Shown: piece by piece, positions 1 to 64,000 of the stretch | How the letters are laid out: the number at the start of each line of letters is the position of its first letter | Position numbering within the stretch: the stretch's first letter is position 1 | Source: Ferrimicrobium sp. | GTDB taxonomy: Bacteria; Actinomycetota; Acidimicrobiia; Acidimicrobiales; Acidimicrobiaceae | Direction: 5' to 3' | NCBI GenBank assembly: GCA_022690815.1 | Contig: JALCZJ010000010.1 | Location: 1 to 64,000 of the forward strand | Length of the DNA stretch: 64,000 bases | Program-made: the position numbers and the translations under genes | The notes under the pieces: model-generated | Databases searched by the model: none | Told to the model about the DNA's origin: nothing | The model's input: only the letters and a program-made list of their open reading frames with translations

Positions 1-48
1 AGGACCGTCGCGTGGTTCGGCGATGGCCTGCGTGGCGGTCTGTTGTGA
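1..48 (+). CDS. possible 3' end of an upstream gene
   Basis: Frame 1 is open from the window edge to a TGA at 46-48 and would encode a 15-residue tail ending in GLRGGLL. A strong hairpin begins at the very next base, which is where a terminator would sit. No function can be assigned from so short a piece, and a chance open frame of this length is common. Confidence 0.35.
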   Translation, partial: RTVAWFGDGLRGGLL

Positions 49-83
49 CCACTCTAGGCGCGTTGGGAGCGCAGCTAGAGTGG
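49..83 (+). terminator. perfect 9-bp inverted repeat, likely terminator
   Basis: CCACTCTAG (49-57) pairs perfectly with CTAGAGTGG (75-83), and GCGC/GCGC pairs inside it. There is no T-run after it. It follows directly on a possible stop codon, so a terminator of the upstream gene is the simplest reading. An operator for the IclR gene 80 bp downstream is an alternative. Confidence 0.45.
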
Positions 84-163
84 ATGTGAGTGCTGCCCAG
101 ATGGGGTGGGTAACCATCAATCGATCTGAGATTGGCGAGACGCAGAAAGAACGAGGTGTGTAG

Positions 164-988
164 GTGGCTTTACAGAGGGATATTGGCAAGGATGAGGTCA
201 CCGAGATCGCCTCGGTCCGACCCTCAGAGGGTAGCTCCGCCTCTACCGTTGAGCGAGCCGCAGACGTCCTCTTGTTATTCGCTAGCTCTAGTTCGACTAC
301 CCTCGGAGTGACTGAGATTGCTCAACAGCTAGGTCTGTCGAAGGCTTCGGTTCACCGGATTCTCTCAAGTTTGCGCAAGAAGGGTATCGTCGAGATCGAG
401 CCCGTGACTCGACGCTATCTGCTTGGGCCGGTCATCGTCAGCCTCGGTTTGACCTATCTGAGTAAACTTGATGTTCGGCGGGTAGCACACCCTGAGCTGG
501 TGGCGCTGTCGCGCGAGACCTTTGAGACAGCGACGTTGTCGATACGGACAGGCGAACATCGGGTTTACGTAGACCAGGTCACCCCTGAACGGGAGGTCCT
601 TATGTCGGTCCAGATCGGACTACCTCATCCACTGCACGCCGGAGCCTCATCAAAGGCTTTTCTGGCCTTCTTGCCACCGGCAGAGATCGAGTTTTATCTT
701 GAAAATACCTTGGAGCAAGTGACACCGTCGACGGTGACTGATCGAGACCAGCTCAGACGGCAGATCGCCGAGATTCGACGTCGAGGCTACGCGTTGTCGT
801 TCGGGGAACGACAAGCGGGGGCTGGATCCGTTGCCGCGCCTGTGCTTGACTATCAAAATTTGCCGATCGCCGTTATCAGTGTGTGCGGGCCGGCAGAGCG
901 TTTGGCACAGGAGGTCGATCTTTGCGCCGCGGCCTTGCTCGATACCACCCGCAGGGTTTCGGCCCAGATGGGCAATGGTCTAGGATGA
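164..988 (+). CDS. IclR-family transcriptional regulator
   Basis: This 274-residue protein has the size and layout of IclR regulators. Residues 28-90 form an N-terminal winged helix (TVERAADVLLLF, then the recognition region LGLSKASVHRILSSL). A C-terminal effector domain follows, with the family-typical HPLHAGASSKAFLAF segment and a GYALSFGERQAGAGSVAAPV segment. The GTG start at 164 lies behind a purine-rich stretch (GAAAGAACGAGG). It converges on the MmgE/PrpD-like gene, which it may control, since IclR proteins usually regulate a neighbouring catabolic operon. The effector is unknown. Confidence 0.88.
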   Translation: MALQRDIGKDEVTEIASVRPSEGSSASTVERAADVLLLFASSSSTTLGVTEIAQQLGLSKASVHRILSSLRKKGIVEIEPVTRRYLLGPVIVSLGLTYLSKLDVRRVAHPELVALSRETFETATLSIRTGEHRVYVDQVTPEREVLMSVQIGLPHPLHAGASSKAFLAFLPPAEIEFYLENTLEQVTPSTVTDRDQLRRQIAEIRRRGYALSFGERQAGAGSVAAPVLDYQNLPIAVISVCGPAERLAQEVDLCAAALLDTTRRVSAQMGNGLG

Positions 989-1027
989 ACGAGTAACACT
1001 TTGATCAAGATCTCGTTGCGTCTCTGC

Positions 1028-2392
1028 CTACTCACTACGTGTCAGGTGTGTCAGAGCGTCAAAGATCTGTGGTGAGTTCGTTTGACCGAGATTCATGATG
1101 GTCCGAGAGAACGTCTGCCAGGATGAGGGTGAGACAATTCCGGTCACCAACCTGTCAGGTTTCGATACTACGTCAGGGTTTGTGAGAGCACCTGGTCCGT
1201 CACCGGATGTAAGGTCGCACGAGGTCTCATGCCTTGTGCCATCGACAAACTCGACGACGACCCGGGTGGGGCGACCATAGAGCGGATACCTTGCGGTGAG
1301 TGATGCATCCTCAACGACGCTGATGCGTTCGGCGAAATCGCGAACTTGTTGAGTTTGTAGCGCCCGGGTGAAGTCGGTAGTAGGAGAGATCTGTCCATCC
1401 ACGATAGCGGTTGCAACGATGAAGGGAATCGAAAATCTGCAGGCGTCGACTGATTGAGGACGTTGGTTGCAAAATTGTGCTGCTGAGCCGTAGGTGCTGA
1501 CCTGGATGCTCGCAATCTGATGTTGAAGTTGACCTTGGGACATCCATGGGGTGACTTGTTGCAGGAACTGGTGGATGGCGTCAATTGTTCCATGGGTGTG
1601 CGCGACGGTTGGGTAGATTTTGAAATATCCGTTAGTGATCTCCGCCTGTGTCCAAGTCTCATGGAGGGGAACTTGTTGGCTGGCCAGATGTGGGAGCCAG
1701 TGACGCTCAAGGGTGCCGGGAGCCGTGGTCGTTCCAAGCGCCGCAGTCATGGCAAACTGGATAGCGAGCTGGCACGCCGTTGCGAGATAGAGGTGAGAGG
1801 CACTGAATCCATCGAAGACGGTCTCTGCATCAAAACCGAGGACTACACCTGATGCGAGGCGTAAACCTGCCGCGCCCAAGGCTTGGTCACCTGTGGTCAA
1901 GATGTGGGTGTAGCCCACAGTGGCCCCGAGCAGGCCCCAGGTGCCGATGTCGTGGATCCCCTCCGGTGTTCCATGCATCGATATGCCAAGCCTCACGCCA
2001 ACCTCGTATCCAAGAAGCAGACCCTCAAGGATCGTGGGGAGCTTGGCTGAGGTAAATTCCGCTGCCGCGAGACATGTTGGGACTAGGTGAGCAAAAGGAT
2101 GACCTCGTGCCAGCCGGTGGCCATCTTGGAGTTGTTCCGCAGTGATCGGAAGGGCGTTGAAAAATGCTTTGCGCTCAGGAGAAACGTCGGCACCAGTGAG
2201 CCACATAGTGGTCGTGTCGTTGTGGTCCAACAGGGTTTGTCGCAAGTGCTGAACCTCTGGGGTAGATCCCCCGTGTAAAGCGACGGCTACAGTATCAAGG
2301 ATACCGAATTGTAGCCGTTCGATTACGGCTGACTCTAGCCAGTATGGCAGCGAGCGGTAGGCGCTGTTGACGATGTCTGCTGCTAGATCCAT
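1028..2392 (-). CDS. MmgE/PrpD family protein (2-methylcitrate dehydratase-like)
   Basis: The protein of 454 residues resembles the MmgE/PrpD family, whose members include 2-methylcitrate dehydratase and cis-aconitate decarboxylase. Family signatures are GYEVGVRLG in the N-terminal helical domain, AHTHGTIDAIHQF near the middle and YPLYGRPTRVVVEF in the C-terminal domain. No prpB or prpC is nearby, so the substrate is open and could be any small hydroxy-acid. The ATG at 2392 lacks a Shine-Dalgarno sequence and sits six bases after TAAACT, as expected for a leaderless transcript. The start overlaps the end of the PhzF remnant. An IclR gene converges on it. Confidence 0.82.
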   Translation of the reverse strand: MDLAADIVNSAYRSLPYWLESAVIERLQFGILDTVAVALHGGSTPEVQHLRQTLLDHNDTTTMWLTGADVSPERKAFFNALPITAEQLQDGHRLARGHPFAHLVPTCLAAAEFTSAKLPTILEGLLLGYEVGVRLGISMHGTPEGIHDIGTWGLLGATVGYTHILTTGDQALGAAGLRLASGVVLGFDAETVFDGFSASHLYLATACQLAIQFAMTAALGTTTAPGTLERHWLPHLASQQVPLHETWTQAEITNGYFKIYPTVAHTHGTIDAIHQFLQQVTPWMSQGQLQHQIASIQVSTYGSAAQFCNQRPQSVDACRFSIPFIVATAIVDGQISPTTDFTRALQTQQVRDFAERISVVEDASLTARYPLYGRPTRVVVEFVDGTRHETSCDLTSGDGPGALTNPDVVSKPDRLVTGIVSPSSWQTFSRTIMNLGQTNSPQIFDALTHLTRSE

Positions 2393-2676
2393 CGCAAAAG
2401 TTTAGTTTGCTGGGTCTCTTGGCATACGGTATTGATGCGTCGAATCGTGTTACAGCGACACTGATGACGATACGAAGCCAAGCCATTGATCTGACAAACT
2501 CCTCTGTCGAATCCGATGCAGACGAAGGCGGTCTCGGAGAGGTTTAACTCTTGGGCGATGGCCTGGAGGAATGTATCGTCGGGGTAGGAGTCACACAGTG
2601 CTACTGCTGCTGGATTTCCGCCGAACGGGTGACTGGTGAATGCATCGACGAGGTGGATCGTGGAGATCGAGGACAT
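2383..2676 (-). pseudogene. truncated PhzF-family isomerase/epimerase remnant
   Basis: The first ~50 residues match the start of PhzF-like proteins closely: a VDAFTSHPFGGNPAAVALC segment, then QELNLSETAFV. PhzF proteins are usually 260-300 residues and continue with a catalytic and CGHATLA region. Here the frame goes on with unrelated Cys/Arg-rich sequence (GFDRGVCQINGL) and stops after 97 residues, and no continuation is visible in another frame. The MmgE/PrpD gene begins where the rest should be, so a deletion or rearrangement has removed the C-terminal part. The promoter still looks intact (TAGAAT six bases before the ATG). Confidence 0.72.
2399..2404 (-). promoter_or_regulatory. -10 box TAAACT, leaderless start of the MmgE/PrpD gene
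   Basis: TAAACT on the minus strand is followed by six bases and the ATG. No ribosome-binding site is visible. Transcription would start at or within a base or two of the start codon. Confidence 0.4.
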
Positions 2677-2682
2677 GTCAAG

Positions 2683-2688
2683 ATTCTA
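2683..2688 (-). promoter_or_regulatory. -10 box TAGAAT ahead of the PhzF remnant
   Basis: TAGAAT on the minus strand lies exactly six bases before the ATG, with no Shine-Dalgarno sequence between. It is one of the best matches to TATAAT among the start-proximal boxes of this window. Confidence 0.45.
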
Positions 2689-3369
2689 GGTGCCTTTGTG
2701 GTCGTGGGTTGGATCGCTGGTGCAAGGGCACCCTAAACGAGCGACGACTTACAGCGGTTGTGACACTGGGTTCTCGATGTCCGTGACACCAGTGGATAAT
2801 CGAAGGGAGTAACAGCTCTTGGATGGAGATGCAAGTTTGGCACCTGCATCTATGGCAGGGACTGGAGGTTGTCGTGACGAAGCAGGGCGCCTTCGATCTG
2901 CTACTCCTTCGATTGACGGTTTGAGACGACTCCTCAACGAGTCGCGATGATTGGTCTAGCATAAGGATGTGATTTTGGGAGCTGCGTGAACCGTTCGCCG
3001 AATCACGGAGATGTCTATGCATGGAGGCATCCGTCGAGGTTCCGATGGGGCGATGAACTTGAGGTGTTTATCCACTCTCGTGTGCTGATGACAAGTCGGC
3101 TTGGCGATCGCACTGTCTGGGCGTGGTGTGTGTTACTCATTGCCGAAGGCTGCTCGGCGGAAGATCGTCCCCAGCGTCGGCTTTACGTCTTCTTGCCCGA
3201 AGGTCCCCTAGATGACTATCGTGTGGGACCCTGTCTGGAGGTTTGCCAAAACCACCCTTCTGCAATAGCCGTGTATCAAGGTCTCCTGACCAGGTAGAGA
3301 TAATCGCAAGGGGGGAATTTCGGTCTAACCCTTAAAAAATCTAAAAAGCCAACACCCTCGCAGGCTCTC
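2689..3369. other. ~680-bp stretch without a convincing gene
   Basis: The only notable open frame is 2986-3297 (+), 103 residues with a GTG start. It shows no recognised motif and is probably chance, although a small unknown gene cannot be excluded. No RNA gene or clear repeat was seen. The last ~60 bases are A-rich and lead into the promoter of the secreted peptidase. Confidence 0.4.
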
Positions 3370-3378
3370 TGCTATAGT
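3370..3378 (+). promoter_or_regulatory. extended -10 promoter (TGCTATAGT) of the sedolisin gene
   Basis: TG, one base, then TATAGT forms a good extended -10 element. It lies 27 bases before the GTG start and upstream of a strong ribosome-binding site (AAAGGAGG). No matching -35 box is seen at 17 bp, which extended -10 promoters tolerate. Confidence 0.5.
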
Positions 3379-3405
3379 TTGCAAATTGAAGCAAAGGAGG
3401 GATCC

Positions 3406-4776
3406 GTGTTACGTAAGCTCGGACTCGTATCGTCGTCAGTTGCCCTCGCATCGCTGGCGGCACTGGCCCTGCCGGGTTCGACCGCTGTTGGAACTTCTGC
3501 ACCTTCGGCGGTACCCATGATTGAGGTTGGTCCAGTAATCAAGTCAGTCTCAGCTTCGCCGCCTTCGGCCGCGTTCTGTGAGACCAACTACGACATCGCC
3601 TGCTACGGACCCTCGCAGATGGCGGCCGAGTATAACTATGGCCCAGCGTATAAGGCTGGCGACAACGGTAAGGGCCAGACCATCGTAATCTTTGACTCCT
3701 ATGGGAGCCCTACCATTCGTAACGATCTGGCTCACTTTGACACCGCCTATAACCTGCCAGCCCCACCGGCATTGAACATCTATCATCCTGAGGGCAACGT
3801 GGTGCTGAATTATGATAAGCTCCCTAGCCCAGCTAACTACCATTCCAAACAGCTTGAAACCGAGGTGAGCTGGGCCTATGAGACGACCCTCGATGTAGAG
3901 TATTCGCATGCGATGGCGCCCGGCGCGACCATCGATCTCGTTACCGTGCCGGTAAACGAGACTGAGGGCGTGCAGGGACTTGAAAACCTGGAACGGGCTC
4001 AGGCTTGGGCGCTCGCCAACATCCACGCCAACATCTGGTCGAACAGCTGGTCTACGACTGAGCAGTCGTTTCACAACTCGGCAGTCATCGAGCGACTGAA
4101 CAAGCTGTACGCTGAGGCTGCCGCAGACGGTGTTTCGGTGTTCTTTGCGGCTGGAGACTCGGGGGTTGCCAACACCAACAAACAGGGAGTTACCTATCCC
4201 TATCCTACTGTGAACTTCCCTACCTCGAGCCCGAACGTGATTGCAGTCGGTGGAACACAGATTGGGTCTGAACCAACCTCGATTACTTCGCACGTAACCG
4301 AGCAAGTATGGAACGATGGGTACGGTGCGGGCGGCGGTGGCTACTCGTCCGTGTTCCCGGAACCTAGCTCTCAGTTGGGTGCCGGGATCAGCGATCCAAC
4401 GCAGATGCGTGGCTTGCCAGACGTTTCCTATAACGCCGCGGTTATCTCTTCGGTACTGATCTATGAAAGCTTTGACCCTGTGAACGGTCCTGGTTGGGTC
4501 CCGATTGGTGGCACCAGTGCGGCAACGCCACAGTGGGCGGCGGTGGACGCTGACGTGCAAAGCTCCCTTGGATCACAAGGATTCCTCGCGCCAAAGCTCT
4601 ACCAGATCTATCAGTCGCCGAGTCTTTACGCTGAGGCGTTCTATCCGGTTCTGTCGGGTAACAACTCATTTGATGGCATCACCGGTTATTCGGCAGCGGC
4701 TGGGTGGAATGCGGCGAGCGGTCTAGGGACCCCAAATGTCAGTGGGCTGATCGCGGCACTGCGGACGCTGTCATAG
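3406..4776 (+). CDS. secreted S53 (sedolisin-type) serine-carboxyl peptidase
   Basis: This is a secreted acid-active endopeptidase of the sedolisin family. Catalytic residues are visible: an ExxxD pair (E159 and D163, in ETTLD), the oxyanion Asp in FFAAGDSGV (D251) and the nucleophile in GGTSAATP (S371). A C-terminal DGITGYSAAAGWNAASGLG segment matches the calcium-binding loop. A Sec signal peptide occupies about residues 1-27. The GTG at 3406 is chosen because AAAGGAGG lies five bases before it. At 456 residues it lacks the ~180-residue propeptide of classical members, since the catalytic domain begins by about residue 65. It is probably used for extracellular protein digestion at low pH. 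Confidence 0.92.
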   Translation: MLRKLGLVSSSVALASLAALALPGSTAVGTSAPSAVPMIEVGPVIKSVSASPPSAAFCETNYDIACYGPSQMAAEYNYGPAYKAGDNGKGQTIVIFDSYGSPTIRNDLAHFDTAYNLPAPPALNIYHPEGNVVLNYDKLPSPANYHSKQLETEVSWAYETTLDVEYSHAMAPGATIDLVTVPVNETEGVQGLENLERAQAWALANIHANIWSNSWSTTEQSFHNSAVIERLNKLYAEAAADGVSVFFAAGDSGVANTNKQGVTYPYPTVNFPTSSPNVIAVGGTQIGSEPTSITSHVTEQVWNDGYGAGGGGYSSVFPEPSSQLGAGISDPTQMRGLPDVSYNAAVISSVLIYESFDPVNGPGWVPIGGTSAATPQWAAVDADVQSSLGSQGFLAPKLYQIYQSPSLYAEAFYPVLSGNNSFDGITGYSAAAGWNAASGLGTPNVSGLIAALRTLS

Positions 4777-4802
4777 GTCGACCGGACGATAGTTAACGGA
4801 TC

Positions 4803-4844
4803 GGGTGATGGGAACTGGCACTTGTGTGCTTGCCCCTATCACCC
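4803..4844 (+). terminator. hairpin after the sedolisin gene
   Basis: GGGTGATGGG at 4803 can pair with CCC-T-ATCACCC ending at 4844, giving about ten base pairs with one bulge. It lies 27 bp after the stop codon. There is no T-run, so termination is plausible but not certain. Confidence 0.4.
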
Positions 4845-4925
4845 TGTTCAACTGCGTACCAGACGTGGCGGCTTCTTTCTTCGGTGAATTGGTCGTTGAT
4901 TGTATCACAGACCAACCACCCCCTT

Positions 4926-4931
4926 TAGGGT
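4926..4931 (+). promoter_or_regulatory. -10 box TAGGGT, leaderless start of the E1-like gene
   Basis: TAGGGT is followed by eight bases and the ATG at 4940. No clear ribosome-binding site is present. It fits the TAnnnT-spacer-start pattern found at many other genes here. Confidence 0.35.
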
Positions 4932-4939
4932 GACTACCC

Positions 4940-6415
4940 ATGGTCTCTCGTTCCCGCGCTCAGACTCGTGTGAAGCTCGAAGTTCCGGCTCCCGAGCTGG
5001 AGGAGCTGGCCCGACGATATCACTGGCTGCGCTACGTTCAGACCTTGGACATCTATCGACGATCTCCACTGGCGTTGCTCGGACTCGCCCAGGGGCTGCG
5101 TGGTTCCCTCGGTCTCGGGATCGCTTCAAATCGTGATGCGCTGATCATCGGAGGTGCATCGCCGTTGAAGGACCTCTATAGGGCCGGTCCTGGCTCATTG
5201 GTAGATGCTCTCGCCATGGCTGTGATGGCTAACGGGCATGCGGACGCGATCCTTGGCGATCTTGATGTTCGCGGTGCGTTGTTAACGCAGGTCGAGCTCC
5301 TCGGCGAAGCCGTTCGCCTTGGTCTCAGGCTCGTGATGATCGCCGAACCAAAGGACCAACCCGCAATTGAGGCGGCTGCCTCGCTTGGCTGGCAGGTCGA
5401 AACCCTTGCTGGTGGCGACCTGTTCGAAGGTTGGAGCCTTGGTCGATCACTCTGGCATCGGTTCCAAAGCGTTGTGGTGCCGGTGGTCGTTGTCGTCCAC
5501 GGAGACGCCGACAGTTTTGATGTTGGCGAACTCGGCGATTTTGGGGCAGCGACGCTGAGGCGGTTTGACCGCGAGGCTGTTGAAGCTGCCAGTCGGCTCG
5601 CCGATGACCCTCGCCCTGAGTTGGCTAGGGCTGGGAACAGGAGACGACTGGCAGCACTGATCGCAGAGGCGCACGTCGATTCCCTTGGAGCCTTTGTCGA
5701 GCTGGTCCGCGCGCGGCTTGGCACGGCGGCTATCCTGGTCGGCCGCGAGGTCTTCGACGAGGTTGAGGGAATCGAGGGTGACGAGTTGATCCGCGTGACT
5801 GACCCTACTGTACTTGCTAAAGCCGTCAGTCGGTGGGGTGGTTTCCCGATCGTGTTGAGGGCCAAATCTACTTCGTCACCTGGGATTCCGTGTCTTGCGT
5901 TGACGCTCGATCACGATTTAAGACCCGGGAGTGCTGGTGTTCTCGTCCATAGCCAAGAGTCGTTTGCCTACTTTGCCTCCAGACTGCTTGGGGAGGCGAC
6001 GCAGCCGACACATGACTACCTGATTGTCTCGTCACGCCTGCGGCGAGATGGTTTTGGGCATCTCGAAGCCTCTACCGGTCGCTGGTTGCGCCCCCTGGGC
6101 GAGCTAGCCGTCATCACCTGGGGCCAAAGCGTGCAGGTTGCCCTGCATGCTTGTGTACTCCTTGCAGACGTCGGGAGTCGCATTGGCGTTCTCGAGCTTC
6201 ATCAGCCAGGCCTGATTGACGAGAAGCTCATGGCTCAAGCGGTGAAGGCTACACGGGTGTGCATTCTCTACGATCAGAAACCGGATGTGGGCTATCAGCT
6301 CGTGACCTATCTCCAGGAGTACTTCTATGCCCAGCTCAGCGCCCCGGTGATGTTGCGGTCCGCCGGGTCTGGCCCAGGACCCGTCGCGGTACTGTTGCGT
6401 GGGTTATTGGCCTAG
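4940..6415 (+). CDS. divergent fused E1 alpha/beta (transketolase-like) protein
   Basis: The order of segments is that of thiamine-diphosphate 2-oxoacid dehydrogenase E1 with alpha- and beta-type halves in one chain. Residues 80-195 resemble the cofactor-binding half (GPGSLVDALAMAVMANGHA, AILGDLDVRGALLTQVELLG, then VVPVVVVVHGD). Residues 255-370 resemble the beta pyrimidine half (LHSQ-like VHSQESFAYFASRL). Residues 385-490 resemble the transketolase C-terminal domain (ELAVITWGQSVQVALHA, IGVLELHQPGLID, VCILYDQK). The canonical GDGxxN cofactor motif is reduced to GDLDVRG, so catalysis is doubtful. The protein is shorter than separate E1 alpha plus beta (about 650-700 residues), and no E2 or E3 gene is adjacent. 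This is a motif-level assignment; structure prediction would settle it. Confidence 0.5.
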   Translation: MVSRSRAQTRVKLEVPAPELEELARRYHWLRYVQTLDIYRRSPLALLGLAQGLRGSLGLGIASNRDALIIGGASPLKDLYRAGPGSLVDALAMAVMANGHADAILGDLDVRGALLTQVELLGEAVRLGLRLVMIAEPKDQPAIEAAASLGWQVETLAGGDLFEGWSLGRSLWHRFQSVVVPVVVVVHGDADSFDVGELGDFGAATLRRFDREAVEAASRLADDPRPELARAGNRRRLAALIAEAHVDSLGAFVELVRARLGTAAILVGREVFDEVEGIEGDELIRVTDPTVLAKAVSRWGGFPIVLRAKSTSSPGIPCLALTLDHDLRPGSAGVLVHSQESFAYFASRLLGEATQPTHDYLIVSSRLRRDGFGHLEASTGRWLRPLGELAVITWGQSVQVALHACVLLADVGSRIGVLELHQPGLIDEKLMAQAVKATRVCILYDQKPDVGYQLVTYLQEYFYAQLSAPVMLRSAGSGPGPVAVLLRGLLA

Positions 6416-6513
6416 TCGTCCATGACGAGCCTTGACGGTGCGGAATTGGTTGAGATCTCACGCCTCGGTCATCGCTCGCTCCCTTAGTGGCGTTGCAGGC
6501 GCGTACACATTGA

Positions 6514-6771
6514 TCACGGTGGTATGGACGGTCTAGCTGGATGCTCTTGTGTACAAATTATGGAGATGATCCTCCGTCGAGGCCCAATCGAAGCCACGAG
6601 TGCGTCGATGTCGACTACGTCATATGATCTGCCATTAGCCGATGGTTGTGAACTCGGGGTGCGGATCGCACCCGGCGTGCGCCCGATGAGAGAGGTCAGG
6701 ACATGTTCGCGATCGGTGCCAGGCCCGCAATGGATACAACCGTCACCATCACACTCGGTGCAACGTAGCAT
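6514..6771 (-). CDS. small Cys-rich (zinc-ribbon-like) hypothetical protein
   Basis: This 85-residue frame starts with CTECDGDGCIHC, two CxxC-type pairs that look like a metal-binding knuckle, and carries another Cys near the end. It overlaps an 86-residue frame on the other strand that has no such feature. Support for this strand comes from TATCAT nine bases before the ATG, the leaderless arrangement seen at other genes in the window. The function is unknown and the region could still be non-coding. Confidence 0.35.
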   Translation of the reverse strand: MLRCTECDGDGCIHCGPGTDREHVLTSLIGRTPGAIRTPSSQPSANGRSYDVVDIDALVASIGPRRRIISIICTQEHPARPSIPP

Positions 6772-6780
6772 GTTGCGTCG

Positions 6781-6786
6781 ATGATA
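6781..6786 (-). promoter_or_regulatory. -10 box TATCAT ahead of the small Cys-rich ORF
   Basis: TATCAT on the minus strand is separated by nine bases from the ATG at 6771, and there is no ribosome-binding site. The N9 spacing recurs at purF, serS, ctaA, an ABC gene and a lipoprotein gene. Confidence 0.35.
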
Positions 6787-7028
6787 TCGGATCGGCCGGT
6801 GGTGGGGATCGGCTGACAGTGGGGGTTGGTCGGCCGTATTGACCTCACTCCTCAGTTTCCTCCCCCCTGATCATGAGGTGCGAGACGGTGAGCCATCAAG
6901 ACCGTCACCTTGTGGCTCTGTGGGTCGTTGATCGCGGTAGGGTGGTTGCATTCGCTGGTCGTCGTGAACAGGCCGATATGGGCGTTACGCTGAGGATGTG
7001 CACGAGACGGCGATAATTGGGTGACGGG

Positions 7029-7592
7029 ATGGGATTTGTTGAGGTTACAGGTCTCTCGATAGATGATGTTGTGACCGGTCGAGTCCTGATTGCTGGTGCA
7101 TCCGGATCGGGCAAATCGTCCCTTTGTCGACTGCTACACGACAGGTGTGACCTGCCGTACGTGGAGATCGACAGCCTGTTTCACGGCCCAAACTGGAGCG
7201 AGTTGCCATCGTTTGAGGCTGAGGTCGACGGTTTCATCGCCAACGAGCGTTGGGTGTTGGAGTGGCAGTATGACCGAGTGAGGGACCGGCTAGTGGATCG
7301 GTGCAACCTGTTGATCTGGCTTGACTATCCAGCCTACATCGTGATGTGGCGGGTAACCATGCGAACAATTCGCCGCCGATTGGCTCACGAACTACTCTGG
7401 AATGACAATGTTGAGCCGCCGCTGTGGACGGTCATCAACAATCCAGAGCACATCGTTCGATGGGCGTGGCGTAGCCATTCCAGCTCCCCAGCTCGGATGC
7501 GTCGCATTCTCGAGCGACGTCCGGAACTCCCGATTGTGCGCCTTCGACATCCGCGCGATCTCGAGAGGTTCTTGGATACTCGACAAGGATAG
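7029..7592 (+). CDS. P-loop nucleoside-kinase-like protein (FlaR/adenylate-kinase topology)
   Basis: A Walker A motif, GASGSGKSSLCRLL, sits near the N-terminus. It is followed by PYVEIDSLFHGPNW and VLEWQYDRVRDRL, the layout of small P-loop proteins annotated as adenylate-kinase-like or FlaR DNA-topology proteins. The C-terminal third has the Arg-rich region (MRTIRRRLAHEL) and the final LRHPRDLERFL common in that group. The protein has about 188 residues. ATG 7029 is used; a TTG at 7017 in the same frame is possible. A GATAAT box lies 11 bases before the ATG. The substrate is unknown. Confidence 0.65.
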   Translation: MGFVEVTGLSIDDVVTGRVLIAGASGSGKSSLCRLLHDRCDLPYVEIDSLFHGPNWSELPSFEAEVDGFIANERWVLEWQYDRVRDRLVDRCNLLIWLDYPAYIVMWRVTMRTIRRRLAHELLWNDNVEPPLWTVINNPEHIVRWAWRSHSSSPARMRRILERRPELPIVRLRHPRDLERFLDTRQG

Positions 7593-7625
7593 AACGTGAT
7601 ATTTTGACGAATCCAGATCCGCGGA

Positions 7626-8210
7626 CTACGAGTTGAGTTCGAGGCCACCTTCGTAGGGCAGGCCAAGATCAGGGGCACTCAGGAGGGCGATAAATGGGAT
7701 GGGTGCCACCACCGAGGCAGCAGTACCGCCTCGATCGACAATCGCGAGAGCCTGGACGACGGTGGCACCACTGGCCTGTACAGCTTCGATCGCGGCCAAC
7801 AACGATGTTCCTCGCGACGGGGTGTCCTCGACGACGCAGACGCGATCCTCGGGATTGAGCGACCCCGCGATTCGGCCACCCTGCCCATAATCTTTCACCT
7901 CTTTGCGCACAGAAAAGGCCCCAAGGTGGCGCCCCTCTGCTTGACCGAGGGTTGCGGTGGCAAAGGCGACAGGATCAGCCCCCATCGTCAGGCCACCGAT
8001 GGCGGTTACCTCATCCGAGATGGCCGTCAGTGCGAGTTGGGCCATGCGATAGAGGATTGGTGGCCGACAGATCGCACGCTTCGTGTCGATAAACCAGGTT
8101 GATTGCAACCCGGATTTGAGGGTGAAATCGCCGTGGGTAACGGCGTCGGCTTTGATGGCTGCGATCAGCTCTGCACGCGCTGCTGCCAGGTTTGCGGCGC
8201 TTAGGCCCAT
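7626..8210 (-). CDS. pyrE: orotate phosphoribosyltransferase
   Basis: This enzyme joins orotate to PRPP to give orotidine 5'-phosphate, the fifth step of pyrimidine synthesis. The PRPP loop is VCVVEDTPSRGTSLL. The N-terminal GDFTLKSGLQSTWFIDTK segment and FSVRKEVKDYG with its catalytic Lys are typical of OPRTase. The length of 194 residues is normal. It overlaps purM by ten bases and has GGGAG just before its ATG, so it is co-transcribed with purM and purF. Joining a pyrimidine gene to two purine genes would coordinate nucleotide synthesis through PRPP-using steps. Confidence 0.9.
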   Translation of the reverse strand: MGLSAANLAAARAELIAAIKADAVTHGDFTLKSGLQSTWFIDTKRAICRPPILYRMAQLALTAISDEVTAIGGLTMGADPVAFATATLGQAEGRHLGAFSVRKEVKDYGQGGRIAGSLNPEDRVCVVEDTPSRGTSLLAAIEAVQASGATVVQALAIVDRGGTAASVVAPIPFIALLSAPDLGLPYEGGLELNS

Positions 8211-9205
8211 CGTGCTCCCTCGTCTCCTTCGTCGATAGTTCCGATAACCAACGAACCAGGATAGCGGGCCAGGACGGTGTCGGCGTGAGTCGGATTCACG
8301 ACGAGTGCCATGCCGATACCAAGGTTAAAGGTACGCCGCATCTCATGGAGTTCGATCGCCCCGTCGCGCATCAGACGTTGGAAGATCGCTGGCCATTCCC
8401 AGGCGTCTGGGTCGATCACGGCGCTCAGGCCATCAGGTACCACCCGTGCGAGGTTGGAGACCAGACCACCCCCGGTGGTGTGACTAGCCGCGTTCAATAG
8501 CGAATCTGCGATGAGGGGCAGCACGTGTGGGGCGTACAGGACGGAAGGTTCAATGAGTTCCTCATAGAGGGCGAGTTCATCGTTGGTCGCGACGCCGTCA
8601 CTCACGTGTCGCAACAAATCCGCATAGACCGCACGAACCAAGGAAAAACCGTTCGAGCGCAGATTCGGCGAGGGCAGCCCGATCACGCGATCCCCTGGCC
8701 GCACGCGTTCGGCCCCTATCGCGGTCGTCGGATCCATGAGTCCGACGGCAAAGCCAGCCAGGTCGACTTGATCTTGGGCCATGGTGCCTGGGTGTTCGGC
8801 GATCTCTCCGCCGATCAGGGCGGTGTCAGCCGATTTGAGTGCCCTCGCCATGGAAGCGACCAGCGTGGCAATCAGCGACGGGGTATTCTTGCCGACGGCG
8901 AGGTAGTCGAGGAAGAAGAGTGGTTTGGCTCCGGTGCAGACGAGATCGTCGATGCACATGGCGACGAGATCTTGACCGATCCCCTCCCACCGTCGTCCAG
9001 CACGAGCAACCTCGGTCTTGGTTCCCACCCCGTCGGTGGTGGCGACCAGCACACTAGAGCCCTCGTCTCCGAGACGATAGAGGCCACCAAAGCCGCCGAT
9101 ATCTGAGACGACATTGGCGTTGTAGGTGGAGCGAACGGCCGACGAGATCGCTCGCACCGCCTCCTCGGCGTTGACCAGATCAACGCCAGCCTGCTGGTAA
9201 TCCAC
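8201..9205 (-). CDS. purM: phosphoribosylformylglycinamidine cyclo-ligase (AIR synthetase)
   Basis: It catalyses the ATP-dependent closure of the imidazole ring of FGAM to AIR in purine synthesis. Recognisable segments are SDIGGFGGLYRL, VLVATTDGVGTKTEVA, DDLVCTGAKPLFFLDYLAVG, ALIGGEIAEHPG and HTTGGGLVSNLARV, in the correct order for PurM. The 334 residues match the family. The start is GTG at 9205 with AAAGGA eight bases upstream. It lies 11 bp after purF and overlaps pyrE. Confidence 0.95.
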   Translation of the reverse strand: MDYQQAGVDLVNAEEAVRAISSAVRSTYNANVVSDIGGFGGLYRLGDEGSSVLVATTDGVGTKTEVARAGRRWEGIGQDLVAMCIDDLVCTGAKPLFFLDYLAVGKNTPSLIATLVASMARALKSADTALIGGEIAEHPGTMAQDQVDLAGFAVGLMDPTTAIGAERVRPGDRVIGLPSPNLRSNGFSLVRAVYADLLRHVSDGVATNDELALYEELIEPSVLYAPHVLPLIADSLLNAASHTTGGGLVSNLARVVPDGLSAVIDPDAWEWPAIFQRLMRDGAIELHEMRRTFNLGIGMALVVNPTHADTVLARYPGSLVIGTIDEGDEGARWA

Positions 9206-9216
9206 GGATGTCCTTT

Positions 9217-10668
9217 CTAGAGCACCTGTTGGCCGGCGAATTGAGTGTTCAGTGCGACGGGGTAGTTGCCGGTGAGGCAGGCGTCACAAAATCCCTCAGG
9301 GGTGCCGATAGCCTTGCGCAGGTCACCAAGTTGTAGATAGGCGAGACTGTCGGCGCCAAGCAATGCGGTGATCTCTTCGACGCTGTGGTGAGCGGCGATG
9401 AGATCGGGTCGATTGGGCGTGTCGATGCCATAGAAGCAGGGCCAGCGATAGGGGGGTGATGAGATCCTCAGATGCACCTCGGTCGCGCCAGCAAGCTTGA
9501 GCAGTCGAACGATCGACTTTGTTGTGGAGCCACGGACAATTGAGTCATCGACCACGACCACCCGCTTGCCCCGCACATTCTCCTCGAGTACATTGAGCTT
9601 CCTGCGAATGGCATCCTGGCGGCTCTTGACACCTGGGTTGATGAAGGTTCGACCGATGTAACGATTCTTGACCAGCCCCTGACCATAGGGAATGCCTGCG
9701 GCTAACGCATAGCCCTCGGCTGCGGGAACTCCTGAGTCTGGAACCCCCATGACCATGTCGGCGGCTACCGGGAGGGTGTGAGCGAGGTATTCGCCCATCG
9801 CCCTACGGGTGCCGTGCACCTCTTTGCCGAGGAGCTTGGTATCGGGCCGAGCAAAATAGACGAACTCGAAGATACATAGGTGCGAAGGTTGAGGATCCTG
9901 GCAAGGGAAGCTATGCGCACCATCAGCGTCGATGATCACAATCTCCCCAGGGTCGATCTCGCGGATGAACTCGGCACCGATGACGTCAAGCGCTGGTGAC
10001 TCCGATGCGATCACCCAGCCGTTGGGTGCGATGCTCCCAAGACACAGCGGACGAAAACCGTCCCGATCCCGAGCACCGATGATCCGGTCGCCGTCGAGCA
10101 TCGCGAGTGAATACGCCCCCCTCAGTTCATCGAGGGCGTTACGGACGGCAGCGGCGTAGTCCTCGACAGTGGATGGTCGCGAGCGAGCAACAGCAACCGA
10201 GACCAGTTGGGCGATGATCTCAGTGTCGGAGGGTTGGACTGCGATGGTGTCAAAGAGGCGGTCAACGAGATCGGCGGAGTTGGTGAGGTTCCCGTTGTGA
10301 GCGACAGCGACGCCGTATTCACCACTGGCTCGAAAGATGGGCTGGGCGTTGTGCCAACTACGGTCACCTGCGGTGGCGTATCGGGTGTGTCCAATGGCCA
10401 TGTCACCAGGTAGCGAGGCGAGAGTCGACTCGTCAAAGACCGCGCTCACGAGCCCGAGGTTCTTCACAACCGTCACCTCGCCACGGTCCGCGACCGCAAT
10501 GCCTGCAGACTCTTGCCCGCGGTGCTGTAGCGCGTAGATGCCGTCAAAGGTGAGGTAGGAGACGGCTTCGTTTGGTAAGGAGATACCAAAGACCCCGCAA
10601 GCCTCCTCCGGATGATCACGGGCCAGTGGGTCGTGCTCCGGATGGTTGTTCTGGGGATCTTCGATCAC
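9217..10668 (-). CDS. purF: amidophosphoribosyltransferase
   Basis: PurF makes 5-phosphoribosylamine from PRPP and glutamine, the committed step of purine synthesis. The glutaminase nucleophile is the Cys of EEACGVFGI at residue 24, preceded by a short stretch that is probably a cleaved propeptide as in Bacillus-type enzymes. IYALQHRGQESAGIA, GHTRYATAG and the PRPP loop RVVVVDDSIVRGSTTKSIV are all present. The C-terminal FCDACLTGNYP supports the iron-sulfur type. It leads the purF-purM-pyrE operon. The GTG start has no ribosome-binding site and sits nine bases after an extended -10 box. Confidence 0.95.
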   Translation of the reverse strand: MIEDPQNNHPEHDPLARDHPEEACGVFGISLPNEAVSYLTFDGIYALQHRGQESAGIAVADRGEVTVVKNLGLVSAVFDESTLASLPGDMAIGHTRYATAGDRSWHNAQPIFRASGEYGVAVAHNGNLTNSADLVDRLFDTIAVQPSDTEIIAQLVSVAVARSRPSTVEDYAAAVRNALDELRGAYSLAMLDGDRIIGARDRDGFRPLCLGSIAPNGWVIASESPALDVIGAEFIREIDPGEIVIIDADGAHSFPCQDPQPSHLCIFEFVYFARPDTKLLGKEVHGTRRAMGEYLAHTLPVAADMVMGVPDSGVPAAEGYALAAGIPYGQGLVKNRYIGRTFINPGVKSRQDAIRRKLNVLEENVRGKRVVVVDDSIVRGSTTKSIVRLLKLAGATEVHLRISSPPYRWPCFYGIDTPNRPDLIAAHHSVEEITALLGADSLAYLQLGDLRKAIGTPEGFCDACLTGNYPVALNTQFAGQQVL

Positions 10669-10677
10669 GGTATGTTT

Positions 10678-10686
10678 AGCCTAGCA
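10678..10686 (-). promoter_or_regulatory. extended -10 (TGC-TAGGCT), leaderless start of purF
   Basis: On the minus strand TGC precedes TAGGCT, then nine bases and the GTG start. No Shine-Dalgarno sequence is visible. The same TAGGCT-N9-start occurs at 43280 (+) and 25385 (-). No purine riboswitch or long leader is possible with this start. Confidence 0.5.
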
Positions 10687-11154
10687 TTTCTTTGCGTGTC
10701 ACCGATGGATCATCGGGATTTTTTGCAGGTCGGGCGCACCTCGATAGACCTGACATTGGCGATGGAACCATCACTGTCGATGGAGATGGCGTTGGCTAAC
10801 GATCCGTTGCCCAGCCATCAGTCAGCGGATGGCTGGCGACGGGTACGCAAGAGTCGGTTATGCGGCTCCGATGTTGGTAGAGACCGTCGTTGACAGACGA
10901 TGTGACAGCGAGACGGTTGTGGGTCGTTAAGACGGACGTCGACAGCGTCAGGGCGGCGGTGCGGGCCAACGTGTTGTACCCAGCGAGCCCCGTGTACATG
11001 TCACGGTCAGAGCGCTGCAACATGTTCAGCCAAGACTGCCTGCCCTCTGACACAATCTCTCTCTGACACAAATGTACTGCACCTATCTAACAACATCTTC
11101 GCGTCATCTTGGACCACCATTGTGCTCACGACGAATGGATGAATGTCTGTGAAC
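10687..11154. other. ~470-bp non-coding stretch with a 9-bp inverted repeat
   Basis: No convincing gene is seen. A perfect inverted repeat, CCAGCCATC (10811-10819) and GATGGCTGG (10828-10836), forms a compact hairpin with an eight-base loop. Its role is unknown. The rest contains only short overlapping open frames without recognisable motifs. Confidence 0.4.
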
Positions 11155-11183
11155 CTGACCATTCGCTCTGGGGTGGCTAGACT
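11155..11183 (+). promoter_or_regulatory. promoter CTGACC-17-TAGACT ahead of the PHP gene
   Basis: CTGACC (11155-11160) and TAGACT (11178-11183) are spaced by 17 bp. The expected transcript start is a few bases before the ATG at 11195, so the mRNA would have almost no leader. Confidence 0.5.
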
Positions 11184-11194
11184 CATTGTCTATC

Positions 11195-12064
11195 ATGTCA
11201 GCATCTTCGCCACCGTTATGCGATTTGCACCTCCACTCCAATGCCTCTGACGGCTCGGTCGACCCCGGTCAGCTCGCCCGTGATCTAGGCCATGTCCATC
11301 TCGCCGTCTTAACCGATCACGACACGCTCGCTGGGAGCGATGCCTTTCGTGATGCGCTCGATGCCGAACTCACTCCTCCCGAGGGTGTGGAGCTATCGCT
11401 CAACTGGAGCGGTGGCACCTTTCATCTCTTGATCTACGGCCACTCGATTTCGACCAGTGAACTCGCCGCCAACATCGAGCGTTTGGCGCTTGCGCGTCGT
11501 AATCGCAACCTCGAGCTTTTGGATCGTGCCAATCAACTGGGGCTCTCGATCACCGAGGCCGAAGTCCTCGCTGCGGCTGGCGCCCCGAACTTCCTCGCCA
11601 AGAGCGTCGGACGCCCACACTTTGCCAGAGTTCTCGTCGATCACGGCTATGCCGAGAGCATTCAGGATGCCTTTGATCGATACTTGGCCAAGGGGCGTCC
11701 TCTTTATAGTCCCAAAACGCTCTTTGGTATCGAGGAGATCGGGCCCATGTGTGCCGAGCTTGGATTTGTGGCAGTGATCGCTCACCCGCTAAGCCTGGGG
11801 CTCCCCCTGTCCTCACTTGGTGCCAGGTTGCGTGAGTTCAAGCAAATGGGCTTGGCGGGGGTCGAGTGCCTCTACGGAGGCTATGAGCTCAAGCAGCGCA
11901 ACGAACTGGTCGCTCTTGCACGTGACCTGGACCTGCTCATCACCGGTGGCTCTGACTTTCACGGCACCTTTAAGCCGGGGCTCGCTGCCTTGACGGGGTA
12001 TGGCGATCTTGTAATGCCGGCCGAAGTCGGCGACAACCTCATGGAACGGCTGTCGCGGGCATGA
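11195..12064 (+). CDS. PHP-domain phosphoesterase (nucleotide/RNA 3' phosphatase type)
   Basis: The metal-binding PHP motifs appear in order: CDLHLHSNASDGS, LTDHDTLAG, VELSL, a middle GRPHFARVLVD, VAVIAHPLSL, and GGSDFHGTFKPG near the end. The 290-residue length and the GRPH segment fit stand-alone PHP proteins such as 3',5'-nucleoside bisphosphate phosphatase/RNase AM, which act on short 5'-phosphorylated RNA or pAp. The ATG at 11195 is chosen because the promoter leaves no room for a leader; a TTG at 11186 is also in frame. It lies 70 bp upstream of two tRNA genes. Confidence 0.82.
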   Translation: MSASSPPLCDLHLHSNASDGSVDPGQLARDLGHVHLAVLTDHDTLAGSDAFRDALDAELTPPEGVELSLNWSGGTFHLLIYGHSISTSELAANIERLALARRNRNLELLDRANQLGLSITEAEVLAAAGAPNFLAKSVGRPHFARVLVDHGYAESIQDAFDRYLAKGRPLYSPKTLFGIEEIGPMCAELGFVAVIAHPLSLGLPLSSLGARLREFKQMGLAGVECLYGGYELKQRNELVALARDLDLLITGGSDFHGTFKPGLAALTGYGDLVMPAEVGDNLMERLSRA

Positions 12065-12102
12065 GTTTGGCTCAGCTGCAGTGCCCGAGCTTGTGAGTCT
12101 TA

Positions 12103-12108
12103 TATACT
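12103..12108 (+). promoter_or_regulatory. -10 box TATACT for the tRNA-Asp/tRNA-Phe unit
   Basis: TATACT lies 25 bases before tRNA-Asp, in an AT-rich patch (TTATATACTGATC). No clear -35 box is seen at the standard distance, and read-through from the PHP gene is possible. Confidence 0.4.
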
Positions 12109-12133
12109 GATCTACTTGCAAGCGATTGCGTAG

Positions 12134-12208
12134 GGACCCGTGGTGCAGCTCGGAGTGCACGCCGGCCTGTCAAGCCGGAGGTCGCGGGTTCAAATCCCGT
12201 CGGGTCCG
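12134..12208 (+). tRNA. tRNA-Asp (GTC)
   Basis: The acceptor stem GGACCCG/CGGGTCC pairs over seven bases. The anticodon loop CTGTCAA on a CCGGC/GCCGG stem gives anticodon GTC, and the T-arm GCGGGTTCAAATCCCGT is normal. The discriminator is G, and CCA is encoded at 12209-12211. It forms a tandem unit with tRNA-Phe 17 bp downstream. Confidence 0.95.
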
Positions 12209-12225
12209 CCACAATCGCAGTTTGC

Positions 12226-12298
12226 GGTCGGATAGCTCAGCAGGTAGAGCGCACGCCTGAAAAGCGTGAGGTCACCGGATCGACACCGGTTCCGACCA
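12226..12298 (+). tRNA. tRNA-Phe (GAA)
   Basis: The acceptor stem GGTCGGA/TCCGACC pairs fully. The anticodon stem CACGC/GCGTG carries the loop CTGAAAA with anticodon GAA. The T-arm is ACCGG-ATCGACA-CCGGT. CCA is encoded at 12299-12301. It lies just behind tRNA-Asp and is probably cut from the same precursor. Confidence 0.95.
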
Positions 12299-12304
12299 CC
12301 AGAT

Positions 12305-12592
12305 ATGAGGCGAGCCTTCGCTCTTTGGTTCACTGGTCACACGCACCTGGTGACCTTGAAACTCGGTGATATCGACACCCTGCGCCAAAGATACCCGGGG
12401 CCATTGACACCTGTTAACCATGATTGGCCCATGGTGCAGATCCCTGACGAGAGCTTTAATGTGTTGAGGGAAGCGTTGCGCCGATGGGCTATTTGCCCTG
12501 GCGCACCAATCGAGGTGGAGACCGTGATCGAACCCGAGAATCCTTTTTTGGTGATTGCCATGAAGAAGTTGGAGGAAGTGGTTCGGAGCTGA
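12305..12592 (+). CDS. hypothetical protein, 95 residues
   Basis: No family is recognised. The frame begins at an ATG four bases after the encoded CCA of tRNA-Phe and is predicted soluble and mildly basic at the start, ending in IAMKKLEEVVRS. Its residue composition looks protein-like, and it fills the space up to the TetR gene. There is no ribosome-binding site because the upstream bases belong to the tRNA, so translation would need tRNA processing or a later start. It may be spurious. Confidence 0.4.
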   Translation: MRRAFALWFTGHTHLVTLKLGDIDTLRQRYPGPLTPVNHDWPMVQIPDESFNVLREALRRWAICPGAPIEVETVIEPENPFLVIAMKKLEEVVRS

Positions 12593-12627
12593 TCGAACTG
12601 GGTCAACATGTTGTGCAGCCGAGCTCG

Positions 12628-12633
12628 TATGCT
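12628..12633 (+). promoter_or_regulatory. -10 box TATGCT, leaderless start of the TetR gene
   Basis: TATGCT is separated from the ATG at 12641 by seven bases, without a ribosome-binding site. The spacing places the transcript start at the start codon. Confidence 0.45.
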
Positions 12634-12640
12634 ATGGCCA

Positions 12641-13279
12641 ATGGAACAGAGTGACAAACGTAACCCTCGTCGCGAGGAGCTTACCGAACAGGCAACAGAG
12701 TATCTCAAGGCCAATGGTTTGGTATCGCTCACCTACCGTAAGTTAGCAGACGAGCTGGGTGTGGCACCCAACACGCTTGAGCATCACTTTGGCTCCAAAG
12801 ACAAACTCCTTGAGCAACTGTTGGCGCGTTTGGCCAACGATCAGCGCAGGGGCCTTCAGACACGTATGGCGGCGAATCACCCTACCCCAGCCGACTTTGA
12901 GCAGTATTTTTGGGCTGCGATTGAGGACATCTCGGAACCTGAGAACGACGGCGCCAACAAGCTCTTCTTTGAGCTGGTCGGAGCCAGCATGCGCGATCGT
13001 GATCTCTATGGGGAATTTCTTTCCCACGCTATGGATGACTGGATCACCTTGATCGAGAGTGCGTTGCGCGAGCACTTTGAGATGTCTGTGGATCGTTCGG
13101 TGCCGGTGGCCCATGCGGTCTTGGCGGTGATCCGGGGGATCATGCTCAGCCGACAAATGGTGGAAGAGACCGATCGTGGCTTCGTGGATGAGGCAGCGCG
13201 ACTTGTTGGACCGATGCTCAAGATGCTGGTGACACAAGAGGTATCAGGACCTTCTAGCAAGAGAACCTCAGAGCCTTAA
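12641..13279 (+). CDS. TetR-family transcriptional regulator
   Basis: The first 60 residues are a TetR DNA-binding domain (RREELTEQATEYLKANGL, YRKLADELGVAPNTLEHHFG, SKDKLLEQLL). A helical ligand domain follows. The product has 212 residues, typical for the family. ATG 12641 is preferred over upstream starts because TATGCT lies seven bases before it. It points toward the ABC importer operon and may regulate it or another lipid- or amino-acid-related gene; nothing here shows which. Confidence 0.87.
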   Translation: MEQSDKRNPRREELTEQATEYLKANGLVSLTYRKLADELGVAPNTLEHHFGSKDKLLEQLLARLANDQRRGLQTRMAANHPTPADFEQYFWAAIEDISEPENDGANKLFFELVGASMRDRDLYGEFLSHAMDDWITLIESALREHFEMSVDRSVPVAHAVLAVIRGIMLSRQMVEETDRGFVDEAARLVGPMLKMLVTQEVSGPSSKRTSEP

Positions 13280-13604
13280 CCCAGCGCCTGACCTTGCTTT
13301 CTTGGTGGGTGTCGATCTTTGTGTGCGGCTCACCAGCACCTAAGAGTAACCCACGCGACGGTTTGGTGGCTGTAATCTGGAGCCCTTGGCCAAGTCATTA
13401 TGAGCGAGCAGTGCGGTGGGGTCGTCTGCCGGAGATGATCGCGATTCTACAGGGATCGAATTCCATGGGGTTGCGCCTCGACAACTTTGGGGCGACTTGT
13501 TCAAGAAACCGTCTAATTGTAACAAGTTATGTTCCAATTTCGAGAAGCTACCAGTGCTTTGCTAAAGAATTATAAGGTCTTTCTTAGTTTATGCTGAGTA
13601 ATGG
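13280..13604. other. ~325-bp stretch before the importer promoter, no supported gene
   Basis: A 93-residue frame at 13294-13575 (+) has unbalanced composition and no motif. The last 100 bases are AT-rich, as expected upstream of a strong promoter. Confidence 0.4.
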
Positions 13605-13633
13605 TTGACATTTCTGTGAAAGCTTGCTACGCT
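13605..13633 (+). promoter_or_regulatory. strong promoter TTGACA-17-TACGCT of the ABC importer operon
   Basis: TTGACA (13605-13610) is a perfect -35 and TACGCT (13628-13633) a good -10 at the optimal 17-bp spacing. Transcription would begin near 13640 and leave a leader of about 140 bases before the TTG start. The leader contains a 21-codon frame (13700-13765), and the segment GCTCTCAA...TTTGAGC near its end can fold. Confidence 0.7.
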
Positions 13634-13782
13634 GAGGCTCAGGTGTTCAACCTCGCTCGGCGATCTTCACAACTGTTCGCCCTGTGGAAGTTCGCAACGA
13701 TGCGAATTGCGGGTTGTTACATCATCGCAATGGCTCTCAAGGCCAATTGGAGCTTTGAGCATTGATGACAGGGGGGAATCAG

Positions 13783-15060
13783 TTGGCACGGAAAATTCGT
13801 AAGGCCCGTCAGCGCGTGGTAGCGATTGCAGGAGTCGCGATGGCCGCGGCGCTTTTGGCAGCGTGTGGGTCAAGTAGTTCGAGTAGTTCGACCAGCTCGT
13901 CGAGTTCGAAGAGCAAATTCAGTGGTACGGTCACTATCGGTGTTGATACGGCTACCAGCGGCTTCTTCGGGGAGTCGGGGGTTGATGGCGATGATGGTAT
14001 CACCATGGCGGTCAACGCGATCAATAAGAGTGGTGGTTTGTTGGGCAAAAAAGTGCTGGTTGATTTTCGCAACGACAACGCCTCGGTTCCAACGGCGATC
14101 TCGAACACCCAGAGCCTTATTCAGAATGACCATGTGGTCGCACTTCTTGGCGCTTCGACGAGTTCGACCGTTGGTGCTATGGAGTCGTTGGCCACCAAGT
14201 ATCAGCTTCCGCTGATGATTTGGAATGGAAATGATATCGCCACAGTGACCACCGATTATTCAAAGTATGCATTTCAGCTGCAGCCAAATACCTACATGGA
14301 GCCGCTCGGTGCAGCGCAATATCTTTCGAAGTTGCCGTATCGCCGGTACTACTTCATCACACCAGATTATTCGTTTGGACGAGACGACATCGACTCCTTC
14401 CAGGCCTCGATGAAGAGTCTTGGTATCAAGTTGGTGAACCTCGGGACGAGTTACACGCAGATCGGTCAACCGAGCTTCACCTCGGCCATCTCGGCTGCCC
14501 TAGCCACCCACCCCCAGATGATCTTCTTGGGCATCTTCGGTGGCGATGAGATCACCTTTATCAAGCAGGCTGAAAGCTACAACCTCTTTTCAAAGACGGC
14601 GGTGTTCGGACCCACTGGAACCGATACGCTGTTGGCACTTGGCAAGGCGACGCCGACGAAGAACCTCTATCTCAACGACCGAGCTCCGTTCTTTGCCATT
14701 CATACCGCGGCAATGAAGACCTTTACCAACCAGTTCCATAGCCTCTATGGCTCGTGGCCCTCTGAGTGGGGAGTGCTTGGTTATTCGGCGGTCCAGAGTT
14801 GGGCGCAAGGGGTCGAGAAGGCGAAATCGTTCACCGGGAATGCTGTTTCTGCGGCACTCAAGGGCGATACTGTCCACACGCTGAAGGGTACGTTCCAGTT
14901 CCAGGCCTGTGACAACCAAGCGGTTGTTCCCGACTACTTCGGCAAAGTGGCGAGTAGCGTTTCGGCCAAGTACGGGTTCCCGTTGTTGACCAATCTCTTT
15001 GTGTCCAGTCCGACGGCGACATTGATGTCCTGTTCCCAGGCTCTGAAGCTTCGAGGTTGA
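13783..15060 (+). CDS. branched-chain amino acid-type ABC transporter, substrate-binding lipoprotein
   Basis: This is the extracytoplasmic receptor of a LivK-type importer. The N-terminus is a lipoprotein signal (basic start, hydrophobic core, lipobox LLAAC), followed by a long Ser-rich linker. The periplasmic-binding fold begins at VTIGVDTATSGFFGESG and includes VALLGASTSSTVGAMESLA and YYFITPDYSFGR, as in the Leu/Ile/Val-binding family. TTG 13783 is chosen because GGGGGGAA sits five bases upstream. Four transporter genes follow in the same direction. The ligand could be a branched-chain amino acid, an amide or urea. Confidence 0.88.
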   Translation: MARKIRKARQRVVAIAGVAMAAALLAACGSSSSSSSTSSSSSKSKFSGTVTIGVDTATSGFFGESGVDGDDGITMAVNAINKSGGLLGKKVLVDFRNDNASVPTAISNTQSLIQNDHVVALLGASTSSTVGAMESLATKYQLPLMIWNGNDIATVTTDYSKYAFQLQPNTYMEPLGAAQYLSKLPYRRYYFITPDYSFGRDDIDSFQASMKSLGIKLVNLGTSYTQIGQPSFTSAISAALATHPQMIFLGIFGGDEITFIKQAESYNLFSKTAVFGPTGTDTLLALGKATPTKNLYLNDRAPFFAIHTAAMKTFTNQFHSLYGSWPSEWGVLGYSAVQSWAQGVEKAKSFTGNAVSAALKGDTVHTLKGTFQFQACDNQAVVPDYFGKVASSVSAKYGFPLLTNLFVSSPTATLMSCSQALKLRG

Positions 15061-15070
15061 GTTCCATCAC

Positions 15071-15108
15071 CTGGGGCGAGGGAGACCGAGAGTATTCCCT
15101 CGCTCCAG
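15071..15108 (+). terminator. inter-cistronic hairpin between binding protein and permease
   Basis: CTGGGGCGAGGGA (15071-15083) pairs with TCCCTCGCTCCAG (15096-15108), 13 pairs with one G-T wobble and a 12-base loop. There is no T-run. In binding-protein operons such hairpins usually stabilise or partly terminate the message, so the binding protein is made in excess over the permeases. Confidence 0.65.
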
Positions 15109-15134
15109 GGCTCACATGAAAGGGGACATGCGAC

Positions 15135-16013
15135 TTGGGAAGTGTGCTCGTCACCGTTCTCACCGGCCTCGCTGAGGCTGGTACGCTCTTTCTGGTCGGA
15201 GCAGGACTGACGCTGATCTTCGGTTCGCTCCGGCTCATCAATGTTGCTCATGGCAGCTTCTACATGTACGCGGCCTTTGTCGTCTCAACGATTGTGGGTG
15301 CCTCGAGTTCGGAGCTGCACTTTTGGGGTGCGTTGATCATCGCTCCGTTGGTGATAGCGGCGCTCGGGGTCCTTGTTGAGGTTACGGTGATGCGTCGCCT
15401 CTATCGACGAGAGCACCTCTCGCAGATGCTGGCGACCTTCGGTCTGTTCTATGTCTTTGCTGATCTTGGACTCGTGATCTGGGGATCATCCGATCGGACG
15501 GTTTCGACGGCGCCCTCGGTCGCTGGTAGCCTCACGATATTCGGTCAGTCGTTTCCTGAGTACTCCGTGGTGATCATCCTGGTTGCGCTCGTCGTCGGCG
15601 GTGTGATGTTTGCGCTCTTGCGCTTCACCACGCTCGGATGGAAGATCCGTGCGGCCGTTGAGGATAACGAGCTCTTGGCTGCGACGGGAGTGAATGTCTC
15701 GCGAATCTATCTCTTCGTCTTTACCTTCGGGGCGCTCTTAGCCGGTATTGCGGGTGCGATCGCGGCACCACAGATCTCGATCTCGGCTGGGCTTGACCAA
15801 TCGATTCTCATCGATGCCTTCATCATCTCGGTGATTGGGGGGCTTGGCTCCATCTCTGGAGCTGCAGTCGCTGCAGTGTTGATCGGTCTCGTCGATGCCT
15901 TTGGTGCGCGCTACCTACCGTCGCTGGCACCGATCAGTGTCTATGTTGTGATGATTGTTGTACTCGTGGTGCGGCCAAGTGGTATCTTTGGTCGTGTCGG
16001 AACAGGGGATTGA
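15135..16013 (+). CDS. branched-chain amino acid-type ABC transporter permease (LivH-like)
   Basis: The 292-residue protein has about eight hydrophobic segments and the LivH signatures AGLTLIFGSLRLINVAHGSFYM near the N-terminus and GWKIRAAVEDNELLAATGVN in the cytoplasmic loop that contacts the ATPases. It starts with TTG at 15135 behind AAAGGGG and is the first permease subunit of the importer. The next gene follows five bases later. Confidence 0.9.
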   Translation: MGSVLVTVLTGLAEAGTLFLVGAGLTLIFGSLRLINVAHGSFYMYAAFVVSTIVGASSSELHFWGALIIAPLVIAALGVLVEVTVMRRLYRREHLSQMLATFGLFYVFADLGLVIWGSSDRTVSTAPSVAGSLTIFGQSFPEYSVVIILVALVVGGVMFALLRFTTLGWKIRAAVEDNELLAATGVNVSRIYLFVFTFGALLAGIAGAIAAPQISISAGLDQSILIDAFIISVIGGLGSISGAAVAAVLIGLVDAFGARYLPSLAPISVYVVMIVVLVVRPSGIFGRVGTGD

Positions 16014-16017
16014 CGCC

Positions 16018-17097
16018 ATGGCGATTGTACGTCCGCGGAATGCGGCGACCTCCGGGGGTGAGCTGTCATCACCGAAGAAGATAGACCGCGGTCCCTTGGT
16101 TTGGGCGCTCATCGGCATTGGGTTGTTGGTCATCGCGACCTTTGTCCTAAGTTCCGGCCAGATTTCCATCCTCGAGTCAGTGCTGGTTATGGCGGTCTTC
16201 GCTGTTTCGACGAATATTGTGGTGGGCTATAGCGGTTTGGTGACCTTTGGTCAGTCGCTCTTTTACGGAGTCGGTGCCTACACCTTGGCGCTTGGGTGGT
16301 ACCACTATAAATGGCCGTTTTGGGCTCTCTTTATCCTCGCTCCGATCCTCGGCGCTATTGCCGCAATTCCGGTCGGTCTCGTGGCACTTCGGACGCGGCG
16401 TTGGTTCTTTGCCTTGGTCACCCTTGCTTTTACCCAACTAGTGCATACCATCGTGGAACAGGCCTATAGCTACACGCAAGGGGCGACCGGCATCTTTGGA
16501 AACATGATTCCCCAATCGATCTCCGGCGTGACCTCTGGTTATCTCTTTATCGCGGCGTTCGCGGTCGTGGCCATCGTCGTCATGTACTTCATCATGATCT
16601 CCCCATTTGGGGTTACCCTCAAGGCCATCCGTGAAAATCGTCGGCGAGCAGCGGCGGTCGGGGTCAACGTCTATAAACATCAACTCATCGGGTTTGTGAT
16701 CTCTGGAGCTGGAGCCGGTGTCGCCGGGGCGCTCTTGGTGGTCCAGAACTCGTCGGCTTATCCGCACCTGTTCAACTGGCTGGAGGCGGGCAACCCATTG
16801 CTGGCGGCACTGGTTGGCGGCATCGGCAGCTTTATGGGCCCGGTGATTGGAGCGGTGATCTTCGAGGTCGGCAAGCTTGAAATCAGCCAATACACCTCGC
16901 AATGGGAGCTGGTGCTTGGCGTCGTCCTCGTTGGCGTGGTGCTCCTGGCCCCAGATGGCCTGGTTGGGCTCGGGCCACCGATTCGTCGGTTTGTACTTGC
17001 TCGCCTAGGGCGCGTGCCGTCCAATGAGGAGGATCCTGCGCAGGTTGCTTCCCATGACGTCTTTGATGAGCAGATCTTTGACGATGAGGAGCAGTAA
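16018..17097 (+). CDS. branched-chain amino acid-type ABC transporter permease (LivM-like)
   Basis: This second permease subunit has 359 residues. LivM features include the segment NIVVGYSGLVTFGQSLFYGVGAY after the second membrane helix, GVTLKAIRENRRRAAAVGVN as the ATPase-coupling loop, and a charged Glu/Asp-rich C-terminal tail. ATG 16018 is chosen; an earlier in-frame start would lie inside the upstream permease. The next gene follows two bases after the stop. Confidence 0.9.
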   Translation: MAIVRPRNAATSGGELSSPKKIDRGPLVWALIGIGLLVIATFVLSSGQISILESVLVMAVFAVSTNIVVGYSGLVTFGQSLFYGVGAYTLALGWYHYKWPFWALFILAPILGAIAAIPVGLVALRTRRWFFALVTLAFTQLVHTIVEQAYSYTQGATGIFGNMIPQSISGVTSGYLFIAAFAVVAIVVMYFIMISPFGVTLKAIRENRRRAAAVGVNVYKHQLIGFVISGAGAGVAGALLVVQNSSAYPHLFNWLEAGNPLLAALVGGIGSFMGPVIGAVIFEVGKLEISQYTSQWELVLGVVLVGVVLLAPDGLVGLGPPIRRFVLARLGRVPSNEEDPAQVASHDVFDEQIFDDEEQ

Positions 17098-17099
17098 CG

Positions 17100-17867
17100 A
17101 TGGCTGAACCAATTCTCGTTGTTGACAGCCTGATCAAGGAGTTTGACGGCTTTCGCGCGGTCGATGGCGTCTCCTTGTCGGTGATGCCTGGAGAGATTCG
17201 GGCGGTGATCGGGCCGAACGGTGCTGGTAAGTCGACACTGTTCTCCGTCATCATTGGCGAGTTGCACCCGAACGCCGGACGGGTCGTACTCGACGGCACG
17301 GATGTCACTGGGCTTTCCACGCACAAGCTGATGATGCGAGGACTGGGTTGTGCCTTTCAGGCCACCAACGTCTTCTGGCGGCTCAGCGTACAAGAGTGTT
17401 TAGAGGTTGCGGTGACCTCAAGGCGTAGACATTCAGCGAGACTCTTTGGCTTGTTCAGCCGTGACGTTGATGACGAGGTCGCCTCCCTGCTCGATCAGGT
17501 CGGCCTCTCAGGACTTGCTCGAGCAACAGCCCGGGACCTATCCCATGGCGATCAGCGAGCCCTCGAGGTGGCACTGGCGGTAGCGATGAAGCCGAAGGTC
17601 TTGCTACTCGATGAGCCGACAGCCGGCATGTCACCATCTGAGACCCTGCGCGCGGTCAATCTGGTGCGTGAACTGGTCCATGCCAACGGTCTTACCGTCT
17701 TGATCGTGGAACACGATGTGAGTGTGGTTTTTTCGTTGGCAGATGTAGTCACGGTCATGCATCAGGGCCAAACGATCGCCGAGGGTCCGCCTGATGAGAT
17801 ACGTACCAATCCAACGGTGGTGGAGGTCTACCTCGGCACCTCAGAGTTTAGCAAGGGTCTGTCGTGA
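17100..17867 (+). CDS. branched-chain amino acid-type ABC transporter ATP-binding protein (LivG-like)
   Basis: This is an ATPase subunit of 255 residues. Walker A is GPNGAGKSTLFSVI, the signature is DLSHGDQRALEVALA (an LSHGD variant of LSGGQ that is usual in LivG), and Walker B is VLLLDEPTAGMSP. The GTSEFSKGLS tail after YLG marks the LivG type. It overlaps the next ATPase gene by four bases (GTGA). Confidence 0.9.
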   Translation: MAEPILVVDSLIKEFDGFRAVDGVSLSVMPGEIRAVIGPNGAGKSTLFSVIIGELHPNAGRVVLDGTDVTGLSTHKLMMRGLGCAFQATNVFWRLSVQECLEVAVTSRRRHSARLFGLFSRDVDDEVASLLDQVGLSGLARATARDLSHGDQRALEVALAVAMKPKVLLLDEPTAGMSPSETLRAVNLVRELVHANGLTVLIVEHDVSVVFSLADVVTVMHQGQTIAEGPPDEIRTNPTVVEVYLGTSEFSKGLS

Positions 17868-18565
17868 TACTTGACTTGCAGTCCATCAACACCTACTACG
17901 ATCGCTCGCATGTGCTCCAAGGGGTCTCGCTTTCGGTGGAGGCAGGTGAGGTCATCGGGCTTTTGGGCCGTAATGGGGCCGGTAAGACCACCACGTTGCG
18001 TAGCATTACCGGACTAACCCCGCCGCGCTCCGGGTTGATCACCTTCGAAGAGCGCCCGATCCAAGGGAAGTCCGCCTATAAAGTGGCTAATCTCGGTGTG
18101 GGTCTTGTCCCGAGTGGACGCCGAGTCTTTGGTGATTTGACGGTGCGGCAGAACCTCGTGCTCGCGACAAAGGCTGCGCGTAAGACCGAGAATCCTTGGG
18201 ACATCGATCGGGTCGTCGCTGCCTTCCCGAAGCTCGCCGTGTTGATGGATCGCCGAGCTGGGGTGCTCTCGGGTGGTGAGGCCCAGATGGTCAAGCTTGG
18301 CCGGGCGTTGCTGGGGAACCCCAAGCTATTGCTGCTGGACGAACCGTCTGAGGGGCTCGCGCCAACTATCGTCGAGGAAGTTGGGCGCCAGCTGCTCGAG
18401 TTGAAGGATCTCGGAATGTCGATGCTCATCAGCGAGCAAAACATGGGTTTTGCCCTCTCGATCATCGACCGAGGATATGTCCTTGAAAAGGGCAGGATTC
18501 GTCTCGAAGCCACTGCGAATGATCTTCGATCGAGTGATGAGGCGCGCCACCTTCTCGGGGTGTAG
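17864..18565 (+). CDS. branched-chain amino acid-type ABC transporter ATP-binding protein (LivF-like)
   Basis: This second ATPase subunit has 233 residues. Walker A is GRNGAGKTTTLRSI, the signature is LSGGEAQMVKLGRALLG and Walker B is LLLLDEPSEGLAP. The short chain and the C-terminal DEARHLLGV are typical of LivF. The GTG start overlaps the stop of livG, so the two are translationally coupled. It closes the importer operon, and an insertion element remnant follows 80 bp later. Confidence 0.9.
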   Translation: MILDLQSINTYYDRSHVLQGVSLSVEAGEVIGLLGRNGAGKTTTLRSITGLTPPRSGLITFEERPIQGKSAYKVANLGVGLVPSGRRVFGDLTVRQNLVLATKAARKTENPWDIDRVVAAFPKLAVLMDRRAGVLSGGEAQMVKLGRALLGNPKLLLLDEPSEGLAPTIVEEVGRQLLELKDLGMSMLISEQNMGFALSIIDRGYVLEKGRIRLEATANDLRSSDEARHLLGV

Positions 18566-18647
18566 CCTCACCAGGGGTCAGATGATGGCAGTAAGGGTAC
18601 GCTACAATACGCTGATTCTCCACCATATGTGGTAAAGTGCCACCATA

Positions 18648-19270
18648 ATGGGGAACATGTTAACCATGAGCGAGACCGCGCAAGCCCTTGGTGTGTCCAT
18701 GTAGACGCTCAGGCGGTGGGATCGCGATGGGCTGGTACAACCCACTGAAATGACCCCTGGTGGTCATCGACGGTACGACCTGACCAAGATCCAGACGATG
18801 GGGTTCCGACCAGTTGGTCAACCAGACCGCAAAACGGTCACCTATGCGCGGGTGTCATCGAAGGATCAACAAGCAGACCTACAACGACAGGCCCATGTGC
18901 TCGAACGCTATTGTGCGTCGCAAGGGTGGATAGACGAGGTGATCTCCGATTTGGGTTCCGGTATGAACTGCCAGCAGAAAAGTCTCAAGCGCTTACTCGA
19001 CGGCATCGTCAACGGAGAGGTTGAAAAGACTGGTTCTCACCCACACAGACCGACTTGAGGTTTGGTGCAGAGCTAGTGTTTGCCGTTTGTGCGGCGAGAG
19101 AGTGCGAAGTGCTCATCATCAACCAAGGCCGAGATCCCTCCTTTGAAGAAGATCTAGCAAACGACGTCTTGGAGATCATTGAGGTCTTTGGTGCTCGGTT
19201 CTACGGATCACGATCACACAAGGCGAAACGGATGATTGAATCCATGACCGAGGCGGTCGATAATCCGTGA
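18648..19270 (+). pseudogene. tnpA: IS607-type serine recombinase TnpA, broken
   Basis: The frame starts at 18648 with a MerR-like HTH (SETAQALGVS) and is cut by a TAG at 18702, where TLRRWDRDGL should continue. It then runs through TPGGHRRYDL and the recombinase start TYARVSSKDQQADLQRQ, whose Ser is catalytic. A frameshift near 19030 (an extra A in GAAAAG) leads to the stop at 19056, and a second shift restores FGAELVFAV and SFEEDLANDVLEII from about 19058 to 19270. One stop and two shifts make it non-functional. Confidence 0.88.
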
Positions 19271-20450
19271 TAACCGCCCACAAGGGGCCGTCCACAAGCA
19301 GGCTAGCCACCGTGTGCGAGCTGGCGGTACAGCGTGTTTCGCGTATAACTGGAGATTAGCTCGTTGGAAAGAGCGCTACGAAGCTCATAAGGCAGACCCC
19401 TCTGTCCTGGCTCCAAGCCAGTACTTGCTTCGGTGCGAACTCAACAGCATCAAGCGTGAACCGTTCCCGTGGATGATGGATGTCACCAAGTGTGCACCCC
19501 AAGAAGCACTGATTGATTTGGGGTCGTCGTTCGACAACTTCTTCAAGGGCAGAGGTCGGTATCCAAAATTCAAGAAGAAGGGCATTTGCGACTCCTTCTC
19601 TTTGTCGAGCGGGACTTTCGGAGTAGACCCCAACCGAGTCCGAATACCGAAATTTGGGTATGTTCGCATGTCAGAGCCATTGCGTTTTGATGGGCGCATA
19701 CTCTCGGCCACCGTATCAAGACGAACAGACCAATGGTTCGTAAGTTTTGCAGTTGAAGTCGATGATTCCTCTCCCACCATCAAAACCAAACGCTCGGTCG
19801 GTGTCGATCTTGGGGTTAAGACGCTGGCGACGCTCTCAAACGGAGAGAAGAGCGATGGGCCGAAAGCACAAGCCAAATTACTCAAGAAGCAACACCGACT
19901 CAGCAAACAGCTCAGTCGCAAGCAGAAAGGTTCAAAGAACAGGCACAAAGCACAACTGAAGCTGGCGAGACTCAACGCGAGGATCGCCGACATAGGTAAC
20001 GACTCACTCCACAAACTCACTACCGAACTGGCCTCGAACTACGAAGTGATCTGCATTGAAGCCTTGCATGTCCCTGGCATGGTTAACAACCACAACCTTG
20101 CAAGAGCTGTGTCTGACATGGGGTTCTTCGAGTTCAAGCGACAGCTCTCGTACAAGTGCGAGAAGTTCGGTAGTCAGCTCGTGATTATTGACCGTTGGTA
20201 TCCAAGCTCGAAGACTTGTTCCGCCTGCGGACGAGTAGCCGCGTCTATGCCGTTGAGCGTCCGTGAGTGGACCTGCGACGGTTGTGGTGCTTCCCATGAC
20301 CGAGACACCAACGCGGCGAGTTCCGCCGGAAGTAACGACTGTGGAGAAGAAAGCTCTGGCCAAACACCAAGCCTAGGTTTGGCGTCTGGTGAAACTGGCT
20401 CCGACGAAGCAGTAAGTGAACTGCAAACCTACGTGAGTGGATTTGTGTGA
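19267..20450 (+). pseudogene. tnpB: TnpB (RuvC-like RNA-guided nuclease), N-terminally damaged
   Basis: The catalytic core is intact in sequence. GVDLGVKTLA and CIEALHV supply the first two acidic RuvC residues, CSACG and CDGCG form the zinc ribbon, and HDRDTNAA holds the last acidic residue. The expected start is GTG 19267, overlapping the tnpA stop and reading ITAHKG, but that frame is not the one that yields CFAYNWRLARWKERYE from about 19329. A deletion or shift therefore lies in the first 20 codons. Translation could begin at GTG 19314 with a shortened N-terminus (378 residues). Activity is doubtful. Confidence 0.75.
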
Positions 20451-20577
20451 GGTTCATAGAACGGTTGAAGCGAGCGCGCCGACAGTGACTGGATGGATCG
20501 TGCGACTGAGGGCGTGGTGACGTGTCAGTTGAGCTGTGCTCGATCAAGCAGCGATCGTCGATCGACTGGCCTTCAAT

Positions 20578-21414
20578 CTACTGGTCCTCGATGAGTTGAA
20601 GCGGTGTTGAGCGAGGATCCGTGCAGCGGATAAGGATGACCTGCGTCGTGATATTGAAGGCTCCGTCGCATTCGATGAGGGCTTGAACCTTGTCGCCAAA
20701 GGGCGTGAGCAGATCGTACCCTAACTCGCTGGTCGTCATCGCAGCGGTGGTCGATGCTGCGTAGGCGAAGAGCGCCTCCGCGTTGTCACAACGCGGCGAG
20801 CTGGTAAGGAGCCTTGATTCGACGTGGTGAAAGGTGGCACCGGCGTCGGCGAGCAATCGATCAATAGGCAGCTCAAGGTTCATCAAGGCAAGGTTTGGTT
20901 CCTGGGTGTTAAGCCCTCGATCGTCGAGAAGCTCGTCCCAGAGCCGGCGCATCTCTTGAAGGTGGATCTCGGTGTTGGAAGTTGCGATGAGAACACCTTC
21001 GGGGGTGAGGACGCGAGCGAATTGGGCCAAGGCCTGTTGGGGGTGCGCCAAATGATAGAGCATGTGGGCAGCGACGATGCGATCGATCGAGGCGCTGGTA
21101 AAGGGGAGTGTCTCAGCGTCGGCCACGACTCGTGTCCATGTTCCACCGACCCCTTTGAGCATGCCGAGGGAGAGGTCGAGGGCGATCGCCGAGCCGCCAT
21201 CTTTGGTGATGGCATGTGCATAGCGCCCGTCCCCGGTACCGACATCGAGTGCGCGCATGCCTTGGGTGACACCTAGGGCATCGCGGACCTCGGCGACGAG
21301 ATCGATCTTGGGCTGTTGATAGTCATAGATGGCGATCCTCGCTCCGAGTCGTGTCGCATCAGCGTAGGCGAACGACGTCAGGTAGGAGTGGTCGACCCTG
21401 CGTCGCTCCATCAT
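20578..21414 (-). CDS. SAM-dependent methyltransferase (class I)
   Basis: A Rossmann-type methyltransferase of 278 residues. Motif I is ALDVGTGDGRYAHAI, followed by SAIALDLSLGML, the VADAETLPFTSASIDRIVA segment and a VLIATSNTEIHLQEM region, as in UbiE/COQ5-like small-molecule methyltransferases. The substrate is not evident. The start region carries a 14-bp repeat containing GGAG, which could serve as ribosome-binding site. The gene before it in the same direction encodes a 3-hydroxyacyl-CoA dehydrogenase, 64 bp away. Confidence 0.8.
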   Translation of the reverse strand: MMERRRVDHSYLTSFAYADATRLGARIAIYDYQQPKIDLVAEVRDALGVTQGMRALDVGTGDGRYAHAITKDGGSAIALDLSLGMLKGVGGTWTRVVADAETLPFTSASIDRIVAAHMLYHLAHPQQALAQFARVLTPEGVLIATSNTEIHLQEMRRLWDELLDDRGLNTQEPNLALMNLELPIDRLLADAGATFHHVESRLLTSSPRCDNAEALFAYAASTTAAMTTSELGYDLLTPFGDKVQALIECDGAFNITTQVILIRCTDPRSTPLQLIEDQ

Positions 21415-21442
21415 GATCGCTCCATCAGGATCGCTCTATCAG
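21401..21442. repeat. 14-bp tandem repeat across the methyltransferase start
   Basis: Units lie at 21401-21414, 21415-21428 (GATCGCTCCATCAG) and 21429-21442 (GATCGCTCTATCAG). The first unit is degenerate and contains the start codon on the minus strand. Each unit carries a GGAGCGA or AGAGCGA on that strand, so the repeat multiplies a Shine-Dalgarno-like sequence. Confidence 0.7.
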
Positions 21443-21478
21443 GGCTGCCCCACCATGGTTGATCGGTCCACGGTGTCA

Positions 21479-22369
21479 TCAGTCGCCGTCAGTCCCCGGA
21501 TCTTGGTCGTCACCCGCGGGGTAACGGTAGAAGCCTTCTCCGGACTCGACCCCAAGTTTGCCCTGATCGAGGAGGTGTTCTTTTAGGTAGTTGGCGAACG
21601 CTTGCTGGTTGGCATCGCCGGCCGCAGACACCGCGTACGCGGTGCGAATTCCGATGACGTCAAAGACTTGGAAGGGCCCGGCTGGGGCACCCGTGGCGGT
21701 CCGCCAGGTCAGGTCGATCATCGCTGGGTCGGCGGCCCCATCCATGAAGAGCGAGCTTGCCGCCATCAGCCATGGGACCAGGAGCGAATTGAGCAGGTAA
21801 CCTGCCTGCTCCTTCTTGATCTCGATCGGGATCATACCGATCTGCTTGGCAAAGGTCACCACTTGCTCGTAGATGGCGGGGTCGGTGGACGAGGTACCCA
21901 TGACTTCCGCGGTGTTGTGTCGCCAGATCTGGTTGGCAAAGTGCAGCGCTAAGAATCGATCTGGGCGTCCGGTTGCGTCCATCAGGTCGCTCGGGAGCAG
22001 CGTCGAGGTGTTGGTGGCAATGATCGTCGTCGGTGCCAACATGGGCCCAAGCTTTGTATAAAAGCTCCGCTTGATCTCAAGGTCCTCTGGAATGGCCTCA
22101 ATCACGAGGTCGGCTCCTTGCGCAGCCTCGCTGAGGTCGGTCGTTAGGGTGATTCTCTCGAACCCCGCCTGTGCCTTGACCGGATCACGATCGAGAACGC
22201 GGATCCCATAGCTATCACGTAACTGCTCGAGTCTCACCCGGCCCACGTCAAGGCTCTCCTGGTTAACGTCGTAACCGGTGACTGCAAAGCCGGAGTAGGC
22301 GCTGTGGTAGGCGATCTGGGCGCCTAAAACTCCAAGTCCGGCGACGACGACATGGTGAAATTGCTTCAT
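21479..22369 (-). CDS. 3-hydroxyacyl-CoA dehydrogenase
   Basis: NAD-dependent oxidation of 3-hydroxyacyl-CoA is indicated. The Rossmann start is VVVAGLGVLGAQIAYHSA, followed by VTGYDVNQESL, DLVIEAIPEDLEIKRSFY, TNTSTLLPS and FLALHFANQIWRHNTAEVM, the last containing the catalytic His. The C-terminal helical domain (GYLLNSLLVPWLMAA) forms the dimer. ATG 22369 gives 296 residues and directly precedes KQFHHVVVAG; upstream in-frame codons would extend it into unrelated sequence. A box TACCAT lies seven bases before it. The physiological substrate may be short-chain. Confidence 0.88.
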   Translation of the reverse strand: MKQFHHVVVAGLGVLGAQIAYHSAYSGFAVTGYDVNQESLDVGRVRLEQLRDSYGIRVLDRDPVKAQAGFERITLTTDLSEAAQGADLVIEAIPEDLEIKRSFYTKLGPMLAPTTIIATNTSTLLPSDLMDATGRPDRFLALHFANQIWRHNTAEVMGTSSTDPAIYEQVVTFAKQIGMIPIEIKKEQAGYLLNSLLVPWLMAASSLFMDGAADPAMIDLTWRTATGAPAGPFQVFDVIGIRTAYAVSAAGDANQQAFANYLKEHLLDQGKLGVESGEGFYRYPAGDDQDPGTDGD

Positions 22370-22376
22370 AACCAAG

Positions 22377-22382
22377 ATGGTA
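22377..22382 (-). promoter_or_regulatory. -10 box TACCAT ahead of the hydroxyacyl-CoA dehydrogenase
   Basis: TACCAT on the minus strand is followed by seven bases and the ATG. It lies immediately after the stop codon of the upstream secreted peptidase, so the dehydrogenase appears to have its own leaderless transcript. Confidence 0.35.
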
Positions 22383-23837
22383 CTACTGCAGCGCTTCGAT
22401 CTTCGTATTCTCGGCGCTGGTCTTGATCCTGGTGCCGTTACCACTGTTAAAAAGCGATGCGTTCAAGCACGGTCCACTTGCTCCCGCAAGCTGAGTCACC
22501 TGAAACTGGTCGCTCGACAACGATCCTGGTTGCTCGGTGGTCACCTGACAAAGGAAGCTCTGGACGGCCTGCGAGACCGACCCATTTGCGCTGGTGTTGA
22601 CGCCGAGATTTGAGAACGTGACGGGGGAGTTGAGGGTTGGAACCTGAAGGATGGCCCCATTCGTCGTCGATGGTGCCTCCACGATCCACTCAGCCGATGC
22701 GCCAGGACCGTTGTAGGTCTGGGTTGTGGTAAAGGCGTTGCCGGTGGTGTCGTCGATGATCTGAATCTCCCAGTTGGCGGCGCTGTCGGTCTTGTAGATG
22801 TTGATGGTCACCTGATCGCCTGCGGAGATGGTGAGGGTGTTGACATTGGTCTGCACGTTTGGGAGGATCTCCCACCACGGATAGACCTGATAGGTCGAAC
22901 CGTTCCCGACCGGCGTGAGCTCAACCCCAGCCTGGATCAACGATGCGTTGTTGGCGCCATCGATGCCGACCCATTCAGAGAGCGAGCAGGTTGGCCCCGG
23001 TTGAGAACCCAAGCAGTAGGAGGGTTGGTTGGCCGAGAGCGTAGGGACAATAAAGGTTCCGGTGATCGCGTCATAGCTCCCCGGTTCGACGTAGTAGCCG
23101 GCCCAGTTCGACGAGGCCTGCGGCGTGACGCTGGTGGTGAGACCCTGGAGTGGCTCGGTGACGGCGAGGTCGAGAGACTGGGTGCTCGTGGCAGCGCCAT
23201 TCGTCGCCGTCACGGTGACGGTCGAGACCCCCGGGCTTGTCGGGGTCCCCTGGATGGTCCCAGACTGGGTCAAGCTGAGGCCGGCTGGCAATCCCGTTGC
23301 GCTCAACGTACCTGCCGTCCCCAGGTTGGTAGCGGTGATCGACGAAGCATAGGGCTCGCCCACGATCGCGCTCGGCAACGCAGTCGTGGTGATCGTCGGT
23401 GTCGTGGACGTGGCGGCCATCGCAACGATTGGAGCAGAGATGCGCTTGCCCACGAGGCTGCCCTCGAATGGCGCATCCCCAAAGTCAAAGACTCCACCGT
23501 CGGCCGCCACCATCCAGTATCCGCCACCGTTCGGTGCCGCAGCCATCCCCACGATCGGAGCATTGAGTGGATGCGACCCCCCAAGCCCGGTCAACCCATA
23601 GGTGTAAGTCGACCCGTAAGAAGGTGTCCCGAACGCATAGGCACCCCCATCCTTGCTGGCGAGATAGTAGCCAGGCTGTGAAGGGGCCGTGTCCGCGGTG
23701 AGTTGGGTTGCACCCAAAGTAGACGTTTGGCTCGGTGGTCGCTGTGAGGTCGCCGGCGATGTGTCGGTTCGTGTCGCGTTCGGCCATGCGAGCAGTGCGA
23801 GCGCGACGATGACCGCCATGACCAGAATTCGACGCAT
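22383..23837 (-). CDS. secreted G1-family (eqolisin-type) peptidase with repeat and Ig-like domains
   Basis: After a signal peptide (MRRILVMAVIVALALLAWP) come two copies of a GYW-dGGvfdFG-type repeat (residues ~55-130). An Ig-like domain follows (~150-230; GLPAGLSLTQSGTIQGTP). The catalytic domain spans ~240-484 with SSNWAGYYVEPG, the Gln-bearing EWVGIDGANNASLIQAGVEL and the Glu-bearing GPGASAEWIVEAP. G1 enzymes use a Gln/Glu dyad and work at acid pH. ATG 23837 is chosen because GAGGAG lies nine bases before it. The repeat module is shared with the CAP-domain exoprotein at 31649-33382. Confidence 0.88.
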   Translation of the reverse strand: MRRILVMAVIVALALLAWPNATRTDTSPATSQRPPSQTSTLGATQLTADTAPSQPGYYLASKDGGAYAFGTPSYGSTYTYGLTGLGGSHPLNAPIVGMAAAPNGGGYWMVAADGGVFDFGDAPFEGSLVGKRISAPIVAMAATSTTPTITTTALPSAIVGEPYASSITATNLGTAGTLSATGLPAGLSLTQSGTIQGTPTSPGVSTVTVTATNGAATSTQSLDLAVTEPLQGLTTSVTPQASSNWAGYYVEPGSYDAITGTFIVPTLSANQPSYCLGSQPGPTCSLSEWVGIDGANNASLIQAGVELTPVGNGSTYQVYPWWEILPNVQTNVNTLTISAGDQVTINIYKTDSAANWEIQIIDDTTGNAFTTTQTYNGPGASAEWIVEAPSTTNGAILQVPTLNSPVTFSNLGVNTSANGSVSQAVQSFLCQVTTEQPGSLSSDQFQVTQLAGASGPCLNASLFNSGNGTRIKTSAENTKIEALQ

Positions 23838-24388
23838 CCGTTTTTTCTCCTCGGCTGACTCAGCGTATGACCGGCACTGAACGCGACTCCCCCTGCGACG
23901 CCTGGCCACCTGAGCTCTACCGTTCGTTGGTGCCTAGTCTAGGGGTTGCCTTTGCGAATTGAGAAGTCAAAGGCTTCACCATTGCGATCATCTGGCGTAT
24001 TGTCGCCGCTGACGCAAATGCCTCGCCGTCGTTTTGCGGTTATGGGTGCATTGCAGCGTCGCCGATTGCCTCGACGTAGTGCCCTGTGAGGAGAGAGCGG
24101 TAGCAACCTGGGGAGATGAACAAAGCGTTAGCCAGGGCCGCAATCGAGGCCCGGTCACGAGGGCCATCTGGGTTTTCACCCTGCCAGCGAAGCCTTTGAT
24201 CGCTGTCGCAGCCAGCGGTGGTATGACTGATATAAGTTGACAGGGGTGGGCCGCCGACCGAAAAGACGCTGGTGTCTACAACATCTGCGGTAGGGTGCAG
24301 AGGTACTGCGCCGAGCAGTGTTGGGCAGGGCAAAGGCGGTGATCATGCACCGTGGCCAGAGCGTTGGGTCGAGAGAGCGTAAGTTCAG
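23838..24388. other. ~550-bp intergenic stretch, nothing recognised
   Basis: Overlapping short frames occur on both strands (for example 24040-24333 on minus), but none has a motif or start signal that supports it. The first 100 bases presumably hold the promoter of the G1 peptidase. Confidence 0.35.
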
Positions 24389-24943
24389 ATGGTGAATGTC
24401 GAGGCAATCGTTGCCATGATTCGCGGGTGCGTGCTACCCGCCGGTATGAGTACCCGCGTCATCGCCATCGATGGCCTTGGTGGGGCTGGCAAGACGACAT
24501 TGGCAGCCATCCTTAGCACGTGGCTCGATGATTGTCCGGTACTACATACCGATGACTTCGCCTCCTGGGAAAACAATCTTGACTGGGCGCCTCGCCTACT
24601 TGAGCAGGTGCTGGTTCCGCTTCGAGCAAAGAGGCGGGTTCGTTATCAACGCTACGACTGGATCGCGCGGGCGCTCGGTGAGTGGGTCGAGGTTGACCCG
24701 ACTCCCTTCGTCATCCTTGAGGGTGTCTCATCGTCTCGGGATCAGTTCCGTGGGGACCTAGCGTTGACGATCTGGGTGGAGACGCCCCGAGATGAACGCC
24801 TCCGACGAGGGCTGGCTCGCGATGGTGAAGCCATGCGAGCCTATTGGGAGCAGTGGATGCGCGATGAGGATCGCTATTTCGATCAAGAGCGCCCTGATCG
24901 ACGGGCAGATATCGTACTCGATGGCTCCCAACCATGGACCTAG
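24389..24943 (+). CDS. P-loop nucleoside kinase-like protein (uridine kinase family)
   Basis: Walker A is IAIDGLGGAGKTTLAAIL, followed by VLHTDDFASWENNLDWAPRLLEQVL, a layout typical of uridine/phosphoribulokinase-like small kinases in which the Asp pair binds substrate. WVEVDPTPFVILEGVSSSRDQF corresponds to the second acidic strand. The protein has 184 residues. The ATG at 24389 is followed at once by GTG at 24392, and TAAGTT lies six bases before the GTG, so either could be the true start. The substrate is uncertain. Confidence 0.72.
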   Translation: MVNVEAIVAMIRGCVLPAGMSTRVIAIDGLGGAGKTTLAAILSTWLDDCPVLHTDDFASWENNLDWAPRLLEQVLVPLRAKRRVRYQRYDWIARALGEWVEVDPTPFVILEGVSSSRDQFRGDLALTIWVETPRDERLRRGLARDGEAMRAYWEQWMRDEDRYFDQERPDRRADIVLDGSQPWT

Positions 24944-24949
24944 GGCGAA

Positions 24950-25375
24950 CTAGGAGACCAGGGTGCGTTCGAACGAATAGCGCTTGCCCTCAAAGGTGTA
25001 GACGATCTTGACGTGAGTAAACACCCTCGAATGACCATCGACGGTAGTGGGATCGGTGAGGGTGATCTGGGTGTGAGGGTAGAAGTCCATCGAGGCCACT
25101 TTGCAGACCGGATTACACGGGGCAACCCCTAGGCGCCCGGTTCCGGTGGCGCTGTTGGCGCTCCAACTCGTCCAAGTTGCATCGGCGACGAGAGGGGAGG
25201 ACGTGGCGCAGTTAAGAATGAAAAACGATGGCTCGCTCAATCGTTGTTTGGAACAGGACAAAACCCAACCGTGGTCGGAGGCGAGCTTGTGGCTGGCAAC
25301 GCTCACAGAGCCACAAGCGCTCAGGCCAAGCCCAGCGACTAGCCCCACAAGGCACACAAGGAGGATTCTTCTCAT
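24950..25375 (-). CDS. small secreted lipoprotein of unknown function
   Basis: The N-terminus is a lipoprotein signal with a lipobox ending in LGLSAC at about residue 20. The mature part of about 120 residues has four Cys residues (SCSKQ, LNCATS, PCNPVC) that could form disulfides, and it is rich in Ser/Thr and beta-type stretches. No family is recognised. ATG 25375 is used because TAGGCT lies nine bases upstream; a GTG one codon earlier is possible. It converges on the kinase-like gene with a six-base gap. Confidence 0.75.
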   Translation of the reverse strand: MRRILLVCLVGLVAGLGLSACGSVSVASHKLASDHGWVLSCSKQRLSEPSFFILNCATSSPLVADATWTSWSANSATGTGRLGVAPCNPVCKVASMDFYPHTQITLTDPTTVDGHSRVFTHVKIVYTFEGKRYSFERTLVS

Positions 25376-25384
25376 CACGTGCCA

Positions 25385-25390
25385 AGCCTA
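25385..25390 (-). promoter_or_regulatory. -10 box TAGGCT, leaderless start of the lipoprotein gene
   Basis: TAGGCT-N9-ATG on the minus strand, identical in box and spacing to the purF and ABC-exporter starts. No ribosome-binding site is present. Confidence 0.45.
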
Positions 25391-25920
25391 CCAACAGTGG
25401 ATCCTGGTCGCTGAAGTGGTGGTTTCAGGCGGGTACCATCCAGAGGTGATTGAGCGTCGCCTGATCGAACGTAAGTGTTACCCCAGCGTGCCAGCTGGAG
25501 CGGTCTTCTGGTATTCGATTCGCGTAGACCCTAAATCACCCCTGTCGGCCCCTCGTCGACACACTCAGTCACGCGGCCTGTGAAGTCCTTGCTGATGACG
25601 AGTCTGGTTGTGGATATCGGCGACAAAGACGAGGGGCCAGTCCCGGCTGGCATCCGATGAGCCAGACGATTTGAGCAGCAACGTTGGGCCGAGTCCAGTC
25701 CCCCCCCAGAGACCAGTGATGTGGCAGCGATGGCTGCATGAGTGGTGGCTACAGTTCGTACTTGGTTCTCGGCTTTATTGTGCGTGTCTGAGAGATGGTG
25801 ATCTCAGATTCTGGAAGACGCGGGTCGCTTCGACAAGGTAGCAAAGGCTCTGCCGTGGGTTGCTTGTGTTGGAGAGCGGGGTGATGTACTTTTCGTTGAA
25901 TGATCAATTCGTGACTCTGT

Positions 25921-25992
25921 CGATGATCACCGCTAGGTCGATGATCACCGCTAGGTCGATGATCACCGCTAGGTCGATGGTCACCGCTAGGT
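25921..25992. repeat. four tandem 18-bp units (CGATGATCACCGCTAGGT)
   Basis: Units start at 25921, 25939, 25957 and 25975. The first three are identical and the fourth has one change (GATGG for GATGA). Each unit contains TGATCA and GCTAG. No spacers are present, so it is not a CRISPR. The period of 18 keeps one face of the helix roughly shifted by three quarters of a turn. Confidence 0.92.
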
Positions 25993-26287
25993 CGATCAGC
26001 CCGCACCTGGGGCGCCACGGTGGGGAAAATCGACCGCGCAAACGTGGAGGTGTTAGCGGTTGATTATCACGTTGCTCTCAAGTCTTGCCCAGGGTCTCAG
26101 CGTAGTCTCATGCGTGATAGTATTGGCCGGGGTTAGAGCTGTTGTGCGGCGTCACCTTGGCGCGGTTTCGACTCGTTGGTGGAGCTCGGTGATACGAGAT
26201 TGTGAACGTGTAGGTCCGCGGCATTGGCTCTCCATGACGGTAGACGTTGGTACGAGTGGTCGGCCACGCCGACCGGTAGACACGATC

Positions 26288-26321
26288 GTTGGTTAGACAT
26301 AGCAGTTGGTTAGACATAGCA
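26288..26321. repeat. two tandem 17-bp units upstream of sqdB
   Basis: GTTGGTTAGACATAGCA occurs twice in perfect tandem (26288-26304 and 26305-26321). A degenerate third copy (GTTGGCTGGATGCAGCG) follows. It lies about 85 bp before the sqdB start and could be a regulatory site or a slippage product. Confidence 0.8.
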
Positions 26322-26405
26322 GTTGGCTGGATGCAGCGGTTGCTTGACGGTGGTAGGCGGTCAAAGCACTCGAACGGTTAAGCTGCTCGAAGGAAATGAG
26401 GAAAG

Positions 26406-27587
26406 ATGAAGATCATAGTTTTTGGTGGTGACGGTTTCTGTGGTTGGCCAACGGCCCTACACCTCTCCTCGGTTGGTCACGAGGTCGTGATCGTCGACAA
26501 CCTCTCACGCCGCAAGATCGACATCGACATGGAGACCGAGTCACTGACCCCGATCTCGCCGCTGAGCGTTCGGGTCAACACCTGGCATGAGGTATCAAAT
26601 CACACGATCAGAACTCACCTCCTTGACTTGGCCACCGAGTTCGACCGCTTACGAGAGCTGTTAGTCACTGAGAAGCCCGATGCTGTTGTCCACTTTGCTG
26701 AGCAACGCTCAGCTCCCTATTCAATGCGCTCGGTAGATACCAAGCGCTATACGGTAGACAACAACATCCGAGCCACCCACAACCTGCTTGCCGCCATCGC
26801 CGATACCGATCTGCCGGTGCATCTGGTACACCTTGGCACCATGGGTGTCTATGGCTATGGCTGGTCCGATGACTCCTTGATCCCAGAGGGCTACCTCGAG
26901 GTCATGCTCGAGACCCCAGCTGGAGTCGTCAAGCGTGACATCTTGCACCCCACAAGCCCTGGCTCGGTCTATCACATGACCAAGACCCTCGACCAGTTGA
27001 TGTTTGCCTTCTATGCCAAGAATGATCGCATCCGCGTCACCGACTTACACCAAGGCATCGTCTGGGGAACCCAGACCCCCCAAACCGTGGTCGATGAGCG
27101 CCTGATCAATCGCTTTGACTATGACGGAGACTACGGGACGGTATTGAATCGCTTCCTCATGCAGGCCGCCATCGGCCACCCACTGACCGTACACGGTACC
27201 GGAGGTCAGACCCGTGCCTTCATCCACATCACCGACACGGTGCGCTGCATTGAACTCGCCATTACCAACCCGCCAGAGCCAGGAGACCGTCCCCGCATCC
27301 TCAACCAGGTCACCGAGACCCACCGGGTTAGAGACCTGGCCAACCTGGTCGCCAGCCACACTGGGGCCGAGGTTCAAAACCTCCCCAACCCACGCCTTGA
27401 GGCCGACGAGAATACCCTCAAGGTCGACAACCACACCTTCCTGGAGCTTGGCCTCAACCCCACTACCCTCTCCGATGGCCTCATGGCTGAGGTCCGCGAG
27501 GTCGCGGGCAAGTACGCCTTTAGGGTGGACGACTCCAAGATCCTTGCCCGCTCCCTGTGGCGAAAGGATATGGGCACCCAGGCGTAG
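26406..27587 (+). CDS. UDP-sulfoquinovose synthase (SQD1/SqdB/Agl3-type)
   Basis: This SDR-type epimerase-like enzyme adds sulfite to UDP-glucose to make UDP-sulfoquinovose, the head-group donor for sulfolipid or sulfated glycans. The N-terminal FGGDGFCGWPTALHLS is diagnostic for the family. VHFAEQRSAPYSM, LGTMGVYGYG, the active-site YHMTK and RAFIHITDTVRCIELA all match. The 393 residues agree with plant and archaeal members. GAGGAAAG precedes the ATG. No sulfoquinovosyl transferase gene is adjacent, so the final product (lipid or glycoprotein glycan) is open. Confidence 0.88.
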   Translation: MKIIVFGGDGFCGWPTALHLSSVGHEVVIVDNLSRRKIDIDMETESLTPISPLSVRVNTWHEVSNHTIRTHLLDLATEFDRLRELLVTEKPDAVVHFAEQRSAPYSMRSVDTKRYTVDNNIRATHNLLAAIADTDLPVHLVHLGTMGVYGYGWSDDSLIPEGYLEVMLETPAGVVKRDILHPTSPGSVYHMTKTLDQLMFAFYAKNDRIRVTDLHQGIVWGTQTPQTVVDERLINRFDYDGDYGTVLNRFLMQAAIGHPLTVHGTGGQTRAFIHITDTVRCIELAITNPPEPGDRPRILNQVTETHRVRDLANLVASHTGAEVQNLPNPRLEADENTLKVDNHTFLELGLNPTTLSDGLMAEVREVAGKYAFRVDDSKILARSLWRKDMGTQA

Positions 27588-27671
27588 ACCCAGCCGACAC
27601 AGCGATGGATGCCTGGTTTAATGAGGGCATCTGCCACGTGACGATGGGCCGCATGCGCTCAGTACGGCGCG

Positions 27672-27703
27672 TCAAGCCGGGCGATAGCCCGTATCGCCCT
27701 TGA
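27672..27703. terminator. hairpin between convergent sqdB and ardC-like genes
   Basis: GGGCGATA (27679-27686) pairs with TATCGCCC (27692-27699) around a five-base loop, with an outer TCAA/TTGA pairing past a three-base bulge. It lies about 85 bp after sqdB and 30 bp before the end of the opposite gene, which suits a two-way terminator. The T-run is weak. Confidence 0.55.
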
Positions 27704-27733
27704 TACCAGGGATCGAGGCTTTCAACACGGCGC

Positions 27734-28516
27734 TTAGGCGACCCGGCACGTGGCTGGGGTTTCTAAGACGATGCGTGACTCGCTGGCAATGAGTTCGGCG
27801 GTCGTGCGAATTCTCTCGCCGCAGGTGACGATGGCCTCAAGCGCACGGCCTGGTCCACCAGCCCACTGAAGGATGTAGCCAAAGGTGTACTCGCCGGTCT
27901 CGATCCCAAAAGCTCCGCATACCAAGTAGGCAACTGACTCTGCCTCGAACTCGGCGATTGGGCGGGTCACCCCGGCTCCGTCATGCAAAATGGCATGGCC
28001 CAACTCGTGAGCAAGTGTCTTGACCTGGTGGCGGGCGGAGAGGTTGTGGGAGATGGCGATGGTGCGGTCCCGGTGGGTGCACAGGCCGTTGATCCCCTCA
28101 GGCAGCGCATCGAGGCCAACCACAAACCCGTGATTGTTCGCCACTTGGGCGAGGGCACCAAAGAGTCCGATAGGGTCATCTCCGATTAGTAGCGTCGGTG
28201 TGACTGGCAGGTCAGCACCGGTTGTTTGGCTGATGTCGAAGACGGATACCGTGCGAAATTGCAGTGATCCATCACTGCGTTGGCTGGGGGCTACGATTTT
28301 GATGGCGTGAGCACCTTTGATCACCTGGCGGTCAAGCGATTGCCAGGTGCGATAGCCGGCAACCTGGGTTGCGCTTGGGCACTGTCGCCCTATCAGCAGG
28401 GCGTTGCGGGCGCTATAGGTGTGAAACCGCGATTGAACTTTGAGATAGCGTTCCCATTCTCCTTCGAGTGCCAGCGAGCGGATAGCATCTTCGAGCAGTG
28501 TGACGGTGATGGACAT
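27734..28516 (-). CDS. ArdC-like protein with zinc metallopeptidase domain
   Basis: The N-terminal half (FHTYSARNALLIGRQCP, GYRTWQSLDRQVIKGAHAIKI) resembles the ssDNA-binding domain of ArdC anti-restriction proteins. The C-terminal half has an ImmA/IrrE-type metallopeptidase site, LAHELGHAILHD, with a downstream Glu in EFEAESVAYLVCGAFG. The start is ATG 28516, behind AAAGGGG and GAGGA; upstream in-frame Met gives only a Lys/Arg-rich extension. Such genes usually sit on plasmids and integrative elements. Here it is alone, next to the repeat-rich stretch, which suggests acquired DNA. Confidence 0.82.
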   Translation of the reverse strand: MSITVTLLEDAIRSLALEGEWERYLKVQSRFHTYSARNALLIGRQCPSATQVAGYRTWQSLDRQVIKGAHAIKIVAPSQRSDGSLQFRTVSVFDISQTTGADLPVTPTLLIGDDPIGLFGALAQVANNHGFVVGLDALPEGINGLCTHRDRTIAISHNLSARHQVKTLAHELGHAILHDGAGVTRPIAEFEAESVAYLVCGAFGIETGEYTFGYILQWAGGPGRALEAIVTCGERIRTTAELIASESRIVLETPATCRVA

Positions 28517-28751
28517 TCCTCTTCCCCTTTTCTTGCGCTTCAATACGTTGTGATTGAGGCCCAGAGGGCGAGGACGTCAGGTGCGTCGAAGATGGTTCTA
28601 GTCGCTGGCTCTGACAACCAACGAATGTGGGGGTCGCTCGCGTGTCTTGGCACGATGCATCGAAGCGGCTTGGAATGAGAACTGGGCCGAACTCGTTAAG
28701 GTAGGGACAACGTTATAGCTCTGGCCGAATCGTCACGAAGAAAGTACCAAC

Positions 28752-29927
28752 ATGACAGCTCGTATTGCACTGATGGGATCTGGTGAGACTGCGCCATCGA
28801 TGGTCAAGGTTCATCGGGCCCTGCTGGCGTCCCTTGCCCAACCGCCTCGTCCGGTCCTCATCGATACCACCTATGGCTTCCAAGAAAATGCGGATGAGCT
28901 TACCGAAAAGGCGCAGGCCTTTTTTGACGAGAGCTTGACGACCGATCTCGGAGTTGCCTCGTTGCGTCGAGCCAAGGGCGCGGATGCCCTTGAGATCACC
29001 CGGTTCCGTCATGCTCTGGAGGGGTCCAACTACATCTTCGCCGGCCCGGGAAGTCCGAGCTATGCCTTAGGGAACTTGCAAGAGGTCGGAGCCGCGCAGC
29101 TCTTACGCGACCAGCTTGGCCGAGACGCGACTTTGTGCTTCGCGAGCGCGGCAGCCGTGACCACTGGGCGTTGGTCGATACCGGTCTACGAGATCTACAA
29201 GGCAGGGCAGGACCCTGTCTGGCAGGACGGTCTCGATCTCCTTGGCGCCTTTGGCATCGAGGCAGCAGTTGTGCCTCACTTCGATAACCGCGAAGGTGCT
29301 ACTCACGATACGCGTTTTTGCTACATCGGTGATCGGCGGTTGCGCTTGCTTGAGGCACAGCTCCCTGGGGGTACTCCCATCATCGGGATCGATGAACACA
29401 CCTGTGTCACCTTTGACGCCAATGGACGTGTCGAGGTGCTCGGCAAGGGTGTGCTCTCGATCCGGCGCGGTGGCGACACCAAGGAGTTCCCGTCAGGCTC
29501 GGTTCTCGATGTTCACGATCTCGGGCTTACTGAGTCGACTGCCGTGCACGCTGCACCATCAACGCCCGACGCACAGGCCCAAGATGCTCGAAGTCAAGCC
29601 ATGGGCACCGAAGCCTTCCGTGCCGCCCTGGAGGACTTTGATGCTGACGCAGCTATGCAGCTGCTCGCCTCCGCCATTTCGCAGCAGAAATCAGATCAGG
29701 CGCTCGCCATGGTTGGACTCCTCGATGCGATGCTTAACGACGGCTTTGTCGATCGTCGAGCGCTCCTAGGTCCTCTCGTAGAGCTTGTAATCGACTTGCG
29801 TGCGGCCGCTCGGGCCGGGAAAGATTTTGCAACGTCTGACCGCATACGCGACGTGGTCGCTGCCTGCGGCATCGTTTTTGAAGATGGCCCTGACGGCACA
29901 ACCTGGAGATTCGCGACCTCCGACTAG
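28752..29927 (+). CDS. S51/cyanophycinase-like domain fused to a CysS C-terminal-type domain
   Basis: Residues 1-270 resemble the peptidase S51/class I amidotransferase-like fold (IALMGSGETAPSMVKVH, FAGPGSPSYALGNL, CFASAAAVTTG, GIDEHTCVTFD). The last ~60 residues (LVELVIDLRAAARAGKDFATSDRIRDVVAACGIV...) match the end domain of cysteinyl-tRNA synthetase, which binds tRNA there. The nucleophile of S51 enzymes lies in a GxSAG elbow, but here the sequence is FASAAAV, so catalysis by that mechanism is uncertain. The gene ends 16 bp before tRNA-Glu. The role is unknown; the fused domain hints at RNA contact. Confidence 0.72.
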   Translation: MTARIALMGSGETAPSMVKVHRALLASLAQPPRPVLIDTTYGFQENADELTEKAQAFFDESLTTDLGVASLRRAKGADALEITRFRHALEGSNYIFAGPGSPSYALGNLQEVGAAQLLRDQLGRDATLCFASAAAVTTGRWSIPVYEIYKAGQDPVWQDGLDLLGAFGIEAAVVPHFDNREGATHDTRFCYIGDRRLRLLEAQLPGGTPIIGIDEHTCVTFDANGRVEVLGKGVLSIRRGGDTKEFPSGSVLDVHDLGLTESTAVHAAPSTPDAQAQDARSQAMGTEAFRAALEDFDADAAMQLLASAISQQKSDQALAMVGLLDAMLNDGFVDRRALLGPLVELVIDLRAAARAGKDFATSDRIRDVVAACGIVFEDGPDGTTWRFATSD

Positions 29928-29943
29928 AGTAGTCTGGTCCCGA

Positions 29944-30016
<73 letters not shown>

Positions 30017-30488
30017 CGTCTAACCGTCAGTCGGGTCCCATTGATGGGATTGTGAGGTCTATCCCATGGTGGGATCGTGAGATAAACCCTCACGCGTGGT
30101 GCTGATCAGGCGAGCCAAACAATTGGGCCCAAGGTAAGCCTCAGCCCCGTGCGTGTGCCCCAAGGATACCGCCGTCTTGTACGCCCGCTCATTGTGGTTT
30201 TTACCACGACGATGGTTGATTACACGAGATAGCGCAGCCTCGTGCTCTGGTCATTGCGCTGATCGTTGGGTTGAGGGGCGCGCGGTGATCACCGTCTGAG
30301 ATCAACGGTCGTGTGGACCAAGGGCTGTTGTGGCAGGGTCGAAAGCCCCAATCTTGTTCAAAAGCCCCTATCATTTCGCGCGTCGTGTGCTGGTGAATCT
30401 AGCCTGGACTCATGCGATCGAGCCGGTTCTCTCGTTGAGGTATCGATCGGCATCGATGAATGAGTCGACGGGTTGAGGAAGAAGGTAG
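30017..30488. other. ~470-bp non-coding stretch after tRNA-Glu
   Basis: It contains two short hairpins, TCCCA-TTGA-TGGGA at 30036 and ATCCCA-TGG-TGGGAT at 30061-30075. They lie in two roughly 25-bp imperfect repeats built on TGGGAT(T/C)GTGAG and may terminate the tRNA transcript. No gene is supported in the rest, which ends in a purine-rich ribosome-binding site for the next gene. Confidence 0.4.
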
Positions 30489-31592
30489 ATGGTGATGGCG
30501 ACGACAAGAGAACAACGCTACGATCAGGCTCCACAGCTGGTCTTTTGGGAGACCACTAAGGCCTGCCCGCTGGCCTGTCGTCACTGTCGTGCCGATGCGA
30601 TTTCGTGCGGTCTACCCGATCAGCTCTCCACACAAGAGGGTCTAGACCTCATCGATCAGATAGCGAGCTTTGGCCAACCGAGTCCCATCCTGATCCTGAC
30701 CGGGGGCGATGTCCTCATGCGCGATGATCTCGATGAGCTGATCGTTGCGGCCAAGTCCCGCAAGGTTCGGGTCGCGCTCGCGCCGGCGGTTAGCCCTCTG
30801 TTATCAGAGCAACGCCTTATCGCGTTACGGTCGCTGGGCGTACGGTCCGTCTCGATCTCCCTGGATGGCGTTGGTGCGGCCCATGATCGAATCCGTGGCG
30901 TTGGGGGACATTTCGAGCAGACTGTCGAGGCGATCAATCTGTTGCAGGCGTATGGATTTCTCGTCCAAATCAACTCAACCGTGATGGTCGACACCGTCGA
31001 TGAATTGCCCAAAATTGTGGAGTTTCTCGTGTCCAACGAGCTCAAAATCTGGGAGGTCTTCTTCGTCATCGAGGTTGGTCGCGGTGTTAGGATGCTCTCG
31101 TTGGACCCAAGCGACAATGCAGATGTCGCCAGTTTTCTCTACGACATGAGCGGCTATGGACTCGTGGTTCGTACCGTCGAGGCCCCATTCTTTCGCAGGA
31201 TCGTTCGCCAACGCCAGGAGGGTTCCCTGGACAATGGTCCACGGTATCGGGAACTGATCGCGCAAGTTCATCGCCGTCTGGGTGTCCCACGTCACGCGAA
31301 CCGGGTGGCACTCGCAAATACTCGGGATGGCAAAGGGATCATCTTTGTCGCCCAGAATGGCGATGTCTATCCCTCTGGCTTTCTCCCTATGAGCCTGGGT
31401 TCAGTGCGTGAACAATCGTTGGTATCGATCTATCGAGAGCACCCGCTCCTGCGTGATATCCGGGCGTCTAACTTCACGGGTCCGTGTGGCAGTTGTGACT
31501 ACCGCGATCTGTGCGGTGGCTCGCGCTCAAGGGCCTTTGCCGCGCTCGGTGATCCACTGGGTTCAGATCCAGCGTGTGCTTACGTGGCATAA
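30489..31592 (+). CDS. radical SAM/SPASM protein (heme-biosynthesis-like)
   Basis: The radical SAM cluster motif is CPLACRHC (C26, C30, C33) directly after FWETTKA, as in AhbC/AhbD/NirJ-like proteins that modify iron porphyrins. ILTGGDVLMRDDL and SISLDGVGAAHDRIRGVGG follow. The C-terminal SPASM region CGSCDYRDLCGGSRSRAFAA, ending in DPAC, would bind auxiliary clusters. The 367 residues fit that group. It is preceded by a purine-rich ribosome-binding site and stands alone, so a peptide-modifying role cannot be ruled out. Cytoplasmic. Confidence 0.8.
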   Translation: MVMATTREQRYDQAPQLVFWETTKACPLACRHCRADAISCGLPDQLSTQEGLDLIDQIASFGQPSPILILTGGDVLMRDDLDELIVAAKSRKVRVALAPAVSPLLSEQRLIALRSLGVRSVSISLDGVGAAHDRIRGVGGHFEQTVEAINLLQAYGFLVQINSTVMVDTVDELPKIVEFLVSNELKIWEVFFVIEVGRGVRMLSLDPSDNADVASFLYDMSGYGLVVRTVEAPFFRRIVRQRQEGSLDNGPRYRELIAQVHRRLGVPRHANRVALANTRDGKGIIFVAQNGDVYPSGFLPMSLGSVREQSLVSIYREHPLLRDIRASNFTGPCGSCDYRDLCGGSRSRAFAALGDPLGSDPACAYVA

Positions 31593-31602
31593 AAGCGACC
31601 AA

Positions 31603-31632
31603 AGGGTCGCTGTCCGTTTGAACAGCGACCCT
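31603..31632. terminator. perfect 11-bp hairpin between convergent genes
   Basis: AGGGTCGCTGT (31603-31613) pairs perfectly with ACAGCGACCCT (31622-31632) around an eight-base loop. On the minus strand it is followed by TTTGGTCGCTTTT, a partial T-run. It sits between the stop codons of the radical SAM gene and the CAP exoprotein gene and probably terminates both. Confidence 0.75.
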
Positions 31633-31648
31633 CATGGAGTCGCATGGT

Positions 31649-33382
31649 TTAGGTTTGGGGGTCGGCACCGGCAGCCACCGCCTGGGCCCAGGTGTAGCTG
31701 TAGGAGATAGAGCTGAGTGCGCTGTTGGGAACCTCGGTGACCACGGTGGCATCTGATTCAAAACCTGCCCAACCGCCGAGTGAGGACTCGTTGATGCTCG
31801 CCGCTCCCATCACAGGGGTGTAACCGGCCGAGTTGGGAACCAGGATGTTGGCGCGGTGGCCCCAACATCCCGATGAGGTCGGGCTCGTGCAGGCCAAGTT
31901 GCTGGTGTTGCCAGCGCCTCCCCAGCCGTCATTGTACATCCAGTCGTACATGCTGCCAGCGGTAGAGAAGTCCTCAGCCCAGTTCGCCCAAAGGCCGAGC
32001 GCCCATGGGCCCGTTTGGAACGTGGCTTGCGAGATCGGTGGATCGGTGTTGGCTGAGGAGCCCTGGGCGGCTAGGGCGTTAAGCGAGTTGACTAGACCGT
32101 AAACCGGGGTCAGACCACGAGAGACTCGCTCTTCGTTGACGAGCACAAAAAGCTGGTCAATGGCGGGAAGCTGATAGAAGTTTTGCGGTAAGGTCATCGA
32201 CGGCAACCCTTGGGCGGCCCTGCCGTTGTCGAGCGCACTGACCCCGGCCTGCTCGCAGGCGGTGCTGTTGGCAATTTGGCCAGCGTCGACATCCGCGGTG
32301 CAGCTGGAGTAATAATCGGGATTGGGTGCGATGTTGGCGGCTGGATTGAGCAGCGAAGCTGGGGGCGGGGGACTCTGATTCGATGTGTTCGCCTGTGGTG
32401 CGCTCTGCTTTGGCGCCTGGGTAGTCCCGGTCGGCTGTTGACCACTGCTGTTATGGGTTGTTCCTCCACTTGGCGTGCTCACGCCGGGAGTCGGCAGACT
32501 TGGCACATCTCCCTCATTGGGCGCGCTGCCGAAGTTGTAGACGGTACCGTCGCTGCCGACGAGCCAGTACCCCGTCCCGTCGGAGTCGGCCGCCATCGAC
32601 ACGATGGGCCCCGGCAGCGGATGCGAGCCGCTGAGACCGGTGTAGCCCTTGGTGGCCACATCTCCCTCATTGGGTGCGCTGCCGAAGTTATAGACGGCGC
32701 CAGTCGATGAGACGAGCCAGTAGCCATTACCGCTCGGAGTCGCAACCCCACCAACGATGTGGCCACTGATTGGATGCGAGCCGCTGAGACCGGTGTAGCC
32801 CTGGGAGTAGGTGGATCCGTAGAAGTGCGCATCCCCGAAATCAAAGACCCCGCCGTCGGCGGCTATCAACCAGTATCCGCCACCGTTTGGCGTTGGAATG
32901 ATCGCGACGATCGGAGCGGCCAGTGGATGAGCTCCGGATAGCCCAGTCAGGCCATCGCTATAGGTGGAGCCAGCGAACTTTGCCCCGCCGAAGTTAAACA
33001 CACCCCCATCTTTGGCTACGAGCCAGTAGCCATTGCCGTTTGGTTCCGCGGCCATACCCACGATCGGAGCGGCCAGTGGATGAGCTCCGGAGAGCCCAGT
33101 CAGGCCGTCCGTGTAGGTGTTGCCCTCAAAGAGTGCACTCCCAAAGTTAAAAATGCCCCCATCTTCAGCAGCGACGAGATAGCCCTTGCCGCCACTAGTC
33201 GCTGCGATTGCAGTGATGGGCCAGGCAGCCTTGACCTGGGTCTGCACGTGTCTGGGCCCAGGTTGAGTGAGCACTGGGGTTGATGTTGCTGTGGTCGTGC
33301 TGGTGACACCGATCCCGATCAGGCTTAATCCACCCGAAAGGGCGAGGGTTCCGAGCAATCTTACTGCCGTCTTTGGCCCCAT
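31649..33382 (-). CDS. secreted CAP-domain protein with GYW-type beta repeats
   Basis: A signal peptide lies at about residues 5-30. About five repeats of ~50 residues follow (consensus GYWLVAKDGGVFNFGGAKF), separated by GLTGLSGAHPLAAPIV-type linkers, which probably build a beta-propeller-like or stalk structure. A Pro/Ser/Thr/Gln-rich linker leads to a CAP domain (LFVLVNEERVSRGLTPV, CWGHRANIL) near residues 400-550. CAP proteins are extracellular, and some have hydrolase or lipid-binding roles. ATG 33382 lies ten bases after AAGGAGG. The repeats are closely related to those of the G1 peptidase gene 9 kb upstream. Confidence 0.85.
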   Translation of the reverse strand: MGPKTAVRLLGTLALSGGLSLIGIGVTSTTTATSTPVLTQPGPRHVQTQVKAAWPITAIAATSGGKGYLVAAEDGGIFNFGSALFEGNTYTDGLTGLSGAHPLAAPIVGMAAEPNGNGYWLVAKDGGVFNFGGAKFAGSTYSDGLTGLSGAHPLAAPIVAIIPTPNGGGYWLIAADGGVFDFGDAHFYGSTYSQGYTGLSGSHPISGHIVGGVATPSGNGYWLVSSTGAVYNFGSAPNEGDVATKGYTGLSGSHPLPGPIVSMAADSDGTGYWLVGSDGTVYNFGSAPNEGDVPSLPTPGVSTPSGGTTHNSSGQQPTGTTQAPKQSAPQANTSNQSPPPPASLLNPAANIAPNPDYYSSCTADVDAGQIANSTACEQAGVSALDNGRAAQGLPSMTLPQNFYQLPAIDQLFVLVNEERVSRGLTPVYGLVNSLNALAAQGSSANTDPPISQATFQTGPWALGLWANWAEDFSTAGSMYDWMYNDGWGGAGNTSNLACTSPTSSGCWGHRANILVPNSAGYTPVMGAASINESSLGGWAGFESDATVVTEVPNSALSSISYSYTWAQAVAAGADPQT

Positions 33383-33418
33383 GTCGATCCATCCTCCTTG
33401 TAGACGTATCAATGCGAC

Positions 33419-33430
33419 TCCATATATGGA
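33419..33430. promoter_or_regulatory. perfect 12-bp palindrome TCCATATATGGA upstream of the CAP gene
   Basis: The palindrome lies 37 bp upstream of the CAP exoprotein start, in an AT-rich patch, where it could overlap the promoter. It is a plausible operator; no regulator can be named. Confidence 0.4.
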
Positions 33431-34001
33431 TTAAAACGCCTACAGTGAGATGTATCGGCAACTTACGCGCTCTGACTTGAGCATATGCACAGAAAGTAGT
33501 GTTAGCTGATCGCTAGAATCAGATTATGCTAGTTATGGCCGCTAGATACTAGGAAAATCTGGAGTAAGTGCCCCCAAAAATCACGAAAAGTGTCGGGATG
33601 ACCCCACCAGAACGTTTTGCTTCCGTAGCGTGCCGATCAGATGGGGCCTTGATCGGATCAGGTTGGGTTGGGCTGCCAGGCCAAGAGCAGGATCGTCCCA
33701 AGCGAACGATCGACCCAAGAGCTCCATGCGCCGAGATCGTGTTGATCAACGGTCCTGTGATAGCAACTGGGCGCCGCGTCGATTGGCATCGCTCACGCCA
33801 TCATCGTTGCGGTGCGCAGCTGGGTGTTGGGTCAACGCCGAGTTCGCCCTCGCCGAGTCGACGATCTTGAACGATGAAGATGGTTTGGTCGATAGTCAGT
33901 ATGGATGTTGTCAGGCGAGCCCTATATCAGAGGAGCCCTATATCAGAGATGCCGTCGATCTAAGATGACCCAACAGCTCGCGTTGGTTGGTAGTGGATGG
34001 C
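33431..34001. other. ~570-bp non-coding stretch with a 16-bp tandem duplication
   Basis: GAGCCCTATATCAGAG is repeated in perfect tandem at 33917-33932 and 33933-33948. Overlapping frames of 66-112 residues on both strands show no motif. The stretch separates the CAP gene, which starts here and runs to the left, from the 3' end of the MMPL gene. Confidence 0.45.
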
Positions 34002-36104
34002 CTATGCCGTGACCTCTGCTCGTTCACGGCGAGCCCACGATGGCACCCACCAGTTGGCACGTCCAAAGAGCTGGATGAGTGCAGGAACGGCGATACCTCG
34101 AATCAGAGTTGCGTCCACCAGGATGCCAACCCCGAGGCCGGTCGCCAAGACGCGCAGATCGGTCAGGGGCGCGGATGCAAGGGAGGCAAAGGCCAGGAAG
34201 AGGATGAGCGCAGCGCTGGTGACGAGTTTGCCAGTGCGCGAGAGTCCGTTCACGACCGCTTTGCTGGTGGAGCCGGTGACGTCGTACTCCTCACGCACCC
34301 TGGTCAAGATGAAGACCTCATAGTCCATCGAGAGTCCAAAGAGGAAGGCGAAGATCGAGATCGGAATCCAGAAGGTGATCGCACCGGTCGCGGGAATGCC
34401 GAAGATGATGTGAGAGAGGTGTCCCGACTGCCAAAACCATGTGAGGATCCCAAAGGTCGCAGCCAGCGAGAAGAGGTTGACGACGACTGCCTTGATGGCC
34501 AAGATGACGCTCTTGAGGGCGCTGGAGAGCAAAAGGAAGGTCAAGATCGCGATGATCGCCAGCATGAGTGGTGTCTGACCGTAGATAGCGTGCGAGAAGT
34601 CTTGATCGTTGGGACCGAGTCCAGCAACGCCGATGATGGCGGGATCGTGGCTCGCGAGGGTGGTCACCGCGTCAACGGGTGCGAAATTGGCGGAGTTCAC
34701 CGTTTCGACGTTCGGGACGGCGATGACGTCAGAGAGTCCCGATCGAGTGCCGGAGGACCCGGCGGGGAGTGCGGCACCGGTGATACCAGTCGTCCTGCGA
34801 AGGCTATCGGCGACCTGGAGCGCCTGCTTGGGCTTGGCGATCACCTCCATGGGTGTCAAAATTCCTGGGGTGTAACCGGCATGGAGCAACGAACGATAGG
34901 CGATCGCTGCCGGCGTTGAGCTCGATTGGCTTTGGGCTTGGTCTTGGCCGAGGCGGATGCCAAAGACCGGCAAGGCAAAGACGACGATGAGGCCTCCAGC
35001 GATGATCAGCGCTGGCCACGGGTGGCCGGTGACGATCTCGCCGATCTTATGCCAGGTTGGAGAGCCTTGGCGTGGGACGCGTCGGTGTGGCCAATCCAGG
35101 CGATTGCCGATCAGTGAGAGCAGGATCGGGAGCAGTGTTAAGACAACGATGATGGAGATCACCGGGATCAAGACGCCACCGATTCCGGTCGATCGAAGCA
35201 GTGGCACCGGGAGCACGATCAACGCCAGCAGGCCTACGCCAACGGTGACACCTGAGAGCGCGACCGATCGACCGGCGGTGGCCATGGACGTGAGGATCGC
35301 TGCTTCATTGTCGAGCCCCCGGCTCCGTTCCTCGCGCCAGCGGGTGACAATCAACAGTGAGTAGTCGATGGCGATACCCAGCCCGATGAGCGAGACTAAG
35401 AACTCAACGACGAAGGAGACCGAGGTGGCATAACTCAGTGCAAGCAAGATCAAGAAGGTAGCCAGGATGGAGACCGACGCGATCACTAATGGGATGATAG
35501 CGAGCACCGATGCAAAGACGAATGCGAGAATCAGGAGTGCACCGACACCGGCCACGATCGTCTCGGCCAGGACGCCGAGCCCAGAGCTCTTGCCAGCAGC
35601 GGCGAGCTGTGACTCGCCGGTCAGCGTGACTCTTAGGTTGGGGAGTGATCGATGCAGGCTCGCGGTGATCGCATTCGGCACATTGGATGGTGCCAACGAG
35701 GTGGGTGGGCCGGTGAAGAGATAGACCGCCTCGTGTCCTGCGTGCAGTAGGCCGAGATTGGGAGCGTTGAACGAGTCGACGAAGCGGATGCTTGGATATT
35801 GGCGGGCCGTGGCCGAGAGCGCATTCGCGACGGTAGCAGCGTTGGCTGAATCGACCCCAGAGATCGCCACGATGGCGGGTGCGTTCTGACCGCCATTGCC
35901 GAAGTGGCGCAGGATTTTTTGGGATGCGACATAGGCGGGCTGCCCAGGGGTCGCGAAGTTGTAGCTGAGTCGGTTGACGACCTTCCCGGCGGCAAAGCCT
36001 CCGAAGAGGAAAACGATGACCCACAGCACGATCACGCTACGGCGATGGGCCAAAACCTGGCGACCAGTCCGACTAAAGAAATTGTTCGGGATCGAATTAT
36101 TCAT
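34002..36104 (-). CDS. MMPL/RND-family transporter
   Basis: The 700-residue protein has two copies of the MMPL layout: one membrane helix, a large outer loop, then five to six helices. IDYSLLIVTRWREERSRG in the first half and LSMDYEVFILTRVREEYDVTG in the second are the family motifs with the proton-relay Asp-Tyr. The C-terminus is short and cytoplasmic. Such proteins export lipids or drugs using the proton gradient. The gene diverges from a marR gene that probably controls it. Its ATG has no ribosome-binding site and lies eight bases after TATATT. Confidence 0.9.
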   Translation of the reverse strand: MNNSIPNNFFSRTGRQVLAHRRSVIVLWVIVFLFGGFAAGKVVNRLSYNFATPGQPAYVASQKILRHFGNGGQNAPAIVAISGVDSANAATVANALSATARQYPSIRFVDSFNAPNLGLLHAGHEAVYLFTGPPTSLAPSNVPNAITASLHRSLPNLRVTLTGESQLAAAGKSSGLGVLAETIVAGVGALLILAFVFASVLAIIPLVIASVSILATFLILLALSYATSVSFVVEFLVSLIGLGIAIDYSLLIVTRWREERSRGLDNEAAILTSMATAGRSVALSGVTVGVGLLALIVLPVPLLRSTGIGGVLIPVISIIVVLTLLPILLSLIGNRLDWPHRRVPRQGSPTWHKIGEIVTGHPWPALIIAGGLIVVFALPVFGIRLGQDQAQSQSSSTPAAIAYRSLLHAGYTPGILTPMEVIAKPKQALQVADSLRRTTGITGAALPAGSSGTRSGLSDVIAVPNVETVNSANFAPVDAVTTLASHDPAIIGVAGLGPNDQDFSHAIYGQTPLMLAIIAILTFLLLSSALKSVILAIKAVVVNLFSLAATFGILTWFWQSGHLSHIIFGIPATGAITFWIPISIFAFLFGLSMDYEVFILTRVREEYDVTGSTSKAVVNGLSRTGKLVTSAALILFLAFASLASAPLTDLRVLATGLGVGILVDATLIRGIAVPALIQLFGRANWWVPSWARRERAEVTA

Positions 36105-36149
36105 ATCTGACTAATATAGCGGTGTGGATGAGCTATTAATGTACGTGCA
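36105..36149. promoter_or_regulatory. 45-bp divergent promoter region MMPL/marR, both starts leaderless
   Basis: On the minus strand TATATT (36118-36113) lies eight bases before the MMPL ATG. On the plus strand TAATGT (36137-36142) lies seven bases before the marR ATG. Neither gene has a Shine-Dalgarno sequence. The -35 regions would overlap the opposite promoter, so one bound MarR dimer could block both. Confidence 0.5.
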
Positions 36150-36605
36150 ATGAACATTGCCAAGAACGAGGAGCTACGACCCTTTGGGGAAAGTGTTGCG
36201 TTCATGCTCTCCATCCTTGGGGCCATGGAGACCCGAAGTTTTGGCGCGCTCATGGCATCGCTCGGGCTCGAACCGAGAAGTTTTGGTGTGCTGCGCGCGC
36301 TGGCGGACATTGGTCCAGTTACCCAGCATCACCTCGCGACGGCCGCCCATGTGCCAACGAGCTCCATGGTGGCTCTACTCGACGATCTTGAGGCTCAAGA
36401 CCTGATCAGTCGCCACCCACACCCCGAAGATCGTCGAGCTCACCGGGTGTCACTCACGCAACAGGGGCGCCACGTCATCGAGGAAGCGACCGCGCTGGCA
36501 TGGAGTCATGAGGAGGCGATCACCCAACAGCTCACGCCCCTTGAGCGTCGCGCGTTGCTCGATGCGCTCTCGAAGGTCTATGCCAAGCTCAGCGGCGATC
36601 ACTGA
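36150..36605 (+). CDS. MarR-family transcriptional regulator
   Basis: The 151-residue protein has the MarR winged helix (ALADIGPVTQHHLATAAHV, SSMVALLDDLEAQDLISRHPHPEDRRAHRVSL...), including the DRR wing. Dimer helices lie at both ends. It is divergent from the MMPL transporter gene and shares a 45-bp promoter region with it, the usual arrangement of a ligand-sensing repressor and its export pump. The ligand is unknown. The start is probably leaderless. Confidence 0.88.
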   Translation: MNIAKNEELRPFGESVAFMLSILGAMETRSFGALMASLGLEPRSFGVLRALADIGPVTQHHLATAAHVPTSSMVALLDDLEAQDLISRHPHPEDRRAHRVSLTQQGRHVIEEATALAWSHEEAITQQLTPLERRALLDALSKVYAKLSGDH

Positions 36606-36624
36606 TCGCTGTGCTCGTCGGTTG

Positions 36625-36702
36625 AGCGCCCAGAAGCTAGCGGTTCACGTCACGGCTTAGCGCCCACCGCTGGCCTTGATAGGCAAGCATTCTGGGCGCT
36701 AA
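36625..36702 (+). promoter_or_regulatory. three-part inverted repeat with alternative pairing
   Basis: AGCGCCCAGAA (36625-36635) can pair with TTCTGGGCGCT (36690-36700). TTAGCGCCCA (36657-36666) can pair with TGGGCGCTAA (36693-36702). Both left arms compete for the same right arm, so two exclusive hairpins are possible. The site lies between marR and the sbcD-like gene and may be a terminator or attenuator. Confidence 0.45.
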
Positions 36703-36745
36703 GCTCGTCAACGAGGCGACCGCGAGCGATTGGGGGGTACGTTTG

Positions 36746-37843
36746 GTGAAGTTCCTACACACGGGGGACTGGCAGATCGGCGAGACCTTCCAGTTTCTGG
36801 GTGAGCGATCGCTCTATCTCAAGGATGCACGGGTGAGCGCCGTCCGACGGATTGCAGAACTCGCCGTGCGGGAGGCGGTCGATTTCGTTGTCGTTGCTGG
36901 TGACGTCTTTGAGTTCTCGCGCCCCGATCGCGTCTCGCTACGGCGTCTTGTGGATGCGATGCGTCCGTATCCAGGACCCTGGCTCCTGCTCCCCGGCAAC
37001 CATGACCCAGCCACACCCCATGGTCTCTGGGACCAGATTCGCGAGCGTTCGATCTTTGGGTCCGAGGTGGTCTTTATGACCACGACGACTCCTATCGTTT
37101 TGGAGCGTTCCAAGACCGTCGTGCTACCAGCTCCGCTGCAAGCTCGCTATGCCGGCCGTGATCTGACTGAGGGTTTTGATACCGAGATCAGTCCACCAGG
37201 TTATTACCGTATCGGCGTCGCCCACGGCGCGGTGATGGGCATCTTGCCCGAAGCCGCAGAAGCCAACAACCCGATTGCGGCTGATCGAGCCGAACGTGCA
37301 CGACTCGATTATCTCGCGCTCGGCGATTGGCACGGGTTCTATCGGGTAAATGAGCGCACGTACTACGCCGGAACCCCGGAGACGGATCGCTTCCGAGCTA
37401 ACGACTCTGGGTCAGTCGCCATCGTGACCATTGCCGAACCGGGGGCAACACCGGTCGTTACCCAACATCGCATTGGTGAGTTCACCTGGCATGAATGCAG
37501 CTTCAACGTAGGGAGCCAGCTCGATCTCGATGGACTCGAAGGTGAGCTTGCGAGCTTTGGCGACACAGACGTCGTCAAGGTTTCGTTGACGGGCTATGTC
37601 GATCTGGAGGGCCTTGGCGTGTTGAACCGGTTGGAGGAGGAGCTTCGCGCACGTGTCACGGTACTCGACTGGAACGGCGATGGAGTCGAGGTTGCACCAG
37701 CCGATGGAGAGCTGGCCTCGCTCGCACTCCAAGGAGTCGGAGGGCTCATGTTGGAGCGCCTGTTCGCACTGCGGAGCACGCTTGAGCCTGGAGTCTTTCG
37801 CCGTGGCGTCATCGAGCTGTTGTCACTCGACGAGGAGGGATAA
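36746..37843 (+). CDS. SbcD/Mre11-like (YhaO-type) metallophosphoesterase
   Basis: Metal-binding motifs are in order: FLHTGDWQIGE, VVVAGDVFE, LLPGNHDPATP, GVAHGAVMG and YLALGDWHGFY. These are the Mre11/SbcD nuclease motifs. The C-terminal part (VKVSLTGYVDLEGLGVL) matches the capping region of YhaO-like relatives. It ends directly at the start of a Rad50-like gene, its expected partner. GTG 36746 is preferred, six bases after GGGGGGTA; a TTG one codon earlier is in frame. Likely role: processing of DNA ends. Confidence 0.82.
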   Translation: MKFLHTGDWQIGETFQFLGERSLYLKDARVSAVRRIAELAVREAVDFVVVAGDVFEFSRPDRVSLRRLVDAMRPYPGPWLLLPGNHDPATPHGLWDQIRERSIFGSEVVFMTTTTPIVLERSKTVVLPAPLQARYAGRDLTEGFDTEISPPGYYRIGVAHGAVMGILPEAAEANNPIAADRAERARLDYLALGDWHGFYRVNERTYYAGTPETDRFRANDSGSVAIVTIAEPGATPVVTQHRIGEFTWHECSFNVGSQLDLDGLEGELASFGDTDVVKVSLTGYVDLEGLGVLNRLEEELRARVTVLDWNGDGVEVAPADGELASLALQGVGGLMLERLFALRSTLEPGVFRRGVIELLSLDEEG

Positions 37844-40516
37844 ATGCGACTTATTAGGGTAGAGCTCGAGCGAGTGCGACGCTTTATCAACCCGCTAGCG
37901 CTCGGTGATTTTGGCGAGGGTATCAACCTGATCTATGGGCCAAACGAGACCGGCAAGAGCACCGTGCAGGCGGCGATCGGGGCGGCATTCCTCGAGAAGT
38001 ACAGCGCCCTGGCCCCACAACAGGACTTGGCTCCAAGAGATCAGCCGGATGCGCGGCCGAGAGTGCGGGTGACCTTCTCACACGATGGCGAGACCTACGA
38101 GCTTACCAAGGAGTTTTATCGCCGTGGCGGCACCTGCGTGCTGAGACAAGGATCGACGACGCTGACCGGCGAGGAGGCCGTCACTCGCCTGGTCGACCTC
38201 TTTCGCTTTGAGGCGCCGTCGAGTCGGCTCATCAGCGAGGCACAGCTTGGCCTGCCAGGAGTCTTCTGGGTGCCACAGGGCAACGCCTTAGGTGTCGAAG
38301 CCGCACTCAGCCATGCTCGGGGATACCTGGTGCGTGAGATCGGTGACGAGATTGGCTCGGCACGCGAGACGGCCGCCGATGAGGTGATCGATCGACTGCG
38401 TGATCGGCTGGCAGAGGTCGTGACGCCGACGGGTCGTGGGGGTGCGCTCGCTCAGGCACAGCGCGATCTTGCCCAACGTGAGGCTGAGCTTGTTGACCTC
38501 GAACAGCGGCGTCAGGCCTCGCAGGATCTGCGAGATGAGCTCGAGCACATCGAGTCTGATTTGGCTAACCTGGAGTCCCAACAGGTGGATACCCATCTCA
38601 ACGAAGAGATCGCGAAGACGGAGCGACGCCTTGGGGAGTTCCGCTCTGCCTTCGAGGCTCGGCGCCAGGCCGAGTTTGAACTTGCGAGAGTTGAGGATCG
38701 CATCAACGATCTTAAGGAGCAGGTTGATCGTCTTGAACACGCGCTGGCTCAGCTCGACCTGAAGCAGTCCGAACTCGAGTGCACCCAAGAGGCATTGGCC
38801 GAGTGTGAGGTCGAGCTGACCCACCACCGGCGAGTGCTCGTGGGCCTCAACGCCAAAGCTAAGGCGTTCGAGACCCTTCAGGGAATGGTGCGCCTTGAGC
38901 GAGAGCACGCTAGTAACGTCGAGAGCCTCGAACGCATCCTGGCCCAGGAGAGCGAACTTCGTGCCAGGTTGAACGACGTTGCCGAGCTCAACGGGCAGAT
39001 CGAACACCTCAAGGAACAGCTGAGCGCTGCCGAGGTCCCAAGTGATGAGATCGTCGCCGAGCTGACCGAACTCACCGAGCGCCGTCGAGATCTCCAAAGC
39101 CAGCTCCAATCGGCAAGCACACAGGTCATCGTCGAGATCGAGGAGGCCGGTCGCCTTCATATTGATGGCGAGGCACAGCTCTCGTCGGGTAGTCGATTGC
39201 TCGAAGATGAGATGACACTTGAATTTCCAGGGGTAGCGCGCATCTCGCTCATCCCCCAACAGCGTACCTCGACCCTGCGTTTGGCGCTCAACGAAGCCGA
39301 GGCCGAACTAGACCATCGGTTAGCAGCGCTTGGTGTTGCCGACCTTGAAGAGCTTCGGCGTCGCGAGCGTGATAGCTATGAGCTCGGTACCGAGCTCGAG
39401 AGTCGTAGACGTGAGCTGGCACGACTCGTCGGCGACGGCGACGGACCAGAGGCCGAACTAGTCGAGCTGACCCGTCAACGGGCGGCGTTAGCGGAGCGCC
39501 AAGCTGTGCTTGTCTCCGAGAGGCTGCTGCTTGCTCAGGAACTCGAACAGGCCCCAGAGGCTGCCAAGTTGTCTCACGAGCAGGCCGAACAACTCCCGAG
39601 CGAGATCGCCTCGAATGAGGCGATCATCGCGAAACTCGAAGAGGAGCGGCGACGCCTTGACAGCGTCAGACTCGCAGCCCAAGAGGCACGACGTTGGCTG
39701 ATGGAGTCCATTGACCTTGATGGCGGTGCGCAAGGCATCGAGGAGCGTCGCCGTGCGTTGGACGAGCTCGAGAGCGACCGGCAACGTCATCGAACGACAC
39801 TTGCGGAGATAGCGGCGAGTATGGGTGGTGACGATCTCACAACCATCGAAGCCCACATCGAGGAGCTCCGAGCGCGCCTTGCACGCCATCTCGATGAGCT
39901 TCGCCATGTGCGTGAGCGCCGCGGTGAACTCATCGGCCAGATCAGGGGTGATGCCTTCTCTGAGGAGGAGTACGCGGCCCAACGGCTCGCCCGTGATCGT
40001 GCAAAGACCCTGGTGGATGCCCTCCAAGAGCGCAGCCAGGCCTTGAAAACACTCATCGATATAGCCGAAGGTATCGTCGCTCACGTCCAAGAGGAGTTGA
40101 CGAGACCGTTAAAGGACCGGCTGGCCTCCTATGCCAACCAGCTCTTTGCTATCCCAGCCATCGCAGCCGATGCTGCGAGCGTGGAGCTTGATGAGACCTT
40201 CACCCCGCGAAGACTCGAACGTGCAGGTGTCCTAGAGCCGGTTGCACAACTTTCGTTTGGGACCAGGGAGCAGATGGCCCTCTTGACGCGTCTCGGGGTC
40301 GCTGACCTCATGGCTGATCGTGGCGTCCCCGTCTTCTTGATGCTCGACGATGCCATGCTCAATGCCGATGGTGTCCGTCTTGATCGGCTCAAGACCATCC
40401 TCATGACGGCGGCGAGACGCTACCAGATCATCATCTTCACCTGTCGACCTGAGCTGTTCTCGGACCTGGTCGTGTCGGCGACGATCGACCTGATGGAGGC
40501 TACTCGACGCTCCTGA
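37844..40516 (+). CDS. SbcC/Rad50-like (YhaN-type) coiled-coil ATPase
   Basis: The ABC-type ATPase is split between the ends. Walker A is LIYGPNETGKSTVQAAIG at ~residue 30. The signature is LSFGTREQMALLTRLGVADLM and Walker B is VPVFLMLDDAMLN near residue 830. Long coiled coils fill residues 190-770. There is no CxxC zinc-hook motif in the middle, and at 890 residues it is shorter than classic SbcC, resembling YhaN-type proteins. It starts one base after the stop of the Mre11-like gene. It presumably clamps DNA ends for that nuclease. Confidence 0.82.
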   Translation: MRLIRVELERVRRFINPLALGDFGEGINLIYGPNETGKSTVQAAIGAAFLEKYSALAPQQDLAPRDQPDARPRVRVTFSHDGETYELTKEFYRRGGTCVLRQGSTTLTGEEAVTRLVDLFRFEAPSSRLISEAQLGLPGVFWVPQGNALGVEAALSHARGYLVREIGDEIGSARETAADEVIDRLRDRLAEVVTPTGRGGALAQAQRDLAQREAELVDLEQRRQASQDLRDELEHIESDLANLESQQVDTHLNEEIAKTERRLGEFRSAFEARRQAEFELARVEDRINDLKEQVDRLEHALAQLDLKQSELECTQEALAECEVELTHHRRVLVGLNAKAKAFETLQGMVRLEREHASNVESLERILAQESELRARLNDVAELNGQIEHLKEQLSAAEVPSDEIVAELTELTERRRDLQSQLQSASTQVIVEIEEAGRLHIDGEAQLSSGSRLLEDEMTLEFPGVARISLIPQQRTSTLRLALNEAEAELDHRLAALGVADLEELRRRERDSYELGTELESRRRELARLVGDGDGPEAELVELTRQRAALAERQAVLVSERLLLAQELEQAPEAAKLSHEQAEQLPSEIASNEAIIAKLEEERRRLDSVRLAAQEARRWLMESIDLDGGAQGIEERRRALDELESDRQRHRTTLAEIAASMGGDDLTTIEAHIEELRARLARHLDELRHVRERRGELIGQIRGDAFSEEEYAAQRLARDRAKTLVDALQERSQALKTLIDIAEGIVAHVQEELTRPLKDRLASYANQLFAIPAIAADAASVELDETFTPRRLERAGVLEPVAQLSFGTREQMALLTRLGVADLMADRGVPVFLMLDDAMLNADGVRLDRLKTILMTAARRYQIIIFTCRPELFSDLVVSATIDLMEATRRS

Positions 40517-41027
40517 GGTAAACGATTACCCCATCGTCGGTGCCCATACGTTGAAAGCCATTGTGCGCTAAGACGTGTTGGGAGGCCTGGTTGGTCGGCT
40601 CGGTGGTGGCGCGAACGACCGCCACCTCGGGAGCTGCGATGCACAGTTGAACCAAGAGGGCGACGGCCAACGAGGCGTAACCGCGCCCTCGCTGGGACCC
40701 GACGATGCCATACCCTATCTCGACGGTCTCGTTGACGGGCATGCCATGGAAGCCGGCGCCCCCTACGAGGAGGCCTGACGCCAGACTGACGTGGTAGTGG
40801 CACCATGGCTGGATCTCGGCGTGATTGACGCTGCCATGGGCAACAAAGCGATCGCCATCCGATGGATAATCGCTGGCCCAGTGGGCAAGCCGGCGGCCAT
40901 CAATGATGGCGCGACATTCGTCGATGTCGAGCGGCGTTAGATGGATCGTCGGCGTGGTGAGCGCCAACCCAAGCGGACGCATCACGTCAACCGCCAGGTC
41001 GAGGGGGTTGGTCAATGGGTCAATCAC
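40500..41027 (-). CDS. GNAT-family N-acetyltransferase (RimJ-like)
   Basis: The acetyl-CoA loop is GSQRGRGYASLAVALLVQL, with the preceding VEIGYGIV strand and the following VAVVRATTEPTNQASQHVLAHNGFQRMG, typical of GNAT enzymes that modify amino groups of proteins or small molecules. It has 175 residues. The GTG start overlaps the sdhD stop (GTGA), so it is coupled to the succinate dehydrogenase anchor genes. Its 3' end overlaps the Rad50-like gene by 17 bases on the opposite strand. The substrate is unknown. Confidence 0.82.
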   Translation of the reverse strand: MIDPLTNPLDLAVDVMRPLGLALTTPTIHLTPLDIDECRAIIDGRRLAHWASDYPSDGDRFVAHGSVNHAEIQPWCHYHVSLASGLLVGGAGFHGMPVNETVEIGYGIVGSQRGRGYASLAVALLVQLCIAAPEVAVVRATTEPTNQASQHVLAHNGFQRMGTDDGVIVYLRSVE

Positions 41028-41410
41028 TTAAAGGTGAGGATGGTGATGGTCCCGAGCAGGAAGAGTCCGCTACCAACGACGTAGAGCAACGCCTTGGTCA
41101 CACTGCGCTTGAACGGCTTCTTGACGTAGTCGTCGATGATGGTGCGCAGACCGTTACCACCGTGGAGAAGCCCCAACACCAAGAGCCACCAGTCAAAGAG
41201 CTTCCACCAAGGATTTTCCCATCGCTTGGCGACAAAACTCACCGTGGTGTGGGTGACGTCGTTCTCGATGTGCATGATGTACATGTGGATCAGCGCCAGG
41301 AAGAAGAGGATGATCCCGGAGATCCGCATGAAGAACCATGCCCATGTCTCAAAGTTCTGGCGTGAGCTTCGCTGCCCCCGCCCCTGTCCTCGCGTCAATG
41401 CGGCAGCCAT
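41024..41410 (-). CDS. sdhD: succinate dehydrogenase membrane anchor subunit
   Basis: Three membrane helices are visible (WFFMRISGIILFFLALIHMY, LFDWWLLVLGLLHGGNGL, LLYVVGSGLFLLGTITIL), with the RISG motif and His residues where SdhD binds heme and quinone. ATG 41410 has AGGAG eight bases upstream and overlaps the sdhC stop (TGATG). At 128 residues the size is normal. The catalytic subunits SdhA and SdhB are not encoded next to it, which is unusual. Confidence 0.85.
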   Translation of the reverse strand: MAAALTRGQGRGQRSSRQNFETWAWFFMRISGIILFFLALIHMYIMHIENDVTHTTVSFVAKRWENPWWKLFDWWLLVLGLLHGGNGLRTIIDDYVKKPFKRSVTKALLYVVGSGLFLLGTITILTFK

Positions 41411-41784
41411 CAGTGTGCTCCTAGAAAGAACGGCTTGACGATGAACCAACCACCGATGATGGTCAACACGATCGCAAGCGACAACATGAAGTTAAACACG
41501 CCCTTTTCGTTCTTGATGACACCGGGCCAGAAGTCGATCATGATCACTCGGAGCCCGTTGAGCGCGTGAAAAAGCAGCGCGAACAACAGACCAACCTCGA
41601 AGAGTCGCAGGAGAATGTTCCCATAGAGTTGGTGGATCGCGTTGTAGACATGGGGGTCGTTCAGTGTCGAGACGTCCACGATGTGCAACAACAGGAACAA
41701 AAACACCAAGAAGCCAGTGACGCGGTGCAAGACGAAGGCCCACTGGCCACTCTTGCCCTTATAGACCGTTGCTCCTTTGCTCAC
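41410..41784 (-). CDS. sdhC: succinate dehydrogenase cytochrome b subunit
   Basis: Three membrane helices with the FVLHRVTGFLVFLFLLLHI segment (the HR-x-G quinone/heme motif of SdhC) and VGLLFALLFHALNGLRVIMID are present. GTG 41784 is chosen because GAGGAGG lies five bases upstream and because the codon overlaps the stop of the small upstream gene (GTGA). The protein has 124 residues. It pairs with SdhD in the membrane and carries electrons to quinone. Confidence 0.85.
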   Translation of the reverse strand: MSKGATVYKGKSGQWAFVLHRVTGFLVFLFLLLHIVDVSTLNDPHVYNAIHQLYGNILLRLFEVGLLFALLFHALNGLRVIMIDFWPGVIKNEKGVFNFMLSLAIVLTIIGGWFIVKPFFLGAH

Positions 41785-41906
41785 CGGACCCTCCTCACCC
41801 AGCGATTCCCCCACATGGTGGTGGAGAAAACATAGACTGCAAACCCAACGATGCCAAGGGCGATGACCCCTAGCGCTGTCGCAAAGATAATTTGTGCCGT
41901 ACTCAC
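41781..41906 (-). CDS. 41-residue single-span membrane protein leading the sdhCD operon
   Basis: This short frame begins with GTG at 41906, encodes one hydrophobic helix (ATALGVIALGIVGFAVYVF) and ends in a basic tail (NRWVRRVR). Its TGA overlaps the GTG of sdhC, a coupling that argues it is real. It has no ribosome-binding site but has TAGCGT seven bases before the start. By its place it may be a small extra subunit or assembly factor of the succinate dehydrogenase membrane part; that role is inference. Confidence 0.7.
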   Translation of the reverse strand: MSTAQIIFATALGVIALGIVGFAVYVFSTTMWGNRWVRRVR

Positions 41907-41913
41907 AAGGGCT

Positions 41914-41919
41914 ACGCTA
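41914..41919 (-). promoter_or_regulatory. -10 box TAGCGT of the sdhCD operon
   Basis: TAGCGT on the minus strand precedes the GTG at 41906 by seven bases, with no Shine-Dalgarno sequence. It lies in the 54-bp gap behind serS, so the operon may have its own leaderless start besides read-through. Confidence 0.4.
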
Positions 41920-41960
41920 GCAAGAAATCAGTCGTCGTCAGAAATCGGCGCCGAAGATTT

Positions 41961-43271
41961 CTAGGATTTTGCGATTGTGGTGCCACGAAAGTACGGGGCG
42001 AGGACGTCGGCGAGGACGACACTGCCATCCGGCTGACGGTTCACCTCGAGGATGGCGGCGATCACCCTTGGCCATGCGAGCGCCGATCCGTTGACGGTGT
42101 AGACGTAGTTGACGTCGCCGGTGCTCGTACGATAACGGATGTTCGCGCGACGAGCCTGGTAGTCGGTGAACAGGCTGACCGAGCTCACCTCGAGCCACTT
42201 GTCGGTGCCGGGAGAATAGACCTCGAGGTCGAAGGTGCGTGCCGATGACTGACCGAGATCGCCGGTGCACAGATCGAGGACACGGTAGGTGAGACCGAGT
42301 CCTTGCAGTAGCAGCTCCGCCTGGCGGAGGACCTCCAAGAAGACCTCGTGCCCCTGGTCTGGCGTGCAGTAGGCGAGCAGCTCTACCTTGTCGAACTCAT
42401 GGAGGCGCAGTAGTCCTCTGGTGTCGCGGCCGGCGGCTCCGGCCTCCCGACGAAAACACGGGGTGTAAGCGGTAAAACGCAGTGGGAACTCGGCCTCATC
42501 GAGGATCTCGTTGCGCCCGAGTGATGTGAGCGGCACCTCGGCTGTAGGGATGAGGTAGAGGTCATCGCGTTCCACGGCGTAGGCCTCGTCGGCAAACTTG
42601 GGGAGGTGCCCGGTGGCCTGCATGGTCTCGCGCTTGACCAGGGTTGGTGGGTGAATCTCCTCAAACGTCTCGGTGTGGGTGTCAAGGGCGAGGCTGGTCA
42701 GCGAGCGCAGCAGCCGCGCACCCGGACCGCGAAACATGGAAAACATCGCCCCGGAGATCTTCGTCGCCCGCTCGAAGTCGAGGATACCAAGGCTGGCGCC
42801 GGTCTCCCAGTGAGGGACCCGCTGGTAGTCCTCGAACGTGGGGAGCTCGAAATCGTCAACGCCGCAATGGCCACCGGCCGGAGACCAGTAGCGCACGATG
42901 CGGTTGTCACGTTCATCCTCCCCGATCGGTGCCTCTTTGGCGGGGAGATTCGGGGTGACCAGCCAGATGGCGTCGCGGGCTTCGGAGAGGGCCTTCGCCT
43001 TTGTCTCGAGCTCCTTGACGCGCTCACCGAGTGAACGAGACTCCTCTTGAGCATGGTTGGCCTCATCGATCTGGCCAGCTCGGCGGAGCTCACCGACGGT
43101 CTTTGAGAGCTGGTTGATCCTGGCTCGAGCCCCATCGCGTTCCGAGAGCGCCTGGCGCAGTTCGGTGTCGAGTCCCAAGAGCTCCTTGACCAGCTCGGCG
43201 GGTACGTTGCGGGTCCCGAGAAGCTTGGTGACGTGCTCGGGGTTCTCTCGAAGAATTCGCAGATCGATCAT
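41961..43271 (-). CDS. serS: seryl-tRNA synthetase
   Basis: The N-terminal coiled-coil arm (residues ~30-110, with LRRAGQIDEANHAQEESRSLGERVKELETKAK) contacts the long arm of tRNA-Ser. The class II catalytic core follows: LIPTAEVPLTSL, motif 2 in FTAYTPCFRREAGAAGRDT, GLLRLHEFDKVELLAY, and motif 3 in NGSALAWPRVIAAILEVNRQ. The 436 residues are normal. The start lacks a ribosome-binding site and lies nine bases after TAGCCT, in a 23-bp gap shared with the divergent ABC transporter gene. Confidence 0.95.
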   Translation of the reverse strand: MIDLRILRENPEHVTKLLGTRNVPAELVKELLGLDTELRQALSERDGARARINQLSKTVGELRRAGQIDEANHAQEESRSLGERVKELETKAKALSEARDAIWLVTPNLPAKEAPIGEDERDNRIVRYWSPAGGHCGVDDFELPTFEDYQRVPHWETGASLGILDFERATKISGAMFSMFRGPGARLLRSLTSLALDTHTETFEEIHPPTLVKRETMQATGHLPKFADEAYAVERDDLYLIPTAEVPLTSLGRNEILDEAEFPLRFTAYTPCFRREAGAAGRDTRGLLRLHEFDKVELLAYCTPDQGHEVFLEVLRQAELLLQGLGLTYRVLDLCTGDLGQSSARTFDLEVYSPGTDKWLEVSSVSLFTDYQARRANIRYRTSTGDVNYVYTVNGSALAWPRVIAAILEVNRQPDGSVVLADVLAPYFRGTTIAKS

Positions 43272-43294
43272 AGACTCTCTAGGCTAGTACCGAT
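43272..43294. promoter_or_regulatory. 23-bp divergent spacer with overlapping, opposite -10 boxes (serS / ABC exporter)
   Basis: TAGGCT at 43280-43285 on plus is followed by nine bases and the ATG of the ABC gene. TAGCCT at 43286-43281 on minus is followed by nine bases and the ATG of serS. The two boxes share five base pairs. Neither gene has a ribosome-binding site. Both transcripts would be leaderless and start from one symmetric element. Confidence 0.55.
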
Positions 43295-44347
43295 ATGAAC
43301 GATGCAATCGAGGTGAATGAGCTCACCGTCACCTACGGCGATGCCGTCGCGGTCGATCGGCTGTCGCTGGTGGTGGGCTTTGGCGAGGTGCTTGGCCTGC
43401 TGGGACCCAACGGTGCCGGTAAGACCTCGACGCTCGAGACGATCGAGGGCTATCGCCGCCCCAGCGGTGGGACCGTCCGGGTGTTGGGTATTGACCCGGC
43501 AGCCAAGCAAGCCCAACTCGCCCGGCAGATGGGTGTCATGCTCCAGGAGGGTGGTATCCCCTCACGGATGACGACCAAGGCGGCGCTGGCGCTCTATGCC
43601 AAGTTTTATGATGACCCAGAGCCCATCGATACGCTTGTTGAGCGCCTTGACCTGCATCGGGTGCTCAAAACCCCCTATCGCAGGCTATCAGGGGGCGAGA
43701 AGCAGCGGCTGTCGCTGGCGTTGGCGTTGATCGGCCGCCCTCGCGTTCTGCTGCTCGATGAACCGACGGCCGGCGTCGATCCCGAAGGCAAGGCAGCTAT
43801 CAGGGAGCTCATCGCCGAGCTGCGGGCCTCGTCGGTGGCGATTTTGATGACGGGACACGAACTCGAAGAGATCGATCGAATGGTCGATCGGGTGTTGGTG
43901 ATCGACCGAGGGACACAGCGAGCCCTCGGCTCCCCAGCGGAGCTTCGCCAGCGTTTTGGGGGTGAGGGGATCGAGTTCTCTGCTAAAGGTGCGTTCGATC
44001 TCGCCCAGCTCGCGAGCCGGCTCGGTGTCGCCGTGCGGGCCGTTCGTCCTGACCGATACCGCGTCGAGGCAGAGGCCACCACCGAGCTGCTTGGACGACT
44101 GGTTGAGGTGCTTGGCGAGTTGGGAATCGAGGCCAACGAGGTTGCCACGGTGACCGCTTCGCTGGAGGAGATCTACCTGTCGTTGATCGGATCAGCTACC
44201 CAAACCGAGGCTAATGACCCGCAGGTAGCCTCTCGAGGGCACGCAAACTCACCGCCGCCATCGGCGACCCAGGGTGTGGTGTCAAAGGCTGGTGGATCCG
44301 GTGCCAATGGCCTAGAGCCAACGTCAAGGAAGGATGATCATGGCTAA
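43295..44347 (+). CDS. ABC-2 type exporter ATP-binding protein
   Basis: Walker A is GPNGAGKTSTLETI, the signature is RRLSGGEKQRLSLALAL, Walker B is RVLLLDEPTAGVDPEGK, and the switch His is in LMTGHELEEID. The Q-loop region VMLQEGGIPSRMTT and the ~130-residue C-terminal extension ending in ATVTASLEEIYLSL match drug or lipid exporters of the DrrA/NodI kind. A Ser/Pro/Gly-rich tail of ~45 residues follows. It overlaps the start of the permease gene by eight bases. Confidence 0.88.
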   Translation: MNDAIEVNELTVTYGDAVAVDRLSLVVGFGEVLGLLGPNGAGKTSTLETIEGYRRPSGGTVRVLGIDPAAKQAQLARQMGVMLQEGGIPSRMTTKAALALYAKFYDDPEPIDTLVERLDLHRVLKTPYRRLSGGEKQRLSLALALIGRPRVLLLDEPTAGVDPEGKAAIRELIAELRASSVAILMTGHELEEIDRMVDRVLVIDRGTQRALGSPAELRQRFGGEGIEFSAKGAFDLAQLASRLGVAVRAVRPDRYRVEAEATTELLGRLVEVLGELGIEANEVATVTASLEEIYLSLIGSATQTEANDPQVASRGHANSPPPSATQGVVSKAGGSGANGLEPTSRKDDHG

Positions 44348-45071
44348 ACCGATGCTCGCGCAAGCCGCCTCTGAGGTCAAGATGACCTTACAACAGGGTG
44401 AGGCTGCCCTGTTGACGCTGGTGATTCCCGTCCTTGGGCTCCTCGTGTTTGGTTCGGTGAAGTTTTTGCCCGTTCCAGCCGGGGTGCCCAGCCGGGTGAA
44501 CTTCATCTTGGCTGGCGCGATCGCCTTTGGCATCATGGCCTCGGGTATGGTCTCACAGTCCATCACGGTTGCCTTTGACCGCAACTACGGCGTGCTCAAG
44601 CGCCTTGGCGTGACGCCACTTGGTCGTCGGGGGATCATCGGGGCCAAACTCGCCCAGGTGGTGGTCCTCGAGATCATCCAACTCATCGTCTTGGTGGTGA
44701 TTGGATCGCTCATGGGTTATCACCCCGAGGGCAACCCACTGATCTTCATCCTCGGTTGGTTGCTTGCCACCTCAGCGTTTACCGGTCTTGGGCTCCTGAT
44801 CGGGGGGACGCTCAAAGCCGAGCTTGTCCTCGGCCTCTCGACGCTGTTGTGGCTGGTGCTACTTGGGCTTGGATCAATGGCGGTACCCTTGACGAGCCTT
44901 CCGGGATGGCTGGCCCACATCGCTGAGTTTTTGCCGGCGGCTGGCGCTGCCGAACTCATCCTTCATGGCCTTGCGGCATCTGGTCCGGTGCCGTTGTGGG
45001 CCGTCATCAACCTCGTGGTGTGGGGTATTGGTGCACCGCTCGTCGCCGTACGGCTCTTTCGATGGAGCTGA
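44340..45071 (+). CDS. ABC-2 type exporter permease
   Basis: The 243-residue membrane protein has about six helices and the ABC-2 layout, with an N-terminal cytoplasmic helix, a FDRNYGVLKRLGVTPLGRRG coupling loop, and LPGWLAHIAEFLPAAGAAELI before the last helix. ATG 44340 has GGAAGG six bases upstream; another ATG at 44334 is in frame. It forms the exporter with the preceding ATPase. The substrate cannot be told. Heme A synthase follows 60 bp downstream. Confidence 0.85.
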   Translation: MAKPMLAQAASEVKMTLQQGEAALLTLVIPVLGLLVFGSVKFLPVPAGVPSRVNFILAGAIAFGIMASGMVSQSITVAFDRNYGVLKRLGVTPLGRRGIIGAKLAQVVVLEIIQLIVLVVIGSLMGYHPEGNPLIFILGWLLATSAFTGLGLLIGGTLKAELVLGLSTLLWLVLLGLGSMAVPLTSLPGWLAHIAEFLPAAGAAELILHGLAASGPVPLWAVINLVVWGIGAPLVAVRLFRWS

Positions 45072-45117
45072 TGAGACCCACGTGGCCATCGATTGCGCGA
45101 AGCGATCGTGGTGACGG

Positions 45118-45123
45118 TAGCAT
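45118..45123 (+). promoter_or_regulatory. -10 box TAGCAT, leaderless start of ctaA
   Basis: TAGCAT is followed by nine bases and the ATG at 45133. TTGCGC at 45093 is a possible -35 at a 19-bp distance. No ribosome-binding site is present. Confidence 0.45.
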
Positions 45124-45132
45124 GAATTACCA

Positions 45133-46104
45133 ATGAAGCAAAGCCTGCAACGACTGCAGCGGTCGGTTACCGTTTCACCGGCGCTGTTTCGTCGAATATC
45201 GTATGCCACGTTGATCTTTTGTGCGGTGATCATCGTGACTGGTGGCATCGTGCGGCTCACGCAGTCGGGTCTTGGCTGTCCGACCTGGCCAGATTGCACG
45301 ACCGGTCACTTCACTGCGTCGTTTAACTACCATCCGATGATCGAGTTCGTGAACAGAGTCGTCACCTTCTTTGCGGCTCTCGGGATGAGCTTGACGGCGG
45401 TCTTTGCGTTCTTTCGCAAGCCTTTTCGCAAAGACATCATGTGGCTCTCTGTCGGATTGTTGCTCGAGGTTGTCGCCGAGAGCGTGCTTGGTGGCATCAC
45501 TGTTCTCGAGAAGTTGGCGCCCCCCTTCGTCATGGCGCACTTTGTCCTCGCGATCATCGTGTTGTGGAACTCGTTGGTCCTCTACAAGCACGCCATCTCA
45601 GCCGCTGGTAAAGCCAAGCCGGTCGTTGGACAGGAGGTCGTCTGGCTCGGCCGGTTGATGTTTTTGAACCTCGGTGCGGTGATCATCGTTGGTACCGCGG
45701 TGGCCGGGACCGGCCCCTACTCGGGATCTCCGATCTCGAGTCGCTTACCGTTCAACCTGCGTCAGGTCGCATACCTGCATGCTGATTTCGCCATCATCCT
45801 GGTCGCGTTGATATTGGCCAATCTCTTTCTGTTGCACCAGGCTCGCGCCCCTGAGGTCGTGCAGCGACGAGCCCGTATATTGCTGTGGATGGGAGCCATT
45901 CAGGCGATCATCGGCTACACCACGTACTTCTCCGGCCTCCCGGCCGTGCTGATTGGGATCCATATTGCTGGCGCAACGTTGACTTGGATCGCGATGACCT
46001 GGTATTACCTATCGCTCTTCCATGTCTCCCGCGAGGCCCGTGGTGAGGCGGGCAAGCGAGTTGCACAACCGAGTTCTCTCTCGGGTCCATCGTATGCCTC
46101 GTAG
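45133..46104 (+). CDS. ctaA: heme A synthase (CtaA/Cox15 family)
   Basis: Eight membrane helices are expected in 323 residues. The N-terminal VTGGIVRLTQSGLGCPTWPDC carries the conserved CxxxxxC pair of bacterial CtaA. His residues in the helices (HPMIEFVNRVV, MAHFVLAIIVLW, YLHADFAIILV, IGIHIAGATLTW) bind the hemes. It oxidises heme O to heme A for cytochrome aa3 oxidase. No ctaB or oxidase subunit gene is beside it. Confidence 0.9.
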   Translation: MKQSLQRLQRSVTVSPALFRRISYATLIFCAVIIVTGGIVRLTQSGLGCPTWPDCTTGHFTASFNYHPMIEFVNRVVTFFAALGMSLTAVFAFFRKPFRKDIMWLSVGLLLEVVAESVLGGITVLEKLAPPFVMAHFVLAIIVLWNSLVLYKHAISAAGKAKPVVGQEVVWLGRLMFLNLGAVIIVGTAVAGTGPYSGSPISSRLPFNLRQVAYLHADFAIILVALILANLFLLHQARAPEVVQRRARILLWMGAIQAIIGYTTYFSGLPAVLIGIHIAGATLTWIAMTWYYLSLFHVSREARGEAGKRVAQPSSLSGPSYAS

Positions 46105-46142
46105 TACACCGATAGAATCGGGTATGGGAGGTCTGCATTCGA

Positions 46143-46430
46143 TTGCCAACAGCACCATTACTGTCACCAACTGAAGAGCAACAAGAAGCGACACGGACCG
46201 AGGAGAGCTGGGTGACCATCCTCTGGGACGATCCGGTCAACCTTATCCCGTATGTGATTTACGTGCTCCAGACGCTCTTTGCCTTCTCGAAGGTCAAGGC
46301 GACGGAGTTGACGATGCAGGTCCATCGTGACGGAAAGGCGATCGTTGCAGCGGGCGCTCGTGAAGACATGGAGAACAACGTTGCAAGCCTTCATCGCTAT
46401 GGTCTTTGGGCGACGGTGGGTAGGGCGTGA
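46143..46430 (+). CDS. clpS: ATP-dependent Clp protease adaptor ClpS
   Basis: ClpS feeds N-degron proteins to ClpAP/ClpCP. The core WVTILWDDPVNLIPYVIYVLQTLF, KATELTMQVHRDGKAIVAAGARE and ASLHRYGLWATV match actinobacterial ClpS, including the DDPVN substrate pocket. The 95 residues are usual. The start is probably the TTG at 46143, about 11 bases behind GGGAGG. It overlaps the next gene by four bases, the standard actinobacterial pairing. Confidence 0.92.
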   Translation: MPTAPLLSPTEEQQEATRTEESWVTILWDDPVNLIPYVIYVLQTLFAFSKVKATELTMQVHRDGKAIVAAGAREDMENNVASLHRYGLWATVGRA

Positions 46431-46867
46431 AAGAGCCATTCTCAAGAGAGGGTGACACCGTCGTCATCTCGCTTGCCGAGCCCCAACGTGATGTCACCAA
46501 ACAGTCGATGTTGTTGGTTGCACAGATCGCTGCCGCAGGGGGTCAGGAGGCCTGGCGGCTTTCACCCCCGATGTATGATGACCCACTGCTCGAGGCTGAA
46601 GAGGCGGTGAAGGGCGGTGGAAGCGGTGTGGGAGATATTGTCACCCGGTTACGCATTGGCGAAGGCATGCTCGACGAGCCGACGCTGAGTCTGCGCGAAT
46701 CTGATGAACTCGCCACCCTCTTGAACTACTGCCGGCTGGTACTCTCCGAGGCCCAGACCTCGATCAGCGAGGCCAATCTCACGCCGAAGTTCGCGGAGGA
46801 CCTCTACAACTTCTTGGGCTATTTGCTCAGCTCCTTGCTGGAGGCCCTCTCAAGCGGCCTCGACTAG
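46427..46867 (+). CDS. DUF2017-type protein downstream of clpS
   Basis: This 146-residue soluble, helical, acidic protein sits directly behind clpS, overlapping it as GTGA. This pairing and the ending FAEDLYNFLGYLLSSLLEAL fit the DUF2017 family found next to clpS in actinobacteria. A role in the same protein-degradation route is likely but unproven. No catalytic motif is visible. Confidence 0.78.
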   Translation: MKEPFSREGDTVVISLAEPQRDVTKQSMLLVAQIAAAGGQEAWRLSPPMYDDPLLEAEEAVKGGGSGVGDIVTRLRIGEGMLDEPTLSLRESDELATLLNYCRLVLSEAQTSISEANLTPKFAEDLYNFLGYLLSSLLEALSSGLD

Positions 46868-47178
46868 CGTAGCACTTACAACAACCAGGCTTTGTGGGAG
46901 TGCTCACTGAGTCGATGACCAACGAGCCAATAGCCACTGCGCCAGTGTTAACTCGCCTATGCTGCCTACCCTCAAAGTCATCGGTGGCCCGGTGCGGTAA
47001 CGGGGAGCGCCCGGTCTGGGTGCCATCGATTGCGTACCGTCCGATCGCGTCAATGAGGTGACAAGGTATCGAGTTTGCCCAACCAGACGCGCACCGAGTC
47101 CAGCCAGCGAGTCACTTCTGGTGATGAGCCATGTAGGACTGTGCGGTTGGATTCGATGCTGGAAGGATCGTTGGACCG
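46868..47178. other. ~310-bp gap between convergent genes, nothing recognised
   Basis: The gap separates the DUF2017 gene from the quinone oxidoreductase gene on the other strand. A 92-residue frame on minus covers it but shows no motif, start signal or protein-like composition. No clear terminator hairpin was found. Confidence 0.4.
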
Positions 47179-48135
47179 TCACATGGTAATGATAAGTTTG
47201 CCAGTCGTCGCTCTACTGGCAAGATCTTGTTGGGCTTGTGCCAGTGCGTCGAGAGGGTAGCGACCACCGATATCGATGGTCAAAACACCGGAGGCGATGT
47301 CGGCAAAAAGCGTGGTGGCGCGTGCAAGCAGCTCCTCACGAGTCGCAATGTAGTGCACTAACGACGGTCGGGTGACGTAGATCGAACCAGCCGCGTTGAG
47401 TCGTTGGAGATCAAAGGGTGGAACTTGGCCACTGGCTGCACCATAGAGCACCAACATTCCACGCGGTCGCAGCGAGGCGAGGCTAGCATCAAAGGTCGTC
47501 TTCCCAACCCCGTCGTAGACCACGGATGCGCCACCGAGTTGGTGGGCAACGTCTTCGAAGTGGTCGTAGTCGACCGAATAGGTTGCACCGTTGTTGGTGG
47601 CTCGTTCAGCCTTCTCGGGCGTCGAGCTGGTGGCGATGACGGTCCCATGATGCTTGTGAGTTGCCAACTGGACCAACAGTGAGCCGACCCCTCCTGCGGC
47701 AGCATGCACGATTGCGACCTGACCTTCCTTGAGAGGAAAGCAGCTTTCGGTCAAGAACTGGGCGGTCATGCCCTGGAGCATGGCCGCAGCTGCGAGATCG
47801 AAGGAGATATCGTTGGGTAGTTTCACGGCTCGTTGGGCTGGCACCACCGCATGTTCGGCAAAGCTGCCCATGACGTTGGTGTAGGCAACACGATCACCGA
47901 CGACGAACTCGGTCACCCCTTCACCGATGTCGATCACCTCTCCGGCACCCTCGTTGCCGAGGACGACGGGTAGCTGTTGGGGATAGACCCCTTCACGGTG
48001 ATAAATGTCGATGAAGTTCACCCCGGCCGCGCGCATTCTCAGTTTGATATCACCTGGGCCAGGGTGGACATCGGCAATATCGGTGAACAGGAGTTTTTCG
48101 GGACCTCCGTGAGACTCGACGACGACTGCCTTCAT
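47179..48135 (-). CDS. NADPH:quinone oxidoreductase (MDR superfamily)
   Basis: This zinc-free alcohol dehydrogenase-like protein of the QOR type has 318 residues. MKAVVVESHGGPEKLLF starts the GroES-like domain, GVNFIDIYHREGVYPQQLPV follows, and the nucleotide fold has VHAAAGGVGSLLVQLA with the AAxGGVG NADPH motif. The zinc ligands of true alcohol dehydrogenases are absent. ATG 48135 is chosen because TGGAGGT lies four to five bases upstream; the upstream frame extension is low-complexity repeat sequence. Likely role: quinone or enone detoxification. Confidence 0.88.
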   Translation of the reverse strand: MKAVVVESHGGPEKLLFTDIADVHPGPGDIKLRMRAAGVNFIDIYHREGVYPQQLPVVLGNEGAGEVIDIGEGVTEFVVGDRVAYTNVMGSFAEHAVVPAQRAVKLPNDISFDLAAAAMLQGMTAQFLTESCFPLKEGQVAIVHAAAGGVGSLLVQLATHKHHGTVIATSSTPEKAERATNNGATYSVDYDHFEDVAHQLGGASVVYDGVGKTTFDASLASLRPRGMLVLYGAASGQVPPFDLQRLNAAGSIYVTRPSLVHYIATREELLARATTLFADIASGVLTIDIGGRYPLDALAQAQQDLASRATTGKLIITM

Positions 48136-48195
48136 AATGACCTCCAGTTGGTAGGGTGAGTAGCTAGGTGCTAGTGGCTCGCGGTCGTGACTGGC

Positions 48196-48240
48196 CCAAT
48201 CCAGTCTGATCCAATCCAGTCTGACCCAATCCGATATGGT
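48196..48240. repeat. 15-bp tandem repeat upstream of the quinone oxidoreductase gene
   Basis: CCAATCCAGTCTGAT (48196-48210) is followed by CCAATCCAGTCTGAC (48211-48225) and a partial third unit, CCAATCCGATATGGT (48226-48240). It lies in the gap between two divergent genes and could bind a regulator or be a slippage product. Confidence 0.75.
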
Positions 48241-48355
48241 CAACAGCGCACGGCCGTACGCTGTTGACGGTGCGAGTCGCCTCAGCACAGGTTGTAGCCG
48301 ACGAGCAAGCTCACTATCTTGTAGCGTAGCTTAGTGGCATAAGGGGTGTGGATCA

Positions 48356-49651
48356 TTGAAGCAGGCGACGATCGTCGGGGCGGGAATCGTGGGTTTGGCC
48401 TGCGGGTGGCACCTGCAGGAGCGCGGATATGAGGTGCGGGTTATCGATCGCGGTTTAGATGTCGCGGCCGGTTCGAGCTGGGGCAATGCCGGTTGGCTCT
48501 CACCCGCCTTGGCGATTCCTCTGAACGAACCGTCCCTGGTCACCAGCGGCATTACGTCGCTCGCAAAGGCCGACTCTCCACTCTATGTTCCGGTTCGGTT
48601 CGACGTCGAGCTCTGGAGATTTCTGGCGCTGTTTGTCAGCCAATGTACCCGAACGGCCTTCGCTCAGATGATGGCAAAGCTCGCCGTCCTGAACGCCGGG
48701 GCGCTTGAGGCCTACGATGAACTGGGTGTATCGGTAGATGAACCGACGATCGCTGCGCCGATCCTCGCTGGCTTTCGCAACCGTGAGGAGGCACAAGGGT
48801 TGTTGGCCGAGTTCGAGTTCCTCCGTACGGCTGGTGGAACACTGGAGTACGACCTGCTGACCGGTGATGAGGCCCGCGAGCGTTCACGACTGCTTTCAGG
48901 GGCAATCGAGGTGGTGATCGACATCCACGATCAGCGCTATATCGATCCGAACGCCTACACTCACGCACTCGCTGAGGCGTTACGTACTCGGGGTGCCACC
49001 TTTGTCATGGGACAGGAGGTGACCGAGGTGGTTGGCGATTCCCGAGAGGTGCGGGTGCTCACTCAAGGTGGGGCCGAAGCGTTTCGCTCCAACGTTGCCG
49101 TCGTTGCGACCGGGGCTTGGGCAAACCGACTTGGGCGTCAACTTGGGGTTCGGATCCCGGTGCGTGCGGGCCGTGGCTACTCGATGGTCTGTGACACCGT
49201 AGAACCCCCGACGACGCCGATCTACTTTCCGGCCGCGCGCGTCGCGTGCACCCCGATCGATCAGGGGCTACGGGTCGCCGGAACCATGGAGTTTCGTGGT
49301 CCAGACGATCCACTCGATCCTCGGCGACTGGAGGCCATCGTGCGATCGAGTCGAGAACTGCTAGACGGCGTTGATTTTGACAACTCCCGTCACCGTTGGG
49401 TGGGCCCCCGGCCGGTGAGTGCGGATGGATTGCCCTTGATCGGGGTGACCGCTCAGCCAGGGGTTTACTTCGCCGCTGGACACGGGATGTGGGGGATTAC
49501 CCAAGGCCCGTTCACTGGCCGACTGTTGGCTCAGGCGATCGATTCTGGTGAGGTTGGGCCCGAACTTCGTGCCTTCGACCCTCTGCGTTCGATGCAGCGA
49601 CCGCAGGTACCGATGATCGCGAAGTGGCCAAGGCTCGGCTCAAAGTCGTAG
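48356..49651 (+). CDS. FAD-dependent D-amino acid dehydrogenase-like protein (DadA family)
   Basis: The FAD-binding GAGIVGLACGWHLQERGYEVRVID at the N-terminus, SSWGNAGWLSPALAIP just after it, VVATGAWANRLGRQLGVRIPVRAGRGY in the middle and GHGMWGITQGPFTGRLLAQ near the end match DadA-type flavoproteins that oxidise D-amino acids and pass electrons to quinone. It has 431 residues. The start is TTG 48356, with AAGGGG nine bases upstream. Its last 121 bases overlap the 3' end of a fur-family gene on the other strand. Confidence 0.87.
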   Translation: MKQATIVGAGIVGLACGWHLQERGYEVRVIDRGLDVAAGSSWGNAGWLSPALAIPLNEPSLVTSGITSLAKADSPLYVPVRFDVELWRFLALFVSQCTRTAFAQMMAKLAVLNAGALEAYDELGVSVDEPTIAAPILAGFRNREEAQGLLAEFEFLRTAGGTLEYDLLTGDEARERSRLLSGAIEVVIDIHDQRYIDPNAYTHALAEALRTRGATFVMGQEVTEVVGDSREVRVLTQGGAEAFRSNVAVVATGAWANRLGRQLGVRIPVRAGRGYSMVCDTVEPPTTPIYFPAARVACTPIDQGLRVAGTMEFRGPDDPLDPRRLEAIVRSSRELLDGVDFDNSRHRWVGPRPVSADGLPLIGVTAQPGVYFAAGHGMWGITQGPFTGRLLAQAIDSGEVGPELRAFDPLRSMQRPQVPMIAKWPRLGSKS

Positions 49652-50034
49652 GCCTGGCCGATGCGGGCAAAAAGCGCATCGAGTTCGGTTTGCGGGACCT
49701 CTCGAACCGCTCCACACTCCTGGCAATAGAGGTGATAGTGAGAGTTGTCGGCGAGATGATAGATTGCCTTTCCGTGACCCAAGTGGATGTGGACGATCAC
49801 ACCAGAGCTCTGGAGCGTATCCAGGGTTCGATACACGGTAGCCAGATGGACGGAGGGGTCCTGGGCCTGCACAGCGTTGGTGACCTCCTCGGCGGTCAGA
49901 TGACCCCCCGCCTGTACGAGCGCGGTTACGATGTGACGACGTGGGCTAGTGATGCGATGTCCCGTAGCCGCCAGTTGGGCTAGGACCTCGTCGATGCGCT
50001 TATTCTCGAGGGAGGTCAAGCCGGTATCCAACAC
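49531..50034 (-). CDS. Fur-family metal-responsive regulator
   Basis: The winged helix (HRITSPRRHIVTALVQAGGHLTAEEVTNAV, VHLATVYRTLDTLQSSGVI) is followed by the metal-binding dimer domain: HYHLYCQECGAVREV with a CxxC zinc site and a C-terminal GTCGRCIERRG second CxxC. The 167 residues include a ~17-residue tail. The start is uncertain: TTG 50034 lies inside the end of the response regulator gene, and TTG 50019 is another choice. It may respond to iron, zinc or peroxide. It follows the two-component genes in the same direction. Confidence 0.85.
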   Translation of the reverse strand: MLDTGLTSLENKRIDEVLAQLAATGHRITSPRRHIVTALVQAGGHLTAEEVTNAVQAQDPSVHLATVYRTLDTLQSSGVIVHIHLGHGKAIYHLADNSHYHLYCQECGAVREVPQTELDALFARIGQAYDFEPSLGHFAIIGTCGRCIERRGSKARSSGPTSPESIA

Positions 50035-50710
50035 CGCGGATGGTGGTCAAAACGGTGGGGCGGTTCGGGTCTGGTTCGATCTTGTTCCTGAGTCGCTTGA
50101 TGTGGACGTCGAGGGTCTTGGTGTCTCCGTAGTAGTCATGCCCCCATACTCGATCGACTAGGACGTCGCGGGTGAGCACCTTGCCGGGGTTGCGCAGGAA
50201 CAAGATGAGGAGCTCGAACTCCTTGGGAGGCAGCTTGATCTCGTCATCGCCGACGACAACCTGATGTCGGTCGATGTAGGCGGTAATGCCTTGGAACCGG
50301 AGTACCTCCTCGTCGGTGCGAGGGCGCTCAGAACTCTCCGTTGTGCGACGCAACAGGGCACGAATCCGGGCGATGAGTTCGGCCATCCGAAAGGGTTTGG
50401 TAACGTAGTCATCGGCCCCGAGCTCGAGTCCCAAGACGGTGTCGAGTTCGGTGGAGCGGGCGGTGACAATGATGATCGGAACCTTTGACTCCTTGCGGAT
50501 CTGGCGACACACGTCGAGGCCAGAGATCTTGGGCAACATGACGTCGAGCAAGATGCAGTCCGGTTGGGTCTCGTGGAACAGGTCGAGTGCGCGTTGTCCA
50601 TCGGTGGCGACGATGGGCTCAAAGCCCTCCCGGCTCAACCCGAGGGTCATGGCATCGACGAAGCTCTCCTCGTCTTCGGCGATGAGGATACGCTCTTTGT
50701 CCGTGGTCAT
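50000..50710 (-). CDS. OmpR/PhoB-type response regulator (RegX3-like)
   Basis: The receiver domain has an acidic pocket AEDEES, the phosphorylated Asp56 in CILLDVMLP, and the Thr and Lys in IIVTARSTE and DDYVTKPF. A PhoB-type DNA-binding domain occupies residues 130-230 (PPKEFELLILFLRNPGKVLTRDVLVDRVWG, DVHIKRLRNKIE, VLTTIRGVGYRLD). It overlaps the sensor kinase gene by four bases (ATGA). The close match to RegX3/PhoP suggests a phosphate-starvation role, but that is inferred from resemblance only. Confidence 0.92.
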   Translation of the reverse strand: MTTDKERILIAEDEESFVDAMTLGLSREGFEPIVATDGQRALDLFHETQPDCILLDVMLPKISGLDVCRQIRKESKVPIIIVTARSTELDTVLGLELGADDYVTKPFRMAELIARIRALLRRTTESSERPRTDEEVLRFQGITAYIDRHQVVVGDDEIKLPPKEFELLILFLRNPGKVLTRDVLVDRVWGHDYYGDTKTLDVHIKRLRNKIEPDPNRPTVLTTIRGVGYRLDLPRE

Positions 50711-51747
50711 GAGCTAACCCGTGGAAGCGAGATCGTAAAGGTCGTTCCGACTCCTTCGGTGGAGGTGACGTCGATGGTGCCCTGATGGTTCTCTATCACA
50801 TGTCTCACTATAGAGAGTCCGAGTCCCGTGCCACCCGTTGCTCGGGAGCGGTCGGCGTCAACGCGATAGAATCGTTCGAAGATGCGGGTCAGGTCCCGGG
50901 CTGGAATACCGATCCCGTGATCGGAGATGATGGCCTCGACCTTGGATTGGACAACCCTGATGGTGAGCTTAACCTCAGTCGATGGCTCAGAGTACTTGAT
51001 GGCGTTGTCGACGAGGTTCGAGATCGCCGAGCTCAGTTGCCAACGATCGCCACTGACGAGGGGTTGCTCGGCGCTGAACTCGACCACCAGGTCGATGCCG
51101 CAGGCCTCAGCACCCAGGCGATAACGGTCGACGCATTCGGAGGCGACCTCATTGAGGTTGACCTCGTGGATCTGGTGGAGTTCGGTCTCTTCGAGCTTGG
51201 AGAGGTCCAACAGATCGGTGACGAGGCGTGCCAACCGATCGCCCTCGTCGAGGATACGCCGTGACAGCCTCAGCACCGTGGCCGGGTCGCTCTCCTGGCT
51301 CAAGGCATCGGCGAGCAGCACAATACCTCCAACCGGGGTTTTGAGCTCGTGTGAGACGTTGGCAACGAAGTCACGTCGTACCTCCTCCAATCGCTTTCGT
51401 TCGGTGATGTTTTCGACGGTGATGATGAAGGGAGGGTGCGGATCGCTGCCAAGTGGGGTGGTGACCAGCTGAAAGTAGCTCTTTGGAGGTCCGAATACCT
51501 CGAGGGTTTGGGTCCGGTAGAGCTCAAGACGAGCGTCGTGTTTGAGTGCCGAAATGGCGCGTTCCAGGAGGATTCGTTCGGCAAACCCGCCGGTCGGAAT
51601 CTTGTCGGCGTAGTCTGAATAGACCGTTCGGTAGTCGGCGTCGACCAAGACCACACCGATGGAGAGGCTCGCGGCTGCTCGTTTCCATAGATCAACGATC
51701 TCGACGTATTCGCCCTCAGCATTTCCTACGGTTTGACGTTCCTCCAC
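50707..51747 (-). CDS. soluble SenX3-like sensor histidine kinase
   Basis: A PAS-like domain (residues ~15-115, LSIGVVLVDADYRTVYSD) is followed by the HisKA box RRDFVANVSHELKTPVGGIVLL with the phosphorylated His at 133. The ATPase boxes are NLVDNAIKYSEPS, ISDHGIGIPARDLTRIFERFY and GTGLGLSIVRHVIENHQG. SenX3 homologues usually begin with two membrane helices, but none is present here, so this kinase is cytosolic. GTG 51747 is chosen because TAGGAT lies six bases before it; a GTG one codon earlier is possible. Confidence 0.9.
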   Translation of the reverse strand: MEERQTVGNAEGEYVEIVDLWKRAAASLSIGVVLVDADYRTVYSDYADKIPTGGFAERILLERAISALKHDARLELYRTQTLEVFGPPKSYFQLVTTPLGSDPHPPFIITVENITERKRLEEVRRDFVANVSHELKTPVGGIVLLADALSQESDPATVLRLSRRILDEGDRLARLVTDLLDLSKLEETELHQIHEVNLNEVASECVDRYRLGAEACGIDLVVEFSAEQPLVSGDRWQLSSAISNLVDNAIKYSEPSTEVKLTIRVVQSKVEAIISDHGIGIPARDLTRIFERFYRVDADRSRATGGTGLGLSIVRHVIENHQGTIDVTSTEGVGTTFTISLPRVSS

Positions 51748-51753
51748 CACTTC

Positions 51754-51759
51754 ATCCTA
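51754..51759 (-). promoter_or_regulatory. -10 box TAGGAT, leaderless start of the kinase gene
   Basis: TAGGAT on the minus strand precedes the GTG at 51747 by six bases. There is no separate ribosome-binding site. It would drive the kinase, regulator and fur-family genes. Confidence 0.4.
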
Positions 51760-51840
51760 GGTCGGACGTCGAGCTGACGACGTAGGTTGGTTGGCTAAAA
51801 AGGAATTTACTAGAATGACATGAAAAATATTGTAAAGAGA

Positions 51841-51849
51841 TGATATGCT
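51841..51849 (+). promoter_or_regulatory. extended -10 (TGA-TATGCT) of the secretion/flagellar gene run
   Basis: TG, one base, then TATGCT lies in a strikingly AT-rich stretch (51795-51855). It is followed by the ribosome-binding site GGAAGGAG at 51861 and the ATG at 51876. No standard -35 box is visible. Confidence 0.45.
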
Positions 51850-51875
51850 AAGAATCTCCACGGAAGGAGCAACAG

Positions 51876-52163
51876 ATGGCATGGATGCTTGGAAACGTAA
51901 CGCTCACCCCCGATCCCTCGGCCCTACCTGGTGGATCGGTGATCCAACAGCTCGCCAATGGGATCGGGGGGTGGGCGCTGATTTTGGCCCTCATTGGTCT
52001 CATCATCGGCGCGGCGACCTGGGCGCTTGGTGCGCATAGCCAGAACTACCAACAGTCGTACTTTGGCCGCCGGGCCGTGCTCGCGGCAGGGGCAGCGGCC
52101 CTCATCATCGGTGCAGCCCCTGCCATCATCAACTTCTTCTTTCACCTTGGGCTTGGCGTGTGA
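51876..52163 (+). CDS. small two-helix membrane protein of a type IV secretion-like module (VirB2/TrbC-like)
   Basis: The 95-residue protein has two hydrophobic segments (WALILALIGLIIGAATWALG and RRAVLAAGAAALIIGAAPAIINFFF) separated by a short polar loop, the size and shape of type IV secretion pilin-like subunits. It is the first gene of a tight run: it overlaps the next gene by four bases and a VirB6/VirB4/VirD4-like series follows. The assignment is from position and topology, since sequence similarity cannot be judged by eye. Confidence 0.6.
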   Translation: MAWMLGNVTLTPDPSALPGGSVIQQLANGIGGWALILALIGLIIGAATWALGAHSQNYQQSYFGRRAVLAAGAAALIIGAAPAIINFFFHLGLGV

Positions 52164-53239
52164 GTCGAATGGTCGGATCGATCCTGGGCGGCCCCGTCGA
52201 CGGGATCGCCCATGCCATCATCACCTACCTGATCGACGCGCTCGCCGGTTTTGCCGGCCACCTCTTCACCGGGGCGCTCAGTTGGTTCTTGGGCGAGATC
52301 GTGTCGTTGCTCGGAGCCGCTGATCGGCTCGACATCTCGGCATCGGCGATGCTGGGTGTCTATCGGGACCAGGTCGAGTTGCTCAGCCTTGTGCTGCTCC
52401 CGGCGCTTCTGATCGGGGTGATCATGGCGTTGTGGCGCCAAAGCATCGGTGGTCTCATCGAGCTGGTGGCACGCGTCCCGGTGGCTGTTTGTGCCGTTGT
52501 GCTCGCTCCGACGCTGACCAGTGATTTGGCCAACGTCGTGGACGCACTGGCTCGTGCGCCGCTCGGCGACCTTGGGGAGTTGCCGCGGCTCGCGCTGTTA
52601 TTCTCGTGGGGGCGAGCCATCCCTGGGGTTGGCCCAATCGTGGCGGGTATCCTTGCTGGATTGGCCCTGATCGGTGCCGTAGCGCTCTTTCTCGAGCTGT
52701 TGATGCGTGACGCTGGGATCTATCTCACGCTAGCGCTGTTCCCGCTCGCGTCGCTTGGGATCGTGCTCTCGATCGGGCGTCACTGGTTTGCTAACGCCGT
52801 GCGATCGCTCTTTGGGTTGGTGATCGCCAAGCTGATCCTCGCGATCGGTGTGGGCCTTGGGGCATCGTTGCTGGTGGAGGCCACGAGTGCGTCGGCACCA
52901 TCAAGGCTCTTCTCGTTGGCGTTGTCGGGGGTGGCACTGCTGTTGGTCGTCTGTTTCGCGCCGATCGCGATCTTGCGCTCGGTCGCCTTCTCCGAGGTCG
53001 TGGCCATGGAGGCGTTCTCGAGTGCGCGCTCGATGGCGATGGCGCGCCTTGGCGGGTTAGCTGATCAGGGGTACATGGCCCAAATGGTGCTCGCGGCTCC
53101 CTGGGCAAAGGAGCGAGCATCGACGCCCCCACAGTACCAGGGGCATCCGGTGCCCACTGCGATCGCCGAACTCGCCAAGCGGGACCCCTGGGTCGATGAG
53201 TTTCTCAACGGTTACAAGCGCAAAGGAGGAGGGAGTTGA
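52160..53239 (+). CDS. polytopic membrane protein, VirB6/TrbL-like
   Basis: The 359-residue protein has about seven to eight membrane helices (for example LLSLVLLPALLIGVIMALW, GILAGLALIGAVALFLELLM, LFSLALSGVALLLVVCFAPI) and a basic cytoplasmic tail. This matches the central channel subunit of actinobacterial conjugation systems. The GTG start overlaps the previous gene, and the next gene overlaps its end by four bases. It would form the inner-membrane pore of the system. Confidence 0.68.
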   Translation: MSRMVGSILGGPVDGIAHAIITYLIDALAGFAGHLFTGALSWFLGEIVSLLGAADRLDISASAMLGVYRDQVELLSLVLLPALLIGVIMALWRQSIGGLIELVARVPVAVCAVVLAPTLTSDLANVVDALARAPLGDLGELPRLALLFSWGRAIPGVGPIVAGILAGLALIGAVALFLELLMRDAGIYLTLALFPLASLGIVLSIGRHWFANAVRSLFGLVIAKLILAIGVGLGASLLVEATSASAPSRLFSLALSGVALLLVVCFAPIAILRSVAFSEVVAMEAFSSARSMAMARLGGLADQGYMAQMVLAAPWAKERASTPPQYQGHPVPTAIAELAKRDPWVDEFLNGYKRKGGGS

Positions 53240-54489
53240 CACCACACCACACTGGTGAGGACCGAAGTGAGCTGGTCTACTTTGGGACGCCAGCCTCGGG
53301 CACGCGGATGCTGGGCCTCTCCATCGCCACCGTGGCAAAGATCGCCTCGGTGGTGTTGGGAGCGATGGCCGTTATCGGCCTTGCCAGCGGGGTTGCGCGC
53401 CTCGTGATTGGGATCGTGCTGCTTGTAGCGCTGCTCGCGTCACTCTGGGCGACGATGGTAGTACATGTGCACCCACTCGCGTGGGTCAAGATGTGGCTTA
53501 GCTCCCGATTGGCTCGGCGATCGCGGGGTGTGGTCTTAGAGGGGCAGCTCCTGATGAGCCGGGGTACGCGTCAGTTGGTCGGTGGACTCTATGTCCTGGG
53601 GGAGACGCCTACCTTGTCGCTGCGCGCGCAACGAGATGAGGCGAGCGCATGGTCCGAGCTCTTGAATGAGGCGTCCAATCGATTGATCAGCCATGGGGAA
53701 GTGGTCGTGCGTAGCGCTATTTTGCCCCAAACGCTCGTTGAGGACCTCAGGAGCTGTTCGGCAGCCTATCGTGCGCTCGCACTTGGAAGCTACCAGATCG
53801 CCACCACGATGTTGGTGGTGGCTCCCCCCGGAGCGCCGAGGGCGCGACGGGTCGCGATGGCGCGAGCGATCACAGGCTTGGCAGCGCTTGGGCACTCCGA
53901 TCGTCTCACCCTCGTGGCGCCCGAGGTGCCGAGCCAGCTTATCGACGATGCCTGTGGCAATCTGAGCGCGGCCTTCTCGACCGATGGCACCACGATGGAT
54001 GAGCGTGTTGACATGCTCATCGGTGCCGAGTTCGCGGCATCGATGCATGTGGTGACCGGTTGGCCCGGCCGTAGTATCGATCCACGGATGCTGCTGGCGC
54101 TCTTTGGGCCGGGACCTCCGAGCCGGGTGGTCTCGATCATCATCAGGCCGATCGAAACTGCTCGTGCCCAGCGACACGTGGCTCGGCATCGAACGGAGAT
54201 GGTGGCCGACCGTCGGCTTCGCCGCGAGCGTGGGTATCTGGATCGAGCCCGAGACGACTATCGGGAGGCGACGGCCCAGACGCAAGAGGAGGATCTCTTG
54301 GCTGGTTATCGGCTCTGTCGTTATCAGCTCATCGTGGCACTGTTGGCGCCGAGTCCCAGTCAACTGGTGGCGAGCCGTACCGCGCTCGAAACGCTGGCCT
54401 CCAGCGCTCAGTTGCGGCTCAAAGTTGGCCTTGGCGAGCAACGCGCACTTTTCGAGCGGGCGTTGCTTGGAGTGAATGGATGGAGCTGA
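53236..54489 (+). CDS. SCO6880/PrgI-like type IV secretion protein
   Basis: The N-terminus has two close membrane helices (residues ~30-75), followed by a large soluble part with repeated Arg-rich stretches (RARRVAMARAITGLAAL, RRLRRERGYLDRARDDY). The combination of a VirB3-like membrane start and a VirB4 N-terminal-like soluble domain, directly ahead of the ATPase gene, matches the SCO6880-type proteins of actinobacterial conjugation clusters. No ATP-binding motif is present. The TTG start at 53236 is placed behind GGAGGAGGGAG. Confidence 0.6.
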   Translation: MTPHHTGEDRSELVYFGTPASGTRMLGLSIATVAKIASVVLGAMAVIGLASGVARLVIGIVLLVALLASLWATMVVHVHPLAWVKMWLSSRLARRSRGVVLEGQLLMSRGTRQLVGGLYVLGETPTLSLRAQRDEASAWSELLNEASNRLISHGEVVVRSAILPQTLVEDLRSCSAAYRALALGSYQIATTMLVVAPPGAPRARRVAMARAITGLAALGHSDRLTLVAPEVPSQLIDDACGNLSAAFSTDGTTMDERVDMLIGAEFAASMHVVTGWPGRSIDPRMLLALFGPGPPSRVVSIIIRPIETARAQRHVARHRTEMVADRRLRRERGYLDRARDDYREATAQTQEEDLLAGYRLCRYQLIVALLAPSPSQLVASRTALETLASSAQLRLKVGLGEQRALFERALLGVNGWS

Positions 54490-55634
54490 GCTATCAGGAT
54501 ACCACGCGAACGCTGGGTTGGTTGCCGCTGCTGGCGTCGAGTCCGCTTCCGCCGACGCGCGTTCGCCCGGTGGGCCCCTCTCAGCTCGGTGGGGTGCTGT
54601 GTTTCGATCCGTTTGAGCTCTATCGTGTCGGTTATCTCACCAGCCCCAACCTGTTGGTTTTGGGTGAGATCGGAAGGGGCAAGAGCGCCTTTGTGAAGAC
54701 CCTGTTGGTGCGTGAGCCATCGGCAACCTCATCGATACTGATCCTTGACCCTAAGGGGGAGTACCAGTCGGCCGCCGAGGTGCTCGGAGCTCATCGGTTG
54801 ACCCTGGCCGAAGGGACGGGACTCGACCCGTTTGCCGGCGTCGACGGCTCCAGGCGTATCCTTGGTGGGGTTATGGTGAGCCTGTTTCGGGTGCTCTATG
54901 ATCGTTCGCCGTTGCCGCTCGAATATCGTCTCCTTCACGAGCTCGTCGACGCCTTGCTTGACGCACCAGCTTCCATCACCCTTGGCCGCCTCGTCGAGCT
55001 CGTCGAGGTCCATCGATCAGGTGCACACGTGGACCCGGAGAGCATCCGGCTTCGTCGCGAACTCCACGCTCAGCTCATGCGTCTCATCGACGGCGACCTC
55101 GCAGGGATCTTTGGTGTAACTGGTGCAGGGGTCGCCCTCGAGCGTCGGGTCGTCGTCGATCTACGATCGCTCGGGGATCGCCGACTCACCGGTTTTGCGA
55201 TCAGCTGTCTCCTGAGGGCTCGCATCGCCCAGTTCGCCCGGTCCGAGGTCGGATCCGGCTTTGTGGTCATCGACGAGGCCTGGTCGGTGCTTCAACACAG
55301 CGACTCGGTGCGCGAGATGCGTGAGTTGTTCAAACTGGCACGAAGCTATGGAGCCTCGGTGATCGCGGTGACCCACCGTCTTTCTGATCTCGATGCCGAG
55401 TCTGCCGAGTTGGTCAAGGATGTCGAGACGAGAGTCATCTTTCGCCAGCCGAGGGAGGAGCTCGACCACATCGCCACGATGCTAGGGCTCCCCAGAGCGC
55501 TCACCGAGTGTATCGCGACCCTGGGTCGTGGAGAGGCGCTCTGGTCGATCGGCACGCATCAGTTCCTGGTGACCCACCGCCTCATCGACGGCGAGCATGA
55601 ACTCGTCGACACCGATCGTGCAATGCGAGCCTGA
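54480..55634 (+). CDS. VirB4-like type IV secretion ATPase
   Basis: A secretion ATPase of 384 residues. After the domain entry GGVLCFDPFELYRVGYLTSPN comes Walker A GEIGRGKSAFVKTLL, then ILDPKGEY as in VirB4/TraU-type proteins, Walker B FVVIDEAWSVLQ, and a final motif ASVIAVTHRLSDL. It lacks the N-terminal half of full VirB4 proteins, which here seems to be supplied by the preceding gene product. It overlaps both neighbours and would power export or pilus assembly. Confidence 0.82.
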   Translation: MELSYQDTTRTLGWLPLLASSPLPPTRVRPVGPSQLGGVLCFDPFELYRVGYLTSPNLLVLGEIGRGKSAFVKTLLVREPSATSSILILDPKGEYQSAAEVLGAHRLTLAEGTGLDPFAGVDGSRRILGGVMVSLFRVLYDRSPLPLEYRLLHELVDALLDAPASITLGRLVELVEVHRSGAHVDPESIRLRRELHAQLMRLIDGDLAGIFGVTGAGVALERRVVVDLRSLGDRRLTGFAISCLLRARIAQFARSEVGSGFVVIDEAWSVLQHSDSVREMRELFKLARSYGASVIAVTHRLSDLDAESAELVKDVETRVIFRQPREELDHIATMLGLPRALTECIATLGRGEALWSIGTHQFLVTHRLIDGEHELVDTDRAMRA

Positions 55635-56877
55635 GGTGGAGATTTTCGGTCTCATCGTCATCGCGGCGGTCCTCGTTACCCTCGGGCGATTCGAGCGCGC
55701 GGGTGCGAATCACCCGCGTGGACCTAACGCCCGGCCTCAACGAATCCGGACCGAGCCAAAGCTTCGGTTGCGCGTTGGCAGCCTGCAGCGGGTGCGGGGC
55801 CCACGCTTGCAGGTTCGCCTCTCCGAGAGGCGTCAGGTCAGCATCGATGATGAGCACTCGCTCTTGGTGGTCGGACCAACTCGCAGCGGCAAGACCACGC
55901 GGGTCGTGCTCCCGAACTTGTGCTCATTTCCAGGGTCGTTGGTGGCCACCTCGGTCAAGACTGATCTCCTCACCACGTCAGTGCTTGAGGCTCGCAAGCA
56001 ACGAGGACGGGTGGTCATCATCGGCGATCGGGCACTCGCTACGCATCACTGGGATCTCGTCTGTGAGGCTGTTAACGAGCGAGCGGCACTGGCGATGGCA
56101 CATGCGCTCGTCCTAGCCCAACCGGGCTTCGCCTTGACGAGTGGGGATACTCAATTCTGGTACCAACTCGCGGAGCCGATCGTCGCCGCGCTCTTGCGGT
56201 CGGCGGCGCTCACCGGCGCTGGGATGCTCGCGGGAATCGATGACCCAGGCGAACTCTATCGAAGCCTCGTCGCCCATGGCGAACAGCGGTTGGCCAATGG
56301 GGTGCTGGCTGCCTGTGGACTCGAGGAGCGCCAGCGTGACTCAGTGCTCCTGACGGCGCGCGGGTTGGTCAACCCGTTGGTCAACGTTGAGACAACTCTG
56401 CCACAGGTTCGCGTGTCCGAGCTCATCGATGGTCCACCGAGTGCAACCTTCCTAATAGCGAGTACCGCCGACCAGGAGCTTTTTTCGCTGCTGTTCGCCG
56501 TACTCTTGTCACGGATCGTTGCTGTTGCCCTTGAGCGGCGTCGTATGGAGCCGCTCCTTGTCTGCCTCGACGAGTTGGCGAACCTCGCCCCCATCCCCAA
56601 TCTCGATCGGCTGGCCGCGGTTGGGGTGGGACAGGGTGTGCGACTGATCTCGATTGTCCAGGATCTTTCCCAGCTCGAGCACCGCTATGGGCGAGGTGCC
56701 AACTCGATCATCAACAACCATGCCAGCAAGCTCTTTCTCAGCTCAACGGCAGATCCCATCACCCGTGCCTACCTGCGCGATATCGCACCCGAGTCACTCG
56801 GGTCTCGTCAACCGCTGCTCATGGAGGGGTCGAGTTCAGTGAGCCGACTTTGGGTTCGCGGGCAAACGAGAACTTAG
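55597..56877 (+). CDS. VirD4/TraG-like coupling protein
   Basis: Walker A is LLVVGPTRSGKTTRVVLPNL and Walker B is LLVCLDELANLAPIPNLDRL. The region ending ISIVQDLSQLEHRYG, with NSIINNHASKLFLSSTAD after it, is the TraG/TraM-recognition type of coupling ATPase. One hydrophobic stretch (EIFGLIVIAAVLVTLGRF) at the start may anchor it. The start may be ATG 55597, inside the upstream gene, or GTG 55636 just behind its stop. Coupling proteins bring DNA or protein substrates to the channel; no relaxase gene is in the window. Confidence 0.82.
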   Translation: MNSSTPIVQCEPEVEIFGLIVIAAVLVTLGRFERAGANHPRGPNARPQRIRTEPKLRLRVGSLQRVRGPRLQVRLSERRQVSIDDEHSLLVVGPTRSGKTTRVVLPNLCSFPGSLVATSVKTDLLTTSVLEARKQRGRVVIIGDRALATHHWDLVCEAVNERAALAMAHALVLAQPGFALTSGDTQFWYQLAEPIVAALLRSAALTGAGMLAGIDDPGELYRSLVAHGEQRLANGVLAACGLEERQRDSVLLTARGLVNPLVNVETTLPQVRVSELIDGPPSATFLIASTADQELFSLLFAVLLSRIVAVALERRRMEPLLVCLDELANLAPIPNLDRLAAVGVGQGVRLISIVQDLSQLEHRYGRGANSIINNHASKLFLSSTADPITRAYLRDIAPESLGSRQPLLMEGSSSVSRLWVRGQTRT

Positions 56878-56907
56878 GTTGATCGATGCCGTGCCGATGG
56901 AACCACC

Positions 56908-57276
56908 ATGGATGATCATGTAGCCAATGTGAGCGCTATCGAAGAGCTTCTCGATCAGCTCGATCATGAGTTGAGCGCGATGAGTGATTTGATGGAGCAC
57001 AACGCCGATGAGGAGCTGGCCAATCGTGCACTAGAGCTTCAAGCCACCGTTGAACGCTTAGTCGGAGAGGTTGAGACGTTGCAGCCAGAGCCAGGGACCT
57101 ATCGGAGCCGTTATCAACAGCTCGTGACAAAGGCGAATGTGGTGATGGTCGGCTGCTTTTGGCGGTCGATGGTCGTCGCCAATCTGATGCGCGATCTAGG
57201 GCTCGATATCGGTCTCTATCAAAGTGATGGTGATGTCGAGCTGCTCAAGCCCGAGTCAGTGAGTCACCGAGCATGA
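56908..57276 (+). CDS. helical protein ahead of flgK, FlgN-like chaperone candidate
   Basis: The 122-residue, acidic, helical protein has heptad-like stretches (IEELLDQLDHELSAMSDLM, ELQATVERLVGEVETL). It lies 30 bp after the secretion module and overlaps flgK by four bases (ATGA). Size, helicity and place suit FlgN, the chaperone that keeps FlgK and FlgL soluble, but the sequence itself gives no firm match. The Cys/Trp-bearing segment VGCFWRSMVVANLM is unusual for a chaperone. Confidence 0.5.
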   Translation: MDDHVANVSAIEELLDQLDHELSAMSDLMEHNADEELANRALELQATVERLVGEVETLQPEPGTYRSRYQQLVTKANVVMVGCFWRSMVVANLMRDLGLDIGLYQSDGDVELLKPESVSHRA

Positions 57277-58688
57277 GTGGATCCCTCTCGATCGCCCTCT
57301 CCGGGCTCGACGCCGCCCAGACGGGCCTTGACACCGTCAGCGAGAACATCTCGAATGCCAACACCCCAGGCTATCTCAAGGAGACAGCCTCGCTTGTCAA
57401 TCAGCAGATACCAGGGGATGCGATCGGCAACGGCGTGAGTGTCGCTGGAGTCCTCCAATCTACCAATAGCTTCAATCGCCAACTCGAGCTCTCGGCCAAT
57501 GGATCCCAAAGCTATGCGAACCAACTGCAATCGCTCTTGACCAGTGCCCAGGCTTCGTTCAACGAGCCGAGCTCGAGCGGCATCGCTGAACAGCTCAACA
57601 CGATGTACAACGACTTCTCGGCGTTGGCCGATTCGCCAACCCAACCTGCGAGTTATGCCCAGGTCGTGGCGTCGGCCCAAAACGTCACCACCGCCATCAA
57701 CCAGGCGGCCCAGAACCTCACCGACGTCTATAACCAGGCGTCGAGCGCTGCCGGCACGCTGGTCACTACCATCAACTCACAGCTCAGCGAGGTCGCCTCC
57801 ATCAACACCCAGCTGGCCTCGACGTCGTTGACACCAGGGGCATCCAACACCCTTGTTGATCAACAAAATGCGGTGATCGACCAACTGGCGAGCGAGTTAG
57901 GCGTTACCTCGATCCCTGGCAACGCCGGACAGACGACCCTGTTGATAGGGGGTGTGGCCCTTGTCCAAGGGGGGCAGGCATCGAGCATCGAGTTCACCCC
58001 GTCCACCAACCCAATCTCAACGTCTAGCTCCGCAGGGACCTTCACCCCCGCGCAGATCACCCTCACGTCGTCAGGAACCCAAGTCCCGGTCACCAGCGGC
58101 ACGCTCGGTGCGACCTTGACGGTGCTGAATTCGAAGTTGCCGACCTACGGGGGTTATCTCAACTCGTTGGCGACCAACCTGGCTAGCAAGGTGAACACAC
58201 AACTTGCAACAGGATACAACGCGAATAATAAAAGTGGTCCACCGCTGTTCGTCTCAGTGACCAACTCAAATCAGCCTACGGTCCCTTCCACTCCCATCGC
58301 AGTGAACGCCGCCACCATCACGGTCAACCAAGCCGTCGTCAGTGACCCCTCAGGAGAGATTGCGGCCTCATCCGCCGATCCTTACGCTCCCGGTGATGGC
58401 TCCAATGCCCAGGCGATAGCTAACCAACAGACCAGCACGACTGGTGTGATCGCCGACTGGGCGACATCGGTTGCCAACGTTGGTCTCGACGTCCAGAACG
58501 CGAGTGCGCTGGCGACGAATGCCACCAACACCTACAACCAGGCCTATAGTGCCGAGCAGTCGGTATCGGGCGTCTCGGTGAACTCACAACTCGTGAATAT
58601 GGTCAACTATCAGCAGATGTATCAGGCTTCAGCCAAGGTGATCTCGACGGTTGCCGCAACCCTACAGTCGCTGATCCAAGATGTGTAA
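57273..58688 (+). CDS. flgK: flagellar hook-associated protein FlgK
   Basis: FlgK forms the first junction ring between hook and filament. The N-terminus MSGSLSIALSGLDAAQTGLD, then TVSENISNANTPGYLKE, is the flagellar rod/hook signature. The C-terminus VNSQLVNMVNYQQMYQASAKVIS, ending in ATLQSLIQDV, is the paired helix. The middle is Ser/Thr/Ala-rich and variable. The 471 residues are normal. It is secreted through the flagellar export apparatus without a signal peptide. It overlaps its candidate chaperone gene, and flgL follows 18 bp later. Confidence 0.92.
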   Translation: MSGSLSIALSGLDAAQTGLDTVSENISNANTPGYLKETASLVNQQIPGDAIGNGVSVAGVLQSTNSFNRQLELSANGSQSYANQLQSLLTSAQASFNEPSSSGIAEQLNTMYNDFSALADSPTQPASYAQVVASAQNVTTAINQAAQNLTDVYNQASSAAGTLVTTINSQLSEVASINTQLASTSLTPGASNTLVDQQNAVIDQLASELGVTSIPGNAGQTTLLIGGVALVQGGQASSIEFTPSTNPISTSSSAGTFTPAQITLTSSGTQVPVTSGTLGATLTVLNSKLPTYGGYLNSLATNLASKVNTQLATGYNANNKSGPPLFVSVTNSNQPTVPSTPIAVNAATITVNQAVVSDPSGEIAASSADPYAPGDGSNAQAIANQQTSTTGVIADWATSVANVGLDVQNASALATNATNTYNQAYSAEQSVSGVSVNSQLVNMVNYQQMYQASAKVISTVAATLQSLIQDV

Positions 58689-58706
58689 CCAAAGGGAGGT
58701 CCGTTA

Positions 58707-59621
58707 ATGTCGATGATCCCATCACAGATGAGCTTGAGCGCGCTCATGTCGAGCTCTCTCGATCAGTATCAGACGCAGTTGTCCCAGATGGAACAGACGC
58801 TCTCTACCGGCAACAACATCAACCAGCCCTCAGACAACCCCACCGGCGTGGCAAACCTCATCAACGTAAATGCATCGTTGTCGGCCTACAACCAGTACCA
58901 AAGCAATATCACTGCCGGTCAAACGGTCGCCTCGCTGGCCAATGCCTCGATGACCCAAGCGGTGAATATCGTTCAACAGATCTCAAGTGTTCTCATCCAA
59001 GCCGGTAACCCTGGGGTGACACCTTCAAACGCCAAAGGAATAGCGAGCCAAGTCCAGGGCCTAGAGACGTCCCTGCTCGGGGTTGCCAACACCACCTATC
59101 TTGGCCAGGCGATCTTCGCCGGCACCGCGGGCAAGACAGTTGCCTACACCGAGAGCGGCGGAGTGGTCACCTATCAAGGTAACACCACTGCACCGAGCGT
59201 TGCTGCCGCTCCTGGTGTCAACCTTGCGACCAGTATCGCGAATCCTTTTGATGCGCCATCATCAAATGGCACAGGCACAGGCACAGGCACAGACATCTTC
59301 GCCGCCATCAACAGTGCGATTTCGGACCTGAACAACGGTACCATCGGCGCGAACTTTCAAAGCGCACTCTCGGGTGTCCAAACGGCCCTGAGTGCCCTCG
59401 AGGACAAGGCTGCCCAGGCTGGGGTAAACGACGCACAGTTTCAGGTGATGAGCCAACAGGTCACCGGTGCGGTCACCCAGGCACAGAGCGAGGTTGGAAC
59501 GATCCAAAACGCCAACGTTGCCCAACTCGCCACCCAATACCAACAAGAGCTTAACAACTATCAGGTGGCGCTCTATGCGACCTCACAGTTGAATCAGCCG
59601 ACACTTGCTCACTATCTTTAG
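58707..59621 (+). CDS. flgL: flagellar hook-associated protein FlgL
   Basis: FlgL is the second junction protein. Flagellin-like ends are present: QMSLSALMSSSLDQYQTQLSQ with MEQTLSTGNNINQPSDNPTG at the start, and VGTIQNANVAQLATQYQQEL near the end. The 304 residues are usual. A Gly-Thr repeat (SSNGTGTGTGTD) in the middle comes from four ggcaca hexamers, which can gain or lose copies without shifting the frame. AAAGGGAGG precedes the ATG. It follows flgK in one operon. Confidence 0.9.
   Translation: MSMIPSQMSLSALMSSSLDQYQTQLSQMEQTLSTGNNINQPSDNPTGVANLINVNASLSAYNQYQSNITAGQTVASLANASMTQAVNIVQQISSVLIQAGNPGVTPSNAKGIASQVQGLETSLLGVANTTYLGQAIFAGTAGKTVAYTESGGVVTYQGNTTAPSVAAAPGVNLATSIANPFDAPSSNGTGTGTGTDIFAAINSAISDLNNGTIGANFQSALSGVQTALSALEDKAAQAGVNDAQFQVMSQQVTGAVTQAQSEVGTIQNANVAQLATQYQQELNNYQVALYATSQLNQPTLAHYL
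59268..59291. repeat. four ggcaca hexamers inside flgL
   Basis: The hexamer repeats lie in the variable middle part and encode alternating Gly and Thr. Slippage would change the length by two residues per unit without a frameshift. Confidence 0.85.
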
Positions 59622-59741
59622 TGCGCCGTAGCAGACTTGGCCAGGCCTCGCTTGGTGCTGGCTTCACAGTTTGCGTTCGTGTGGTTGCTACCAGTCCGTA
59701 ATCGTCCAGTTTCATCGTCAGTCCAGTTTTGAGGAGGACCA

Positions 59742-60209
59742 ATGAGTCAAGTAACCGAGGATACAACCCGTACCCAGCGGGTTCTGAGTCTGCCGCTGAG
59801 CTTTCCCATCGGCTTGCCAGGGTTTGAGGGGCACCACAGCTTCGTGCTCGGAGCGCTCGGGCCGGCCTATGGCCCCTACCTCGGTCTGCGTTCCACACAG
59901 GAGGACGGGCCGAGCTTTGTGATCGTGCAGCCTAGCGAGCTCGGCATTGAGATGGCCGTCGATATCGATGACTTTCACCAGTCGCTGCTTAGCATCAAGG
60001 ATGCCAGCGAGGTACTCGTCATGCTCATCGCAACCCTCGATGATGTCGGCGGCAACCCTACGGTGAACACGCAAGCACCGCTGGTGATCAACATCACCAA
60101 CTGGAGGTGCGCTCAGATCCTCCAAGACAATCAGGCCTACAGCATGCACCAAGAAGTCGATATCCCACTTCGCGACAACGCTAGGATACCGGCCCAAGGC
60201 GAGGCTTGA
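59742..60209 (+). CDS. fliW: flagellar assembly factor FliW
   Basis: FliW binds CsrA and flagellin and so links flagellin translation to assembly. The family segments are SFPIGLPGFEGHHSFVLG near the N-terminus, PSFVIVQPSELGIEM in the middle and the late VNTQAPLVINITNWRCAQIL, which is followed by a short tail. It has 155 residues with GAGGAGG upstream of its ATG. Its usual partner gene csrA lies just behind it but on the other strand, so the two are convergent here rather than co-transcribed. Confidence 0.9.
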   Translation: MSQVTEDTTRTQRVLSLPLSFPIGLPGFEGHHSFVLGALGPAYGPYLGLRSTQEDGPSFVIVQPSELGIEMAVDIDDFHQSLLSIKDASEVLVMLIATLDDVGGNPTVNTQAPLVINITNWRCAQILQDNQAYSMHQEVDIPLRDNARIPAQGEA

Positions 60210-60251
60210 CGATGGGACAACGATGCCGACGAGCCCAAAGTTGTGGAGCCG

Positions 60252-60506
60252 TCAATCCTTATTGTTGGGCGACCGATGATCCTCTTGTGAGGTGGGATCA
60301 GTCGTTGGAGCCAGCTTTTCAGCTGACTGGGCGGCGCTACGGTTTGACGCCTGGAGCGCATCGAAGATCTCTTGCCGATGGACATCGACGTTTCGAGGAG
60401 CTTCGATGCCAACGCGAACCTGGTCGCGGTGAACATCTAAGATCGTGATCACGATATCGTTGCCGATCACGATACTCTGACTGGCCTTTCTGGTTAGAAC
60501 CAGCAC
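60252..60506 (-). CDS. csrA: carbon storage regulator CsrA
   Basis: CsrA is a translational repressor that binds GGA motifs near ribosome-binding sites, classically of flagellin mRNA. MLVLTRKASQSIVIGNDIVI, then VRVGIEAPRNVDVHRQEIFDAL, is the full core. The tail of ~25 residues (84 in total) is longer than usual and polar. The GTG start has AAGGAGG four bases upstream, itself a potential CsrA site, with a CGCC-TTCG-GGCG hairpin just before it. It converges on fliW. Confidence 0.93.
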   Translation of the reverse strand: MLVLTRKASQSIVIGNDIVITILDVHRDQVRVGIEAPRNVDVHRQEIFDALQASNRSAAQSAEKLAPTTDPTSQEDHRSPNNKD

Positions 60507-60747
60507 CGCGCCTCCTTGCGCCCGAAGGCGTCTGTCCTGGAGAACCTTCGATGAAGAAGGGTCCCCGCATTCCCGTCACTGCTACGGCTAGCTTATCACG
60601 CGCCACATCATCGACCCCTGAAATCCCCCGAAATTCCTTAGCAATCGTTGAACCGTCTGCGTGGTCGTTCCACTTGTTTGGGTGAGGATCGATCACGTGA
60701 CGATACCGTCGCTCTCGAAGCAGCTAGCTATTCCACGGATGTTGACA

Positions 60748-60775
60748 TAAAGATCGGGTGCGTGCGCGCCGAAGC
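60748..60775 (+). promoter_or_regulatory. sigma-28-like promoter ahead of cheA
   Basis: TAAA (60748-60751) and GCCGAAGC (60768-60775) are spaced by 16 bases, close to the flagellar sigma factor pattern TAAA-N15-GCCGATAA. The cheA ATG lies 25 bases downstream. A TTGACA overlaps the box on its left. Confidence 0.45.
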
Positions 60776-60800
60776 TAGCGTGGGAAGAAAGGAAGGTCTG

Positions 60801-62975
60801 ATGCCTCGGGACGAGCTGAGTGAGGAGCTACGCGAGTTCCTGATCGAATCCTTTGAAAATTTGGACCGCACCGAGCAGGACCTCGTAGGCATCGACGTCC
60901 GAGCCGACAATCACGAGGTGCTGGCAGCAACCTTTCGCACCCTTCACTCCATCAAAGGTGCCTGCGGATTTTTTGAGCTAGCGAACCTGACAACGTTGGC
61001 CCACGAAGGCGAGAGTCTATTGTCGGTGCTACGTGATGAACCAGCGCTGCTCAACGACGCGATCGTTCAAGTGCTACTCGATCTCATCGATGGGGTCCGC
61101 CGTTACCTGGGGATGATAGAGGCGACCGGCACCGATGGTGACAACCTCGAGACAGAACTCTGTGCATCACTGAGAGCCGTGCGCGAAGACCTGACGAACC
61201 CTGGCGGTAATGTCCAGCCAGCGAGAGGGCCGACAAATGTAACAGAGGAGGTTCAGCTCGCCCCGAATATCGTGGTCTTTGCACCCACTGGGGCCACAGC
61301 CGAATCGGCGCCACCCGAGCCCTCGGCCAGCGCTTTACACGTCAACCTCCTCGATCAGGCGATTCGTGTTGACGTATCACTCCTTGATCGTCTAGTCAAC
61401 CTCGTCGGTGAGCTGGTGCTCGTGCGCAACCGTACTGTGCAGATCGATAGCGTGCTTGGTGATCAGGACCTCAGCGCTGCCGTGCAGCGGCTGAACCTGA
61501 TCACTTCAGAGCTGCAGGAGCAGGTGATGCAGACGAGAATGCAGCCAATGGAGTCGCTTTTTGCCAAACTGCCCAGGCTGGTGCGCGATCTGGCGCGCTC
61601 GTTGGGCAAGGAGGTCCGACTCACGACCACCGGTGGCGATACCGAACTCGATCGCGGCATCCTCGAAGCCATTCGTGATCCACTGGTGCATCTGCTCCGC
61701 AACTCGGTCGACCACGGCATCGAAGAGGCCGAGGAGCGTCGCCGTCTTGGTAAAGACCCAACCGGACAGATTACGATCAGCGCAACCCACGAAGGTGGAT
61801 CGGTGATCATCACCATGGTCGACGACGGCGCAGGCATCGACCCCACCGCCATCGGCGAACGAGCGCTAAGACTCGGACTGGTTTCGTCAGAGGCACTCGC
61901 TGCCCTGGGTGATCGAGAGAGGATCGAACTGATCTTTCTGCCAGGATTTTCGACCTCCGAAGAGGTCACCAGCGTCTCTGGACGAGGGGTGGGTATGGAT
62001 GTCGTGCGCACCAACGTCGAGCGTGTGAGCGGCAGTATCGAGGTGACCTCGGAGTTTGGGAGGGGTACCACCATCGTTTTACGGATCCCGCTGACGCTGG
62101 CCATCATTCCCTCATTGATGCTTCTCGTCGCTGGCCAGCGGTTTGCGCTGCCACAACTCTCGGTGGTCGACCTATTGCGACTGGAGCGAGAGTCGATGGC
62201 TGATGAACTTGCCTTTGTCGGCGAGACGTTGTTCCTCCGACGTCATCACCAGCTCCTGCCGGTTGTCGATCTGGGGGCCTTGCTGGAGGTTGAAACCCGG
62301 CGGTCAAGGTCTGAGTTGGACCTGGTCACCATCGTGGTAGTGCAGATCAATGGTCGCGAGTTTGGTTTGTTGGTCGATCGTGTCGTCGATACCCAGGAGA
62401 TCGTGGTTAAGCCGTTGGATAGCTTCATCCAGTCCGCTCAAGTCTACGCCGGGGCAACCATCCTCGGTGATGGCTCGGTGGCCATGATCCTCGATCTTGG
62501 AGGTATCGCCAGCCGTTCCCTGCTCGCGCTTGAGGAGATGACGATGGTCGACGAATCGATCGACGAGGGTCCAGCGGCCGATTCCGAGACGGTGCTGTTG
62601 GTCGATGGTGGCGATGCTGGGTTGGTGGCCATCCCCGTCTACGAGATCGAACGGATTGAAGAGATCGGTGCCGACGAGGTCCAACAACTTGCGGGTCGGC
62701 CCGTGGTTCCCTATCGTGACGATATCGTTGAGCTCGTCACCGTCTCCGAGTTGCTCGGTGGGTCAGGCGAGCTGTCGCGGGTGGGACCGCTTCGCTTCTT
62801 GGTGCCGAGTTTTGGTGTCACCAATCGGGTTGTTGTGATCTATGAGATCGTGGACATCACCATGATCGAGGGGCTCAGATCTGGATCCACCATACTCGGT
62901 GGCAAGATTGTCCAGGTGCTCTCCCTTGCGGAGCTTCTGGTAGCCGAGGTGGGAGGCGAGTGTGAGCGAGTCTGA
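60801..62975 (+). CDS. cheA: chemotaxis histidine kinase CheA
   Basis: Domains in order: Hpt (residues 1-110, phosphorylated His49 in TLHSIKGACGFFEL), a linker, dimer domain (~185-245), ATPase (~250-430; NSVDHGIEEAEERRR, VDDGAGIDP, GRGVGMDVVR), and a CheW-like domain (~430-570). A second CheW-like stretch (~590-720, VLLVDGGDAGLVAIPVYEIERIEEI) ends the protein. Most CheA proteins have one such domain, which explains the 724 residues. The P2 CheY-binding domain seems short or absent. ATG 60801 has AAGGAAGG upstream. It leads cheA-cheW-cheB. Confidence 0.92.
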   Translation: MPRDELSEELREFLIESFENLDRTEQDLVGIDVRADNHEVLAATFRTLHSIKGACGFFELANLTTLAHEGESLLSVLRDEPALLNDAIVQVLLDLIDGVRRYLGMIEATGTDGDNLETELCASLRAVREDLTNPGGNVQPARGPTNVTEEVQLAPNIVVFAPTGATAESAPPEPSASALHVNLLDQAIRVDVSLLDRLVNLVGELVLVRNRTVQIDSVLGDQDLSAAVQRLNLITSELQEQVMQTRMQPMESLFAKLPRLVRDLARSLGKEVRLTTTGGDTELDRGILEAIRDPLVHLLRNSVDHGIEEAEERRRLGKDPTGQITISATHEGGSVIITMVDDGAGIDPTAIGERALRLGLVSSEALAALGDRERIELIFLPGFSTSEEVTSVSGRGVGMDVVRTNVERVSGSIEVTSEFGRGTTIVLRIPLTLAIIPSLMLLVAGQRFALPQLSVVDLLRLERESMADELAFVGETLFLRRHHQLLPVVDLGALLEVETRRSRSELDLVTIVVVQINGREFGLLVDRVVDTQEIVVKPLDSFIQSAQVYAGATILGDGSVAMILDLGGIASRSLLALEEMTMVDESIDEGPAADSETVLLVDGGDAGLVAIPVYEIERIEEIGADEVQQLAGRPVVPYRDDIVELVTVSELLGGSGELSRVGPLRFLVPSFGVTNRVVVIYEIVDITMIEGLRSGSTILGGKIVQVLSLAELLVAEVGGECERV

Positions 62976-63426
62976 ACAGTTTTGCACCTTCTTGATTGGT
63001 GAATATCGGTGCGCGCTACCGGTGCAAAGCGTGCTTGAGGTTCTTGCCCAACAGCGGCTTGCCCCTATACCACTGGCTCCGCCGGTCGTTGCTGGTCTGT
63101 TGAATCTCCGTGGGCAGATTCTGACGGTACTCGACCTGCGCCGCATCATGATCGACCCAACCGAGTCGCTCGTACCAGAGCCCATGACGATCGTGTTAGA
63201 TCGCCAAGGACAGCCGGTGGCGCTGTTGGTCGATGCGATCGGTGATGTCCTTCGCTGTGAGCGCGACCACCTGCTTGAGTCTCCCGAGACTATCGACCCC
63301 CGGTTGCGGGAGGTGACGATGGCGATCATTCACCAAGAGGATTTGATAACGTTAGTGCTCGATCCAGTGGCCATCATCCATGTCGGCGAGGACCTGTCGC
63401 GCTCGTTTGTCGCTGGTTGCGCCTGA
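62962..63426 (+). CDS. cheW: chemotaxis coupling protein CheW
   Basis: CheW links chemoreceptors to CheA. The 154-residue protein has the CheW fold signature: FCTFLIGEYRCALPVQSVLEVL, IPLAPPVVAGLLNLRGQIL, LDLRR, and PVALLVDAIGDVL in the second half. The GTG start overlaps the end of cheA by 14 bases, and its TGA overlaps the cheB start. Confidence 0.92.
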   Translation: MSESEQFCTFLIGEYRCALPVQSVLEVLAQQRLAPIPLAPPVVAGLLNLRGQILTVLDLRRIMIDPTESLVPEPMTIVLDRQGQPVALLVDAIGDVLRCERDHLLESPETIDPRLREVTMAIIHQEDLITLVLDPVAIIHVGEDLSRSFVAGCA

Positions 63427-64000
63427 TGGTGAGGGTGCTCATCGCGGATGACTCGACGGTAATTCGCGCTCGGATCGCCTCGTGGATTGAGGAGGAGTCA
63501 GGTCTCGACCTCGTCGGTCAGGCGGAGAACGGGCTGCGCTGTCTCGAACTCTTTGGACGGCTTCAGCCGGATGTGGTCGTCCTCGACGTCGAGATGCCTG
63601 ACCTTGATGGCCTCGCCACACTGCGCCGGATTCGCGCCAGCGACCCACAGGTGCCGGTGATCATGTTCTCAGCACTCACTGAATCAGGCAGTCGTACGAC
63701 CGTGGCTGCGATGCTCGCTGGCGCTACCGACTGTGTTCCAAAGCCACGATCCCTCAGTGACGAGCAGGAGACACGACGCACGCTCGTGTCGCGCATCCGT
63801 TGCCTAACAGACCTTGATCCGCCACCAGCGATAAACCGCCAAGAGACGATCGTTGATCGTCTCGAAGAACCGCATGCTCGCGAATCTCCAGATCTGATCG
63901 CGGTCGCCTCCTCGACCGGAGGACCTGGTGCTCTCGGCGAGTTCTTGACGGCGCTTGGACACATTCGACAGCCGGTAGTGATTGTCCAGCACATGCAGGC
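63426..64000 (+). CDS. cheB: chemotaxis methylesterase CheB, 3' end beyond the window
   Basis: ATG 63426 overlaps the cheW stop (TGATG). The frame stays open to the window end. Residues 1-120 form a receiver domain: VLIADDSTVIRARIASWI, VVVLDVEMPDLDGLATL with the phosphorylated Asp, IMFSALTE and CVPKP. From about residue 155 the catalytic domain starts with LIAVASSTGGPGALGEFLTAL, the SSTGG segment holding the nucleophile Ser, and VVIVQHMQ. CheB removes methyl groups from chemoreceptors for adaptation. Confidence 0.92.
   Translation, partial: MVRVLIADDSTVIRARIASWIEEESGLDLVGQAENGLRCLELFGRLQPDVVVLDVEMPDLDGLATLRRIRASDPQVPVIMFSALTESGSRTTVAAMLAGATDCVPKPRSLSDEQETRRTLVSRIRCLTDLDPPPAINRQETIVDRLEEPHARESPDLIAVASSTGGPGALGEFLTALGHIRQPVVIVQHMQ

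Follow-up and report, generated by a model that had tools for sequence, protein, structure and literature searches.

What is a set of genes resembling a type IV secretion system (T4SS) doing directly upstream of flagellar genes? The question is raised by the window (the whole stretch of 64,000 nucleotides of a Ferrimicrobium contig that was analysed), in which five overlapping genes, here called A to E, are followed after 30 bp, in the same direction, by flgN-flgK-flgL-fliW. A preliminary description of this DNA had reported the arrangement, and we can confirm it, with all the reading frames open at the positions that follow (counted over the whole stretch).

50000..50710, minus strand: response regulator (RR) of the OmpR/PhoB class, divergent from the module; matches to MtrA/YycF/PhoB models, below cut-off
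50707..51750, minus strand: histidine kinase (HK) of the PhoR/PnpS class; matches below equivalog cut-offs
51820..51849, plus strand: putative operator/promoter, with TGAAA, TGTAA and TGATA at a 10-bp period, running into a -10-like TATGCT
51876..52163, plus strand: A, pilin-like subunit (DUF6112/VirB2-TrbC class); DUF6112 above cut-off
52160..53239, plus strand: B, putative VirB6/TrbL-like membrane protein; weak match, below cut-off
53236..54489, plus strand: C, SCO6880-family protein; SCO6880_fam above cut-off, over the C-terminal part only
54480..55634, plus strand: D, VirB4 C-terminal ATPase; AAA_10 and TraG P-loop above cut-offs
55597..56877, plus strand: E, VirD4-type coupling ATPase (type 1); T4SS-DNA_transf (PF02534) 83 bits, TraG-D_C 57.5 bits
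56908..57276, plus strand: FlgN-like small gene, a neighbour, called by its position directly upstream of flgK and by its size
57273..58688, plus strand: flgK, a neighbour outside the module; clear profile match
58707..59621, plus strand: flgL, a neighbour; clear profile match
59742..60209, plus strand: fliW, a neighbour; clear profile match

How far do A to E make up a T4SS? Both ATPases expected of a monoderm T4SS are present, E being the VirD4 coupling ATPase and D the VirB4 ATPase, with C probably giving the N-terminal part of the latter. Structure prediction had been proposed in the preliminary description. The low-confidence model of C gave nine PDB matches at E<=0.001, all of them R388 VirB4 or VirB4-containing entries, and C probably comprises VirB3-like helices joined to the N-terminal part of VirB4. 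The model of B (pLDDT 39.7) was too poor for use; its scores with TrbL_4 (16.5 bits) and SCO6881 (24 bits) are both below cut-off, and its identity as a VirB6-like protein is weak. The most conserved component of the module, A, scores 20.2 bits with the TrbC/VirB2 model, again below cut-off, and comparison of its profile with the PDB gave a single match at chance level. Neither VirB8 nor a VirB1-like hydrolase was found among the cluster genes scanned. A second VirD4-like ATPase is encoded elsewhere in the same genome (G000, C42:1229-2452), among cell-wall and housekeeping genes; a scan of ten genes there showed no further T4SS component.

The module, mostly with its two-component system, is found in at least 13 families of the order, and the arrangement of RR-HK beside A-B-C-D-E recurs in many of them. 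Its neighbourhood consists of recurrent housekeeping genes across families, and A to E are under purifying selection (dN/dS = 0.02-0.18). Sequence identities, compared as matrices for B, D, E, HK/RR and the relaxase considered below, are correlated (0 of 500 permutations in each case).

Downstream, the flagellar genes are neighbours in certain families only and lie outside the machine. We found no terminator-like site between E and the FlgN-like gene (the matches of which are weak, below cut-off and to unrelated families, partly coiled-coil). The close spacing exceeds what chance would give: in family f1, the next called gene begins 1-46 bp after E in 14 of the 15 loci that have both E and flgK; in the fifteenth, L034, 525 bp follow E with no gene called there. 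The flagellar genes are probably co-transcribed with the module. The operon-like run of E-flgN-flgK might suggest that the module serves export at the hook-filament junction, or motility more generally, but this is scarcely credible and we reject it: flgK, flgL and fliW gave no match in any of the 36 module loci fetched outside f1 and f16 (3.5-19.9 kb each), and the module genes are kept in three f1 genomes without FlhA and FliW matches (G015, G022 and G011) and in G032, which has no FlhA or FliW match. Indeed, the module is usually found without flagellar genes nearby, and also in genomes without flagella. Two readings had been offered at the outset. A machine co-expressed with motility could apply only to f1 and perhaps to one f16 genome; an old element captured beside the flagellar operon is the better of the two, but the module is spread more widely than that neighbourhood. 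The order of the module genes holds in many families and the linkage of E to flgK holds in f1; this linkage was not seen in the loci fetched outside f1 and f16.

The feature that had seemed of most interest, the retention of a coupling protein where a relaxase is missing, has not survived a search of the whole genome. The ten cluster-region genes that were profile-scanned include no relaxase, no integrase and no lytic enzyme, so that their reported absence stands for the cluster; it fails for relaxases in the genome at large, where two TrwC relaxases lie on other contigs. (The relaxase families PF03432 and PF03389 are absent from this genome, which by itself would have backed the original claim; only the search for TrwC overturned it.) One is a helicase-less MobF protein of 707 aa (G000:C3, about 76732-78855; MobF model 121.6, cut-off 100) with an intact HUH motif, and belongs to a conserved set; the other, of 1228 aa and with a Walker A motif, looks mobile. 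The further claim, that the cluster does not look like a normal conjugative element, is upheld, the module being recurrent and conserved and the relaxases being on other contigs.

Across the order, TrwC was found in all 53 module-positive genomes and in 11 of 29 module-negative ones (Fisher p 6e-11). ComEC was found in none of the 53 and in all of the 29. The 29 module-negative genomes were drawn from those in which neither the pilin nor the module had a close match (one of them, G026, matches the pilin distantly, at 1e-10), and both searches left out ten pilin-positive genomes (G401, G419, G266, G361, G175, G105, G162, G240, G420 and G411) and the f1 genomes G006, G020, G021 and G023. The exclusion of ComEC and the co-occurrence of the relaxase could reflect a single gain and a single loss within one clade. 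The relaxase gene lies away from A-E in 49 of the 53 module-positive genomes, and in family f16 it is divergent from the pilin gene in 4/4 loci.

We divided the TrwC loci, after viewing them, into 49 conserved and nine mobile-type loci, L200 and L204 being in neither group; further TrwC matches of module-positive genomes (e.g. G002:C44, G003:C22, G004:C11, G005:C106 and G009:C41) are outside this neighbourhood set. The conserved loci, one chosen from each of the 49 module-positive genomes outside f16 for not belonging to the long mobile type, lack a Walker-A-like string in 48 cases (G013 has one), and have PafBC within 4 kb in 37 and a second VirD4 within 4 kb in 22. Such a string is present in all nine mobile-type frames. 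In the 20 TrwC loci fetched from module-negative genomes (the matches G073:C25 and G028:C209 are outside them) Walker A was seen in 16, and PafBC and a second VirD4 in none. The HUH histidines are present in 47/47 aligned conserved rows, and the N-terminal catalytic tyrosine in all 35 rows that reach its position (12 are gapped there); as most mobile-type relaxases keep the HUH residues too, these do not set the conserved group apart. The domain alignment kept 80 of 82 rows, the two lost being G093 and G355, whose relaxase genes (2/49) have stops inside the match and may be decayed. In the free tree the conserved group is not one clade (6 changes), and forcing the 47 conserved relaxases into a single clade gave lnL +16.4 and p-AU 0.71 (AU tests without L212 and L227). 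For the relaxase, dN/dS is 0.16-0.21. No oriT was identified; most of the six genomes of the same genus have a block resembling GGTGG-N5-CCACC immediately before the start of the relaxase gene, but this is a candidate only.

Are the separate loci tied together by regulation? The motif TGAAA-N5-TGAAA (at most one mismatch) occurs upstream of A in 25/55 loci and, within 400 bp, upstream of the relaxase in 4/44, one of which (L185) may be due to chance, since the genome is AT-rich and the site apparently runs into the gene upstream. The operator is common to T4SS and relaxase loci in a few genomes. G372 and G032 each have a single exact ATGAAA-N5-TGAAA in the whole genome, immediately upstream of the relaxase; G417 and G287 also have a single one each, upstream of the pilin gene. 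In the genome of the window the operator is a one-mismatch site, one of 11 such sites against nine for the control, and hence uninformative. When 12 genomes were searched throughout, some sites fell within coding sequence or at positions hard to interpret (e.g. L238, L240, L242, L243 and L247), so we claim no wider regulon; with the pattern reversed as a control, sites turned up in two of the 12 (G415 and G312). A Pho-box-like GTTCA upstream of A was rejected as inconsistent across loci, and we make no claim about phosphate, because the scores of HK and RR with phosphate models do not reach the cut-offs.

On balance, and with some reserve, we believe that the cluster provides the channel of a domesticated and dispersed conjugation system of the order, one that is chromosomal and inherited vertically, with cellular DNA as its substrate. 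We infer that relaxase and T4SS act together on DNA, and suggest the following direction and trigger. A regulator recognising the 10-bp-spaced TGAAA repeats would activate the promoter of the T4SS and, in some families, that of the relaxase also; the relaxase would nick chromosomal DNA; one or both VirD4 ATPases would deliver the single strand to a T4SS of minimal monoderm type, consisting of the VirB2-like pilin, the VirB6-like protein and the split VirB4; and the DNA would cross between cells and then be recombined. As the genomes lack ComEC, the machine may have taken over DNA exchange. Somewhat short of an even chance, in our judgement, is the wider proposition of a core-genome conjugation apparatus over a large part of the order, in which the T4SS, the second coupling ATPase and the MobF relaxase without helicase, encoded at scattered chromosomal sites and linked in part by a common operator, have replaced ComEC in a host-owned exchange of chromosomal DNA.

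Might the machine instead take up the DNA of neighbours, the relaxase preparing donor DNA or processing incoming strands? We think this rather unlikely. It would agree with the absence of ComEC, and PafBC, the role of which is linked to DNA damage, may be a hint in its direction where it accompanies the relaxase. To our knowledge, though, T4SSs with a relaxase and VirD4 are exporters. The archaeal Ced system is a chromosomal importer with VirB2, VirB4 and VirB6 homologues, but neither VirD4 nor a relaxase, both of which are kept here, is named among its parts in the accessible sections of the source, which state that relaxase homologues are not apparent in archaea (PMC9905601). A contact-dependent effector or other protein-secretion T4SS, with a relaxase that has nothing to do with it and is a core enzyme (one of DNA repair beside pafBC, for instance), is a distinctly unlikely reading; it would explain why the relaxase is generally remote from A-E, and the second VirD4 may serve that enzyme separately. 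Against it, the relaxase adjoins A in f16, the few shared operators connect the two loci, and outside f16 no extra gene recurs inside the module (its neighbours being only partly identified).

That single strands of chromosomal DNA are released into the environment, after the fashion of the gonococcal genetic island (GGI), is quite improbable. Relaxase, VirD4 and T4SS are all chromosomal, which recalls the GGI (PMC12857230), but recipients would need an uptake channel although ComEC is absent, and the pilin, dispensable in the GGI according to the accessible part of the same source, is the best conserved component here. It is highly improbable that the cluster belongs to a mobile element (ICE or plasmid), whether as a resident or as what is left of one. 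The same genus does have other T4SS clusters that are perhaps mobile (L057-L059), and distant pilins occur elsewhere in the class; yet relaxase, integrase and T4SS do not form one element, integrase being absent among the ten genes scanned, pilin A had no match among PLSDB plasmids, and the recurrent housekeeping neighbourhood and purifying selection on A-E are at odds with patchy presence at varying sites.

How does the proposed domesticated conjugation system compare with known ones? Bacterial conjugation machines are regarded as the property of mobile elements, and many proteins of the SCO6880/SCO6881 type are encoded by conjugative elements. In Streptomyces, the cmd and SCO6871-6884 clusters have the same kind of membrane and ATPase components as those described here, but their role is given as differentiation or as unknown, and a dispersed relaxase is unmentioned in the accessible text (PMC2782261). 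Closest in outline are Ced and Ted of hyperthermophilic archaea, in which chromosomal, domesticated VirB2, VirB4 and VirB6 homologues are thought to transport DNA of the cell (Beltran et al., 2023; PMC9905601). Chromosomal homologues of these three proteins are fixed in the present lineage also (the VirB6 and VirB2 identities being weak), but in a bacterium, and with VirD4 and a MobF relaxase, whereas Ced and Ted are described, in the sections available, as relaxase-free (PMC9905601). The GGI likewise combines a chromosomal T4SS with a relaxase acting on chromosomal DNA, but is a genetic island with an F-like system at one locus (PMC12857230); here the T4SS is minimal, the loci lie apart on the chromosome in many families of an order, and the hosts have no ComEC. 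Among actinobacteria, chromosomal DNA is exchanged by mycobacterial distributive conjugal transfer and by Streptomyces TraB transfer, which, as far as the accessible account goes, use ESX/type VII or FtsK-like TraB (PMC12857230), in place of the T4SS and MobF relaxase considered here. Domestication of a conjugation machine for DNA transfer was, to the knowledge of the authors writing in 2023, unreported outside archaea (PMC9905601, accessible sections), and among openly licensed papers we found no description of a system like the present one. If our interpretation is true, a bacterial example found in many families, in which the relaxase is retained and ComEC is missing, would amount to mating machinery owned by the host, and would give a chance to ask how a lineage exchanges natural transformation for conjugation.

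Finally, we draw attention to a detail of the divergent region. HK is divergent from the pilin gene in 48 loci, in three of which (L105, L114 and L127) there is a gene between them; in L105 and L127, a gene in this position looks by eye like one of SLT/NlpC-P60 type.

All five genes of the module (A–E: VirB2-like pilin, VirB6-like, SCO6880-family, VirB4 and VirD4) and the flagellar genes after them are present where the preliminary description had placed them. In family profiles, A exceeds the cut-off for DUF6112, with a sub-threshold match to TrbC/VirB2; B has sub-threshold matches to TrbL_4 and SCO6881; C matches the SCO6880 family; and D and E match VirB4-type ATPases and VirD4, respectively. 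We read C and D as two parts of a divided VirB4, preceded by VirB3-like helices, because all nine PDB matches of the C model with E ≤0.001 were to R388 VirB4 or VirB4-containing entries, the model itself being weak (mean pLDDT 49.7, low confidence). At one locus (G009, L038 4418-7303), a frame of 961 aa occupies the position of C, the C match being short and weak. In two loci of family f16 (L131, L132), C and D are separated by a gene for a secreted-looking protein of some 700 aa, and a further gene lies 3′ of D; by eye, the first looks discoidin-like and the second Mur-ligase-like.

The module had been described as relaxase-less, which needs correction: the relaxase profiles PF03432 and PF03389 have no match in the window's own genome, but two TrwC copies are present there on other contigs (G000:C3 and G000:C4). 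Across the order, TrwC (PF08751) is matched in 53/53 module-positive genomes vs 11/29 module-negative ones. The copy on G000:C3 (707 aa, lacking a Walker A motif) scores above the cut-offs of both Pfam TrwC and NCBIfam MobF, and aligns with PDB chains of TrwC and TraI over the HUH motif. The other is of a mobile type:

G000:C4:51987-53054 (L149): second relaxase, mobile type, 1228 aa, Walker A motif present

As no T4SS gene was labelled across the 15 kb fetched around L149, this relaxase might borrow the T4SS of the window.

Choosing from each module-positive genome outside f16 (n=49) a TrwC locus not of the long mobile kind gave a conserved set, in which 37 loci have PafBC and 22 a second VirD4 no more than 4 kb from the relaxase, and one has a Walker-A-like string. 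Neither PafBC nor a second VirD4 was found at the mobile-type loci of module-positive genomes (n=9) or the TrwC loci of module-negative genomes (n=20), where Walker-A-like strings number 9 and 16, respectively. In an alignment of the relaxase domain (leaving out G093 and G355), all 47 conserved rows have four histidines, and the catalytic tyrosine is present in all 35 that reach that column. The HUH triad is also present in most mobile-type and control rows, whereas the fourth, the DPH histidine, occurs in only 1/9 and 2/20 of these. Without constraint, the relaxase tree divides the conserved set among several groups (6 changes); constraining this set to one clade improves lnL by 16.4 (p-AU 0.71), or by 17.0 (p-AU 0.77) with the f16 relaxases included; a single origin is therefore allowed, though not proved. 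In two small genomes of family f19 (L167 of G093, L199 of G355), relaxase-like genes have stop codons within the TrwC match, and are perhaps decaying copies. Directly upstream of the relaxase start in L148 and same-genus loci is a GGTGG-N5-CCACC-like block, seen in most of six genomes, which is a possible candidate for an oriT or operator.

The window's own genome also has a stand-alone coupling-protein-like gene:

G000:C42:1229-2452 (L044): VirD4-like ATPase

Its neighbours are cell-wall and other housekeeping genes (for Mur-ligase, D-Ala-D-Ala ligase and an ion channel). It scores up to 264 bits against the relaxase-adjoining VirD4-like proteins of other families, far above its best score against E proteins (136 bits).

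A possible regulatory connection is provided by TGAAA-N5-TGAAA (≤1 mismatch), found in the 300 bp preceding the pilin at 25/55 loci; control spacings (other periods from 7 to 14) gave 1-8/55. It lies upstream of only 26 of 878 scored genes (24 for pilins, one B immediately after a pilin, and one cheA). The relaxase loci (622,886 bases) contain four exact occurrences against 1.1 expected from shuffles, which by number alone is not striking; three precede the relaxase gene (L160, L175 and L185), though the site in L185 is doubtful, as it apparently runs into the gene before it and its genome is AT-rich. When one mismatch is tolerated, 4/44 relaxase upstream regions have the motif. A search of 12 whole genomes for exact ATGAAA-N5-TGAAA gave no site in four (G264, G097, G275, G308), a sole site at the relaxase in G372 and G032, a sole site at the pilin in G417 and G287, and 2-9 sites in four others, those of G347, G403 and G312 including the pilin. 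Thus, the putative operator would connect pilin and relaxase loci in some families only.

A pilin-profile search of the whole class gave matches in 65/395 genomes. Close matches (E ≤7.3e-27) were in 53, all within the window's order and from 12 families, to which f9 (L036, detected via VirD4) adds a thirteenth; the first match beyond these was at 4e-23, and the remainder were weaker. Three genomes of 1.6-1.9 Mb from another order of the class (G048, G117 and G199, family f47) gave intermediate values (1e-20, 9e-15 and 4e-15). In 48 loci (three with an intervening gene), a histidine kinase gene (HK) is oriented divergently from the pilin. In 4/4 f16 loci no HK adjoins the pilin, and a TrwC-like gene divergent from it replaces HK and the response regulator gene (RR). 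Outside f16, the neighbours (identified by eye from representative sequences) are housekeeping genes: serS, ctaA, ctaB, clpS, fur, and those for an ABC-2 transporter and a ROK-type kinase.

Identity matrices (D, E or B vs HK or RR; D vs E; D, E, HK or RR vs the relaxase) correlate at Spearman 0.53-0.75, reached by 0/500 permutations; for the pilin the values are 0.35 with the relaxase (0/500) and -0.01, no correlation, with HK (260/500). Such correlations match what vertical inheritance predicts, and alone do not demonstrate joint function. In four same-genus pairs dN/dS was 0.02-0.18 for A–E and 0.16-0.21 for the relaxase, distant pairs being near synonymous saturation and one value being impossible to calculate. 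Conservation of the pilin (window 51876-52163 and relatives, A1) greatly exceeds that of the ATPases in its operon: between genera of the window's family (f1) it is 55-83% identical, vs 17-41% for B–E. Such high conservation is unusual in a surface protein.

ComEC (PF03772) is absent from all 53 module-positive genomes (16 + 37; 12 families) and present in all 29 module-negative ones (15 families); the profile matched 10/14 well-known control genomes. The Fisher p of 8e-23 makes this contrast look stronger than it is: should the positives be a single clade, it would amount to one gain and one loss. That ComEC is missing suggests a takeover of DNA exchange by the module, in a direction and with a substrate that we infer. 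The simplest account is that an ancestral conjugative system came to belong to the chromosome within one part of the order. Relaxase and pilin adjoin in f16, and in other families the relaxase, lacking its helicase, is found at pafBC or another housekeeping site. PafBC is a DNA-damage regulator in mycobacteria. This would be in keeping with exchange linked to repair, of the kind described for archaeal Ced (PMC9905601). We found no account of such a system in this order in the openly licensed literature.

This system, with its predicted function, is of more interest than the flagellar association noted in the preliminary description. The tight junction stands: the gap from E to the FlgN-like gene (so labelled from position and size) is 30 bp, in which no terminator-like site was found, and E is 1-46 bp from the next called gene in 14/15 f1 loci holding E and flgK; co-transcription is probable. 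The order RR-HK / A-B-C-D-E-flgN-flgK-flgL-fliW-csrA-cheA is retained in the window's genus wherever contigs reach far enough, and in several further f1 genera. A general tie to flagella does not stand; the linkage is a local condition, because flgK, flgL and fliW had no match in 36/36 fetched loci (3.5-19.9 kb) outside f1 and f16, G015, G022 and G011 (f1) and G032 (f9) keep module genes with FlhA and FliW both absent, and in flagellated G017 (f1) fliW and the module are on separate contigs. In the f16 genome G039, flgK-flgL-fliW-csrA is on the upstream side of the pilin, some 6 kb away. In the window, csrA (60252-60506, - strand) is convergent to fliW, on the strand opposite the flagellar run, as in most f1 loci reaching csrA.
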